44,815 nucleotides of DNA from a virus: the IMG/VR virus record IMGVR_UViG_3300044522_000629, positions 1-44,815 of that record; one strand, written 5' to 3'. The stretch's first letter is position 1. The number at the start of each line of letters is the position of its first letter. This document shows positions 1-44,815 of the stretch, one piece after another. Position numbers and translations under genes: made by a program. A model generated the notes under the pieces. It had not been told where the DNA came from. It saw only the letters and a program-made list of their open reading frames with translations, and made no database searches.

Positions 1-118
1 GGAATGTTTTACCCTCTTTAATTAACACCTCACTAAGTCCAATTGCACGTATATTTATACAGCTATTAGCTTTAATGTTGTCGTTAATAATGTTTACTAT
101 CTTATTTACAATACTCAT
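1..118 (-). CDS. Head-tail connector-like protein, N-terminal fragment (cut by window start)
   Basis: This is the first 39 codons of the gene that is complete at 43133-43687; the DNA here is identical to the corresponding stretch there. It is cut off by the window edge, not by a mutation. Its ATG (116-118) overlaps the TGA of the upstream gene, as in the complete copy. It marks the point where the genome closes on itself. Confidence 0.8.
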   Translation of the reverse strand, partial: MSIVNKIVNIINDNIKANSCINIRAIGLSEVLIKEGKTF

Positions 119-600
119 TTTAGCTGTTTATCTAATTCGTATAAAAAAATTTCGGTAAACTCATCGGCTTCTGAATCTGTTAATTGGAAAATGTCGCCAA
201 ATCTATCCTCCATAAATTCGCTTTTTTGTGCACCATTCGGAATCTTTGATTTTGCCCCATTTGCCTCTGCTTCAAATCCTAAACAGTAATCGATATTATT
301 AACGCCAAACTTAAATTGAGCTTCCAAGTCGCCTGTAAGCATTAGATTAATATTAGAGTTGCTTCTATTTTCTTTTTTTGCTCTAATTTCTTTATACTTT
401 GGATTATAAGTTCCGAAAGATTGACCTTTACTGTTTTTACCCCCTGCATCATTAAATACCCTTTCTTTTACTTTTACCAACATTGATAGCCCTGCGCTAC
501 GTTGCGCCTTGTCTATGTAAGTACCCAAGATTGAACTACCTAACATTTCGCCCATTAGCGTGTTATCTAGTTGCTTGTCTGTCTTGGATGTTACTTTCAT
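115..600 (-). CDS. Head-tail connector / virion morphogenesis protein (gp10/gpG-like), short variant
   Basis: A 161-residue protein lying three genes after the major capsid gene, where siphophages encode neck and tail-completion proteins. It has conserved N- and C-terminal parts shared with the 178-residue version at 43684-44220, but residues about 57-80 are different and 17 residues shorter. The N-terminal part and the NINLMLTGDLEAQFKFG segment resemble phage virion morphogenesis proteins that join head to tail; this is inference from position and general look, not a firm family match. Start and stop overlap both neighbours (ATGA), which indicates translational coupling. Confidence 0.55.
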   Translation of the reverse strand: MKVTSKTDKQLDNTLMGEMLGSSILGTYIDKAQRSAGLSMLVKVKERVFNDAGGKNSKGQSFGTYNPKYKEIRAKKENRSNSNINLMLTGDLEAQFKFGVNNIDYCLGFEAEANGAKSKIPNGAQKSEFMEDRFGDIFQLTDSEADEFTEIFLYELDKQLK

Positions 601-737
601 TAAGCTACTTTTTTAAGGCGTTCGTATGATTCTATTTCATCACATACTATTTCTTTAGGCATTGCGATAATTAAACAGGTTGGTAATCCGATTACTTTAC
701 ACCCTCTTTTTCTGGCGCCACAACTATTTTTTATCAT
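600..737 (-). CDS. Small cysteine-containing virion-operon protein (variant A)
   Basis: A 45-residue ORF overlapping the ATGA of the upstream gene and touching the downstream gene. It begins MIKNSCGARKRGCK and has four cysteines (C-x6-C, then two more), suggesting a metal- or disulfide-stabilised mini-domain. The diverged copy at 44220-44360 keeps the frame, the cysteines and the MPKEIVCDEIESYERLKKVA tail while changing many bases, which is good evidence that it is a real gene. Function unknown. Confidence 0.7.
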   Translation of the reverse strand: MIKNSCGARKRGCKVIGLPTCLIIAMPKEIVCDEIESYERLKKVA

Positions 738-1738
738 GGTCTTGAATATGTTTGTTGAAATCTTTCATTATTTTTAAAACACCCGTTTGTAGGCAATACC
801 ATATTTTTAAATGATATGTCCATGTACTTATTATATTCATAAATATAATGGTCGTACATACCATTTAATTCCTCATTGGTATATTGAGTAGTGAATATAT
901 TGAACCTCTCCGATAGTTTAGTTTCTTGGACTATTTCGCTTAGTAACAAGTAAGCCCATGCAAGTTTGAATCTGTCAATAATTGGCGCAATAAATTCTTC
1001 AAGTGAACACTTTTGATTGAAATCTAGTATTATGCCCCAAGTGTTTGCAACGCTTGTTACATTAGCTTTTACGTTTGGTTGCTTACCTGTATTGATAGCA
1101 CCAACACAACTAATCGAATAACCATTTACAAATCCTGTGCTTTGCATTGCACAATCATCTTGATAGCTTGCTTGGGTTTGGTTTAATTGAAAATCATTAT
1201 TATCATAGCATAAAAAATAATTAGGGTATAAATTGCCGTTGTTTTCAATTTCTAAATCCAAATAAACATCGTTGAATCCTTCGGCTAAATCAACGGTAAC
1301 GGTCTTAATTAATAAACCTTTATTTAAGTCATATATTAAGAACTCGGCACCGGTAACCGTACTATCTGAATAACAACTAAATGACGTTAATTGAACACGC
1401 TCATATCTATCTTGTATGCCATAAATTTTAATACCTACATAGTCATTACTTGCGCTATTCATTATAAGCGTTTGAGGTTGTAACCCAAATTGTAATTGGT
1501 CTTTGACAATAGGCATCAAAGCACGTCTATTCAATCTATCAAGTATGCCCTCGTTTATTAACAAAGTGCATCTTTCTTGAATGTTGTACCAGGTCGCTGA
1601 AAATGTTTTATCCTCGGAATTGCTTATTTTATCCAAAGATTTTAAGCTAACCCCTGCCATTTGATTAATCCAAAAGTTGCTTCTTGGAGTTGTTAATGTG
1701 CAAGATTTTAACCCTATATAGTCTTTAAAAATTCTCAT
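734..1738 (-). CDS. Hypothetical virion protein downstream of major capsid gene
   Basis: A 334-residue protein, not recognised as a known family. It follows the major capsid gene and precedes the connector genes, so a head decoration or head-tail adaptor role is inferred. The central part (about 90-230) is rich in beta-strand-like residues; the C-terminal 100 residues are helical and charged. I chose the ATG at 1738 rather than the upstream TTG because a promoter box (1742-1749) ends only a few bases before it. A partial second copy is at 44357-44815. It has its own candidate late promoter, so it may be made in quantity. Confidence 0.7.
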   Translation of the reverse strand: MRIFKDYIGLKSCTLTTPRSNFWINQMAGVSLKSLDKISNSEDKTFSATWYNIQERCTLLINEGILDRLNRRALMPIVKDQLQFGLQPQTLIMNSASNDYVGIKIYGIQDRYERVQLTSFSCYSDSTVTGAEFLIYDLNKGLLIKTVTVDLAEGFNDVYLDLEIENNGNLYPNYFLCYDNNDFQLNQTQASYQDDCAMQSTGFVNGYSISCVGAINTGKQPNVKANVTSVANTWGIILDFNQKCSLEEFIAPIIDRFKLAWAYLLLSEIVQETKLSERFNIFTTQYTNEELNGMYDHYIYEYNKYMDISFKNMVLPTNGCFKNNERFQQTYSRP

Positions 1739-1741
1739 AGC

Positions 1742-1786
1742 CAAAAATAACAAAAGCCGTACATTTCTGTACGGCTTTGTGCCACT
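1742..1786 (-). promoter_or_regulatory. Candidate late promoter P-late1 (activator box + -7 box)
   Basis: On the minus strand AGTGGCACAA (1786-1777) is followed by a 27-base spacer and TATTTTTG (1749-1742), which matches the Bacteroidota -7 consensus TAnnTTTG. The ATG of the next gene begins only 3 bases later, so the transcript would be nearly leaderless. The same arrangement and exact spacing recur at 18729-18773, 3776-3820 and 10049-10093. No TTG is present at the usual -33 position, so an activator binding the AGTGGCACAA box is inferred. Confidence 0.6.
1753..1778 (-). terminator. Rho-independent terminator after major capsid gene
   Basis: Perfect 10-base inverted repeat AAAGCCGTAC / GTACGGCTTT with a 6-base loop, followed on the minus strand by a T-rich run. 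It lies 35 bases after the stop of the major capsid gene. It sits in the 27-base spacer of the candidate late promoter for the next gene, so one short stretch appears to serve both as terminator and promoter. Confidence 0.85.
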
Positions 1787-1813
1787 TTAGACTAATTTGA
1801 ACTAACAAACAAA

Positions 1814-2896
1814 TTATTCAGCAGTTGCGGTATAACGAAGTAAGCCATTAGAACCAGCTAAATCATCATAAGTACCATAAGCGTCAGTAGGAACTACATA
1901 AACACCTGCATTGATAGACAATCTTAACAAGAAAGTATCGGTACAAGTATCAAATTCAAACTTAGCGTCATACATTAAGTTTGGTATCATTGGGTCAGGG
2001 ATAGTGAACAATGTTGCAGCGCCAAAAGTGCCTGCATATTTGCCAACATATTTATTCCATGACATAAATTGTGCAGAACCTTCGCCCATCACAATCAATT
2101 CATTAGCGCCAACAATAGTATTAACTGCTTTGTCAACGAAGAACTTGTAATCTTGAGAAACGCTTGAGAAATCAACACCGCTATTTTGTAAGCCGTATTT
2201 ATTCGTACCTAGGTCGAATTTCTCAAAGTTACCTTTACCAATAATAATAGGAGTTCCGTAAAGTTCATTTTCTGTGAAGTCAGAAAGTAAAGTTTGGAAT
2301 CCTTCAAAGATTGGCGCACCTGCAACAATCCCCGTAGCACCTACTGAAATAACAGGGATAGAAGTAGTTGTATTAACTCCTGTCGTTGCATTGATACCAA
2401 ATGAAGTAGATAATTTAGTTACTACTTCGTCATTGATAGACGTACGCATTGCATTCATCGCTGACAAGATGCGTTTACTAACTTCTTTCAAGTTGTAAGG
2501 TACAGGCAAACCAGCTACCGCGGTAGAAGCTTCTTCACAGAACACTCTAATCTCATCCATTCCTAGAGAAATGTCATATTGACGATAAATGTCAAGTAAA
2601 GTAGTGTCTTCCACATAAGTTTGAGGATCACCAGCTACGCAGTCAGCAGTAGATTTGATAAGGTCTTTTGTTACCCTTGGTAAATATTTAACGCGTACCT
2701 CTTTAATCGTACCCGTTTTGTTTCCACCATAAACTGAAAGTATTTCAGCTGATTGGTTTTCAGGTTGAGAAAGTGCAAGTGTTGCACCTACTGGGGTTTG
2801 CTTAGTTTGTGGGTCATTAAGACCTGCCACCATTTCCAAACCTGTAAGAATTGCAGGGCATACGCCTGCTACATTGAAATCAATACCTTGTGCCAT
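1814..2896 (-). CDS. Major capsid protein (probable)
   Basis: A 360-residue protein directly after a scaffold-like gene (2 bases between the genes) and followed by a strong terminator, the usual setting of an abundantly made HK97-fold capsid protein. It has no signal peptide or membrane segment, is rich in Ala, Gly, Thr and Val, and has the mixed alpha/beta look of capsid proteins, with segments such as KEVRVKYLPRVTKD and GTPIIIGKGNFEKFDLG. Unlike lambda or HK97 it shows no obvious N-terminal delta domain; the scaffold is a separate gene. The identification rests mainly on position, size and style; mass spectrometry of virions would settle it. Confidence 0.75.
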   Translation of the reverse strand: MAQGIDFNVAGVCPAILTGLEMVAGLNDPQTKQTPVGATLALSQPENQSAEILSVYGGNKTGTIKEVRVKYLPRVTKDLIKSTADCVAGDPQTYVEDTTLLDIYRQYDISLGMDEIRVFCEEASTAVAGLPVPYNLKEVSKRILSAMNAMRTSINDEVVTKLSTSFGINATTGVNTTTSIPVISVGATGIVAGAPIFEGFQTLLSDFTENELYGTPIIIGKGNFEKFDLGTNKYGLQNSGVDFSSVSQDYKFFVDKAVNTIVGANELIVMGEGSAQFMSWNKYVGKYAGTFGAATLFTIPDPMIPNLMYDAKFEFDTCTDTFLLRLSINAGVYVVPTDAYGTYDDLAGSNGLLRYTATAE

Positions 2897-2898
2897 AA

Positions 2899-3747
2899 TT
2901 AAATTCCGTTAGATAATTTCGCTTTCGCCATATTTTGGGCAAAAGTGTTGTTTACTTTTTGTGTTGGTTGTGCATTCGCTTGTTGTGTAACTACAGGAGG
3001 TACGACAGTAGCAACGTGCAATAGATTCTTTTCGGCAAGGGCTTTTTGAATACCTGTTTTGATGTCCAAATCAGTAACGTCTAAACTTTCGTCTGATAGT
3101 CTTTTAAGCTTTAATTCACCATTCTGTAAAACAACTTTAGCGTCTTTAGCTTTGAAGAAATCTGATACAGCTTGCTTAGCAAGTGATCCTCGATATTCTG
3201 AAGGTATGCTCTCAGTTATTTTATGTTGGTTAATAAAACTTGACATATTCCAATCAATTTCTTTATTAATAGATTGGTTGACTAGGTCAATGTTTGCAGA
3301 TTTGAAACTTTCAACTTGATTTGATAATTCTGAAATCTTAGACTTGTATTCTAAATCTAATGCTTTCATTTTTTCATCATTGCCACTTGCTTTTGTTTTT
3401 GCTTCGATAAGCTTGTTAGCTTCATCCGTTAATTTTGATATTCTTTTAAATGTTTTAGGTTCTGAAGCCCTTAGTTCGTTAATCTGTTCATCGCTTAGTC
3501 CAAGCCCCTTGAAAGCCAAAGTCAGTTCTTTGTCTGTCGCATCTGCAAATTCACTGAAGAATTTTGCTTTGATGTCGGGATTGTTTTTTGCTTCGTTGGC
3601 AGTTAGTAAACCACTTTCAAAAGTTTTTGCTAATTCCTCATCTATCTCAATAGTTGCGGTTAAGCCTATAAGTTGTTTTAATGATTCATTTGCTGAATCC
3701 GTTCCCACTTTCGTAGCTAATGTTGTAATAAGTTCTCCCAATAACAT
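2899..3747 (-). CDS. Scaffold-like protein preceding major capsid protein
   Basis: A 282-residue, highly charged, mostly alpha-helical protein lacking cysteine, with a predicted coiled coil around residues 100-160 and a polar, low-complexity C-terminus (PPVVTQQANAQPTQKVNNTFAQN) followed by a short basic end. This is the usual architecture of phage capsid scaffolds, which guide prohead assembly and then leave, and it sits immediately upstream of the capsid gene. A segment near residues 60-100 resembles head-protein or minor structural segments of other phages but I cannot name a family. It is first in a transcription unit with its own candidate late promoter. Confidence 0.7.
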   Translation of the reverse strand: MLLGELITTLATKVGTDSANESLKQLIGLTATIEIDEELAKTFESGLLTANEAKNNPDIKAKFFSEFADATDKELTLAFKGLGLSDEQINELRASEPKTFKRISKLTDEANKLIEAKTKASGNDEKMKALDLEYKSKISELSNQVESFKSANIDLVNQSINKEIDWNMSSFINQHKITESIPSEYRGSLAKQAVSDFFKAKDAKVVLQNGELKLKRLSDESLDVTDLDIKTGIQKALAEKNLLHVATVVPPVVTQQANAQPTQKVNNTFAQNMAKAKLSNGI

Positions 3748-3775
3748 AAGGACAGGTTTTAGTTAGTTTTTTTTG

Positions 3776-3820
3776 CAATTTATAGCATAAGTAAAAATAA
3801 ATTTACTAAATTGTGCCACT
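3776..3820 (-). promoter_or_regulatory. Candidate late promoter P-late2 for scaffold/capsid genes
   Basis: Minus-strand AGTGGCACAA (3820-3811), then 27 bases, then ATAAATTG (3783-3776), which keeps the TTG end of the -7 consensus at exactly the same offset as the other late sites but is otherwise a weak match. It reads towards the scaffold start at 3747. The box abuts the ATG (3821) of the divergent plus-strand gene, so an activator bound here would also cover that gene's start. Confidence 0.5.
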
Positions 3821-4048
3821 ATGGAAGAATTCAAACTAAATAGGGTTGTTACTCGAATCCCAACGCCAATATTAAAATGGCTAGATTTAAGGACAAAAGG
3901 GCAGAATTATAAGCGTTCGCGAGTTTTGAAGGCGATTATAAATGAGCACAAGCTATGCGAAGACTTGACAGGTAAAACAGTTTGGCAAGTTATTAAAGAT
4001 AATATTGAACTAAGAAAAGAAATATTAAAATTAAAGCGTTATGAGTAA
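3821..4048 (+). CDS. Small basic helical protein, possible DNA-binding regulator
   Basis: A 75-residue protein that starts the plus-strand cassette inside the virion block. The N-terminal strand-like LNRVVTRIPTPILKWLDLR followed by two helices suggests a ribbon-helix-helix-type DNA-binding fold, but the match is weak. It overlaps the next gene by 8 bases. If it is a regulator, control of the neighbouring accessory genes or of the divergent scaffold promoter would be natural; this is inference. Confidence 0.55.
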   Translation: MEEFKLNRVVTRIPTPILKWLDLRTKGQNYKRSRVLKAIINEHKLCEDLTGKTVWQVIKDNIELRKEILKLKRYE

Positions 4049-4562
4049 ACACCCTTGGAATAGTGAGGATGCAGTTAGTAGCCTAATTGCTGAATTGATT
4101 AAAATTAAATCGTGTAAAAATGTATTGGAAATTGGCGTTTTTCAAGGTCAAACAGGGCTTGCAATGATTAACGCATTGCCTAAAAATGGCACTTACACGG
4201 CTCTTGACATTACAGAAGAAAACTATACCCCTGAATTTAAAACCAAATTAAAGAAACATACTTCTTTAGTTGGTAATTCATTAGAATTGTTGCATGAAAT
4301 ACCTAATAGAACAGTTGACTTAATATTTATTGATAGCGTTCATGAATATGCGCACCTTAGTAAAGAGTTCAAAATATGTGAGAATATCATTAAGCAAAAT
4401 GGATTGATTGTACTACATGATTCTATACTATTTCCTGGAGTTGCTCAATTTGTGAAGGAGTTAAAAGGCAATAAAGGATTTGAAATCTTGACACTTGAAA
4501 CTCCAGAGGAGGGCGACCGTACCCCTAGTGGATTAACTATTATTAAATGCTTATATCCGTAA
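4041..4562 (+). CDS. SAM-dependent methyltransferase (Methyltransf_24-like)
   Basis: A 173-residue class I methyltransferase. Motif I (VLEIGVFQGQTG, residues 28-39) binds S-adenosylmethionine; the acidic LDITEE (55-60), DLIFIDSVHEY (93-103) and LIVLHDS (122-128) are the arrangement seen in O-methyltransferase/Methyltransf_24 proteins that act on sugars or small molecules. No DNA-methyltransferase catalytic motif (NPPY, DPPY or PC) is present, so a surface-glycan or small-molecule substrate is more likely than DNA. It lies with a second, FkbM-type methyltransferase, consistent with modification of host or virion glycans. Confidence 0.8.
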   Translation: MSKHPWNSEDAVSSLIAELIKIKSCKNVLEIGVFQGQTGLAMINALPKNGTYTALDITEENYTPEFKTKLKKHTSLVGNSLELLHEIPNRTVDLIFIDSVHEYAHLSKEFKICENIIKQNGLIVLHDSILFPGVAQFVKELKGNKGFEILTLETPEEGDRTPSGLTIIKCLYP

Positions 4563-4566
4563 TCTT

Positions 4567-4728
4567 ATGTTTGGACTATTATTAATATTCTTGTACTTCG
4601 TGCCTTCATTGGTAGCGTACGGCAAACCTCAATTTAATCAAATTGTCGTTTTAAATATTTTTTTAGGATGGACTGGTATCGGTTGGGTGGCTAGTTTATT
4701 GTGGGCATTAAGCAATGTAAAAGAATGA
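4567..4728 (+). CDS. Superinfection immunity protein-like membrane protein (Imm_superinfect family)
   Basis: A 53-residue protein with two hydrophobic segments (about 2-18 and 26-47) joined by a short polar loop. The pattern FVPSLVAYGKP followed by LNIFLGWTGIGWVASLLWAL is the hallmark of the Imm_superinfect family (PF14373), named after phage T4 Imm, which blocks DNA entry of superinfecting phages at the inner membrane; many family members are in bacteria with no proven role. Its stop overlaps the next start (ATGA). Its presence in an accessory cassette suggests exclusion of competing phages. Confidence 0.8.
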   Translation: MFGLLLIFLYFVPSLVAYGKPQFNQIVVLNIFLGWTGIGWVASLLWALSNVKE

Positions 4729-4928
4729 TTGATTTGACATATGAATTTATTTGCTTAACATTCTCATTTCTTGTAACTATTGCAATACTTGTATTTTTTA
4801 CCGAAAACGTGGTTAATTTTAGCCATTATTTAATGATTGGTATTTTTTGTTTTTCTTATTTAATTTTTAGAAATACATTAAGCAAAAAAACATTCAATAG
4901 TGACTTGCCTGAACGATACAGAAAATAA
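4725..4928 (+). CDS. Small two-span membrane protein
   Basis: A 67-residue protein with two hydrophobic stretches (about 8-26 and 35-50) and a basic C-terminal tail ending PERYRK. I chose the ATG at 4725, coupled to the preceding stop, over a GTG at 4701 lying inside the preceding gene. It may act with the Imm-like protein just before it, but there is no recognisable family. Confidence 0.65.
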   Translation: MIDLTYEFICLTFSFLVTIAILVFFTENVVNFSHYLMIGIFCFSYLIFRNTLSKKTFNSDLPERYRK

Positions 4929-4931
4929 AAT

Positions 4932-5570
4932 ATGAGAAAACAAGCTTTAAAAGATGGTACATTTATCTATACACACGACAAAGGCGAGTATATAAGTGAC
5001 GTGATTGAGCAAACAGGGTGGTATTACGAACCTAAGACAATAGACTATATTAAGACCCTTAATTTAAAAGACTGTAATATTCTTGATATAGGGGCAAATA
5101 TTGGCAATCATAGTCATGCCATGCAAAAGTTTAGTGATAATTGTCAGGTTGGGTCATTTGAACCATATCAAAAAAACTTTGATATACTTAAAAGAAATGC
5201 TAGATTTTCTTACAACAATTTTGTAACTAATAAAAATGATGAAAAAAATTATAGTATTGCTCCAGTTTGGGGAGGTGCCAATTTAGGCTATATTACATCA
5301 AGTAAAGATGGCGAAAAAGTTAATAATACATTTATTGATTACTATGAACTTGATAATATAAGACTAATTAAAATTGACATAGAAGGTCACGAATTAGAAG
5401 CTTTGAAAGGGGCTTTTAATACCATTGAAAAAAGCAAACCTTGCATCATTGCCGAACACCACACCAAAGAAGAACACCTTCAAGTAATGGACTACCTTAA
5501 ACAATTTGGTTATTACTTAGCCACTATAATAGAAGAAGACAATTTAAACTACGTTTATAAACCTATCTAA
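4932..5570 (+). CDS. FkbM-family methyltransferase
   Basis: A 212-residue SAM-dependent methyltransferase of the FkbM type (Methyltransf_21), usually O-methylating sugars in capsules, lipopolysaccharide or natural products. Motif I is LDIGANIGNH (51-60), the acidic ribose-binding region is FEP (76-78), and the family-typical IKIDIEGHELEALKG spans 146-160, followed by CIIAEHH. It is last of the larger genes in the cassette. Together with the other methyltransferase (4041) and the glycosyltransferase (8544) it points to remodelling of glycans, either on the host surface (receptor masking) or on the virion; which one cannot be told from sequence. Confidence 0.85.
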   Translation: MRKQALKDGTFIYTHDKGEYISDVIEQTGWYYEPKTIDYIKTLNLKDCNILDIGANIGNHSHAMQKFSDNCQVGSFEPYQKNFDILKRNARFSYNNFVTNKNDEKNYSIAPVWGGANLGYITSSKDGEKVNNTFIDYYELDNIRLIKIDIEGHELEALKGAFNTIEKSKPCIIAEHHTKEEHLQVMDYLKQFGYYLATIIEEDNLNYVYKPI

Positions 5571-5574
5571 AAAT

Positions 5575-5691
5575 ATGATAAATTTTGATTATATAAAACC
5601 GTTAGAAGAAGAAATAAAAGTATTACTACTGAAGAAGAAAAAAAAGAAATAAAGAAATATTCTTTATTGAAACAAATTGAAGAATTATAGA
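5575..5691 (+). pseudogene. Small ORF apparently broken by a frameshift
   Basis: An ATG at 5575 opens MINFDYIKPLEEEIK and then runs into a poly-lysine end at a stop after 25 codons. From about 5625, the -1 frame continues with a protein-like sequence (TTEEEKKEIKKYSLLKQIEEL) to a TAG near 5690. The two halves look like one small charged helical protein of about 37 residues with a one-base change near 5620-5625. It could be an assembly error, a real mutation or slippage; no canonical slippery heptamer is present. Confidence 0.4.
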
Positions 5692-5710
5692 CTTATAAAA
5701 AACAAAAATT

Positions 5711-5893
5711 ATGGGATTATTTGGATTTGCTACCAATTTGGTAAGTGCAACAATTAAAACAGTAGTATCGCCAATTGCAATAATTGATGATATGGCAAAT
5801 ATTATGGGTGGAGAACCTGTAGATTCTACAACAAATGTTATTAGGTCAGTTAGTAGCGATTTACAGGATGCAATAGAAGAAATAACACCTTAA
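5711..5893 (+). CDS. Conserved small phage/prophage protein (MGLFGFATN...)
   Basis: A 60-residue protein with a hydrophobic, glycine-containing N-terminal helix and an acidic C-terminal helix (DLQDAIEEITP). The style MGLFGF...SATIKTVVSPIAIIDD...S.DLQDAIEE resembles a widespread small protein of unknown function found in phages and bacterial genomes. It is the last plus-strand gene, convergent with the MuF-like gene whose stop is 3 bases away. Confidence 0.65.
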   Translation: MGLFGFATNLVSATIKTVVSPIAIIDDMANIMGGEPVDSTTNVIRSVSSDLQDAIEEITP

Positions 5894-5896
5894 TCA

Positions 5897-6793
5897 TTAA
5901 CTAAACCTATCTAAATCCTTCTTAGGTACTATCTTTTCACTTACAGGTATTATTTGGTGGTTACATTGCCACCCACCCCTGTAAGTGAAAATAGTAGTTG
6001 TATTTGTTCCTGCAATCATTCCACCGCCTTTGTGCAACTTCGTTTTACAAGTATTCCATAATGAAGGCGTTTCTCCCCAATGTTCCACCTCTGTAACGTG
6101 AAAATATTTATCAACACGATCCAAACAGAAACACCTAGAACTTGTTTTTCTACCCCCTTGGTACTTATACCATTTAAGTCCTAAATCATCACTGACAGTC
6201 TTAATATAGTTAGCTGAATATTGATTTAATGAGTCCGTAGCAATCTGTTTTACATTCTTCATTAAGTACCCTAAATTCTCTTTATCCCCAACTATCTTAA
6301 CTTTTAAATCTTGGATTAACTCGGTTAAATTTGAACCACTTGTGACTGACTTACTAAGGTAGTCAGATATAGGATTAATGATGTCATTAGATACACCTGC
6401 ACCCAATAAACTTTCGGTTGTAGTGCTTACCGAGTTATTTAATATTGCTTTGAATAGTTCGCCTTTCCCGTTAAAATCTGAAACTATGGTACTGAAATAA
6501 CTATCAATTAATGTCTTTGTTTCTTCAAAACTATTAAGGTAAGTATTTACGTCTTGCTTATAATCGTCATTTAAAATAATTGCGTTTAATTTATTCTTTA
6601 CTTTTTGAATCTGTTTAAGGTTTTCGACACTTGTTTTAATGTTGCCATTCGCAGTTTGAAGCTTTGATAATTCAATGCTTAATTCATTGAATATAGCTTT
6701 TTCAATTGATGGTATAGATTTCTCTACACTATCAATTGAATTTTGCATACTGTCGAAAATCTGACTTATTAATTCGTCTTGGTTAGATGGCAT
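5897..6793 (-). CDS. MuF-like head morphogenesis / minor capsid protein
   Basis: A 298-residue protein following the portal gene with an 11-base overlap, the standard place of SPP1 gp7/Mu gpF-type minor head proteins that enter the prohead with the portal. The long helical N-terminal part (1-200) is followed by a compact Cys/His-containing end: RCFCLDRVDKYFHVTEVEHWGE (220-241) and GWQCNHQIIPVS (274-285), which matches the metal-binding C-terminal core of the phage Mu F domain. No toxin domain is fused to it, unlike some MuF proteins. Confidence 0.8.
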   Translation of the reverse strand: MPSNQDELISQIFDSMQNSIDSVEKSIPSIEKAIFNELSIELSKLQTANGNIKTSVENLKQIQKVKNKLNAIILNDDYKQDVNTYLNSFEETKTLIDSYFSTIVSDFNGKGELFKAILNNSVSTTTESLLGAGVSNDIINPISDYLSKSVTSGSNLTELIQDLKVKIVGDKENLGYLMKNVKQIATDSLNQYSANYIKTVSDDLGLKWYKYQGGRKTSSRCFCLDRVDKYFHVTEVEHWGETPSLWNTCKTKLHKGGGMIAGTNTTTIFTYRGGWQCNHQIIPVSEKIVPKKDLDRFS

Positions 6794-8540
6794 TTATTGG
6801 ATTAATAGCTTGTGTAATTACCTTGTTAGTATCTTTGTACTCTTGTGCATACTTATTAATCAATTCTTTTTTCTTGCTTAAATCCCAGGTTGCAAAGTCT
6901 TTGTTTTCACTAAATGCACGCTCAACAAAAGTATTAATAAACGAATGAGTTATTAATGTCACAGGATTAAAAGGTGTCAAAGCGTTCATTGTCATAATAT
7001 CATCACTTGTCATACCTCTTAAGGCATCTAACAAGATAATATTTTGTTGATATGCCATTTCTTTAGGGCTCCCTTCATATTTCTTAGAAATGTAATCCAT
7101 CTCCATTGATTCAATAATAGAACTACTAATACCGCTTTGAGTAGCTTTACCAATTTGTTCCTCAATAACCGAAGCAGTAACAATATCAAAATCGTTAGGG
7201 ATATTAATAGTTGGCAACTGCTCATTAAGAATAACTTCATTGAACTCAAGCAATTCTTGATACCTTAATCTGTTTATTGTCTTAATGATAAACGGTAAAT
7301 AACGCCCAAAAATATCACTTGAAATATTGCTTAAAAATTGGTGCGTTTGGTCATAGTCATAAGCCTTAGAAACACCACTTTGATCAGTTGGACTTTCTGC
7401 TAAGAACTCCATATTAACAGCTCCCAAACCTTTTTTAATTAAGTTTTCAATGTCTTTAGAAAGAAACTCAACAGGTTTTAAATCCTTTTCAATATACTTA
7501 ACAGGCGCCCAACTTGGTATAGCTGAATCCTCTCCACTCATTGCAGGTCTTACCTTTGTAATTCCAAAAGGCGAACCACTACTAAAACCTTCACCGCCAC
7601 ATGATGAACATGATGATGTTGTATTTCTTCCAAATGAATTTAATCTAGTTATATTCCCTGTTCCGTTGCAACTTGTACATTCATTTTGCGTGAACTCTAC
7701 TCTTTCAGGATAAAGATGTTGTTTGATGGTTACATTCTTGTCAATGTTTTCAAGCAAAGCTTGGTCAAAGTCTGGAATGATACCAGCAATCCAAGATTCA
7801 TGATAAATATCGTCATCTTCACTTGTCATTACACCACCATTTTCAATGCAAGGCACGAAGCCAAGATTGTGTGCGTATAATAGAATGGTTACATACTTTT
7901 CTTTGACATGGTCACGTTCTAATAGATAGTAATTAACAGTATCGACTACTAGCCATTCATTTTTCTCTTGTTCAATAATTAAAAGGTCATCATCATAATA
8001 TTTTACCTTTGTGATTGAAAAACTATAAGGGATGGGCTTAATATATTCGTTCGTTGGTTTGTCTTTATATTCCTCTAAATAGTCGTCGTCTAGCACATAT
8101 TGAGGCGCCATCACTACAACACCATTTGAATCAGTTAAGTAGTTTTTAATCTGAAAATTAAAGAACCATTGAATCAAACTGTTATATTTTGGGAACTGCT
8201 CAAAAAGATAAGTGTAAAGTGTTTCAGAATCCTTTATTTTAGGACTGTTTTTTTCACTAGCTGTAATAATTAAATCCCTTGCTTTTTGAATTTTAGCAAT
8301 TGCGTTTTGAATTTTTTTATAAGGGGCTTTAGTAATTGCCCTATAATTATCTTTTTTATATTTTATTGCCCATTCAGGCTCACTTGGTTGGTACGTAACC
8401 ATCATATCAAGCGCATCGTCTACTTTGCCATCTGAATGTCTTTTAAGGCTACGGTATTCTTTCACCTTAATTTCTTTCAGTTCTTTATCGTGGTCTTTAT
8501 CGATGTACTTTTCAATAAATGCTTTTGTTCCAACTTCCAT
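6783..8540 (-). CDS. Portal protein with an inserted DnaJ-like zinc motif
   Basis: A 585-residue portal protein, the dodecameric ring through which DNA is packaged and ejected. Support comes from length, the overlapping MuF-like gene, and portal-like segments such as the stem/wing region with PAMSGEDSAIPSWAPVKYIEKDLKP (331-355) followed by a helix and TDQSGVSKAYDYD. Unusual: residues 288-318 carry CxxCxGxG...CxxCGGxG (Cys 288, 291, 311, 314), the zinc-binding pattern of DnaJ cysteine-rich domains, presumably a structural zinc clamp. Its start lies 3 bases from the glycosyltransferase stop, so it is part of the same transcript. Confidence 0.8.
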   Translation of the reverse strand: MEVGTKAFIEKYIDKDHDKELKEIKVKEYRSLKRHSDGKVDDALDMMVTYQPSEPEWAIKYKKDNYRAITKAPYKKIQNAIAKIQKARDLIITASEKNSPKIKDSETLYTYLFEQFPKYNSLIQWFFNFQIKNYLTDSNGVVVMAPQYVLDDDYLEEYKDKPTNEYIKPIPYSFSITKVKYYDDDLLIIEQEKNEWLVVDTVNYYLLERDHVKEKYVTILLYAHNLGFVPCIENGGVMTSEDDDIYHESWIAGIIPDFDQALLENIDKNVTIKQHLYPERVEFTQNECTSCNGTGNITRLNSFGRNTTSSCSSCGGEGFSSGSPFGITKVRPAMSGEDSAIPSWAPVKYIEKDLKPVEFLSKDIENLIKKGLGAVNMEFLAESPTDQSGVSKAYDYDQTHQFLSNISSDIFGRYLPFIIKTINRLRYQELLEFNEVILNEQLPTINIPNDFDIVTASVIEEQIGKATQSGISSSIIESMEMDYISKKYEGSPKEMAYQQNIILLDALRGMTSDDIMTMNALTPFNPVTLITHSFINTFVERAFSENKDFATWDLSKKKELINKYAQEYKDTNKVITQAINPINAI

Positions 8541-8543
8541 GAT

Positions 8544-9464
8544 TTAATATTTTACACGTTCTTTAAGGTAATCTCTTTTGTCAACCCATAAAAACGGATT
8601 CCGTACATTTTGATGTTGTGCATAGTTCCATTTTACATGGTCATTGTACAAGTCTTTCAATCCCTTCGACATGATATGTCCTGCCATGCTTATAAAAAAG
8701 TAGTTCTTTTCTATCAAGCCCCTTTCAGTAGGTTTTACACCTCTTTTTTTCCCTTCATCAACAATCTCGCTCATGGGGTAAAAAAATATGTCTTTATACG
8801 GATTTTCAACCTTGAAATTAAGGTTTAATAAAGCCAAGCTGAACGCTAATTCATCGGGCATACTATCAGCCCAATCTCTGAATTGAAAATCTCTTGTAAT
8901 GAATAAGTCTTTAGCACGTGCAAAAATTTGTTCGGCTTCTTTTGATTTTTTAAAATACAGAAATGAACTTTGCAAGTGATAGTAGTAGGCATCTTTTTTT
9001 AATTTAAAATACTTTCGTAAATCTCTAACCGTTTCACCCTCTTTAAACCAAAAATTACTATTGTCGCTATCAACTGGGTAATGTGCATTTGGGTGGTATA
9101 AGGTAAAACCAAAGTTTACGGCTTTGTAAGTATTGAATAAATCATTTACTTTTTTGTTCTTAATCCAAATTGAGTCACTATCAATATACACCGTTTCATC
9201 AAATGGACTTAGTTCGTAAATCATTGTCTTTGCCAATGGTATTTCACGCTTGCCATTTATAGTGTAGTCTTTTTCATCTACTTCGATAAAATGATTAAAG
9301 TATTGCTTTTCAAAGATATTAAACTTATCTTTTACTCCTGCATTGCTTACTAATGCAATTTGAGCATCAGGATTTGATACCCTGATGCTCATTGCAAGAT
9401 TAAACGCCATTTTACGATAATTATCATGCCCAAGGGCAACAATAATAACTCCTTTATTCTCCAT
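8544..9464 (-). CDS. Glycosyltransferase-like protein (GT-A fold, GT8-like)
   Basis: A 306-residue protein with a Rossmann-like N-terminus (GVIIVALGHDNYRKMAFNLAMSIR) and the DxD metal/nucleotide-sugar site YIDSDSIW (93-100), as in GT-A nucleotide-sugar transferases such as family 8. No signal peptide or membrane segment, so it acts in the cytoplasm. It is placed between a tail gene and the portal gene in a tight operon, so it is made late with virion proteins. Inferred role: glycosylating a virion protein or host surface precursors. Exact sugar and acceptor unknown. Confidence 0.75.
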   Translation of the reverse strand: MENKGVIIVALGHDNYRKMAFNLAMSIRVSNPDAQIALVSNAGVKDKFNIFEKQYFNHFIEVDEKDYTINGKREIPLAKTMIYELSPFDETVYIDSDSIWIKNKKVNDLFNTYKAVNFGFTLYHPNAHYPVDSDNSNFWFKEGETVRDLRKYFKLKKDAYYYHLQSSFLYFKKSKEAEQIFARAKDLFITRDFQFRDWADSMPDELAFSLALLNLNFKVENPYKDIFFYPMSEIVDEGKKRGVKPTERGLIEKNYFFISMAGHIMSKGLKDLYNDHVKWNYAQHQNVRNPFLWVDKRDYLKERVKY

Positions 9465-9489
9465 TTTAATTGTTAGTTTTTAGGGAGAA

Positions 9490-10014
9490 TTAAACAGTGA
9501 ATAAAGTTGATGGACTTGTATAAGGTGTAGGCATTTCCATTTCTGCCCATTTAACAGTCACATTAAAGTTGATACCCTCTTGTAAGTTGTCAGTAATTGG
9601 CAAAGTAGAAGCTAGTTGAATCCCTTTAGTTTGCCCCCAAATTAATGATTCAGTAGCAAAGAAAACATTGTAGTTATTACTTGCTAAAGCAAATTCATTA
9701 TAGAATGTAACGTTGTTTTTAACTGTATAATCCATGTAAGTTAATACGTGGTTTCTACCTGTTAACTGTGCCGAATTATCTCCAAAACCTGTAGATTCAA
9801 CAACAACTCCACCATCATAAGCACCTCTTACATTCTTAATAACTAATGCATCGCCTGAAGCAATTAAAGCATTCCATTCTGAAGCGCTTGAAGGGTCTGT
9901 AATAGTTGCTGTTTTTTTCTTTAAAATAAGGTGTCTTACCCTTCCATTCTCGATGTTCCCACAATCATCTGCTACATAGTCAGGTATTGCTTGGCAATCT
10001 GTGTAAATACTCAT
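9490..10014 (-). CDS. Putative tail tube / major tail protein
   Basis: A 174-residue, cysteine-poor, beta-rich protein with segments like RVRHLILKKKTATITDPSS and a final strand-rich GINFNVTVKWAEMEMPTPYTS. Size, composition and a private candidate late promoter (10049-10093) suggest a virion protein made in quantity, such as a tail tube subunit. No motif proves this; the gene order differs from the usual one in which the tube gene directly precedes the chaperone and tape measure. Confidence 0.5.
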   Translation of the reverse strand: MSIYTDCQAIPDYVADDCGNIENGRVRHLILKKKTATITDPSSASEWNALIASGDALVIKNVRGAYDGGVVVESTGFGDNSAQLTGRNHVLTYMDYTVKNNVTFYNEFALASNNYNVFFATESLIWGQTKGIQLASTLPITDNLQEGINFNVTVKWAEMEMPTPYTSPSTLFTV

Positions 10015-10036
10015 AATTAATTATTTTTTTAAGTGT

Positions 10037-10771
10037 TTATAAACAATTCGAATTTACGAAGTTGTAATTTGATGTACTTAAGATTGTGCCACCTTGAGCC
10101 AAAGAGTAACGGTCATTGTGTTTAATGCTGTATTCTGCTTTTTTTACAAATGATTCTCCATTGATAATTACGCTATCGTGAATAAATGCTAGATTGATTT
10201 TTTCATGTTCAAATCTGGGTATGTAATCTGTCAAAAACTGTCTATTATCCTTAAGTGTAGAACTTAGTTTTAATATAGAACCGTTTGACTTTTCGTAGGT
10301 TGTACTTGTTTCTTCAAATGCGTATTCATGCCCAAATTGAGTGCTTACATAAGCATAGTTTGTATAATTGGTATAATCGACTGTATCAAATATTTCATTG
10401 TTAACATACTCAATTTGTACCACCTCATCATTATACTTAGAACTAACATATAAGATTTCACTTTCTGCGATTACGTCTAATGGTTGGCTATCAACTATAT
10501 TTTGTTGGTTGGTATAAATATAAGCATGAAGGCATTTATTATATAGGTTAGTATAAATTGACAAGTCAAAACTCCATTTATATCCCGTTCCTGTTGCCGT
10601 TCCTAATGCTTCATAAATTACCGTATTTGTTTCGTCGAAGAAACCCAAATAAGGGGCGTCACCATCATATTCTATCTGCGTAACAAATACACCCCATGTC
10701 GGATACTTTTGTTCATAAGGGGCAATATTTACCCCTACTATCTTAGTGTATGGATATAGAGTATCAGCCAT
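10037..10771 (-). CDS. Hypothetical tail protein
   Basis: A 244-residue protein rich in Tyr, Thr and beta-strand-like segments. Its stop/start junction with the upstream gene shares one base (10771), so the two are co-translated. Located between the distal tail region and the putative tail tube gene, it is inferred to be a virion protein; no family recognised. The final third (FIHDSVIINGESFVKKAEYSIKH) reads like part of a beta sandwich. Confidence 0.6.
   Translation of the reverse strand: MADTLYPYTKIVGVNIAPYEQKYPTWGVFVTQIEYDGDAPYLGFFDETNTVIYEALGTATGTGYKWSFDLSIYTNLYNKCLHAYIYTNQQNIVDSQPLDVIAESEILYVSSKYNDEVVQIEYVNNEIFDTVDYTNYTNYAYVSTQFGHEYAFEETSTTYEKSNGSILKLSSTLKDNRQFLTDYIPRFEHEKINLAFIHDSVIINGESFVKKAEYSIKHNDRYSLAQGGTILSTSNYNFVNSNCL
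10049..10093 (-). promoter_or_regulatory. Candidate late promoter P-late4 for putative tail tube gene
   Basis: Minus-strand GGTGGCACAA (10093-10084), a 27-base spacer and TAAATTCG (10056-10049; one base off TAnnTTTG). It lies inside the 3' end of the upstream coding region and its box ends 34 bases before the ATG at 10014. It has one change in the activator box and one in the -7 box relative to the best sites, but the spacing is identical, which is why it is listed. Confidence 0.4.
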
Positions 10772-11601
10772 TAAGCTATTATATAACTGAATGAAAATTG
10801 TAAAATAACATTATCAGCCACTACCGTAGTAAGTGGCAAGACTGTTATAGTTAATCCATTAACTACTGAATAATTACTGCACAAAGCAGGATGAGATGTG
10901 TAATTGCTCCCGTTAATTCTTATCACCGAAGCAGTCCCCATGATATCAAGTGATACCCCGTTTTTTATCCATCTGTCAGTTTGGAAAACCATATCAATAG
11001 TATCGTTAATGATGATACCTGTAGCAATAAAATGAAACTCCCCTGACACGGTTGCCATGTTGCCATTCCTTACCCAAGATAAATTGTGATAATCAAATGT
11101 TGCACCGGTAAGCGCAGGTGCGGTAATAAATATACCATTTGGGTATGCTCCAGCTAAATAAAGGCTTTCTTGGTTGTAATCTAATCCAAAAGGAACAATT
11201 ACCATGTCGGTATGAGTACCACTACCGCCAATCTCGTATATCTCAACTGTTATATTTTGATTATCAGGGGTGGCAGTTATATTACCTAAAATGTAGTTCA
11301 ATCCGCTGGCACTTGAAAATGCTTTAATTGCAATATTACCCTCTGTTGAATAAGAATGATATGGCAAAGCAATTGTTTTTGTATCACCGACTAATAAGGT
11401 GTTAAGGTTAAATGAAGAAGCTGAATTTATCTTTCCTTCGGGGTCGCACCATGCAGTATCAAAGTCCGTTACACTTGATTTTACTTTTCTTTGGTTTTCT
11501 GTGCCACCTGACCAGTTATTGTACGAACCAATAACATTGTTTATTTTCGTTACCGCTGCAGACCATAAGTCAGTACCGTATATTTGTGTCCAAACTGCCA
11601 T
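10771..11601 (-). CDS. Hypothetical tail/fibre-like protein
   Basis: A 276-residue protein, low in charge and rich in Gly, Ser, Thr, Asn and aromatic residues, typical of beta-rich virion appendage proteins. The C-terminal half (from about 165) alternates hydrophobic and polar residues (GNMATVSGEFHFIATGIIIND, then NVILQFSFSYIIA), like a beta-sandwich receptor-binding or fibre head. No catalytic motif. Grouping with the large tail gene and the SprB-like protein suggests a tail-tip part. Confidence 0.6.
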   Translation of the reverse strand: MAVWTQIYGTDLWSAAVTKINNVIGSYNNWSGGTENQRKVKSSVTDFDTAWCDPEGKINSASSFNLNTLLVGDTKTIALPYHSYSTEGNIAIKAFSSASGLNYILGNITATPDNQNITVEIYEIGGSGTHTDMVIVPFGLDYNQESLYLAGAYPNGIFITAPALTGATFDYHNLSWVRNGNMATVSGEFHFIATGIIINDTIDMVFQTDRWIKNGVSLDIMGTASVIRINGSNYTSHPALCSNYSVVNGLTITVLPLTTVVADNVILQFSFSYIIA

Positions 11602-11613
11602 ATATTTTTTTAA

Positions 11614-11982
11614 TTAATAGAAACTATTTACTGTACAATTATAAAAATTTGCCATTCTTAAACCTGTATCAATTATATCTTGAACGGTTGAATTAGGGTA
11701 ATCACCGCAATCAACATTTTCAAATAATTCAATACCTACGTACCCAATTTTACCAAACCTATCTAATACTTGAACTAAATATTTACCTGTTGGTAATCCT
11801 GTAAATTGATTACTTGCTTGTTGTGTTCCTCTGTTAATTGAATAAAGATATGGCGCAGTACCTCCGCTTACAACTACCGTAATAGTTCCATTATCAACTC
11901 CTATTGAGGGATTGACATTTATGGAAGTAACAGTTAAGGACTGCACTATAAATTTACAACTATTAGCTTTAGAAATGTACAT
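11614..11982 (-). CDS. Small tail protein with SprB-like immunoglobulin-type repeat
   Basis: A 122-residue protein whose residues about 16-85 match the SprB-repeat pattern: NGTITVVVSGGTAPYLYSINRG, then FTGLPTGKYLVQVLDRFG. SprB repeats (PF13573) are found in flavobacterial surface adhesins used in gliding. A single repeat in a phage tail-tip operon suggests a carbohydrate- or surface-binding Ig-like module. Its start and the upstream stop share base 11982. This is one of the clues for a Bacteroidota host. Confidence 0.7.
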   Translation of the reverse strand: MYISKANSCKFIVQSLTVTSINVNPSIGVDNGTITVVVSGGTAPYLYSINRGTQQASNQFTGLPTGKYLVQVLDRFGKIGYVGIELFENVDCGDYPNSTVQDIIDTGLRMANFYNCTVNSFY

Positions 11983-14222
11983 TATTCAACGTAGTCAGAT
12001 TCAACATAGGGGCATTCAACATAAATAAGGTCACAAGGTGATTCATTGCCAAACATTCTTATCAACTCAATTTCTGCCATTCCTTCCGTTGGGGTAAAAG
12101 TAAGCATTTTAATAAAGCCACGATGTTCTATTGTGCCATTCTTTGACGCTGAAATGTAACCGCTTGGACTTGATAGAATGTTGTTAAACAATTGGCTAGT
12201 CATAGGATAAGTGTATTTTATGCTTATCGGCTCAATTATTGGAGCGTTTTGCTCGTTGTTTGCATCATCCCAAGCTAAGTTTTGATTCTCTGAAAGGATC
12301 TGATTGTTGTACTTATCTGTGCAACTTCCATTTAATTGTGATTGGAAAAGGTAATTGGAAACGCCATTTGCAAACTTCGCAGAAACTCCCGTGATTTTTG
12401 CATACGCTCCACTTAGTAATTGATTCCATTTTAACAACATCCTTGCAGGCGTAAGCCTTAGATTGTACCCAGTTTCTGGGCTTAAAATGTTATTGGTTGC
12501 GCTGAAATTCTCATTTTTTTCAGCAATGTTTAATGATGTCGCAATCCCTGATACATTTTCAGTCCTGTTTGTGCATATCAAAAAATTGTCATCGTCAAAC
12601 TTCCATGATTGCGTTGACGTGTTTATCAATTGTTGTCTACGTGTGAACTCAATAGCGTAGTGGTCGGTGATATACTTACAAACCTTCACGAATGCTTTTT
12701 TTACGGTCGTTATTGGTAGGTTGTAATTGTGCTGTGTTGCGAATCCATCGAGAATATTATTTTTGTCTGTTCCTTCCTCTGTACCGTATTTCTCAAACCC
12801 TATCAATGCAGTATTGTAAATCATTGATTCATTGCTTGATACGGTTATTTGCTTAATATTAAGCATTTCAGCTATTTGATTATCCCCGTCATAAAAATAG
12901 TCAATAGGCTCAACTTTTATAACCTCGTTATCTCCTTTCTGCAGAAGTCCCAACCCAAGGCAATGAATTGCAGACAATGATGTGAATATGTCGGTTAATG
13001 TTGTTAATATAGGTTTGTCAAAGTCGCGTATATTGAACCCATTTGTTAATGCTGTGAATGAACCACAACCGTTTGCGCCATAACCTATATCTTTTCTACC
13101 TAGAAAGTTGCTTTCAAATGCTACTTGTTTATCAATAGTCGCCTGTGCGACACGCTCAAAGCATTCGTGTATAAGGTAAGTCTTTGCCGTTGTCGCAGGT
13201 GCTACGGTTTCAGATTTAAATGTGACGTCTTGGACTGTTGATGAGTGTTCCCATTCTACTACTCCACTTCCGACTCCTTCAAGCCATATAAACCTGACTC
13301 TGTAAAAAAAAGAAACATAATCATCTTGTGCCAAAGTTATATTAATAGTACCATTTTCATTCCAATTATTAATATATGTAGTTTCTACACTTATATATTC
13401 TTCCCAGCTTCTAATATCAGACAAATCTAAAAAAGGATTCCCATTTTTATAACAAACAAGAGTTATATTCATTTCAAAATCTCTAGCATAGACTTTAAAT
13501 TTTGTTTGAGAAACAATATTATAATCAATTATGTAATCTCCAGCATAAAAAGCTTTGAATTGTGCTACACTTTGCCACCATATTGGATTTGAACCAACAT
13601 TTCTAGTTATTGAAAATAAAGAACTATCTAATCCACTATCTAAGTCGTCAGACTTTAATAATAACCACAATGGAATAGCTAATGCTTGATTGTCTATATC
13701 ATCCATGTTTAAATCTGCCTCTAAACCTATTGAATCTTCAAAAACTGTTGTCAATACAATAGCCTTGCTGTGCATTGTCATTTCATTGTCTTCGAGTGGG
13801 GCTAATGTTTTGCCTTCAATTTCAATAGTTTCAGAAAAATTAATAAGCTTGTCAGCATTGTTTTTAATTAGCATTGAATTGTTGCTATCTTCTAAATTTA
13901 CCTTGCAAGAACAATACCCATTAAATAAGTCTTGAAATCTTGACAAGTTTATACGACCTACAAACATTGTTTCATATTCGTACGAAGCATTGCACCGTTC
14001 TTCAATTCTAAGCGTTAAAACATACTCAATACCGCTATTATAGAAAGCATCTTTAATGATATTATATCCTGTTCCAACAAATTCTAAATCGGTTGAAAAG
14101 GTTACAAATATACCGTGAAAATTTTCATCCCTAGCAAGTGTAAACCTACATTTATCCCACCCTATCGGCTCGTCAATAACCGTTTCAATATCTCCGTCAA
14201 TGATTGTAAATCTAAATTCCAT
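11982..14222 (-). CDS. Large tail-associated protein (distal tail / baseplate-like)
   Basis: A 746-residue protein directly after the tape measure gene (no gap: stop of one, start of the next), the position of distal-tail and tail-associated proteins in siphophages. The N-terminal 130 residues (FRFTIIDGDIETVIDEPIGWDKCRFTLARD, MFVGRINLSRF) look like the beta-domain proteins that cap the tail tube; the rest is mixed beta with aromatic-rich strands. I do not see a peptidase or lysozyme motif. Function by position only. Confidence 0.7.
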   Translation of the reverse strand: MEFRFTIIDGDIETVIDEPIGWDKCRFTLARDENFHGIFVTFSTDLEFVGTGYNIIKDAFYNSGIEYVLTLRIEERCNASYEYETMFVGRINLSRFQDLFNGYCSCKVNLEDSNNSMLIKNNADKLINFSETIEIEGKTLAPLEDNEMTMHSKAIVLTTVFEDSIGLEADLNMDDIDNQALAIPLWLLLKSDDLDSGLDSSLFSITRNVGSNPIWWQSVAQFKAFYAGDYIIDYNIVSQTKFKVYARDFEMNITLVCYKNGNPFLDLSDIRSWEEYISVETTYINNWNENGTINITLAQDDYVSFFYRVRFIWLEGVGSGVVEWEHSSTVQDVTFKSETVAPATTAKTYLIHECFERVAQATIDKQVAFESNFLGRKDIGYGANGCGSFTALTNGFNIRDFDKPILTTLTDIFTSLSAIHCLGLGLLQKGDNEVIKVEPIDYFYDGDNQIAEMLNIKQITVSSNESMIYNTALIGFEKYGTEEGTDKNNILDGFATQHNYNLPITTVKKAFVKVCKYITDHYAIEFTRRQQLINTSTQSWKFDDDNFLICTNRTENVSGIATSLNIAEKNENFSATNNILSPETGYNLRLTPARMLLKWNQLLSGAYAKITGVSAKFANGVSNYLFQSQLNGSCTDKYNNQILSENQNLAWDDANNEQNAPIIEPISIKYTYPMTSQLFNNILSSPSGYISASKNGTIEHRGFIKMLTFTPTEGMAEIELIRMFGNESPCDLIYVECPYVESDYVE

Positions 14223-17117
14223 TTATGATAGGTATCTATTGTTTAAACTTTCTTGTTTTAAATTTTCAGAATAAAGATAAGTCTTAAACCCTTCTTTATC
14301 CAATGAAATGTGATTCTTTGGCATGCCTCTTAATTCTCTGGCTAAGCTGTCAGTATTAAGGTTTACGTTTGAAATCCTTTGACCTGATATCATCATATTT
14401 GCTAGTTCTGGGCTTAGTTCTTTACGTCTTATGCTTTGTAATAATGGCTTAAACTTAGTTGTCTCTTCTGCTGTCATTACTGATTCTCCTTTTGACAACA
14501 TCGCATGAATTTCATCGCTCGTTCCTGTTCCTTTACCTTGTAAATCAATTACCCCTTTTGCAAATTTAGGGGTAGGCTGTGAGTTTACTAAACCTGCTTG
14601 TATAGCACCACTTGCGATAACCAATGCACTTAATGCAATGCCTGCAATACCACCTTGACCGTAAACTTTTGCTACTCCTTCCGCTGTACTTATCGCGATG
14701 TTAATTAATGCTATTTGTTTATTTTGCTCAAATTGTTTTCTCTTTATTTTAGCTTCTTCCGCTGCATACTTTTTGGCAATAGCATCTTTTTTAGATTGGT
14801 TTCCTTCCGCTAGCTTCAACTCCCTTTCTTCTTTATCCTGCAAATCTATCAATATAGCTGAATTTACATTTGCTTGATATTGGTATATGGCGTTAATACC
14901 TTGCTTCAAAACATCAACTGTTTGTTGTGCTATTTGTTTTCGTTCTTCTTGTTTCTTCTTATCGTCGTCAACTATTTTTTTGTTTGCATCCTCATTTAAT
15001 TTTACTTTTTCTTCTGCAATCTTGCGCTCTAATGCAATATAATCTTCACTGTTTAATGTTAATAATGATAGCTTTTCTTCGTCTGCTCTTATTGTTTCTT
15101 CAAGTGATTGTTTAGCAAATTCAGATTCTATTTTTTCACGTTCTTTTTGTTTTTCTTCTATTGTTAAATTATTAGATTCGTATAATTTTATTAATGTTTC
15201 AGCGCGCTCTATTCCTATTTTATCCTGTTCAATCGAATTTTGGCGGTCTAGTGTTTTCTTTAAATTCTCCTCATCTTTTAAATGTTGGTCATTTGTTGCT
15301 TTACTCCATTCCTCATTGGCTTTTTTTCTTGCTTCAAGTATTTTCTTGTCTGACTCAGCTATTTTTACCCCTAATGTATCAATATTTACAATAGTGCTTT
15401 CTTGGTCTTGTTTTTGTTTAGTGTTAAGGATGTTGTAATACTTGGTATAAATTTCAACACGTTTATAATTAAAGTCATCCTCAATTCTTAATATATCAGT
15501 TTCGTTTGCTCCAGCATTAGTCGCCTTTTGTTTTGCGATTTGTTCCTCATGTCTTAGTAAATTGATAGCATCATCAACTATCTTTTTTTGCGCTGATTCA
15601 CGGGCTTTGCGTTGCTTTTCCGTTTCTTTTTCCTCTTCCTTTGCTACTTCATCAAAATATTTTTTTCTTACATCTTCCAATATTTTTTGATGTAATTTTG
15701 TTTTTTCTATCTCTGCTTTTTGAGCAATAACAAGTCTTGTATTTTTATCGAACTCGGTTTTATCACTTAATGTAGCTACCGAATGAAGCCTATCCAATAA
15801 AATACTTCCTTCTTCATGTTCAATGTATTTTCTTCTTTTTTCTTCTAATTCTTTTAATTTATCTTGTTGTGTTTTTAGTAAATTAGCCTTTAAAGACGTT
15901 TGGTCATTATATCTTTCTTCAATAGCCGTTCTTTCATCTACGCCATTTTTTTTGCCTAAATCAATAAACTTCTTATAATCTTCTTCTACATATTTTTGAA
16001 CTGCTCTTGATTTCTTTTCAGCTAAAGACTTAACAGCATCTTCTTCAGTTTCCGCCCATTCATTTAACTTATCTACCACTTCACCTAATGTACTAACTAT
16101 TGACTTTAATATACCACTATTCCCATTTCCAAGTTTTACCATGAATTGATCCCACGAATCACCTAAGTTTGAAATAGTACCCCCTAAAGTTTTAGATTGA
16201 GCATCCATTAAACCAGTAAACTTACCTCCATTTGTAGTTAGGTTTGTAAATGCTTGGTCTATTTCTTTAAATCCAACCTTTCCCTCTTCAACATATTTTT
16301 TTAATGCTAAACCACTAATACCTGTTACTTTTGCAAGTTCTTCCCACATCGGGATACCTCTATTGGTAAACTGATTAATATCCATCGTCATGGCTCTGCC
16401 TTGTGTTTTAATCGTACCAAATAGGTAAGCTATATCTCCCAAAGGAGCGCCAATACCAGCACTAACATCTCCTAGCTTTCTAAGTGTTTTTTCAATATCA
16501 CTTGAAGCAATACCAAACGCTAAAAGTCTTTTAGTAGCTTCTGCTACCTCTGTTAATTCAAATGGTGTAGTCTTAGCAAATTGAACAAGTTGCGACATTA
16601 ATATGTCTGCTTGTGCTTTGCTTTTAAGCATTACCTCAAATGACTTAGTAAGTTGTTCGTTTTTTACTGTTGCATCTAAAACTGACTTACCAAATGAAAT
16701 TATAGAACCTACGGCAAACGCCCCTGCAATGGTTGAACCTATGCCGCTAAATCCTGACTTTAGCTTTTCTGTTTGTTTGTTTGTATCTGTTAATTTTACC
16801 CCTAACTCCTTTGCTTCACTTTGTAAAGCTTGCATTTTTTGCTTGTAAATATCAAGTGTTTTACCATCAAATGTTTTACTAGCTTGATTGCTTATTTTTT
16901 GATATTCTGCTTGCAGTTGGTTAGTCCTATTAATTACCGAACCAATAGACTTATTTAAGTCGGCAACCGAAGTTTTAGCGTCTGTTGATTGATTTTTTAA
17001 AGCTGTTGTAGCTTTTTCAATCGAAGTTGTAAGCCCATTGTATTTTACTTTTGCTGCATCAATATCAGTTGAATCAACTGAAAACACTGTCTTAACTACT
17101 TTAATATCGGTTGCCAT
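14223..17117 (-). CDS. Tape measure protein
   Basis: A 964-residue protein that sets tail length and is ejected ahead of DNA. Residues about 130-345 form the TIGR02675-type tape measure domain: LTKSFEVMLKSKAQADILMSQL, FAKTTPFELTEVAEATKRLLAFG, MTMDINQFTNRGIPMWEEL and TLGGTISNLGDSWDQFMVKLG. A long charged coiled coil (about 380-800, rich in Glu/Lys/Gln) follows, then a hydrophobic alanine/glycine-rich segment (about 830-880) likely to enter the membrane, and a short C-terminal region. It is preceded by the chaperone frameshift pair and followed by the distal tail gene, the canonical order. Confidence 0.93.
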   Translation of the reverse strand: MATDIKVVKTVFSVDSTDIDAAKVKYNGLTTSIEKATTALKNQSTDAKTSVADLNKSIGSVINRTNQLQAEYQKISNQASKTFDGKTLDIYKQKMQALQSEAKELGVKLTDTNKQTEKLKSGFSGIGSTIAGAFAVGSIISFGKSVLDATVKNEQLTKSFEVMLKSKAQADILMSQLVQFAKTTPFELTEVAEATKRLLAFGIASSDIEKTLRKLGDVSAGIGAPLGDIAYLFGTIKTQGRAMTMDINQFTNRGIPMWEELAKVTGISGLALKKYVEEGKVGFKEIDQAFTNLTTNGGKFTGLMDAQSKTLGGTISNLGDSWDQFMVKLGNGNSGILKSIVSTLGEVVDKLNEWAETEEDAVKSLAEKKSRAVQKYVEEDYKKFIDLGKKNGVDERTAIEERYNDQTSLKANLLKTQQDKLKELEEKRRKYIEHEEGSILLDRLHSVATLSDKTEFDKNTRLVIAQKAEIEKTKLHQKILEDVRKKYFDEVAKEEEKETEKQRKARESAQKKIVDDAINLLRHEEQIAKQKATNAGANETDILRIEDDFNYKRVEIYTKYYNILNTKQKQDQESTIVNIDTLGVKIAESDKKILEARKKANEEWSKATNDQHLKDEENLKKTLDRQNSIEQDKIGIERAETLIKLYESNNLTIEEKQKEREKIESEFAKQSLEETIRADEEKLSLLTLNSEDYIALERKIAEEKVKLNEDANKKIVDDDKKKQEERKQIAQQTVDVLKQGINAIYQYQANVNSAILIDLQDKEERELKLAEGNQSKKDAIAKKYAAEEAKIKRKQFEQNKQIALINIAISTAEGVAKVYGQGGIAGIALSALVIASGAIQAGLVNSQPTPKFAKGVIDLQGKGTGTSDEIHAMLSKGESVMTAEETTKFKPLLQSIRRKELSPELANMMISGQRISNVNLNTDSLARELRGMPKNHISLDKEGFKTYLYSENLKQESLNNRYLS

Positions 17118-17120
17118 AAT

Positions 17121-17842
17121 TTACTTTTTATTAGCTTGTTTTTCCATTTCCTCCAAATAGAGGTGGTACTCATAAATGCTTAACCTTCTAATGCTATGGA
17201 GTTCTGTAATGCTTCCTTTTGCAAGATTAATTTTTTCCCTAAATCGCCCTTCAATACCTCTGGTGAAAGATTGAGCAAGATATTGTCTATTTGTAGAACC
17301 GTTAATTGTCTTACCTCGTGGTTCATTTGCGTAAAGGTCTTTAAATCTATTTTTGAGAAATCTAAAGAGGGTATTAAGTTTTGTAAAGGCAAGACTTGGA
17401 AAAAATCCATTAACTTATCTTTTTTCCATTCTTTCAATTTCTTTTCATTATATGCAAAGTCGTAAACTAAAGGACTTTCATTTTCATCAAAGAAAACAAC
17501 TGAAGCAAGTTTAAGTAATAAATCAGGGTCACTAACTAGGCTAAGTCGTAATTTTAGATCGTGGTTTAATTTAACTACCTCGGTTAATTTACCGTTATTG
17601 CAAGCTGTTTCGATTGCTTCATTATGAGCCAATAGAAAGTTTCTATCACATTTCATTGATAACTCATCGTAATAGCTTACAGCCGTAAATGCTCTTTCGC
17701 ATGGAATATTAACATAATCTGATAATTGATAGTAATTCTTGCCGTTATGCTTAAATGCAAATTCAATCACGTAATTAGTGTCTTTATTCCATTTAGGGGG
17801 CTTAGCACTAAAGAACTTTGTTAGTTTTTCTTTTAGTTTCAT
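17121..17842 (-). CDS. Tail assembly chaperone long form via -1 frameshift (gpGT-like, predicted)
   Basis: If ribosomes on the 17180-17842 gene slip back one base near its end, they read on in the -1 frame to the TAA at 17121-17123, 3 bases before the tape measure start, giving about 240 residues. The extra tail is protein-like (ELHSIRRLSIYEYHLYLEEM, ending EKQANKK) and has the Tyr/Glu-rich style of the T part of tail chaperone pairs. A run of six A's on the minus strand (17236-17231) is the best slip candidate, though it is not a perfect X XXY YYZ heptamer. Confidence 0.6.
17180..17842 (-). CDS. Tail assembly chaperone, short form (gpG-like)
   Basis: A 220-residue protein directly upstream of the tape measure gene. 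Position, acidic/hydrophobic helical composition and the in-phase overlapping -1 reading frame match the gpG/gpGT chaperones that coat the tape measure during tail assembly. N-terminal segment KWNKDTNYVIEFAFKHNGKNYYQLSDYVNIPCERAF is strand-rich, the remainder helical. It overlaps the preceding gene by the ATGA signature. No enzyme motif. Confidence 0.65.
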   Translation of the reverse strand: MKLKEKLTKFFSAKPPKWNKDTNYVIEFAFKHNGKNYYQLSDYVNIPCERAFTAVSYYDELSMKCDRNFLLAHNEAIETACNNGKLTEVVKLNHDLKLRLSLVSDPDLLLKLASVVFFDENESPLVYDFAYNEKKLKEWKKDKLMDFFQVLPLQNLIPSLDFSKIDLKTFTQMNHEVRQLTVLQIDNILLNLSPEVLKGDLGKKLILQKEALQNSIALEG

Positions 17843-18096
17843 TTTATTCTTTGGGTATCAATAATTGATTCTATTTTATTTACCATTAATGTAGATAATA
17901 ATGATTCATTTGATTTAAATATTATTCTTGTACCTTTTTCAATACCTTTCTCAAAATATTGATTTATAAATAAAGGCTTTTCATAAACTATAACTTCTCT
18001 TATCTCATATAAATCAATGGGGCAATCTCCTATTATTTTCTCATGTTCAATAGTTTCTTCATTACAAAAAAAACATGGTATTTTTATCTTAAACAT
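17839..18096 (-). CDS. Small hypothetical protein with CxxC
   Basis: An 85-residue protein starting MFKIKIPCFFCNEE, with a CFFC pair (residues 8-11) and one later cysteine (25), so possibly a metal-binding mini-domain. Overlaps the chaperone start by 4 bases and sits 3 bases after the upstream gene, inside the late tail operon. Function unknown. Confidence 0.6.
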   Translation of the reverse strand: MFKIKIPCFFCNEETIEHEKIIGDCPIDLYEIREVIVYEKPLFINQYFEKGIEKGTRIIFKSNESLLSTLMVNKIESIIDTQRIK

Positions 18097-18099
18097 AAT

Positions 18100-18375
18100 C
18101 TATTCTTTATAAGTTAAACTCAATAAACAACTATAAACCTCGCACAATGCGAGTGTTAGAAATCCACACAGGATACTTTGCCATGTAAATCCGCTTGCCA
18201 ATGATACCACAATCCCGTACCACCAACCCATACACGTTGGACATCCTATAACTGGTTTTAAATACCATTTTGATTTGTATTTATGTAAAGATTCAAATAT
18301 CATTCCTTCCTCGGTACTTTGATAAACGGTTATAACAATAGCCGTAGCGAGTATAACACTATCGTAAATACTCAT
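18100..18375 (-). CDS. Small membrane protein
   Basis: A 91-residue protein with hydrophobic segments at about 5-20, 50-65 and 65-85 and a conserved-looking centre KPVIGCPTCMGWWYG (40-54), reminiscent of small DUF1360-type membrane proteins of Bacteroidota phages. Overlaps the upstream gene by 17 bases. Its position among tail genes does not by itself suggest lysis; role unknown. Confidence 0.6.
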   Translation of the reverse strand: MSIYDSVILATAIVITVYQSTEEGMIFESLHKYKSKWYLKPVIGCPTCMGWWYGIVVSLASGFTWQSILCGFLTLALCEVYSCLLSLTYKE

Positions 18376-18724
18376 AAGTAGCGGTTGAATTAGAGTTAAT
18401 AAAAGTTAGGACAAAGCAATTATAAGCCACACCACCAAAGGTTAATTCAATAGGTGTTTCGTAGTCTGAAGTGTCATAGATTACTAAAGTAAACTCCCCA
18501 GCATTGCAGTTAAATAAATTAAGAGGTAATTGAGATAAATCTAAAACGCATTCATTTGAAACAGCCGTATCAATTAATACATCTAAAGAGTTGAATTTAT
18601 CCCATATCTCAAAAATATAGTTCGTTCCTGTTTCAAGTCCGTTTATTTTAATCTCTTGTAAGCATTGCGACATAGGAACTGCATTATGGCAGTTACATGT
18701 GTCCTGTTGTGTTAAGTAACTCAT
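18359..18724 (-). CDS. Hypothetical small virion protein, first gene of tail operon
   Basis: A 121-residue beta-rich protein with five cysteines, several near the N-terminus (CNCHNAVPMSQC). The segment LETGTNYIFEIWDKFNS followed by FTLVIYDTSDYETPIELTFGG looks like a small beta sandwich found in Bacteroidota phage structural operons. It begins a transcription unit with a strong candidate late promoter; the ATG lies 4 bases after the -7 box, so the message would be leaderless or nearly so. Confidence 0.65.
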   Translation of the reverse strand: MSYLTQQDTCNCHNAVPMSQCLQEIKINGLETGTNYIFEIWDKFNSLDVLIDTAVSNECVLDLSQLPLNLFNCNAGEFTLVIYDTSDYETPIELTFGGVAYNCFVLTFINSNSTATYEYLR

Positions 18725-18728
18725 AAGC

Positions 18729-18773
18729 CAAAAATAAGCCTTAATAATTATTACTTACCTACATTGTGCCACT
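18729..18773 (-). promoter_or_regulatory. Candidate late promoter P-late3 for tail operon
   Basis: Minus-strand AGTGGCACAA (18773-18764), a 27-base spacer and TATTTTTG (18736-18729), a full TAnnTTTG match, followed by GGCTTATGAG; the site at 1742-1786 has the same box followed by GGCTATGAG. It begins right at the end of the terminase large-subunit gene and would drive the chaperone, tape measure and tail genes. Confidence 0.6.
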
Positions 18774-20059
18774 TAACTATGAAGTGACTTTGTAAAGTTG
18801 TAATGGAATGTTGAGTAGTAGTAACGTTGGCAATCTAAATTGTGTGTTAGTTTGCTGTCAGACTTATCAATACTATTGTCCTCTAATACCTTAACGTTTA
18901 GGTTATCTTTAATCGAATAAACGCATTTAGGATGAATGTAGCATTTAATATGCTTTTCAAAAATGCTATTGTACAACTCCCTGGACTTCTTATGTGAAGG
19001 GTTTGCCCTCGGTGTCTTAATAGCCGTAATAGGTAGGCTAAATTCACGTCTAATGATTGAGTACATAGAATCTAAGGCGCTTGTACTCTTTTCCCTTGCC
19101 CATCCAGAAGCATCGCCAGTAACGTATATTTGACTTTGATAATAATCTTTAGTTTTTATTAACTCAATGACCGAATATATAGAACTATCTTTTAAACGGA
19201 TTTCATCAATCTGATAAATGAAATCGTGGGTATGTTGAAACACCGCACACGTCGCAGGGTTAACATTAAAGTCAAAGGACAGGTAAACGGGCAATCCTTC
19301 TTGATATACAGCTTCCTCACTTACGTTTCTTGTAGGTTCAAAAGCGTATGCAAAAAGGTTTTCATTTTCCCTTACTTCCCAATCGCCGTTCACCATTCTT
19401 TCAAATATTAATGATGTTGTGGTTGCTCTTAATTCCTCAATAGCTGTTTCTGGAATATATGGATTATCGGTAATCTTGGAAGGTATATAAGCCCAGTTCG
19501 AGGGTAAGGTATTGTCCTTCCACCTGTCGTAAAACTTCTCTTTTACCCATCCTGTTGATGGGTTGCAAGTTGCCAATATTATTGGCTTAGGTTGGTTAGG
19601 TATTAAATGAGAATAAGAAAACACCCTACTGTTTACAACATTGAAAGTGTCTTCTTGACATTCGTTTATTTCGTCAAATCCTGCCCCGTTAATCTCTAAA
19701 CCTCTAAACCTGTTTAACTCCTTATCGGTGTCGTAACTTTCAGCCATAAAAAGTATTTGGCTACCATTTTTATAATAAACAATATAATCTTGATTATTAA
19801 ACTTTTCAATGTAGTGATTTATACCCATGTGGTATAATTTAAAAAATGAGGGTATTAGCGTTTTTTTAAGTGTTGGTAAAGACTTTCTAATCATTACCCA
19901 CTTACTACCTTCATGCTTCATTGCTAGGCTGTGCATCATTAGACAAAGCCAAAACGACTTACCACCTCGAATGGCACCTCCGTACAAGATAATATTCTTA
20001 TCATGCTGGCAAGCTATCCCCTTAGCTTCTATCTGTTTAGGAGTAGGAGTTATTACCAA
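18773..20059 (-). CDS. terL: Terminase large subunit
   Basis: A 428-residue packaging motor ATPase/nuclease. The Walker A motif is GGAIRGGKS (27-35), Walker B is GAGFDEIN (125-132) with the catalytic Glu, and the coupling motif is ATCNP (163-167). The C-terminal RNase H-like nuclease starts at YLSFDFNVNP (about 264-273), with Asp residues at DFN and TGDASG. The best start is a TTG at 20057-20059 that overlaps the small-subunit gene; the next in-frame ATG is beyond the Walker A motif. Confidence 0.95.
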   Translation of the reverse strand: MVITPTPKQIEAKGIACQHDKNIILYGGAIRGGKSFWLCLMMHSLAMKHEGSKWVMIRKSLPTLKKTLIPSFFKLYHMGINHYIEKFNNQDYIVYYKNGSQILFMAESYDTDKELNRFRGLEINGAGFDEINECQEDTFNVVNSRVFSYSHLIPNQPKPIILATCNPSTGWVKEKFYDRWKDNTLPSNWAYIPSKITDNPYIPETAIEELRATTTSLIFERMVNGDWEVRENENLFAYAFEPTRNVSEEAVYQEGLPVYLSFDFNVNPATCAVFQHTHDFIYQIDEIRLKDSSIYSVIELIKTKDYYQSQIYVTGDASGWAREKSTSALDSMYSIIRREFSLPITAIKTPRANPSHKKSRELYNSIFEKHIKCYIHPKCVYSIKDNLNVKVLEDNSIDKSDSKLTHNLDCQRYYYSTFHYNFTKSLHS

Positions 20060-20406
20060 TTTAGTATAGCACCTTCGTGTTTAGTTTCTTGCTTAACTTC
20101 TTGTTTGCTACCATTTAATTTATGGTTTTCCTCATCAGTTCCACAAAGTTTGTAAAGGGCAATTTGCAAAGCAGGAGCTTCAGCTTCTTTCCACTTTTTA
20201 CGCATAAAAGATTTAGCATCAATTTTATTAAAATCAATTAATTCTTTTAATTCGTCAAGTTCGTCCGAGCCTAATTTAAAAAACTCGTAAAAAGTAGTTT
20301 TAGAAATAGGCAAATAAGATACAACTTCTTCAAGAAATATCAATTCCTTTTCTTTTATAAGCTTTTTAGCTTGTTCTAATATTTTAATTGGGTCGTATGA
20401 CATCAT
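20053..20406 (-). CDS. terS: Terminase small subunit (probable)
   Basis: A 117-residue helical protein overlapping the start of the large subunit gene, the usual place of the DNA-recognising small subunit. Residues 22-60 (FLEEVVSYLPISKTTFYEFFKLGSDELDELKELI) form a helix-turn-helix-like region, and LQIALYKLCGTDEENHKL matches the style of Bacteroidota phage small terminases. Has its own -7-like box upstream. Confidence 0.8.
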   Translation of the reverse strand: MMSYDPIKILEQAKKLIKEKELIFLEEVVSYLPISKTTFYEFFKLGSDELDELKELIDFNKIDAKSFMRKKWKEAEAPALQIALYKLCGTDEENHKLNGSKQEVKQETKHEGAILNW

Positions 20407-20418
20407 ACCTATTTTTCA

Positions 20419-20426
20419 CAAATATA
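20419..20426 (-). promoter_or_regulatory. -7 promoter box upstream of terminase genes
   Basis: TATATTTG on the minus strand matches the Bacteroidota TAnnTTTG consensus and lies 12 bases before the ATG at 20406. It directly follows the terminator of the preceding transcription unit, so it would start the packaging genes separately from the early operon. A -33 element is not clear. Confidence 0.4.
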
Positions 20427-20433
20427 AAAAAAA

Positions 20434-20459
20434 TAGTCGAATAAATTAATATCCGACTA
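20434..20459 (-). terminator. Rho-independent terminator ending the early minus-strand operon
   Basis: TAGTCGGAT / ATTCGACTA form a 9-base-pair stem (one G-U pair) with an 8-base loop, followed on the minus strand by ATTTTTTTT-like T-run (down to about 20424). It sits 5 bases after the stop of the 20465-20773 gene and separates early genes from the packaging genes. Confidence 0.8.
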
Positions 20460-20464
20460 AAATT

Positions 20465-20773
20465 TTAAATAGTTAAATCTACTTTAATAAATATATTGTC
20501 GCTGTCTATTACTTCTATTTCGTGATTTCCTTGCTTATACCCTAACTTTATGTTTAAAATTCCTCTGTTTTTGCCGATACTTATTATTTTTACTGTTTTT
20601 TTTGTATAACTTATACTCGCCCTTGTTATTTGAATACCATCATCGTGATATTTAATTATTACTTCTTCATTGTTGTCTAATATTTTTTGATTAAGCAACA
20701 TTATATTTTGAGCCTTGGATTTAGCATTTTTATATATTGACGCTGTGTTTTCTTTTAATTTTTCGTATATCAT
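20465..20773 (-). CDS. Hypothetical early protein, possible PH-like beta domain
   Basis: A 102-residue protein: a helical N-terminus, then alternating strands (EEVIIKYHDDGIQITRASISYTKKTVKIISIGK) resembling a small beta barrel. Last gene before the terminator. Start overlaps the upstream stop (ATGA). No family recognised. Confidence 0.6.
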   Translation of the reverse strand: MIYEKLKENTASIYKNAKSKAQNIMLLNQKILDNNEEVIIKYHDDGIQITRASISYTKKTVKIISIGKNRGILNIKLGYKQGNHEIEVIDSDNIFIKVDLTI

Positions 20774-21000
20774 ATAGTTTCCATTTCTATTAATTCTAAT
20801 TCTTCGCCATTTTTGCCAGCATTATAAGCAATTTTTATTAAATCTTTAATGAGGAATATATCACTAAAGTTCCTAGACATATTGTTGTCTTCTATTTCGC
20901 CATCTTCAAAACGTAGGTGCGCTTCTTCTGTTTTTGACAATGCAATAATACTTAATGCGTTATTATCAAATACTTTTAATTTTAAAATTGTTACTTTCAT
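20770..21000 (-). CDS. Hypothetical small early protein
   Basis: A 76-residue acidic protein starting with strands (MKVTILKLKVFDNNALSIIALSK), followed by a polar middle and an acidic end. One of a chain of six genes whose stops and starts overlap by 1-4 bases. No known family. Confidence 0.6.
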   Translation of the reverse strand: MKVTILKLKVFDNNALSIIALSKTEEAHLRFEDGEIEDNNMSRNFSDIFLIKDLIKIAYNAGKNGEELELIEMETI

Positions 21001-21242
21001 ATCTCAAATGTTTGGTTAAAATAATTTTCGCTACTTATTGTGTTGTCTTCTTGTTTAGCTTCATAGCCATCGTCAAACATTTGTATCAAATCCTGTTTTT
21101 CTCTTGCTAGTTTTGATTTAAGTATTTTAACAGATTGAATTAATCCAAATTCAACGTCATCGCAATTACTTTCATTAGCACCCCTTGAATTTAATATGTC
21201 TTGTATTTCCGATATTGCACTTTGTAAAGCTGTCTTTTTCAT
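20997..21242 (-). CDS. Small helical early protein, paralog family member 1
   Basis: An 81-residue protein with two helices and a C-terminal YFNQTFEI. The central LAREKQDLIQMFDDGYEAKQED resembles the common phage pattern EK..II.AY..GY (unknown function). Its ending resembles YINETEI and YINQTEI of the two genes upstream, suggesting that the three arose by tandem duplication and divergence. Confidence 0.6.
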   Translation of the reverse strand: MKKTALQSAISEIQDILNSRGANESNCDDVEFGLIQSVKILKSKLAREKQDLIQMFDDGYEAKQEDNTISSENYFNQTFEI

Positions 21243-21502
21243 ATTTCTGTTTCGTTAATGTATTGGTCAAAACCTTCCCATAAGTCAGAATTATAGTAAG
21301 CGAAATCAACTGCATCCCTTACAATCGGTTCTAAAGGTTTGGAGTTTTCAATAATACTTTCAATGGTATCAATTACTTTCATTCTTGAAGCTACGGCTTG
21401 ATGGTCATTGAACTCTTTGAATATCTCACAATTCTTTCTTAAAACATCTACTTGACCTTTTAGTAATTCTATGTCAATTACTGCACATTCGTTTATTTTC
21501 AT
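21239..21502 (-). CDS. Small early protein, paralog family member 2
   Basis: An 87-residue protein beginning MKINECAVIDIELL and ending PLEPIVRDAVDFAYYNSDLWEGFDQYINETEI-like. The beginning (MKINE..VID) and the PLEPIVRDA and YIN.TEI segments are shared with the next gene upstream, so they are clear paralogs. Function unknown; overlapping ATGA junctions on both sides. Confidence 0.65.
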   Translation of the reverse strand: MKINECAVIDIELLKGQVDVLRKNCEIFKEFNDHQAVASRMKVIDTIESIIENSKPLEPIVRDAVDFAYYNSDLWEGFDQYINETEI

Positions 21503-21759
21503 ATCTCTGTTTGGTTAATGTATTTTTTACTGCAATATTCCCAATCACCATCAGTACACATCCCATCTAAATAAGCATCCCTCACAATTGGCTCTAAAGG
21601 GTTGAGTTGTGATTTGATATGTTTTAATATACTTAGCTGTCCTTCAGTAAATAAAGCTAAGCTATTAGTAATAAATATATTGTCAATCTTGTTTTCGCAT
21701 TCTGCTATAAGTTCATCAATAACCTTGTTATCAATTACGCTTGCTTCGTTTATTTTCAT
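21499..21759 (-). CDS. Small early protein, paralog family member 3
   Basis: An 86-residue protein beginning MKINEASVIDNKVIDEL and sharing PLEPIVRDA and the final YINQTEI with the downstream gene, while the middle third is entirely different. The two genes therefore keep the ends and vary the centre. Function unknown. Confidence 0.65.
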   Translation of the reverse strand: MKINEASVIDNKVIDELIAECENKIDNIFITNSLALFTEGQLSILKHIKSQLNPLEPIVRDAYLDGMCTDGDWEYCSKKYINQTEI

Positions 21760-22289
21760 AATATTCTGATTGAGGTAATTAAACCCTTATAAATTTTATC
21801 ATTTTTAAAATCTTTTACCCAAATAGCATTGGCACCAACTTCTAATAAGTAAACTAATGTGCTACCATTTACCTCGCAAGGAACATGGTCATATTTCTTA
21901 AACTCCAATCCCATGAATGTTTTAGGAGTTACTTTCAATCCTAGTTTGTTGATTTTGGCTAAGTCAAACAAATCATGGCCATCATCGCACCTTACAATTA
22001 GAAATTCTTTGTATTTGTGCAATATCTTGTATTGGCTGATAAATTCGCCTACTTCCAGGATGTTAAATTCTTGTTGTGTCATAGTTTCTTCTTTAATTAT
22101 TTCTGCCCATTGGTTTTGTCTTCTATCGTAAATACATCTAGGTGCTAATTTTGCATCCTTTACATAGACATACCCTACATAATCGTAAGGCTCTTCATTA
22201 CATGTATATTTATATCTATTATCATACATACCTCTAAACTTCGTACCTATCGGGTAGTCACGTCTTGCTTTTTCTAGTAGTTCGTTCAT
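21756..22289 (-). CDS. Two-domain small early protein (fusion of two usual phage modules)
   Basis: A 177-residue protein. Residues 1-67 (ARRDYPIGTKFRGMYDN... CIYDRRQNQWAEII) look like a small module usually seen alone in Bacteroidota phages. From residue 69 it reads MTQQEFNILEVGEFISQYKI, closely resembling the start of the separate gene at 22815-23198 (MTQQEFNDLKVGDYLKTENS). Translation could also start internally at that Met (22085). So this is either a gene fusion or a gene with a second start; no catalytic motif visible. Confidence 0.6.
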   Translation of the reverse strand: MNELLEKARRDYPIGTKFRGMYDNRYKYTCNEEPYDYVGYVYVKDAKLAPRCIYDRRQNQWAEIIKEETMTQQEFNILEVGEFISQYKILHKYKEFLIVRCDDGHDLFDLAKINKLGLKVTPKTFMGLEFKKYDHVPCEVNGSTLVYLLEVGANAIWVKDFKNDKIYKGLITSIRIL

Positions 22290-22624
22290 TATTCTAAGTT
22301 CCCTGTTTCTACAAAGTGTTGAAGTATTGGCAGTAATGCTTTAACTTGCTTCCGAGTTAAGTGCATTCTTGTACTTAATAGAACTTCCTTAGGTATTTCA
22401 AATTTTACCCACCCGTTATCATTTTCATCGTAAGTTCTTTTCCTTAATCCCATACGGATTGCATCACCTGACATGATTTGTGGTTTAACATCATCAATTC
22501 CTAGCCAAATACAATCTTCTGTTGCAAGACTTGATTTTTGAATTGAACATTCATAACCATACCTGTCTATAAATTTACCTGTTTTAAAACCTCTTGTATT
22601 AGGTTTTATTTTAATTTTTGACAT
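22289..22624 (-). CDS. Conserved hypothetical phage protein
   Basis: A 111-residue protein with the phrase DRYGYECSIQKSSLATEDCIWLGID, which resembles a small conserved phage protein family of unknown function seen in many phage early regions, followed by a helical end (MHLTRKQVKALLPILQHFVETG). Shares one base with the next start. No enzymatic motif. Confidence 0.65.
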   Translation of the reverse strand: MSKIKIKPNTRGFKTGKFIDRYGYECSIQKSSLATEDCIWLGIDDVKPQIMSGDAIRMGLRKRTYDENDNGWVKFEIPKEVLLSTRMHLTRKQVKALLPILQHFVETGNLE

Positions 22625-22650
22625 TGTTATTCCTATTTAGTTCGTTCATT

Positions 22651-22809
22651 TTATTCTCTTATAAACATCCAATTATCATCAACTATCTTTTTCATTTTCT
22701 CAACAACTTCACAAATTAAATCATTATTACAATCCTTTTCAACCTCTTCATTAATGCAAGCTTCAATAGCCTGTAATAATTCATGAATGTTTTTAATATC
22801 TAAATCCAT
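22651..22809 (-). CDS. Small acidic helical protein
   Basis: A 52-residue ORF (MDLDIKNIHELLQAIEACIN...) with two cysteines in the middle and a final MFIRE. It fills the space between the genes at 22289-22624 and 22815-23198 in the same direction and with matching codon use. Predicted two-helix protein, function unknown. Confidence 0.55.
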   Translation of the reverse strand: MDLDIKNIHELLQAIEACINEEVEKDCNNDLICEVVEKMKKIVDDNWMFIRE

Positions 22810-22814
22810 AATTT

Positions 22815-23198
22815 TTATTTTACAAGGTCTACATTGTTTGAAGCTAATACAGCGAATTTAAAAAGTTCGCCACAATTATCTCTGAACCCTTCTTCGTTAA
22901 CAGTTATTAATCTGGTATATATTCTTCGGATTTCACAAATCTCAATACTTGCATTACTAATCTTCACAATCACTTCTCTATCACTATAATCCCCATACGG
23001 GAATCCGCAGTTATGCTGGATTGGTTGATTGATTGAGTAATTAGCTTGTCTTACTTCTTTAAACGAATAAACATAAGCATCATCTTGATCATCTATAACT
23101 GCAATTGTATTAGCAAATTTAGCTTCTACTAATAAAGTAGAGTTTTCAGTTTTTAAATAATCACCTACTTTAAGGTCATTAAATTCTTGTTGTGTCAT
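22815..23198 (-). CDS. Hypothetical early protein, MTQQEFN module
   Basis: A 127-residue beta-rich protein starting MTQQEFNDLKVGDYLKTENS, paralogous to the C-terminal half of the 21756-22289 product. The KVGDYL segment is typical of small SH3-like beta barrels that begin with 'VGD' turns. Contains CGFPYGDYSDREVIVKIS in the middle. Function unknown. Confidence 0.6.
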   Translation of the reverse strand: MTQQEFNDLKVGDYLKTENSTLLVEAKFANTIAVIDDQDDAYVYSFKEVRQANYSINQPIQHNCGFPYGDYSDREVIVKISNASIEICEIRRIYTRLITVNEEGFRDNCGELFKFAVLASNNVDLVK

Positions 23199-23202
23199 AA
23201 TT

Positions 23203-23349
23203 TTATTTAATTAAGTGGTATATTAAAGCTGATGTCCATATACACGCTGGGTATAAGTGCCTCATTTCTTTGGTTTTGTAAAACAACCCGAAAGTAAATA
23301 GGCTTCCGTAAATTGTAATCACTAAAACAATCTCTCTAAATATTTCCAT
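23203..23349 (-). CDS. Small single-span membrane protein
   Basis: A 48-residue ORF (MEIFREIVLVITIYGSLFTF...) with one hydrophobic segment at about 6-24 and a second weaker one near the end (WTSALIYHL). It overlaps the upstream gene's end by 28 bases in another frame. Function unknown. Confidence 0.5.
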   Translation of the reverse strand: MEIFREIVLVITIYGSLFTFGLFYKTKEMRHLYPACIWTSALIYHLIK

Positions 23350-23624
23350 AGTTTTTTAAATGTGAATAATTTACCGTAAATAACTTTTCCGTTGACTACC
23401 ATATAGTCATACTCAAAGTAATAGTCTTCACGTTTATACCCGAATAAAGGATTTGTTTCAGTATTCATGTCAAAATTAAATGAACAGTCTACTATATAAG
23501 CCTCATTTTCAGGGTGTCTATATCCTAGATGATACATAATTAACCCAAACACTTGCTCTCGACTTGGGGTAGGCAAGTCTTTATTTATCATTTTAAATAT
23601 TATTTTGTTTAATGTTATTGTCAT
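23322..23624 (-). CDS. Hypothetical early protein
   Basis: A 100-residue protein; TPSREQVFGLIMYHLGYRHPENEAYIVDC is helical, followed by strand-rich DYYFEYDYMVVNGKVIYGKLF and a basic aromatic end. Coupled by ATGA to the zinc-ribbon mini-gene upstream. No family recognised. Confidence 0.6.
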   Translation of the reverse strand: MTITLNKIIFKMINKDLPTPSREQVFGLIMYHLGYRHPENEAYIVDCSFNFDMNTETNPLFGYKREDYYFEYDYMVVNGKVIYGKLFTFKKLWKYLERLF

Positions 23625-23722
23625 GGTTTTAATAATTTATCGCACTGGGGACAATACATCCCTAGGTGCTGGTGAGGCTTAAGGCAATTGCAACATAATT
23701 TTGTTGGTTTTAAATCTTTCAT
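23621..23722 (-). CDS. Mini zinc-ribbon protein
   Basis: A 33-residue ORF, MKDLKPTKLCCNCLKPHQHL then GMYCPQCDKLLKP, with C-CxxC and CxxC pairs typical of a tiny zinc ribbon. It is the first gene after an early promoter/operator (23726-23755), with its ATG 3 bases after the -7 box, so it leads a transcription unit running to the terminator at 20434. Confidence 0.7.
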   Translation of the reverse strand: MKDLKPTKLCCNCLKPHQHLGMYCPQCDKLLKP

Positions 23723-23725
23723 ACG

Positions 23726-23755
23726 CAAATGTAAACAATTTTGTTTAAATTTCAA
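23726..23755 (-). promoter_or_regulatory. Early promoter with TAAACAA/TTGTTTA operator (site A)
   Basis: On the minus strand TTG (-33, 23755-23753) is separated by 19 bases from TACATTTG (-7, 23733-23726). The spacer contains the palindrome TAAACAATTTTGTTTA (23732-23747 on the plus strand). The start codon of the zinc-ribbon gene follows 3 bases after the box. The same fusion of palindrome and -7 box occurs at 29174, 29238 and 35945. Confidence 0.65.
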
Positions 23756-24119
23756 CTATTTTAATGCTAAATATTTTTTCTACTATTTTCTTTTTTTTCT
23801 TGTATTCTTGAGTTTTGAAGCCTTTAACGTCCTCAACAACATCACATTGCTTTTCAATATCGAAATAAACAAAGTCGGCAATATAAGAGCGTTTAAAGAT
23901 TATTGTTTTTTCTTCAAAATTTACTCCTATTTGATGCGTTTCTATCCATGCAAATTTTACTTGACGTTGTAATCCTGTAATGATTCCATTCTTTTGCATG
24001 AAGTCTAATTCAACGGATCTTTTTGCTTCCTTTTTCGAATCGTACATTATACCATTGTATTCTGTTTTCTTCGCCCTGTACTTTGATGGTTTATGCATAT
24101 TATTAAATTTAAAATACAA
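23745..24119 (-). CDS. DUF1064 family nuclease-like protein
   Basis: A 124-residue protein of the DUF1064 type: SKYRAKKTEYNGIMYDSKKEAKR opens it, followed by RSYIADFVYFDIEKQCDVVEDVKGF with an acidic pair and VKG that suggest a PD-(D/E)xK endonuclease-like core (D at YIADF, ED..K at VVEDVKG). These proteins lie in phage replication modules and are thought to process branched DNA. Overlaps DnaB by 11 bases. Its 3' end reaches into promoter site A. Confidence 0.8.
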   Translation of the reverse strand: MYFKFNNMHKPSKYRAKKTEYNGIMYDSKKEAKRSVELDFMQKNGIITGLQRQVKFAWIETHQIGVNFEEKTIIFKRSYIADFVYFDIEKQCDVVEDVKGFKTQEYKKKKKIVEKIFSIKIVEI

Positions 24120-25500
24120 ATTCTGAACTGATTACTTCTTTTGGAAATGAGTTTACGCTTGGTTGTTTAAAAGTTGTTTTATTATTCAAATCCATGAATT
24201 TAGACTTTGACAAATCACAATCTATTGTTGTGAATCTAACTTCGCCAAATCTATTTTTTGCAAATATTACCTCTGCTTTATTGGTCAAACTATTTCCATT
24301 TGCATCAACCATTTCGTTATAATATTCGGGCCTGTAAACAAACATCACTACATCTGCATCCTGCTCAATACTGCCTGATTCTCTTAAATCTGATAGCATT
24401 GGGCGTTTATTTGTACGTGATTCGCACGATCTACTAAGCTGACTTAAAGCTATCAAAGGTATTTGCAAATCTTTAGCGATTAGTTTCAAACTTCTTGAAA
24501 TTTCGCTTACTTCTTGTTCTCTGCTTTTGCCCTTTCTGTTATCGTCTTGCATTAATTGCAAATAGTCCACAATAATAAATTTAATATCATGCTTTAGTTT
24601 TAGGTTTGTAGCTTTACTTCTTAAAATCATTGGCGTTAAGCTTGAAAAATCATCCAAGAATACTTTTGTATTCCCTAGCCTTATACTTGCTTCCTGGAGT
24701 GGCATAATATCCAAGTCATGTATTTTATTTTGGTCAATGTTTCTTGAATCAACTCCACTTTCAGAGGCAATAAATTTATCAACTAATTGGTCTTTTGTCA
24801 TTTCGAGTGAAAACACTACCCCTGATGCGTTATTAAAGCAAGCCATATTTCTAGCAATATTTAAAGCTAAAGTTGTTTTGCCCATACCTGGGCGACCTGC
24901 TAAAATTATTAGGCTACCATTTTTAAAATTACCTCCCATTGTTTCGTCTATTGAAACAAAGTTTGATGGAATACCTTTTATTTTTTTGTCTTTTTTGTCG
25001 TCGAGTAAGTCAATAATCCGTTCGTTTGAAAGTTTACTTAATTCATCAATTGGCTTAACAATTAAATTATCAACTGCGGTTGAAAGTTGCAATTGAACTT
25101 TTGCCATTAACTGTAAAGGGTCGATACTTAAATTTACAGCTTCTGCGAGGCTTTTATTTGCAAAGTGTACTAATTCACGTCTAACATATAGTTCTTTCAA
25201 TGTAGATATGTAAGACTGCAAATTTTGGGTACTTACAATTAAGTTATAACACTCATTTATAAAAATTATTGTACAACTTAGTCCTAAGGCTCTTGATTCT
25301 TTAGAAACTGTTAAAATATCGATACCTATATTTTTTTTAATTAGGCTTTCTATGGCTATTATTGCATCCCTTACATTTTCATCAAAAAACATTTCGGGTT
25401 TAATTTGTGAAATGTATGTAATTGGTGCTGATGAATCGTTTAGAAAAGCTCCTAATATTGTCTTTTCAATTGTTTTGTCGTTTGGTAGATTATAGCTCAT
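24109..25500 (-). CDS. dnaB: Replicative DNA helicase (DnaB-like)
   Basis: A 463-residue hexameric helicase that unwinds the phage replication fork. Residues 1-110 form the DnaB N-terminal domain; the RecA-like ATPase has Walker A GRPGMGKTT (202-210), Walker B FIIVDYLQLM (308-317), ALSQLSR (351-357) and the final RESGSIEQDADVVMFVYRPEYY with the Arg finger. Length is normal for DnaB. Co-transcribed after the initiator-like gene (11-base overlap), which probably recruits it to the origin. Confidence 0.95.
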   Translation of the reverse strand: MSYNLPNDKTIEKTILGAFLNDSSAPITYISQIKPEMFFDENVRDAIIAIESLIKKNIGIDILTVSKESRALGLSCTIIFINECYNLIVSTQNLQSYISTLKELYVRRELVHFANKSLAEAVNLSIDPLQLMAKVQLQLSTAVDNLIVKPIDELSKLSNERIIDLLDDKKDKKIKGIPSNFVSIDETMGGNFKNGSLIILAGRPGMGKTTLALNIARNMACFNNASGVVFSLEMTKDQLVDKFIASESGVDSRNIDQNKIHDLDIMPLQEASIRLGNTKVFLDDFSSLTPMILRSKATNLKLKHDIKFIIVDYLQLMQDDNRKGKSREQEVSEISRSLKLIAKDLQIPLIALSQLSRSCESRTNKRPMLSDLRESGSIEQDADVVMFVYRPEYYNEMVDANGNSLTNKAEVIFAKNRFGEVRFTTIDCDLSKSKFMDLNNKTTFKQPSVNSFPKEVISSEFVF

Positions 25501-26248
25501 GTCGTTTGTATTGGCTTGGTGGAGATACGTTTTGTAATGGTTGCGTTGGTAATTGTGAAATTTTATCTTTATTGCACCAGTTCGTAAGTGTCAAATAAAC
25601 GCTTAAATTTTTCTTAGTTAATTGTGCGCTATTTTCCATTGCTTTTAGTTTTTGGTCTATCAAAGTATTACCAAATTTATTCAACAACTCAATACATTCT
25701 TTATTTGATAATTGAGTTTTTAATTTAGAAACATTAGGAAAATTTTGAGATACATATAAGCGTAGCGGATTAATTTTTTCTACTTCTACTTCTTTTTCTA
25801 CTTCTTTTTCTACTTCTACTTCTACTTCTACTTTCGGAACCATACCGAAATGGTTAGAAAGGGTTTCAAAGGATTCTAAAGTGTTGTTTTTATCTAACTT
25901 AATACTATTGTCTTTTAAGAAGTTAGGTAGATTTTCATAACAATCAATTGCGGATTTAATCATGTTCGTATTAAAATGCTGATGTTTAAGAAAATTTAAT
26001 AAAATTAAATAATTCTCTTTATACTTTATTTTCCCAATCCTTTCAAATGATTCTAAAGCCTTTGAAACTATATCTTTTGTAAGTCCAGTTTCAAATGAAA
26101 TTTTCTTTATACTTAATTCATAAATACCAAGCATGTTAGTTTTCTCATTAGTAATAAAATAAAGATAAAGTAGCTTTTCTGATGGTGTTAAGTCCTCTAT
26201 AAAAGGATCACTCCAAAACGCAGTAGATACACTTCTAAGCTTGCTCAT
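25490..26248 (-). CDS. Replication initiator / helicase-loader-like protein with winged-helix N-terminus
   Basis: A 252-residue protein directly upstream of DnaB. The N-terminus (AFWSDPFIEDLTPSEKLLYLYFITNEKTNMLGIYELS) is typical of phage replication proteins with a winged helix domain that binds origin DNA. After a (Val-Glu)n/(Lys-Glu)n linker (about 138-157) comes a helical DnaD/DnaB-loader-like end. Inferred role: origin recognition and helicase loading. The linker is encoded by a simple-sequence repeat. Confidence 0.75.
   Translation of the reverse strand: MSKLRSVSTAFWSDPFIEDLTPSEKLLYLYFITNEKTNMLGIYELSIKKISFETGLTKDIVSKALESFERIGKIKYKENYLILLNFLKHQHFNTNMIKSAIDCYENLPNFLKDNSIKLDKNNTLESFETLSNHFGMVPKVEVEVEVEKEVEKEVEVEKINPLRLYVSQNFPNVSKLKTQLSNKECIELLNKFGNTLIDQKLKAMENSAQLTKKNLSVYLTLTNWCNKDKISQLPTQPLQNVSPPSQYKRHEL
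25778..25835. repeat. Simple-sequence repeat (CTACTT / CTTTTT units)
   Basis: Tandem TACTTC and TTTTTC units on the plus strand encode an alternating Val-Glu/Lys-Glu linker in the replication initiator. Such 6-base units can gain or lose copies by slippage without breaking the frame. Iterated repeats inside an initiator gene may also mark the replication origin, as in lambda O, though these units are simpler than typical iterons. Confidence 0.7.
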
Positions 26249-26507
26249 TGATATTATTTAATAGGTTAAATTTTTCAATTGCCAAACTTAGTACTGTGTA
26301 CGTAAATGCCCAAATTCCAAAAGCCTTATCACTTGGATATGAAATACAATTATAATGAGTATTTTCTTTTCTTTGAAACACTTCATAATGAATTGAGTTT
26401 TCTGTTTTAACTTCATAAATAAAAGCTTTTTCACTTGCTTTTATTTGATTAAAAGCAAAGCCTTTAACTTGGCCTTTACCTGTAAATTTTAATTCTAATT
26501 CTTTCAT
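26235..26507 (-). CDS. Hypothetical early protein upstream of initiator
   Basis: A 90-residue protein starting MKELELKFTGKGQVKGFAFNQI, with strands in the first half and a helix at the end. I chose the ATG at 26507 over the upstream TTG, which lies within a hairpin. Overlaps the initiator start by 14 bases. Possibly a small beta-domain protein of the replication operon; no family recognised. Confidence 0.55.
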   Translation of the reverse strand: MKELELKFTGKGQVKGFAFNQIKASEKAFIYEVKTENSIHYEVFQRKENTHYNCISYPSDKAFGIWAFTYTVLSLAIEKFNLLNNINEQA

Positions 26508-26523
26508 GATTTTATAAAATAAA

Positions 26524-26568
26524 AAAACCGAATACTTCAAGCCCGCCAGCTATCAGTAATTCGGTTTT
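26524..26568. terminator. Hairpin upstream of replication genes, possible attenuator
   Basis: AAAACCGAAT (26524-26533) and ATTCGGTTTT (26559-26568) form a perfect 10-base stem enclosing a 25-base loop. On the minus strand it is followed by TTTTTTTATTTT, as in a terminator, and sits 16 bases before the start of the next gene. It could limit read-through from the helicase-methyltransferase operon into the replication genes. Confidence 0.6.
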
Positions 26569-26570
26569 AT

Positions 26571-26589
26571 AGGTTTAAGATGTTTAAAC
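26571..26589. repeat. Inverted repeat next to the attenuator hairpin
   Basis: GGTTTAA and TTAAACC (26572-26589) with a 4-5-base loop, immediately beside the hairpin at 26524-26568. The two stem-loops occupy most of the 26541-26626 intergenic space. They may form one structured RNA or protein-binding sites. Confidence 0.5.
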
Positions 26590-26626
26590 CCTAATTTCTT
26601 TATTGATGGCGGTCAACACTGCAATA

Positions 26627-26824
26627 CTACAAAATTAAACTGTATTTTGCAAATCTTTTTTTATTTTTTACGACCAACTCGCATTTAATATCGTGACCGT
26701 AAATGTTAATCAAATCATGTATTCTTGCACTTAACCTGAAGCATCCAAATAAATGGAGTGCTTCAAGTGGTGTAATGCTGTTACCTTTTTGGAGGTGCTT
26801 TAAAATAGCTTTGTTTTGGCTCAT
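26627..26824 (-). CDS. Helix-turn-helix protein (HTH_39-like)
   Basis: A 65-residue protein matching the HTH_39 pattern: NKAILKHLQKGNSITPLEALHLFGCFRLSARIHDL, with 'TPLEALxLFGCxRLxARIxDL' as the recognisable core. These proteins occur in phage and prophage early regions, thought to bind DNA. It follows the helicase-methyltransferase gene and precedes the hairpin region, so it may regulate or act in replication. Confidence 0.8.
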   Translation of the reverse strand: MSQNKAILKHLQKGNSITPLEALHLFGCFRLSARIHDLINIYGHDIKCELVVKNKKRFAKYSLIL

Positions 26825-26836
26825 TAGTCTAGTATG

Positions 26837-29026
26837 TCAATTATTAAAATCAAGCATCAAGACGCTGTTTTTTTCTTCAATACAAGATTTGTGATTTTTT
26901 GCATTAATAGTAAAATAACTTTCTTTCAATTCTATTGATATAGATTTTCTATTCATTTTTAAGGCTGAAAAACCTTCGCTACCAATGCCACCAAATGGAC
27001 TTAATACAGTTTCGCCTTCATTTGAATAAAGATGTAATATCCGTTCAATTGTATCTAATTGTAGCGGGCAAATGTGTTTTTCATCGTTACCATCACGACC
27101 ACTCCTATATTGCAATGTTCTTGAATAATCAATGTCATTCCATACAGGTGATGCATATTTTTGCCATAAATCTACTGGCAGATAATCTCTTTTAGTTGGG
27201 TCGGTATCTTGATGAGTAATTGGTGTTTCGTTATCACCTTCATTTCTGAAAAACAAAATATAATCTGGGATACCTACCCTTGTCATACAGCTATCTTTTT
27301 TAATAGTTTTATGTAGCAATCCTAAAGCTTTAGTTCTTTGCATTTCAGTTACTGGATTCTTCCAAATAGTAGCACGAGAATGATATATAAAACCGTTTTC
27401 TTGAAACCAATCAATTAACATACCTGAAAAGTCACGCAATCCAATATACCCTTCTTTACCTTTTTGAATCGGCAAATCCATACAGTGAATTGCACAAATA
27501 CGACCATTTTTAAGAGTTCTTTTTAATTCAGGTATTAAGAACTTAAAATGTTCTTCAAATTGCTTGTAATTAGCAACATTACCCATATCTTCTTCTTTAT
27601 CAGAATATACATACAATTCAGCAAATGGAGGGCTGAAAACAACAATATCAGCACAGTTATCAGGTAATTTTTTAGTTTCTTGAACGCAATCACCATTAAT
27701 TAAATGGTAGTTATTATTTTTAATTTCTTTATTCACGACTTTAAATTTAGATTTTGCACTTTTATAATTTGATTCACTTGAATATTTAGCCATTTCTTGA
27801 ATCATTTCAATATGTCTTTGATGTTTTTCAATTATTGATTGTCTAACATTTAATTGACTTTTAGGAACTAATATATGAATAGTTACTTTATTAGTTTGAC
27901 CGAATCTATAACAACGTCTTACAGCTTGATAAAATGCTTCAAATTTGAAATCATAAGACATAAATATCATTTGGTCACATTGCTGGTAATTCATGCCAAA
28001 ACTTGCAATACTTGTTTTAGTTACAAGTGTTTTAAATTCTTTTCGAGCAAATCCATTTAAGTGTTTTGCTTTATATTCAGGACTATCAGAACCTTGAACA
28101 TTTACTGCGTTATCAATTAATTTTACAATTGTATCAGTTTCATTATTTTTTAATCCCCAAATAATAAACTGTTTATCATTTTCGCTTACTAATTCAATTG
28201 TTTTTTTTACCCGTTCATCAAAGCTACGATTCAAATCTTTATGTAAATCAGTTGCTGAAATTGCAACGTCACCAAATAGATTGTCAGTATTATTTTCAAC
28301 TTCGATAAAATGCTCAATAAATTCAATTTCGGGTAAATCATATCCAACGTGTTCGAAACCTAAAGTTTTAGGATTATCACAAGCCATAGACCATGTACAT
28401 ACATATTTCCAAAATGAATCTTTAGCGTGTTTTCTTAACCTCCATTTGCTTGTTTCCCCACCATCATGAACAAAGTACATTGCTAACATTTCAAGATAAG
28501 ACATAGCACCCAAAAATTCTGAATGTTGTCCTAGTTCCATGTGGTCATTTGGAGAAGGTGTTGCAGTACAAGCTAATTTATATGGAGTTCCTTTGAATAA
28601 ATCAATTATCATGTTTGACAATTTCCCATCACGACCTTTTAGAATTGAACTTTCATCAAGGACAACGCCTGAATAAACTGAAACGTCAATATTTTTCAGC
28701 TGGTCATAGTTAGTAATATCAAAGCAATCTAATGAAATGCCAAATTTGATAGATTCAAGTTTTGTTTGTTCAACTACTGCTAATGGTGCAAGTATTAAAA
28801 CTTTTTTATTAGTATAGTTGTAAACTGCTTCACTCCATGATAATTGCATTAAAGTTTTACCTAATCCACAATCGAAAAATAGAGCAAATCTACCTTTTCT
28901 CAAAGCTGTAATAACTGCATATTTTTGAAAGTCAAATAAATTAGTATTTAATTCACTTTCATTTATTTCAAAACCACTTTCTACAAATGTTTTTTTCTTA
29001 GTTTCTAAAAACTCTTTATATTCCAT
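26837..29026 (-). CDS. SNF2-type helicase fused to DNA methyltransferase
   Basis: A 729-residue bifunctional protein. The N-terminal half (about 30-410) is a superfamily 2 helicase/translocase: Walker A FDCGLGKT (51-58), LDES (123-126) in place of DExH, TATPSPN (154-160) and QAVRRCYRFGQ (367-377) as the arginine-finger motif VI of SNF2-like proteins. The C-terminal half (about 440-729) is a SAM-dependent DNA methyltransferase with catalytic SPPF (465-468) and FGGIGSEGFSA (678-688) as motif I; the catalytic motif before motif I is the beta-class order of N4-cytosine or N6-adenine enzymes. No nuclease motif seen. Likely protects phage DNA from host restriction. Confidence 0.85.
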   Translation of the reverse strand: MEYKEFLETKKKTFVESGFEINESELNTNLFDFQKYAVITALRKGRFALFFDCGLGKTLMQLSWSEAVYNYTNKKVLILAPLAVVEQTKLESIKFGISLDCFDITNYDQLKNIDVSVYSGVVLDESSILKGRDGKLSNMIIDLFKGTPYKLACTATPSPNDHMELGQHSEFLGAMSYLEMLAMYFVHDGGETSKWRLRKHAKDSFWKYVCTWSMACDNPKTLGFEHVGYDLPEIEFIEHFIEVENNTDNLFGDVAISATDLHKDLNRSFDERVKKTIELVSENDKQFIIWGLKNNETDTIVKLIDNAVNVQGSDSPEYKAKHLNGFARKEFKTLVTKTSIASFGMNYQQCDQMIFMSYDFKFEAFYQAVRRCYRFGQTNKVTIHILVPKSQLNVRQSIIEKHQRHIEMIQEMAKYSSESNYKSAKSKFKVVNKEIKNNNYHLINGDCVQETKKLPDNCADIVVFSPPFAELYVYSDKEEDMGNVANYKQFEEHFKFLIPELKRTLKNGRICAIHCMDLPIQKGKEGYIGLRDFSGMLIDWFQENGFIYHSRATIWKNPVTEMQRTKALGLLHKTIKKDSCMTRVGIPDYILFFRNEGDNETPITHQDTDPTKRDYLPVDLWQKYASPVWNDIDYSRTLQYRSGRDGNDEKHICPLQLDTIERILHLYSNEGETVLSPFGGIGSEGFSALKMNRKSISIELKESYFTINAKNHKSCIEEKNSVLMLDFNN

Positions 29027-29169
29027 TATCTTAAATTTTCAAGTGTGAATTTTAGCGCAAAATCAATGCAATTTTGAACTCCTGATTTTTGCCCTTTTTT
29101 AATTAAGTGAATTTTTATCATGTCAATTGCTTCAATCGACAATGATACTGTGGCCTTTTTTGTTCCCAT
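29026..29169 (-). CDS. Small ribbon-helix-helix-like regulator
   Basis: A 47-residue protein, MGTKKATVSLSIEAIDMIKIHLI then KKGQKSGVQNCIDFALKFTL, with the strand-helix-helix pattern of ribbon-helix-helix repressors. TAATG overlap with the helicase-methyltransferase start. It is the first gene of the minus early operon and lies opposite another early gene across a region with two operator-like palindromes, so it is a good candidate for the repressor of this switch. Confidence 0.6.
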   Translation of the reverse strand: MGTKKATVSLSIEAIDMIKIHLIKKGQKSGVQNCIDFALKFTLENLR

Positions 29170-29173
29170 GCCA

Positions 29174-29203
29174 CAAATGTAAACAAATTATTTTACAATA
29201 CAA
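29174..29203 (-). promoter_or_regulatory. Early promoter (site B) for the minus early operon
   Basis: TTG (29203-29201), 19-base spacer and TACATTTG (29181-29174) on the minus strand, preceded by a TTTGTTTA half-site with the other arm degenerate. The ATG at 29169 follows 4 bases after the box. Spacing matches site A exactly. Confidence 0.65.
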
Positions 29204-29237
29204 CACAATAAAAAAATATTTTCAATTTGCTTTTATT

Positions 29238-29261
29238 TAAACAAAATTTTGTTTATATTTG
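29238..29261 (+). promoter_or_regulatory. Early promoter/operator (site C) for the plus early operon
   Basis: An 18-base perfect palindrome TAAACAAAATTTTGTTTA (29238-29255) overlaps the -7 box TATATTTG (29254-29261). The ATG of the first plus-strand early gene is at 29265, 3 bases after. A protein bound to the palindrome would block the box. The -33 element is weak. Confidence 0.65.
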
Positions 29262-29264
29262 TGA

Positions 29265-29471
29265 ATGGAATTACAAGAGATACAAATACTAAGAAAACAT
29301 TTCACTGATGTATTCGAGGATAACATTAATGAGGATGTCGATTACCTATGCGTCAAAATATTCGACGTTATACAAGATCTAGGAGGGCTTAACGGGCTAG
29401 TAGGAGAGTTGATAAACGACACCGAATGGGATTTCAATACGGGCCATTATCTAAAATCTAAATACCTATAA
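29265..29471 (+). CDS. Small acidic early protein
   Basis: A 68-residue, strongly acidic, helical protein (MELQEIQILRKHFTDVFEDNINEDVDYL) that is the first product of the rightward early operon. Acidic first-expressed phage proteins are often host-interaction factors; here that is inference. No family recognised. Confidence 0.6.
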   Translation: MELQEIQILRKHFTDVFEDNINEDVDYLCVKIFDVIQDLGGLNGLVGELINDTEWDFNTGHYLKSKYL

Positions 29472-29473
29472 TT

Positions 29474-29644
29474 ATGAATGAAGAACTAATAGAGGAACTA
29501 GGGAAGCGAAAGTACAACCTTTCGAAAATTGAAAAGGAATTAGGTATACCCAAAAATACTTTATACCAGGCCCTAAAAAAACAAAGGGAAATACCTATGA
29601 AGTATCAAACATCAATACATCATTACATCCAAAACAACTATTAA
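29474..29644 (+). CDS. Small helix-turn-helix protein (Cro/CI-like)
   Basis: A 56-residue protein. NLSKIEKELGIPKNTLYQALKKQREIPMK has the recognition-helix layout of XRE/Cro-type regulators: helix, turn at G, helix, with RxIP typical at the end. It follows the first plus-strand gene with 2 bases between. It is a plausible Cro-like partner of the divergent minus-strand regulator. Confidence 0.65.
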   Translation: MNEELIEELGKRKYNLSKIEKELGIPKNTLYQALKKQREIPMKYQTSIHHYIQNNY

Positions 29645-29645
29645 C

Positions 29646-30641
29646 ATGGGAAATGAAATAACTATTATTGATTCAAAAGATTTTGGATTAACAGAAGATA
29701 AGGCGATACAAATAACACAATCTTTTTTGCCAAAAATAGCAGAGTTCAATGGATATATTGAAGTGTATAATTTAATTATAACCGAGGATATAACCGAGGA
29801 AACTATTTCAAAAGCTAATAGTCTAAGAAAAAAACTTGTTAAGGTTAGAACAGGGATTGCAGATGTTCACAAAGCTGAAAAAGCATTTTATTTAGCATCA
29901 GGAAAATACATAGATGCGCTAAAAAATAAACATACATTGCCAGTTTTGCAAATGGAGGAAAAGCTGGAAGAAGTAGAGCAATATTTTATTAATATTGAAA
30001 ATGAAAGATTAAAAATTTTACAGTTAAATAGAATCGAAATTTTAAAGCCTTTTGAAGTTGAAAATGTTGAAAATTTAAGGCTTAATGAAATGGATGATAT
30101 TGTTTTTGAATCATTTTTGATAGGATGTAAAACTAAGTTTGAAGCAAAAAAAGAAGATGAAAATGAACGTTTAAGAAATGAAAAAGAAGAAAACGAACGT
30201 AAAGAAGCTGAAAGATTAGCGGAAATTGAAGAACAAAAAAGAATTTTAGCCGAAAATAAAAAGTTAGAAGCGGAAAAACTAGCAATACAAGAACTAGCAA
30301 AAGTTGAACGTGAAAAAGCAGAACAAATATTAGCTAATGAAAGAAAATTAGCAAACGAAAAAGCTATTTTAGAAGCAAATAAAATGAAAGCTTTACAAGA
30401 TGAATTAGAATCAAAAGCAAAAGTTGAACGTGAAAAAGCAGAACAAATATTGTTAATCGAAAAACAAAAAATTGAAAATGAAATAAAAGCACAAAAAGCG
30501 CCTTTAAAAACAAAAATGAAAAATTGGGTAACTTCATTTTCTATTTCAGAATCACCTATCGAAAATGAAGTTACAAAAGAAATTGAATCTAAATTCACAG
30601 CCTTTAAAAATTGGGCATTAACACAAATAGACAAACAATAA
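29646..30641 (+). CDS. Coiled-coil recombination-module protein (DUF1351-like)
   Basis: A 331-residue protein. Residues 1-170 form a helical domain like those of phage proteins found beside single-strand annealing systems (ITQSFLPKIAEFNGYIEVYN, SLRKKLVKVRTGIADVHKAEKAFY). Residues 172-280 are a nearly continuous Glu/Lys/Ala coiled coil, including two copies of KVEREKAEQIL 40 residues apart, and the end is a small globular tail. Located just before the OB-fold and ERF genes, so it probably assists recombination. No catalytic motif. Confidence 0.7.
   Translation: MGNEITIIDSKDFGLTEDKAIQITQSFLPKIAEFNGYIEVYNLIITEDITEETISKANSLRKKLVKVRTGIADVHKAEKAFYLASGKYIDALKNKHTLPVLQMEEKLEEVEQYFINIENERLKILQLNRIEILKPFEVENVENLRLNEMDDIVFESFLIGCKTKFEAKKEDENERLRNEKEENERKEAERLAEIEEQKRILAENKKLEAEKLAIQELAKVEREKAEQILANERKLANEKAILEANKMKALQDELESKAKVEREKAEQILLIEKQKIENEIKAQKAPLKTKMKNWVTSFSISESPIENEVTKEIESKFTAFKNWALTQIDKQ
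30296..30451 (+). repeat. Direct repeat within coiled-coil gene
   Basis: A 36-base sequence at 30296-30331 is repeated exactly at 30416-30451, 120 bases (40 codons) away, encoding AKVEREKAEQIL both times. The exact identity at DNA level in the presence of otherwise diverse codons suggests a recent internal duplication or gene conversion. Confidence 0.8.
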
Positions 30642-30646
30642 TTAAA

Positions 30647-30982
30647 ATGGGACAAATTAAAGGAAAAGTACACGCTATTTTAGCGGAACAAAAAGGAACA
30701 AGCGCAAACGGTAAAGACTGGGCAAAGATCGACTTTGTAATAGAAGAAACAGAGGGGCAATACCCGAAAAAAGTAAGCTTTACCTGCATGGGAGATAAGA
30801 TACTTCCAGTCGTAAAGTCGCTTAGTGTAGGGCAATTGGTTGAGGTACATTACAACATAGACGCTAGAGAATACAACGGTAAATGGTTTACTAATATTAA
30901 CGCCTGGCGCATTGATAAGAACAGCGAAGGTATCACTAATAAGGTAGAGGCTGTTCCAGAGATTGAAATTTTGCCTTTCTAA
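30647..30982 (+). CDS. DUF3127 OB-fold single-stranded DNA-binding-like protein
   Basis: A 111-residue protein of the DUF3127 family (PF11325), which is nearly confined to Bacteroidota: GTSANGKDWAKIDFVIEETEGQYPKKVSFTCMGDKI followed by VGQLVEVHYNIDAREYNGKWFTNINAWRI. The family is thought to be an OB-fold single-stranded DNA-binding protein. I chose the ATG at 30647, just after the preceding stop. Next to ERF, so likely coats ssDNA for annealing and replication. Followed by a strong terminator. Confidence 0.88.
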   Translation: MGQIKGKVHAILAEQKGTSANGKDWAKIDFVIEETEGQYPKKVSFTCMGDKILPVVKSLSVGQLVEVHYNIDAREYNGKWFTNINAWRIDKNSEGITNKVEAVPEIEILPF

Positions 30983-30989
30983 AAGCCTT

Positions 30990-31025
30990 AAAAATAAGTG
31001 ATTAAAAATTTTTTCACTTATTTTT
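30990..31025. terminator. Rho-independent terminator after DUF3127 gene
   Basis: AAAAATAAGTGA and TCACTTATTTTT form a 12-base perfect stem with a 12-base AT loop, ending in a T-run on the plus strand. It could work in both directions, but only the upstream plus-strand gene needs it. It is followed by a new promoter at 31035. Confidence 0.85.
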
Positions 31026-31034
31026 ATATATTTG

Positions 31035-31070
31035 TTTGTTTATATTAAAACAAAGTATTATCTTTGTTTT
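31035..31070 (+). promoter_or_regulatory. Promoter with inverted repeat (site E)
   Basis: TTTG (31035-31038), a 20-base spacer and TATCTTTG (31059-31066) match the Bacteroidota -33/-7 consensus. The -7 box lies within an inverted repeat AAAACAAAG/CTTTGTTTT (31047-31055, 31062-31070), different from the palindrome of sites A-D, so it may have another regulator. Restarts transcription after the terminator. Confidence 0.6.
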
Positions 31071-31088
31071 AACAAAAAGGTTAAGGAA

Positions 31089-31298
31089 ATGGAAAATTTA
31101 TCAAAAAGCATTATTAAAAGAATAGAAGTTATTATCAATACAACTGATTTAACTAATCCAAACGAAATAATAAAATTAGCAATTGACCAAGAAAATAAAT
31201 TTTTAAATGAAATGATGGAACAAAAAACAGAAAGAAGTAAAATGGCTTTTAAAACAATAATGAAAAAAACGTATTGCACCCACGTTTTAAACATTTAA
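31089..31298 (+). CDS. Small hypothetical protein
   Basis: A 69-residue helical protein (MENLSKSIIKRIEVIINTTD...). The ATG at 31089, preceded by AAGGAA, is preferred over an upstream start inside the promoter. NPNEIIKLAIDQENKFLNEMMEQ looks like a helix-turn-helix-like pair. Function unknown. Confidence 0.6.
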   Translation: MENLSKSIIKRIEVIINTTDLTNPNEIIKLAIDQENKFLNEMMEQKTERSKMAFKTIMKKTYCTHVLNI

Positions 31299-31319
31299 AC
31301 CAAACTAACAAATACGAAA

Positions 31320-31526
31320 ATGGAAACTATACAAGTTTATAAATCAGGAAATTCAAAATTTGCATTTGCAATGACAGATTGCTTTACTAATTCTGAAATT
31401 GTTACTTTGACTAAAAATGAGTTTTTAAAATATAGCGGTTTAACTGTATTAGAAAAAAATTATAGGTTGTCAAACAAAAAAGTAAGAGTTGATAATAATT
31501 TATTTGAAAAATATAAAAACAAATAA
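31320..31526 (+). CDS. Small hypothetical protein
   Basis: A 68-residue basic, mixed alpha/beta protein beginning METIQVYKSGNSKFAFAMTD. Same direction and spacing as its neighbours in the early operon. No family. Confidence 0.55.
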   Translation: METIQVYKSGNSKFAFAMTDCFTNSEIVTLTKNEFLKYSGLTVLEKNYRLSNKKVRVDNNLFEKYKNK

Positions 31527-31528
31527 CC

Positions 31529-31651
31529 ATGAAAACCAAATCTAAAATACACTTAATGATCATGTCGGCTTTAAACACTCCTTCGGGAGTGGCTAGGCAA
31601 TTAAAATTTGAACGAGCAAAAAAATACGAGAAATTATGCGATACGAATTAA
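31529..31651 (+). CDS. Very small basic protein
   Basis: A 40-residue ORF, MKTKSKIHLMIMSALNTPSG then VARQLKFERAKKYEKLCDTN. It starts 2 bases after the previous stop and overlaps the next start in a different frame. Basic, helical; function unknown. Confidence 0.45.
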   Translation: MKTKSKIHLMIMSALNTPSGVARQLKFERAKKYEKLCDTN

Positions 31652-31785
31652 GAGAAATTCAAAACGGGTTTGAGATTCTCCCCGCGCTTGCAAAAAGTGA
31701 CAAAAAAAAGCCTTTAGTTGATTTATGTCTAGGGTACCAGACCGTAATTGTTGATACATTCACAGAAAAAAGAACAAAGAAATGA
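31636..31785 (+). CDS. Small protein coupled to ERF gene
   Basis: A 49-residue ORF (MRYELREIQNGFEILPALAK...) ending in TGA that overlaps the ERF start as ATGA, a strong sign of translational coupling. Mixed strand/helix; function unknown. Confidence 0.55.
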   Translation: MRYELREIQNGFEILPALAKSDKKKPLVDLCLGYQTVIVDTFTEKRTKK

Positions 31786-32273
31786 AACAAATAGCAACAG
31801 CATTGGTACTTGCTCAATCAGAGATGAGCAATCCCGTAAAACAAGCTTCTAATCCTTTTTTTAAGTCAAAATATAGCGACTTAAACGCAGTTAGGGAAGC
31901 AATACTGCCAATCCTAAATAAGCATAAAATAAGCGTCTTACAGCCTATTTGTCAAATCGACGGCAAAAACTACGTTAAAACTTTATTGCTTCACGAAAGC
32001 GGGGAAACATTGGAAAGCAACACTGAAATTATCTTCAACAAGCTTAACGATGCACAGGCGCAAGGTAGCGGTATTTCTTACGCTAGGCGTTACGGATTAC
32101 AAAGCTTTCTTTGTGTTGGGGCGGATGATGACGATGGGAACAAGGCAAGCGCAGTAAGCACAAAACCAGTCGCCACCGCTGAAAACTTGGCTAAAGCTAA
32201 ATTGAAAGGCGCAACAATTGAAGAGGTTGAAAAATATTATACATTAACAGAACAACAAAAAAATGAATACTAA
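31782..32273 (+). CDS. erf: ERF-family single-strand annealing recombinase
   Basis: A 163-residue member of the ERF superfamily (PF04404): SNPVKQASNPFFKSKYSDLNAVREAILPILNKHKISVLQP, then LLLHESGETLES and the family signature QAQGSGISYARRYGLQSFLCVGADDDDGN. These proteins pair complementary single strands in phage recombination, helping concatemer or circle formation. Length is on the short side, lacking a long C-terminal extension. Flanked by DUF3127 and coiled-coil genes, it completes a recombination module without a visible exonuclease. Confidence 0.92.
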   Translation: MKQIATALVLAQSEMSNPVKQASNPFFKSKYSDLNAVREAILPILNKHKISVLQPICQIDGKNYVKTLLLHESGETLESNTEIIFNKLNDAQAQGSGISYARRYGLQSFLCVGADDDDGNKASAVSTKPVATAENLAKAKLKGATIEEVEKYYTLTEQQKNEY

Positions 32274-32706
32274 AATTACCGCTATTAACCCTGTCAGCGT
32301 TCAGCTTGACAGGGTAGGAATTGAGGAGGTTTCTGAAAACCTTATCGAAGCTTTTAAAAATGGCGAACTTGACGCAATCGAAATGGATTGTAAGCTAAAG
32401 TTTGCAGAGGAATCTATAAAGTCGGCACGTGAGAAAATAAAGCCTTACGTGATGAAAAAAGAAATAGGATCTACTCACGAACTTTTCGGGTGCAAGGTTT
32501 CAAGGCGTAACGGTTACGCCATACTAGATTTTGAGCAAGACGCAGAATATGCGATGTTGAAAAAGCAACTGGATGAGCGCAAAGCGTTACTTTCACAAAG
32601 CTTTAAGACCGTTCACAACGTAGTGACAGAACAAGGCGAAGTAGTGCCAAAACTACCAGTAAAGTCGTACACCAGCGATTCAATAAGCTATACATTTAAA
32701 AAGTGA
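32263..32706 (+). CDS. Hypothetical recombination-module protein
   Basis: A 147-residue helical protein overlapping the ERF gene by 11 bases. The middle (KFAEESIKSAREKIKPYVMKKE, then LFGCKVSRRNGYAILDFEQDAEY) is charged. Coupled position suggests a role with ERF, such as a nuclease inhibitor or loader, but no motif confirms this. Confidence 0.6.
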   Translation: MNTKITAINPVSVQLDRVGIEEVSENLIEAFKNGELDAIEMDCKLKFAEESIKSAREKIKPYVMKKEIGSTHELFGCKVSRRNGYAILDFEQDAEYAMLKKQLDERKALLSQSFKTVHNVVTEQGEVVPKLPVKSYTSDSISYTFKK

Positions 32707-32933
32707 TACACGGCGAACCAATAAGCGCACAGGATGAACGCAAACGCTTGTGCGACATAGTTAAATCTAACTATTCAAAAAAAGAAAGTCAATTTATTAT
32801 CATGATTGGCAAAGTTTTCTATCACAAAGACGCGGGTCGTGTGACATTAGCTGAAAATGCTACTAAACTAAATTCTAAGGAAGTGAACGTAATCGCAAAA
32901 TCAATATTTAAATCAAAAGTAATAAAAATATGA
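32703..32933 (+). CDS. Small hypothetical protein, GTG start
   Basis: A 76-residue basic protein starting at GTG that overlaps the upstream TGA (GTGA). NATKLNSKEVNVIAKSIFKSKVIKI at the C-terminus is helical. Function unknown. Confidence 0.55.
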   Translation: MIHGEPISAQDERKRLCDIVKSNYSKKESQFIIMIGKVFYHKDAGRVTLAENATKLNSKEVNVIAKSIFKSKVIKI

Positions 32934-33079
32934 GCACTTTATTAATTATCATGTTAGGCATTGGATTAAGCTTATTAGTTGTTTATTCTGTGTTGCTAAT
33001 ATTTTGGTTTATACAAGACTACAACGAAGCAGAAAAGGCTAATAAAAAATTTTGGGACGAAAACGATTATTATTTATAA
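32930..33079 (+). CDS. Single-span membrane protein
   Basis: A 49-residue protein with one strong transmembrane helix (about residues 4-27) and a charged C-terminal half (NEAEKANKKFWDENDYYL). Overlaps the preceding stop by 4 bases. Too short for a classical holin; may modulate the envelope early in infection. Confidence 0.6.
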   Translation: MSTLLIIMLGIGLSLLVVYSVLLIFWFIQDYNEAEKANKKFWDENDYYL

Positions 33080-33084
33080 CAATT

Positions 33085-33969
33085 ATGGCAAAGATAGATT
33101 TAGAATTTAGAGCAATACTTGAAACAGTATTAACACAAGGATTAGAGTACAATAATGAACGCAGAAATGTTAAGCGTTTACAGATACCTAGCTACACTTT
33201 CAGACATGAATTTAGCAACGGATTCCCAGCTTTGACGCTTAAAAAATTAGCGTTTAAAAGCGTTATAACAGAGTTGATTTGGTTTCTGAGAGGGGATAAC
33301 AATGTGAAATTTCTTAACGAAAACCACTGTAAAATTTGGAATAAAGATGCTTATAATTGGCACAAAAAGACCGAAGAAGCGCCACTTGACGAAGCTGTTT
33401 TTTATGATCTAGGTCAAGGCTCAGTAGGTCAAAATTATTCGGTACAATGGCGTAATTTTGGGGGTAAAGTGGACCAAATAAGTAATTTAATTCGTGACAT
33501 GAAAGCGGATATAATGGGCAGTAGGTTAATTGTTAATGCATGGAATCCTCTAGAATTAGACAAAACAGCATTACCCCCATGCCATTCACAGTTCCAAATT
33601 ATAGGCGTTCCTCTTGGTGATGGAAAGTATGGTTTTGAGTTGCATTGGTATCAGCGGAGTGTAGATTTGCTTTTAGGTTTACCATTCAACATTGCATCAT
33701 ACGCTAGTTTAGCGTTGATTTTAGAAAAAATAACAGGATATAAGGCATTGGCTATACAAGGGGACTTAAAGTGTGTACACCTATATGAAAATCAAATACA
33801 ACCTGCAATGGATATGTTTACATTAGATTGCTTTAAATATCAAAATTGCGAACTTGAAATAAAAAGTTTTGAAAACTTTGAAAATTTATTGCCTAGTGAT
33901 TTTAAATTAGTAAATTACGATTCTTATCAAGCGGTAAAAGTTGAAATGTTAGCCCCAAAAGAGATATGA
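33085..33969 (+). CDS. thyA: Thymidylate synthase
   Basis: A 294-residue ThyA-type enzyme converting dUMP to dTMP with methylene-tetrahydrofolate. The catalytic cysteine is in PPCHSQF (Cys 166), and WYQRSVDLLLGLPFNIASYASL contains the phosphate-binding Arg and the Asn (in FNIASYA) that selects dUMP over dCMP, so it is a true thymidylate synthase rather than a dCMP hydroxymethylase. Start ATG at 33085. It boosts dTTP supply for replication of an AT-rich genome. Normal length. Confidence 0.95.
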   Translation: MAKIDLEFRAILETVLTQGLEYNNERRNVKRLQIPSYTFRHEFSNGFPALTLKKLAFKSVITELIWFLRGDNNVKFLNENHCKIWNKDAYNWHKKTEEAPLDEAVFYDLGQGSVGQNYSVQWRNFGGKVDQISNLIRDMKADIMGSRLIVNAWNPLELDKTALPPCHSQFQIIGVPLGDGKYGFELHWYQRSVDLLLGLPFNIASYASLALILEKITGYKALAIQGDLKCVHLYENQIQPAMDMFTLDCFKYQNCELEIKSFENFENLLPSDFKLVNYDSYQAVKVEMLAPKEI

Positions 33970-34157
33970 AACATAAACACTGTTGCGACTCGTTTAAGCA
34001 TTTTATAAATATTTTTTATTGGATGACTTATTTTAATAAAAAAGATAAAATAAAATACATTATGCCATACACTTATCAAGATGGCATAAAATACAGGGTA
34101 AACCATTGCCCTAGTTGCGGTGCAAATATCAGGGATATAGAATTAAGCAAGATATGA
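33966..34157 (+). CDS. Small zinc-ribbon-like protein
   Basis: A 63-residue protein with HCCDSF near the start and HCPSCGANIRDIE at the end, so four cysteines placed like a zinc ribbon split around a central strand region (MPYTYQDGIKYRVN). Similar small proteins are frequent in Bacteroidota phages. Overlaps thyA stop by ATGA. Confidence 0.7.
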   Translation: MKHKHCCDSFKHFINIFYWMTYFNKKDKIKYIMPYTYQDGIKYRVNHCPSCGANIRDIELSKI

Positions 34158-34441
34158 AAGATACGATTATAAGAGATTCACGAACGACGACATTATTGGT
34201 AATGTCGTCGTTAATGTTGGAAAACATAGATTGGTTAGAAAATAGCCAAGATAAATTTGTTTTTCCAAAAAAGTTAAAAGGCGCACTTTACAACCTTGCT
34301 GACGAACTTGAAAAACTAGGTAAAGGTGTTTTTTCAAAGACTTCAAAAGAGGATGTAGAACTATTCGAAATGAACCAAAAAACGCTATTGCTTTTATTAA
34401 AAGCGTTCCAAGAAGGTAAAGTGGAGGTACAAAATGACTAA
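34154..34441 (+). CDS. Small helical hypothetical protein
   Basis: A 95-residue helical protein; the ATG at 34154 overlaps the preceding stop. RTTTLLVMSSLMLENIDWL and MNQKTLLLLLKAFQEGKVEV are amphipathic. Function unknown. Confidence 0.55.
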   Translation: MKDTIIRDSRTTTLLVMSSLMLENIDWLENSQDKFVFPKKLKGALYNLADELEKLGKGVFSKTSKEDVELFEMNQKTLLLLLKAFQEGKVEVQND

Positions 34442-34529
34442 CCAAGATCTACTAAACGAATTTAGCGAAAAGTATAATTTATCATTTACAGCAAAAAAAA
34501 GACTTAGAAATATTAATTTATGCAGTTAA
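34434..34529 (+). CDS. Very small basic protein
   Basis: A 31-residue ORF starting MTNQDLLNEFSEKYNLSF and ending KKRLRNINLCS, overlapping both neighbours. It is supported only by its position in a tight gene chain. Confidence 0.35.
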   Translation: MTNQDLLNEFSEKYNLSFTAKKRLRNINLCS

Positions 34530-34693
34530 GAATAATAACAATGGCGTTTATGTTCCTTGCTTCATGTGTTCCGAAAGAGGAAAAGCAAGTAAAAAGTAGT
34601 ATTGAGGTTATCACGTACCAATACAAAAAAAGCGAAAATAAAGATACCAATTATTTAGAAAAAGAAGATAGTTTAAACTTAACAATTAGATGA
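34520..34693 (+). CDS. Small lipoprotein
   Basis: A 57-residue protein with a type II signal peptide: hydrophobic MQLRIITMAFMFLASC with lipobox FLASC (Cys 16), followed by a charged, soluble 41-residue tail. It would be anchored to the envelope. It is far from the lysis genes and sits among early genes, so a superinfection-exclusion role (as for phage T5 Llp-type lipoproteins) is more plausible than an Rz1-type spanin. Overlaps the C5 methyltransferase start (ATGA). Confidence 0.65.
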   Translation: MQLRIITMAFMFLASCVPKEEKQVKSSIEVITYQYKKSENKDTNYLEKEDSLNLTIR

Positions 34694-35334
34694 AAGTATT
34701 AAATCTCTACGCTTGTCTTGGCGGTAATAGATACAAATGGACTGACTGCGAAGTTACAGCGGTTGAATTAGACCCTGAAGCAGCGCGATTATATCGAGAA
34801 AGGTTTCCTGATGATGTTGTAATAGTTGCAGATGCTCATCAATATTTATTAAACCATTTTAGGGAGTTTGATTTTATTTGGAGTTCTCCACCTTGTCCAA
34901 CGCATAGCAGAGTTAGAATAAGTCAAAAAAATAGAGAATGTTTTGACTTTAAATATCCTGATATGAAATTATACGAGGAAATTATATTCCTTGCAAATTT
35001 TTTTGATGGAAAATATGTAGTTGAAAATGTAATACCATTTTATGAGCCGTTAATACCAGCACAAAAAAGAGGTAGGCATCTATATTGGACTAATTTTAAA
35101 TTGCCAAAAGATGTTGGAGAAAGAATTGAGGGTAAAGGACTTATTTCAAGAGGTAAAAATGAAGTTGAACAATTATCTAAATTTCATAATTATGATTTTA
35201 GAAAATATAAAGGAGAGCAAAGCATGGTAAAAATGGCTAGGAATTTAGTAGATTTTGAGGTAGGATTAACTATATTTAATACCGCAAGAAATATTCAAAA
35301 TAAATCAAAATCAAATCAAATAAATTTATTTTAA
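34690..35334 (+). CDS. C5-cytosine DNA methyltransferase
   Basis: A 214-residue compact enzyme. Motif I is NLYACLGGN (5-13), motif IV with the catalytic cysteine is SSPPCPTHS (65-73), motif VI is VENV (111-114), and PAQKRGRHLYW (123-133) is the QxRxR-like motif VIII. It is shorter than typical bacterial C5 methyltransferases and lacks an obvious large target-recognition domain, as in several phage enzymes. Likely modifies phage DNA against restriction, complementing the methyltransferase half of the 26837-29026 gene. Confidence 0.82.
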   Translation: MKVLNLYACLGGNRYKWTDCEVTAVELDPEAARLYRERFPDDVVIVADAHQYLLNHFREFDFIWSSPPCPTHSRVRISQKNRECFDFKYPDMKLYEEIIFLANFFDGKYVVENVIPFYEPLIPAQKRGRHLYWTNFKLPKDVGERIEGKGLISRGKNEVEQLSKFHNYDFRKYKGEQSMVKMARNLVDFEVGLTIFNTARNIQNKSKSNQINLF

Positions 35335-35510
35335 TGAAACTAGACAAAACAAAATCATGTCCGGAATGCCCCGAAAATTGGATAATGAATGAAAATCACA
35401 AAAGGGAAAGCTTAATTATCTCGCTTCGTGGGTGGTGGAACAATGAGCGAACGGCTCAAAGGGTAGAAGTTATTGAAGGTATTATAAAAGCATTGAGGCG
35501 TGAAGGTTAG
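35334..35510 (+). CDS. Small hypothetical protein with CPxC
   Basis: A 58-residue protein beginning MKLDKTKSCPECPENW with an early CxxC pair and a helical C-terminal half ending IKALRREG. Its ATG shares one base with the preceding stop, and it overlaps the next gene by 11 bases. Function unknown. Confidence 0.55.
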   Translation: MKLDKTKSCPECPENWIMNENHKRESLIISLRGWWNNERTAQRVEVIEGIIKALRREG

Positions 35511-35757
35511 GGGTTTTGACGGCAAAATACGTGAGTTGATACCCGTTGAGGGTGGTAACTGCCAAACGTCACAACATCAAGACTACGGAAGTTTAAGTAA
35601 GTCCGCAAGTATGCTTAATCGTAATCAGGCTTACTGTTATCACTGCCGTGAAAAGCTTGGATATATTGACGTAAAAAGTGACGAAGCAAGAAAACACGCT
35701 TGCAATAAATTGTATAAAAATGAAAATAATAAAAAAAGATATGATAAAGGCAACTAG
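35500..35757 (+). CDS. Zinc-ribbon-like small protein, GTG start
   Basis: An 85-residue basic protein; a cysteine at CQTSQHQDY and the pair CYHC, followed by a late cysteine, suggest a metal-binding fold. Starts at GTG within the previous gene. The lysine-rich tail could bind nucleic acid. No family. Confidence 0.55.
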   Translation: MKVRGFDGKIRELIPVEGGNCQTSQHQDYGSLSKSASMLNRNQAYCYHCREKLGYIDVKSDEARKHACNKLYKNENNKKRYDKGN

Positions 35758-35947
35758 GTTAGCAATCCACAAAGAGGGTAATAATATCGTTTTTGGTGAT
35801 AATATTGATGTAATATTACAGGATGATGGTGCAGGGTATTACTTTAATATTAATGACGAACATGGCGGTTCCGTTTCAATAGAATTCGAACAAGTCGAAG
35901 AATTGTTTAAAGCAATAAATATTTTAAAAAACAGTATTATTATTTAA
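35720..35947 (+). CDS. Small hypothetical protein
   Basis: A 75-residue protein starting MKIIKKDMIKATRLAIHK, with strands in the middle and a helical end (FEQVEELFKAINILKNS). A start at 35741 is also possible. Stop lies inside promoter site D. Confidence 0.5.
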   Translation: MKIIKKDMIKATRLAIHKEGNNIVFGDNIDVILQDDGAGYYFNINDEHGGSVSIEFEQVEELFKAINILKNSIII

Positions 35948-35967
35948 ACAAAATTTGTTTACATTTG
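35945..35967 (+). promoter_or_regulatory. Early promoter/operator (site D)
   Basis: The near-perfect palindrome TAAACAAAATTTGTTTA (35945-35961) runs into the -7 box TACATTTG (35960-35967), as at sites A-C. It precedes a structured leader rather than a leaderless gene. Confidence 0.6.
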
Positions 35968-35968
35968 A

Positions 35969-36060
35969 ATGTCGGAAATCCTTAAAACGTCAGTTTTTTA
36001 GCAAAGGAAGATACTCCGACCTTCCACCTCCTGGCACGTAGTCAGGAGGTTTAAATTTAA
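35969..36060 (+). ncRNA. Structured leader / possible small RNA
   Basis: After promoter D, GTCGGA (35971-35976) can pair with TCCGAC (36015-36020), followed by an 8-base perfect stem ACCTCCTG/CAGGAGGT (36026-36033, 36043-36050) with a 9-base loop. The second stem hides an AGGAGG ahead of the ATG at 36066. An ATG at 35969 could also make a 10-codon peptide. It may be a regulatory leader, an attenuator or a separate small RNA. Confidence 0.45.
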
Positions 36061-36065
36061 AAAAA

Positions 36066-36251
36066 ATGACTGAAAAACTAGCTGTAAATTTAAAAGTAGG
36101 CACTTATCACAGATTAGCCAAAGTACAGGGGAAAACTTTTGACGATAAAGTAGATTACTTATTGTCGCTTATTGAGGCACGAAAAGGCAAATTTTGTTGG
36201 TATTTAGATGTAAAAGAATATGAAAAAGTACGTTTGTCACAATTGCGGTAA
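36066..36251 (+). CDS. Small basic hypothetical protein
   Basis: A 61-residue protein beginning MTEKLAVNLKVGTYHRLAKVQGK with a strand-helix-helix look (ribbon-helix-helix-like). Follows the structured leader. Overlaps the next small gene by 32 bases in a different frame. Confidence 0.55.
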   Translation: MTEKLAVNLKVGTYHRLAKVQGKTFDDKVDYLLSLIEARKGKFCWYLDVKEYEKVRLSQLR

Positions 36252-36336
36252 AGAGTTTGTAAATACGATTAAATCAGTCAAATTCAAAACAATAGATGGA
36301 TTATATCGATACTTTTGTTCTTGGTTTTGTAAATAA
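36220..36336 (+). CDS. Mini zinc-finger protein
   Basis: A 38-residue ORF: MKKYVCHNCGKEFVN followed by YRYFCSWFCK, two cysteine pairs (CxxC and CxxxC) of a zinc-finger type often seen in phage proteins. Start is inside the previous gene. Supported by the cysteine pattern. Confidence 0.6.
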   Translation: MKKYVCHNCGKEFVNTIKSVKFKTIDGLYRYFCSWFCK

Positions 36337-36343
36337 AATAACT

Positions 36344-36601
36344 ATGAAAAAGATAATTAAAATTGATAATCATACAATTAATGAACTTAGCGGTGAGATA
36401 GAAATTAGTGATATTGAAGAATATCTTGCAGAAATAAAAACTAAAGGATATACCCATATTGATATCATTTACGATGAGGGATATGGAGAAATAGATTTTA
36501 TTCCTTACTATAACAGATTTGAAACTGATGAAGAATGCACCAGTAGGAAAAATAAAAATAAAAGCATAACCAAATCAATAGTTAATCGTCTTTTGCCTTA
36601 A
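36344..36601 (+). CDS. Small acidic hypothetical protein
   Basis: An 85-residue protein starting MKKIIKIDNHTINELSGEIE, acidic in the middle and basic at the end. I chose the ATG at 36344, 7 bases after the zinc-finger gene stop. It is the last plus-strand gene and overlaps the convergent spanin-like gene by 4 bases. Confidence 0.55.
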   Translation: MKKIIKIDNHTINELSGEIEISDIEEYLAEIKTKGYTHIDIIYDEGYGEIDFIPYYNRFETDEECTSRKNKNKSITKSIVNRLLP

Positions 36602-37062
36602 TACCTTATTATCAACCCAAACAACAAAACAAAGTTAGCGATTAAGCTATATTTCAATGCTTTTTTTGGCTTGTTAATTTCAGTTGTCAAAGTTTCATTT
36701 ATTTCGGTAGCTTTTTCGAGTTGCTCGGCTTGTATATCACTAATCTTAATTAATGCCTGTACCTGTATTGAATCAATAGCAATAATAGAATCACGTTTGT
36801 TTATTTCGCTTAGTAGCTTAAAAACAAGTTCGCGCGCTGTGGTATCAATTGTATGTAATGTATCAACTTCAATTTTTAGCTTAGTATAAGACACTAATTT
36901 AACCTTTTCTTTTGCTTTCTGCATAACTACTACTTTTTGAATTAAAGTGTCTGTAATGGTCTTGTTTATGACTAATTTTTCAACCTTATCTGGCTTACAT
37001 GAGTGCATTAATAACGCCCCTAAACAGAAAGACAATGTAGCAATAATAGCGTATTTAAGCAT
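36598..37062 (-). CDS. Spanin-like envelope protein
   Basis: A 154-residue protein with an N-terminal hydrophobic segment ending in a lipobox-like LLMHSC (residues 17-22), a long coiled coil (about 35-125) and a C-terminal transmembrane helix (137-152). Having both a lipid anchor and an inner-membrane helix is the layout of unimolecular spanins, which link the membranes and complete lysis. It is last in the lysis module after endolysin and holin. Alternatively the N-terminus is a plain membrane helix. Confidence 0.6.
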   Translation of the reverse strand: MLKYAIIATLSFCLGALLMHSCKPDKVEKLVINKTITDTLIQKVVVMQKAKEKVKLVSYTKLKIEVDTLHTIDTTARELVFKLLSEINKRDSIIAIDSIQVQALIKISDIQAEQLEKATEINETLTTEINKPKKALKYSLIANFVLLFGLIIRY

Positions 37063-37063
37063 C

Positions 37064-37165
37064 TTATTTTTTAATTTTTGGAAGTTTTGTTTTTAAAATC
37101 TCTTCCCAAGTTAATCCTGAGGTTTTTTGGATTATTTGTTTGGTTTTCTCACTCAATTGGAACAT
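37064..37165 (-). CDS. Very small lysis-module protein
   Basis: A 33-residue ORF, MFQLSEKTKQIIQKTSGLTW then EEILKTKLPKIKK, overlapping the holin-like gene end by 17 bases and ending just before the spanin-like start. Charged and helical. Position in the lysis operon supports it being real. Confidence 0.5.
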   Translation of the reverse strand: MFQLSEKTKQIIQKTSGLTWEEILKTKLPKIKK

Positions 37166-37391
37166 CTTTCTTAGTAGTTTTAGTGTACGCACCAATCCCG
37201 AACATAGAAGCGATAAATGTAAAGTCAATAGTCAATACCATTTCTAACTGGCTAAAGTCCCCTAATGTAATCCATTTTACATGGGCCGTAACAATACAAA
37301 TCATAACAGCAAAAGCACTTAGCTTTTTACCGCTAAACCCCTCATCTTTGCTATTCAATGAAGCTACTAAATCTGAAAAGAACTGTTTCAT
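37149..37391 (-). CDS. Holin-like protein
   Basis: An 80-residue protein with hydrophobic segments at about 24-41 and 50-70 and charged ends (KTTKKDVPIE), which fits a two-helix class II holin. It follows the M15 endolysin with a 4-base overlap. Holins time lysis by opening the inner membrane. Assigned by size, topology and neighbours. Confidence 0.7.
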   Translation of the reverse strand: MKQFFSDLVASLNSKDEGFSGKKLSAFAVMICIVTAHVKWITLGDFSQLEMVLTIDFTFIASMFGIGAYTKTTKKDVPIE

Positions 37392-37864
37392 ATTTTCTTA
37401 ATTTTATTAAAATCCCCACCAATACGGAATATTTCTTGCTCTTTTTGTTTACGCCACCCTATGTGAAGCCATTGCGGATTCTCGTCAGTTCCCTTTTCCC
37501 AAATCAACTCCGTGAACGGTATCTTGTGTTTATTAGCCACTAACCACCAAAACACTTTATTGGAAATATTGACGCCATTTTTTATAAATGTTTCGTCAAA
37601 TGCTTCGCCTGTTAAGTGCATACTTGTTTTTGAAGCATTAGGTAGTGAATTGTTCAATTTAGGGCATCTGTAAGCGCAAGTAGGGGAGAAAGTTCCCCAT
37701 TCTTTACGGATAGCTTCGGCTATATTAACCGCCCCAAACTTTAAGTTATCAATAATGGCCTGCGGAGGATTAAACTGCTCTTTGTATTTCTCAAAATCAC
37801 GCTTAGCAGTTTCAGAGTTTGTAAACTCATTTAGGCTAAAATTCTTGCTTAGTATTAAATCCAT
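37388..37864 (-). CDS. Endolysin, M15 family peptidase
   Basis: A 158-residue zinc peptidase of the M15 type (D-Ala-D-Ala carboxypeptidase fold) that cleaves peptidoglycan cross-links. The zinc site is SMHLTGEAFD (81-90; His 83, Asp 90) with WLHIGW (132-137) supplying the third ligand His. A wide conserved AYRCPKLN precedes it. No signal peptide, so it needs the holin for export. Coupled to the holin-like gene. Confidence 0.9.
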   Translation of the reverse strand: MDLILSKNFSLNEFTNSETAKRDFEKYKEQFNPPQAIIDNLKFGAVNIAEAIRKEWGTFSPTCAYRCPKLNNSLPNASKTSMHLTGEAFDETFIKNGVNISNKVFWWLVANKHKIPFTELIWEKGTDENPQWLHIGWRKQKEQEIFRIGGDFNKIKKI

Positions 37865-37868
37865 CTAT

Positions 37869-38222
37869 TTATTTTTTTTCGTCTAATAATTGTTTCAAAT
37901 ACATTTCAACGCCAACTAGCGAAGCTTTCATTTTATGAACGTCTGCATTAATTTGTTCCAAACTTTTCTCTGTCTTTTCAAAATCTCTCATTAAATGCTT
38001 TTGGTCGTTGCTTATTAATTCTAATTTCGTTTCGAGTGAAATGACTTTAAAACTTAGATTCTTAAGCGAATCAATTTCGGATAGCATATACTTTACCTTG
38101 TTGTTAAGGTTCAAAATGCTTTCACGAAAATATAAGTATATCGCCCCAATCTCCACCAAAATAGCGATAAGATTTGGTAGTGACGTGAAGTATTGTACTA
38201 GCTGTGTTTGTAAAATTTCCAT
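37869..38222 (-). CDS. Membrane-anchored coiled-coil protein, XhlA-like
   Basis: A 117-residue protein with a transmembrane helix at about 15-33 and a coiled coil from 35 to 110 (ETKLELISNDQKHLMRDFEKTEKSLEQINADVHK). This reversed hemolysin-XhlA-like layout is common in phage lysis operons, where such proteins help the holin. Located 4 bases upstream of the endolysin gene. Confidence 0.65.
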   Translation of the reverse strand: MEILQTQLVQYFTSLPNLIAILVEIGAIYLYFRESILNLNNKVKYMLSEIDSLKNLSFKVISLETKLELISNDQKHLMRDFEKTEKSLEQINADVHKMKASLVGVEMYLKQLLDEKK

Positions 38223-38230
38223 GGCGCAAA

Positions 38231-38683
38231 TTAGGATTTTTTAATGAATTTTTCAAAATCTTGAGGTATTAACTTATGCGGATTTGGCAACCCCCTGCAA
38301 AGTCCGTTTAGTTCACTGCAAACCACTTTTTTAGGGTTGTCACGGTTGATTACCCACGAAGCCAACACATAAGAACCAAACCATTTTGCAACCTTCCACG
38401 ATACGTAATTAACAAACCGCCCTAACTCGTATTTTTTGCCTACTAATTTTTTCACGTCAATTTTGCAGTCGTACCAATCGGAATAGTAATATTCGCGCCC
38501 TTCATTGTTTGCCTTCCATTGCTCAAAATCCGTACAAATTACCCTTGGAAATTCTGCTTCGATTACTTCATTGTTTTCGGTATGTACGGCTGTATGGATG
38601 TATTCTGAATTAGTAACTTTGGCAATTCCTTTACTACCAATTCGGCGATTATCGGCCTTTAAAATTATGTCTCTTACTCTCAT
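38231..38683 (-). CDS. Permuted papain-like peptidase/amidase (YiiX/NlpC-P60-like)
   Basis: A 150-residue protein with the permuted papain-like order: His in YIHTAVHTENNEVIEA (28-43), catalytic Cys in KKVVCSELNG (118-127, Cys 122). This YiiX/YaeF (DUF830) group comprises predicted peptidases, amidases or acyltransferases. Found between fibre and lysis genes, it may trim peptidoglycan during entry or lysis, or act on a fibre. Overlaps the upstream gene by 4 bases. Confidence 0.7.
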   Translation of the reverse strand: MRVRDIILKADNRRIGSKGIAKVTNSEYIHTAVHTENNEVIEAEFPRVICTDFEQWKANNEGREYYYSDWYDCKIDVKKLVGKKYELGRFVNYVSWKVAKWFGSYVLASWVINRDNPKKVVCSELNGLCRGLPNPHKLIPQDFEKFIKKS

Positions 38684-39153
38684 CGTGCCATCATGCCAAC
38701 GCCTATGCCTGCTTTAATGGCTAAGCCTACCGAAGTATCCCAATAGTCATAAAAGTTAGTATATCCTTCATTATATTCGGTGGTCGAGTACTGTTTAGGT
38801 TCAAAGCTACTACCTTCTTCGTCTTTAAGTTCTACCATAGCTTCTTCTTTGGTGCAGAATACCCCTGCCGTAGTGCAATAGATAGACCTATCCGTAACGA
38901 GTTGATTATTGGTATAGCGTTGTGGCATAGTAGCATTAGTGTACATCTTCCAAGTGTCAGTATTGTTTTTTCTCCAAGCTATCCTGATTTTTGTCATTAC
39001 TTTATCAGTGAATGGAATTACCATTGTTTCGGCAAAGTCCAACTCTTCAAAGCCACCTTCTTCAATTCTGTGACATCCCTGTTTTGTTCCTGTTTCGCTG
39101 ATTTCAATTAAACTAAAATCAGGACTTGTATTTACATTTACTAATGTTTTCAT
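38680..39153 (-). CDS. Hypothetical fibre-associated protein
   Basis: A 157-residue beta-rich protein between the fibre gene and the papain-like gene. KTLVNVNTSPDFSLIEISETG opens it, and a glycine-rich hydrophobic segment (LAIKAGIGVGMMAR) ends it. May be a fibre assembly or virion protein; no family recognised. Confidence 0.55.
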   Translation of the reverse strand: MKTLVNVNTSPDFSLIEISETGTKQGCHRIEEGGFEELDFAETMVIPFTDKVMTKIRIAWRKNNTDTWKMYTNATMPQRYTNNQLVTDRSIYCTTAGVFCTKEEAMVELKDEEGSSFEPKQYSTTEYNEGYTNFYDYWDTSVGLAIKAGIGVGMMAR

Positions 39154-39154
39154 A

Positions 39155-40531
39155 TTATCTAATTTCTGTAATAATAAAGTTTAATTGATCAACCGTTATA
39201 TCATTTACCGCACTTGTATTTGCGCAATGAATTTCGATATAGTCGCCTGCCACCATTGTGACCACACAACCGAATGAAATATTTTCTGCTCTGCCTGCTG
39301 AGTTGGCTGTACTTTTAGTTTTTGAAGGTGTACGAACTGCTGAAAGTTGGCTGTCATAGAACCCAAATTCACATACATTTGTAGAGGTTGAGGAGAATGA
39401 CAAATCGCAATGAATTAAGTATTTCCGACTTATCACAGCATCGCACGTAAGCCTATTATTTGCATGCGTAAACTTGCTATTATCGGCACTTGCTGTCGTT
39501 GTGCCTAACACCTTGTAAAATGTATTAGTAGCACTTACAGTCGTAGCCGTTGCATTAGCTTGCATGTATAACTGACCATTGACAGCCGTGTTTGTTATAC
39601 CTGTACAATTAGTAAATAAAGCATCATTTGACGTGTGAGTAACACCTGTTAGGTAAGTTCCTCCACCCGAAAAATTGACATCTCCTAATATGTATGATTC
39701 CGTTGGTATTGAAGCCCCCGCATCTACATTAATCCCTGTTTCGCCACTAAGAACAACAAATGAAGAATCCTTGATTTTAAACCTTCTCGTAATTGTTAAT
39801 GTTGATGGCAAAATAAACGCTGTATTGCCGGAATTACAATCAAACAATGATTGAGCAAACGCAGCACTACCTAATGTTCCGTCAATGGTCATTCCTCCTG
39901 AATTAAGAAACGCACAATCTGACATAATAAAGTTAGTATAGTCTTTAACTGTACCAATTACAGCGCAATCGGTAAAGTTTACCCCGAACCAATCTAAAGC
40001 CGTAGTTGTACCATCTCCATCAAGATTCAATACTAAAGAAGCTTCTAAAGTAATGTTTCTCAATGGGAAAGAATAAACAGAAGTAATTAACGCACTTACT
40101 AACCCCGTAGATTTAATTCTACAATTTTCAGATGAACCACCTATTATAGTAGTATTTGCACCACAAACAATCCTATCTCCTGTTAAATCAATAGTTCCGT
40201 TAATGAAATATGTAGTGTTGGCTAATAGCGTAATAATGCCACCCGAAGGTGTGGGTAAATCGCTTTTTACAAAAACAAAAACAAGTCCTGCCCCACCTAC
40301 CGCTAAAGTAATCCACCTAACACCATCATTTTGACATAGACTATTAATGTCTGTATCGTAAACAACTAACCCCTCAACATCCGCTATAAGTTCTTTTTGC
40401 GCCGTTGTCATACGAGGCAACAATACCCCCTTATCAGTTGCATTTATCTCTAGTATTGCACTTGGATTATTAACTGTGATACCCGTAGCATCTAATTTAA
40501 CGGGCATTCTAAATATCTTTTGTGTTGCCAT
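39155..40531 (-). CDS. Tail fibre protein with beta-helix region
   Basis: A 458-residue protein. The N-terminal GVLLPRMTTAQKELIADVEGLVVYDTDINS (34-63) is the very common stem motif of Bacteroidota surface and fibre proteins. The middle is a repetitive beta-helix (short strands with Asn/Gly turns) like pectate-lyase-fold tailspikes, and the last 130 residues form a beta-sandwich-like end. It shares base 40531 with the upstream fibre gene. No catalytic residues recognised. Confidence 0.75.
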   Translation of the reverse strand: MATQKIFRMPVKLDATGITVNNPSAILEINATDKGVLLPRMTTAQKELIADVEGLVVYDTDINSLCQNDGVRWITLAVGGAGLVFVFVKSDLPTPSGGIITLLANTTYFINGTIDLTGDRIVCGANTTIIGGSSENCRIKSTGLVSALITSVYSFPLRNITLEASLVLNLDGDGTTTALDWFGVNFTDCAVIGTVKDYTNFIMSDCAFLNSGGMTIDGTLGSAAFAQSLFDCNSGNTAFILPSTLTITRRFKIKDSSFVVLSGETGINVDAGASIPTESYILGDVNFSGGGTYLTGVTHTSNDALFTNCTGITNTAVNGQLYMQANATATTVSATNTFYKVLGTTTASADNSKFTHANNRLTCDAVISRKYLIHCDLSFSSTSTNVCEFGFYDSQLSAVRTPSKTKSTANSAGRAENISFGCVVTMVAGDYIEIHCANTSAVNDITVDQLNFIITEIR

Positions 40532-43131
40532 TATAGTCTATATCCGTTAATTAAATCAATATCGCAATCATTTGTTAGGTTTGTAATATTTTTTAAGTAG
40601 TTAGTAGCAACATTGCCCTCAATTCTATAAATTTGTGATGTGCCTTCATTATAAGGTCTTATAAATGATGTGTTTGCGTGTGAATTACTGTCAATTTGAG
40701 ATGAAACAACTAAGTTTCTGCATCTCAATGTTCCTAGGCTGTAATAATACATGATAGGCACAAATGCTTGCGTACCTGATGTCGCTATATTTGTATTGTA
40801 AATTGTTAAATTATTAATTAATTGAGCCTTGGGAGTTGCAACCTCTGAACTATAAACAATAATAACAGCGGATGCCCCTAAATATGTTGGGTCTGCATGG
40901 TAAATTTTAAACCCATTACCATTAATTTGTCCGTTTTGCCCCAAGCAAATCATAAAAAAGTTATTCTGATTTGCTACTGTTTTGGTGATATTTCCCAAAA
41001 GATTTATATTTTTCTCTAGGTAATTATAGTTAATAACCCCGTTTATTGTCAAATTACCTAGATTTATATTTTCAATTGCACTACTCGTAATTGTGCTATA
41101 ATTAAGAATAGAACCTGACATTATAGTCAGATTATTAATTGTGCCATCAAATAATGACCTATTAGCACTTATAGTCGTAGTTCCACCTGCCGAAATGTTT
41201 ATATTATTAACTACTATATTAATACATGTTACAGAAGTACATATATTGAAAGTTGTAATATTAGTATAACTATTATCCCCAGCTAAGTTTTCAATAAATA
41301 GTGACTTTACGGTTGAATTAAAAAGAGAAACTGGTGTACTTGCAACACTTGCCGTACCTGTAACTTTAAGGCTGTTAAACCTGTAATTACAATTTTCAAT
41401 TATAAATGGATATCTATAACCTATAATCCCACTCCCATCACCTGTAATGCTTACAGTCATTGAATTACATTGAAAATAATTTTCATTTGTTCCAAGACAC
41501 CTAAAACCGAAATTGCTATTAAGACTTGTACTTACGCCTAGCAAAATCTGCATATTATCAATAATATATCTAAATCCTGATGCATTAGAAGCGTATATGA
41601 ACCCTCCTTGCGTTGTTTGGGTGTAGTTAGGTACGACAAATGTAAGATTGTTATTTGCTCCCGTGAATGTAAATAAAGGTCTTGAGGTAGTACTTGCAGT
41701 TACTGCATAGTTTACCCCTCCTAAGTATTTGAAAGTAACATTGTCCCTGTTAGTCGATGTTATGATTGCAGGGGATGTATATGATTTATAACCAACTATA
41801 TTAATCGTAACAGGTAGAGTACTTGATAAAACTAGAGTGGTCATGTTATCCCATGCACCTTGCTCTGTTAGAAATGGCAAGTCTGATCTACCATAAATAC
41901 CTAAACTATCACTACCGCTTACACCATCTACCCAATATTGCCCTGGAATAATAGTTATTAATCCAAATGTATTACCAACTTTTACTTTTATATAATTAGT
42001 CCACAAATTCAACAACGTTAATTTCTTACCTACAAATGTAGATGCAGAATCATAATAACCTATTGTATCAGCATCAATTGGAGTAGTTCCTGCTGACCAA
42101 GTTTGAATCCAAGTACCCCATAATTGAGCAGTTGCACTTATAAACTTCTTAGCTGAATCAAATAAAGTCGGAGTTGATACTGTTGCATTTGAATAAATGA
42201 TGTCTTTTGACCCTGTTGTGAGGTCTGTAAGCATTCCCTCATAGGGAACATAGTTAGTGGCATCTACTACGGGAGCAGGTAAGTTACTTCTTGAATCGCT
42301 TCCATCACCTTGAAATATACTAATACTAGGCGCTGACCCACCACCTGAAACTACTGCATAAATCTTAGTTGCTACACGTGAAGTAACAGCACTTAATGTC
42401 TTTTCTACTGTATTGTAACCTATAATATATTCTGTACTCCCACTACCTACAAGAATAGTTGAAGGTCCTAAATCTGCAAGTTTAACGATGTCAACACCTG
42501 CACTTGTAACCTCCCACATTTCTGCCCTTACTTGTAAATCTTTAGTTCCTCCTGTTTTACCTAAATGTAAGTGGTTAAGATACTGACCATCAGGAATACT
42601 TGTACGGTTTGGGTTGTTAGGCTCTGATATAAATGTAGCCAATAACTGACCATCCGTAACACTTGCAAACGGTAATGAGGTTAATGCTACTTGTGGCGTT
42701 GTTGTTTGTTTATAGTAAGTAGCAACGTCTGAAGCGGTATTTGTTAAGTAATAAGTCAAATCTCCCAAAACGGGTATAGGTTGAAAGCTTGCTACACCAT
42801 TAGCAGAAGTCCAAACTAAAGGAGTATTGGTAGCGTTTTTAGTTATCAAATCCTCTTTTGCATCTAATTGGTCTTGAATACTTGATGTAGCATCATTGTA
42901 AGTGTCTTGCAAGTCACTTTGATAGCGTTTGTCAGTAGTTTCAGGAACAATTGAAGTATCAAGTGTTTCAAGACTTGCCGTGTTTGTATTATCGCCTATG
43001 TATATCTGACCTTCAGGCATTTCAGCACTTAGACCTGCGCTGTCTATCATTGTGACCAACGTATCAAAGTTGGCATCCATTTCACTTGTTGTAAGCTTTC
43101 TTAATACGTTTCTCCAGAAGGTAATCGCCAT
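40531..43131 (-). CDS. Large tail fibre / tailspike protein
   Basis: An 866-residue protein. The N-terminal part (1-100) contains a typical fibre attachment pattern (TTSEMDANFDTLVTMIDSAG, ETTDKRYQSDLQDTYNDATSSIQD), the middle has beta domains and the C-terminal 450 residues are a right-handed beta-helix-like, Asn/Ile/Thr-rich repeat region, as in receptor-binding tailspikes. Likely the main adhesin; the second fibre may cooperate. Starts 1 base after the connector gene. Confidence 0.78.
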   Translation of the reverse strand: MAITFWRNVLRKLTTSEMDANFDTLVTMIDSAGLSAEMPEGQIYIGDNTNTASLETLDTSIVPETTDKRYQSDLQDTYNDATSSIQDQLDAKEDLITKNATNTPLVWTSANGVASFQPIPVLGDLTYYLTNTASDVATYYKQTTTPQVALTSLPFASVTDGQLLATFISEPNNPNRTSIPDGQYLNHLHLGKTGGTKDLQVRAEMWEVTSAGVDIVKLADLGPSTILVGSGSTEYIIGYNTVEKTLSAVTSRVATKIYAVVSGGGSAPSISIFQGDGSDSRSNLPAPVVDATNYVPYEGMLTDLTTGSKDIIYSNATVSTPTLFDSAKKFISATAQLWGTWIQTWSAGTTPIDADTIGYYDSASTFVGKKLTLLNLWTNYIKVKVGNTFGLITIIPGQYWVDGVSGSDSLGIYGRSDLPFLTEQGAWDNMTTLVLSSTLPVTINIVGYKSYTSPAIITSTNRDNVTFKYLGGVNYAVTASTTSRPLFTFTGANNNLTFVVPNYTQTTQGGFIYASNASGFRYIIDNMQILLGVSTSLNSNFGFRCLGTNENYFQCNSMTVSITGDGSGIIGYRYPFIIENCNYRFNSLKVTGTASVASTPVSLFNSTVKSLFIENLAGDNSYTNITTFNICTSVTCINIVVNNINISAGGTTTISANRSLFDGTINNLTIMSGSILNYSTITSSAIENINLGNLTINGVINYNYLEKNINLLGNITKTVANQNNFFMICLGQNGQINGNGFKIYHADPTYLGASAVIIVYSSEVATPKAQLINNLTIYNTNIATSGTQAFVPIMYYYSLGTLRCRNLVVSSQIDSNSHANTSFIRPYNEGTSQIYRIEGNVATNYLKNITNLTNDCDIDLINGYRL

Positions 43132-43132
43132 T

Positions 43133-43687
43133 TTAACAGTTTTTTAAAGTTGGTGTAATGCACTTATTTTGTAAAGCGTAATTAATAGAGTAATCGACTT
43201 TAATAAGCACATCATTTGCGTTTATCTTATATCTTAATTCACCAAATTCGGCTTTGTATATTGATTGTTTATCACCTTTGATTGACTTGATGTTTACGTC
43301 AACATAATTAACGCCTAAAACATTTCTTTGCGATTGTGTTATAATAGTCATTAATCCTTTATCAATAATCTCGTTTACAAATTCCGTTGAGGTATTTCGG
43401 GCGTAAAGAATTATTGAGTTATCAAATTGCTTTTCAATAAGCTTGTCGGCTCCAAAACCTTTGGAATTGTCGTTATTATTGCTTTCAGAATTATTGTAAT
43501 GATAAAGTTCGCAAGCGGATGAATCATCAAAAAAAATATGCTCAATATCTCCCATTTCATAAATTACGGGGAATGTTTTACCCTCTTTAATTAACACCTC
43601 ACTAAGTCCAATTGCACGTATATTTATACAGCTATTAGCTTTAATGTTGTCGTTAATAATGTTTACTATCTTATTTACAATACTCAT
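43133..43687 (-). CDS. Head-tail connector / tail terminator-like protein
   Basis: A 184-residue protein between the gp10-like connector and the fibres. It starts with a short helix (MSIVNKIVNIINDN), followed by strands (FPVIYEMGDIEHIFF, DNSIILYARN), a pattern consistent with small tail completion proteins. Overlaps the connector gene by ATGA. Its first 39 codons are duplicated at 1-118. Function by position. Confidence 0.55.
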   Translation of the reverse strand: MSIVNKIVNIINDNIKANSCINIRAIGLSEVLIKEGKTFPVIYEMGDIEHIFFDDSSACELYHYNNSESNNNDNSKGFGADKLIEKQFDNSIILYARNTSTEFVNEIIDKGLMTIITQSQRNVLGVNYVDVNIKSIKGDKQSIYKAEFGELRYKINANDVLIKVDYSINYALQNKCITPTLKNC

Positions 43688-44220
43688 TTCAATTGTTTAT
43701 CTAATTCGTATAAAAAGATTTCGTTAAACTCGTCTGCTTCATCACTTGTCATTTGAAATATGTCATCAAATAATTTTTCCATAAATTCAGCTTTTTGCGC
43801 AGCGTTAGGTATCTTTGATTTTGCACCATTTGCCTCTGCTTCAAACCCTAAACAGTATTCTCCATTACTAACACCGAATTTAAATTGAGCCTCCAAGTCG
43901 CCTGTAAGCATTAGATTAATATTTTTATTAGTCCGCTTACCTTCGTTACCCATCATGCTTGTAAGTTTTCTAGGCCCTATTCTATGCTTTACTAGGCCTA
44001 GTCTTGCTCTTAAATATTGAGGGTCATACAATCCAAATTCATCACCGTTTGAGTTTTTACCTCCTGCATCATTGAACACTCTTTCTTTTACTTTTACTAA
44101 CATTGATAGCCCTGCGCTACGTTGCGCCTTGTCTATGTAAGTACCCAAGATTGAACTACCTAACATTTCGCCCATTAGCGTGTTATCTAGTTGCTTGTCT
44201 GTCTTGGATGTTACTTTCAT
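43684..44220 (-). CDS. Head-tail connector / virion morphogenesis protein, long variant
   Basis: A 178-residue version of the protein at 115-600. The first 56 residues (to GGKNS) are the same and the C-terminal 85 are nearly so, but the middle (RARLGLVKHRIGPRKLTSMMG) is replaced and 17 residues longer. This longer, basic centre resembles the conserved middle of gpG/virion morphogenesis proteins better than the short variant. Position among connectors supports head-tail joining. Confidence 0.6.
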   Translation of the reverse strand: MKVTSKTDKQLDNTLMGEMLGSSILGTYIDKAQRSAGLSMLVKVKERVFNDAGGKNSNGDEFGLYDPQYLRARLGLVKHRIGPRKLTSMMGNEGKRTNKNINLMLTGDLEAQFKFGVSNGEYCLGFEAEANGAKSKIPNAAQKAEFMEKLFDDIFQMTSDEADEFNEIFLYELDKQLK

Positions 44221-44360
44221 TACGCTACTTTTTTAAGGCGTTCGTATGATTCAATTTCATCGCAAACAATCTCTTTTGGCATAGCCACAATTTTACAAAT
44301 CGGCAGATTAGAAGCTTTACACCCTCTTTTTCTGGCACCACAACTATTAGTTATTATCAT
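44220..44360 (-). CDS. Small cysteine-containing virion-operon protein (variant B)
   Basis: A 46-residue version of the ORF at 600-737: MIITNSCGARKRGCKASNLP, then four conserved cysteines and the same MPKEIVCDEIESYERLKKVA end. Amino-acid differences cluster in the middle, while both ends are constrained. Overlaps its neighbours by 1 and 4 bases. Confidence 0.7.
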   Translation of the reverse strand: MIITNSCGARKRGCKASNLPICKIVAMPKEIVCDEIESYERLKKVA

Positions 44361-44815
44361 GGTCGTGCAAATGTTTGTTGAAATCTTTCATTATTTTTAA
44401 AACACCCGTTTGTAGGCAATATCATATTATTAAATGATATGTCCATGTACTTATTATATTCATTAATATAGTGGTCGTACATTCCGTTTAGTTCCTCATT
44501 GGTATATTGAGTTGTGAATATATTAAAACGCTCTGAAAGCTTCGTTTCTTGGATAATTTCAGATAGTAACAAATACGCCCAAGCTAATTTAAATCTATCA
44601 ATTATAGGACTAATAAATTCATCAAGTGAACACTTTTGATTGAAATCTAGTATTATGCCCCAAGTGTTTGAAACGCTTGTTACATTAGCTTTTACGTTCG
44701 GTTGTTTACCTACATTAATAGCACCTACACAACTAACTGAATAGCCATTTACAAAACCTGTGTTTTGAAGTGAGCAATCATCTTGATAGCTTGCTTGGGT
44801 TTGGTTTAATTGAAA
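44357..44815 (-). CDS. Virion protein, C-terminal part (cut by window end)
   Basis: The open frame continues to the last base, giving about 152 residues that match residues about 182-334 of the product at 734-1738 with scattered substitutions. The start is outside the window. It is the variant B version of the gene after the major capsid gene. Confidence 0.75.
   Translation of the reverse strand, partial: FQLNQTQASYQDDCSLQNTGFVNGYSVSCVGAINVGKQPNVKANVTSVSNTWGIILDFNQKCSLDEFISPIIDRFKLAWAYLLLSEIIQETKLSERFNIFTTQYTNEELNGMYDHYINEYNKYMDISFNNMILPTNGCFKNNERFQQTFARP

Follow-up and report, generated by a model that had tools for sequence, protein, structure and literature searches.

A Conserved, Unusually Long Dual-Coded Overlap and Putative −1 Frameshift Directly Upstream of a Phage Tape Measure Gene

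Results

Two Open Frames Precede the Tape Measure Gene

We analyzed a viral DNA of 44,815 nucleotides (IMG/VR record IMGVR_UViG_3300044522_000629; the whole stretch is called the window hereafter), in which all features described below lie on the minus strand. The tape measure protein gene (14223–17117, 964 aa; phrog_9959, E 6e-95; Pfam TMP_3, E 2.6e-24) is directly preceded by a zero-frame ORF of 220 aa, here called G (17180–17842, with its stop TAA at 17182–17180). The −1 frame of G has no stop for 97 codons, from 17414 to 17124, and ends with a TAA at 17123–17121, leaving a gap of 3 nt to the tape measure ATG at 17117. An earlier note on this DNA had described a −1 frame continuing past the zero-frame stop to a point 3 nt before the tape measure gene, and this description is exact. 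The last upstream stop in the −1 frame (TAA, 17415–17417) marks the earliest possible point of entry, and any slip between 17414 and 17183 would give an open fusion. Nine nucleotides beyond that stop lies a heptamer, T TTT TTC (17399–17405, in the zero-frame phase GA/T TTT TTC), which is the candidate slip site.

The −1-frame tail, T, comprises 92 codons (PSLAFT...QANKK) and, with its stop, spans 17121–17399. The dual-coded overlap of 216 nt (17183–17398), where codon-position variability and substitution classes were analyzed, takes in the final 72 codons of G together with the greater part of the −1 tail. A slip at the heptamer would give products sharing 148 N-terminal residues, namely G (148 + 72 residues, 220 aa) and a G/T-type protein (148 + 92 residues, 240 aa). 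The peptide across the predicted T TTT TTC junction is LMDFFPSLAFTK; LSIYEYHLYLEEMEK is part of the −1-frame tail and TFTQMNHEVR is part of the zero-frame tail. The peptide SIYEYHLYLEEM, which the earlier note had suggested as a target for proteomics, is also located in the −1 tail. The note had seen only the last part of the −1 region, as the −1 coding stretch begins at 17399 and not near 17240.

The open −1 frame exceeds what chance would give. Among 20,000 synonymous redraws of the 72-codon overlap with the codon usage of the window, only one was free of −1 stops, the mean being 6.3 stops. In 16 other genes of the window, the longest off-frame open stretches are 58 codons in −1 and 78 codons in +1. 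The overlap contains no ATG, GTG, or TTG in the −1 frame of the window, and no such start codon is common to all relatives.

In the region 6783–20059, the terminase gene is followed by three small genes that match no family, then G, the tape measure gene, a gene for a 746-aa structural protein, and later the portal gene (phrog_7376); small proteins are encoded at 17839–18724. The portal of the window thus follows the tape measure gene, and in the Cellulophaga and Bacteroides phages examined, the head genes precede it. Elsewhere in the window, a 729-aa protein (26837–29026) is possibly a helicase-methyltransferase fusion, as DNA helicase PHROGs match nearly the whole of it and DNA methyltransferase PHROGs match about residues 381–718.

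A T Run Is the Only Candidate Slip Site Common to All Relatives

T TTT TTC, an X XXY YYZ heptamer in zero-frame phase, is present in phase in all 12 of the nearest genomes, including the window and 11 near relatives of G (62–96% identity), and is retained even where the preceding codon is TCT instead of GAT. More distant relatives of G, at about 30–36% identity, have a longer run. The locus L023, which was found by a search with the −1 tail at 25% identity and whose G is 31% identical to that of the window, has GGT TTT TTT TTG at the homologous FF codons. T9G is found in 80/80 loci related to L023, with the −1 frame open for 83–101 codons among these best 80 matches, and a profile search added another 35 contigs, and 33 of these have T9 followed by G or A and a −1 frame open across the overlap. 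T9(G/A) therefore lies at the homologous spot in 113 of 115 more distant contigs, and with the window counted, 125 of 127 contigs retain the arrangement; these counts derive from scans that give the best 80 matches and are not a census. The T9 of the relatives contains two overlapping heptamers (T TTT TTT and T TTT TTG).

The two exceptions are L137, which is cut by the contig end, and L161, where T8 rather than T9 together with an upstream indel breaks the zero frame; L161 is either a sequencing error or a dead copy. In L054, the −1 frame ends one codon past the zero-frame stop, and the conserved tail end (about the last 15 residues) is missing. A long ORF follows the −1 stop in 75/75 and 33/34 testable relatives. 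The distance from slip site to zero-frame stop is 216 nt in the window, and among 80 relatives, 78 have 225 nt and the other 2 have 231 nt. The earlier note had held that a −1 extension lacking conservation in relatives would speak against a frameshift, and the comparison of the overlap gave the opposite result.

Among X XXY YYZ sites, only the T run is common to all distinct sequences, both in the near group (family 1, 10/10) and in the L023-type group (family 2, 60/60). Two other sites in the window are less well kept. T TTA AAG, an in-phase heptamer 60 nt downstream of the T run, is present in 7 of the 10 distinct near sequences. The A6 run read as GGG AAA AAA, which the earlier note had favored, exists but is found in only 2 of these 10, window included. 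Furthermore, the upstream −1 stop lies 3–27 nt before the T run across distinct relatives, so entry into the −1 frame cannot be much earlier. The frameshift proposed by the earlier note is thus supported, together with a conserved −1 tail, but the A6 slip site and an atypical, non-heptamer mechanism are not; the window has a classical in-phase heptamer at 17405–17399, which all relatives of the near group retain.

We also compared folding at the heptamer with shuffled sequences in the window and five relatives, and found no consistent nearby stimulatory RNA structure. The window gives z = −1.85, mostly from a stem about 30 nt downstream of the heptamer, and the five relatives give z between −1.29 and +0.51. 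An upstream pairing of GGAAAAAA with TTTTTTCC in the window was rejected, as that stretch folds no better than shuffles (z +1.11).

Purifying Selection Acts on Both Frames of the Overlap

The variability of codon positions changes along the gene in the way expected from its reading. In family 2, mean entropies at zero-frame codon positions 1, 2, and 3 are 0.24, 0.08, and 0.87 before the slip site, 0.20, 0.32, and 0.48 in the overlap, and 0.61, 1.10, and 0.54 after the zero-frame stop. These are the patterns of the zero frame, of both frames, and of the −1 frame, respectively. The shift occurs at the slip codons, with reduced third-position variability beginning about at the T run. At the other end of the gene, the G start of family 2 overlaps the end of an upstream ORF (in L023, 4184–4564) by 94 nt (4471–4564), and in G codons 1–20 the first position is the most variable, consistent with a second dual-coded stretch.

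Substitution counts point the same way. By simple parsimony on a tree, the overlap in family 2 shows 87 changes per 7.5 opportunities synonymous in both frames, a small class, and 194 per 114.2 that alter only the −1 protein, a ratio of about 0.15. In the zero-only control, doubly synonymous changes number 61 per 10.9 and −1-only changes 908 per 183.6, a ratio of about 0.88. Zero-frame-silent changes that add a −1 stop are 2 per 16.7 in the overlap and 238 per 38.2 in the control. The tail of G is selected too, since changes that alter only the zero-frame protein amount to 131 per 134.7 in the overlap (48 per 243.2 in the control); changes to both proteins amount to 97 per 329.7. In family 1, silent −1 stops are 0 per 11.3 in the overlap versus 55 per 46.2 in the control, and −1-protein-only changes are 38 per 117.0 versus 151 per 144.8. 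At the level of sequence, these counts show that both frames of the ~72-codon overlap are under purifying selection.

The −1 tails of the two families match with E 3e-8 in a single comparison (25% identity). With the zero-frame proteins held fixed, the −1 tail match between the window and L026 was equalled in none of 2,000 codon redraws, and those of five other between-group pairs in none of 1,000 each. By these comparisons the −1 tails are homologous between divergent groups. In the reverse test, in which the −1 proteins were held fixed, the likeness of the zero-frame tails was equalled in 0/1,000 redraws for L120 and for L136, and in 9 for L134 and 20 for L178, which is suggestive; in two of the six pairs it is explained by the −1 proteins (L026, 166/2,000; L176, 288/1,000). 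Of the two tails, the −1 tail is the better conserved in four of the six pairs from distant groups, and support for selection on the tail of G comes mainly from the within-family counts.

Predicted Protein Architecture

AlphaFold2 models of moderate confidence were built from 31-sequence alignments, each frame being modelled apart. In the model of G (mean pLDDT 70), a beta hairpin and helices are predicted at residues 26–141, followed by a low-confidence stretch at 151–165 and a helical hairpin at 167–219. The −1 tail is predicted to be helical (mean pLDDT 76). The slip, at residues 146–148, would fall just past the N-terminal domain of G, so that one C-terminal helical unit would be exchanged for another.

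Neither product could be matched to a known family. Profiles of named chaperone families in Pfam, PHROGs, and NCBIfam gave no match at useful E-values, as might also be seen with distant membership, and a sequence search of solved structures gave none. The best BFVD fold matches by Foldseek (G, E 0.19; −1 tail, E 0.21) are not significant, and those by VIA-align are mostly helical matches of residues 160–220 with Z below 7, a level the tool calls common. Neither of the two G proteins used had a tblastn match in the published phages searched, and no relative of G was found in the bacterial genomes scanned. The tape measure protein finds its best matches among Bacteroides and Riemerella phages, which suggests a Bacteroidota host for the window.

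Discussion

A −1 Slip Best Explains the Two Predicted Products

We consider it very probable, from the conservation of the heptamer and of both frames, that one gene gives rise to G and to a 240-aa G/T-type product through a −1 ribosomal slip on T TTT TTC. Most ribosomes would pass the heptamer in the zero frame and make G. In a minority, both tRNAs-Phe would re-pair one base back on the T run and translation would continue in the −1 frame, giving the same 148 N-terminal residues joined to a different, mainly helical tail of 92 residues. The final 72 codons of G therefore do double duty, being coding in the −1 frame as well. If the pair works as G/GT does in lambda, the N-terminal part common to both products may bind the tape measure protein while recruitment of tail-tube subunits may fall to the −1 tail, and the slip frequency would set the ratio of the two products. 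Ribosomal slippage, its frequency, and the chaperone roles are points that we infer.

The −1 frame could in principle be a chance opening with no function, as off-frame stretches of tens of codons do occur in the window. However, the rarity of such an opening among synonymous redraws, its retention in nearly all contigs, and the selection on both frames leave this idea with almost no weight, and conservation rules it out. A separate small gene, started within the overlap or after termination at the G stop, would fit the annotation of some published Bacteroidota phages, where a short gene stands before the tape measure, but it would have to do without a conserved start codon, and −1 constraint already covers the stretch directly after the T run; we regard it as highly improbable. 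Nearly as improbable is a slip elsewhere in the shared open stretch, for example at GGG AAA AAA or T TTA AAG. The whole of 17414–17183 is open and T TTA AAG is a proper heptamer in the window, but neither site is general in the near group, family 2 has no X XXY YYZ site common to its 60 sequences other than within the T run, and the third-position signature of the −1 frame starts about where the T run lies.

T runs as long as T9 are known substrates of transcriptional slippage in bacteria. RNA polymerase slippage, yielding mRNAs with one extra U, might thus make the two products, and T9 is present in 113 relative contigs; other examples of transcriptional slippage are mentioned in passages of the literature (PMC5009743). 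The window and its 11 near relatives, however, have only T6 followed by C, which is exactly a −1 heptamer and short for the polymerase, and the heptamer phase is kept in every near genome, so we find polymerase slippage quite unlikely as the general explanation. In the T9 relatives, polymerase slippage may act besides ribosomal slippage. Finally, the gene may have two products without being a tail assembly chaperone, which seems unlikely. Its products resemble known chaperones in neither sequence nor fold, and the usual major-tail-protein neighbor was not recognized upstream, where the three small genes without known family and then the terminase (18773–20059) lie. Against this, what marks G/GT-like pairs is a −1 product together with a position directly before the tape measure gene (PMC5009743, PMC3091744). 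The name tail chaperone, used by the earlier note, is thus backed by gene position and two-product architecture, and finds no echo in similarity to named chaperone families.

The −1 ribosomal slip would amount to a C-terminal domain swap, as predicted from the sequence, and not to a lambda-type extension near the end of the gene. We think it likely that this is an ancient dual-coded swap, in which the tail domain of each isoform is written over that of the other in ~72 codons and the minor product is an alternative protein without the C-terminal helical hairpin of G. The means of entry would have drifted apart, being ribosomal at T TTT TTC and, at T9, ribosomal with transcriptional slippage as a possible addition, with both proteins kept.

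Comparison with Known Systems

The slip sequence of lambda differs from the T TTT TTC of the window. The locus resembles lambda gpG/gpGT in that a gene just upstream of the tape measure gene has a −1 slip and gives a shorter product plus a transframe product with the same N terminus, slip and products being predicted in the window; in lambda, the G part is the one that binds the tape measure, and the tail subunit is the partner of the T part (PMC5009743). Of the features of G/GT pairs, the window has the gene directly upstream of the tape measure, with the −1 stop 3 nt before its start, a conserved candidate slip site predicted to lead to a transframe product with a shared N terminus, and two predicted products under selection. 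A slip near the end of the gene is absent: in lambda, slippage takes place close to the 3′ end of G (PMC5009743), whereas in the window it would occur 216 nt before the stop. The PRFect paper gives mean slip-to-stop distances of 26 nt for its training phages and 36 nt for the Xu set (PMC10885494), and with a distance far above these means, the locus would work like G/GT and is classed as a variant rather than a plain member.

Lambda GT is nearly G plus T, but the predicted transframe product of the window is without the last 72 residues of G. The lambda model, in which GT carries nearly all of G, cannot hold for such a product, and its two functions should be separable by domain. The window family offers a natural way to test where in G the tape measure binds.

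P2 E/E+E′ and the Burkholderia phages KS5, KS14, and KL3 are alike in having a −1 slip at TTTTTTG and a shared N terminus, and in the passages concerned a downstream hairpin was not found there either (PMC3091744). TTTTTTG is also present, as T TTT TTG, inside the T9G of family 2. The KS5 short form has 103 aa, and the long form matches it over residues 1–87, so that about 16 aa at the end of the short form are frame-specific (PMC3091744), unlike the 72 aa, under dual selection, in the window.

Three published phages have a −1 ORF running past the stop of the gene before the tape measure gene: Parabacteroides phage PF672P2 (L109, OP172820), with T9 105 nt before the stop; Bacteroides phage p00 (L025, BK010646), with CCCTTTT 72 nt before it; and Riemerella phage RAP44 (L024, NC_019490), with AAATTTT 60 nt before it. 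Unlike in the window, these candidate slip sites, each from one genome only, lie nearer the stop, and the first products gave no significant match to the G profile, which is shallow (Neff 1.8). In the regions viewed, no joined CDS is annotated in the three genomes, and short separate genes are. Published Bacteroidota phages thus appear to have unannotated examples with shorter overlaps, and long overlaps may grade into the case of the window. Frameshift finders that weight closeness to the stop, such as PRFect in the part of its description cited here (PMC10885494), tend, this case suggests, to miss such loci. Our literature search, which covered mainly openly available papers, yielded no description of tail chaperone genes with a long overlap coded in two frames. 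Together, the comparisons support the view that this locus, judged by its conservation, is an unusually long dual-coded −1 frameshift and a variant of the known G/GT-type arrangement.
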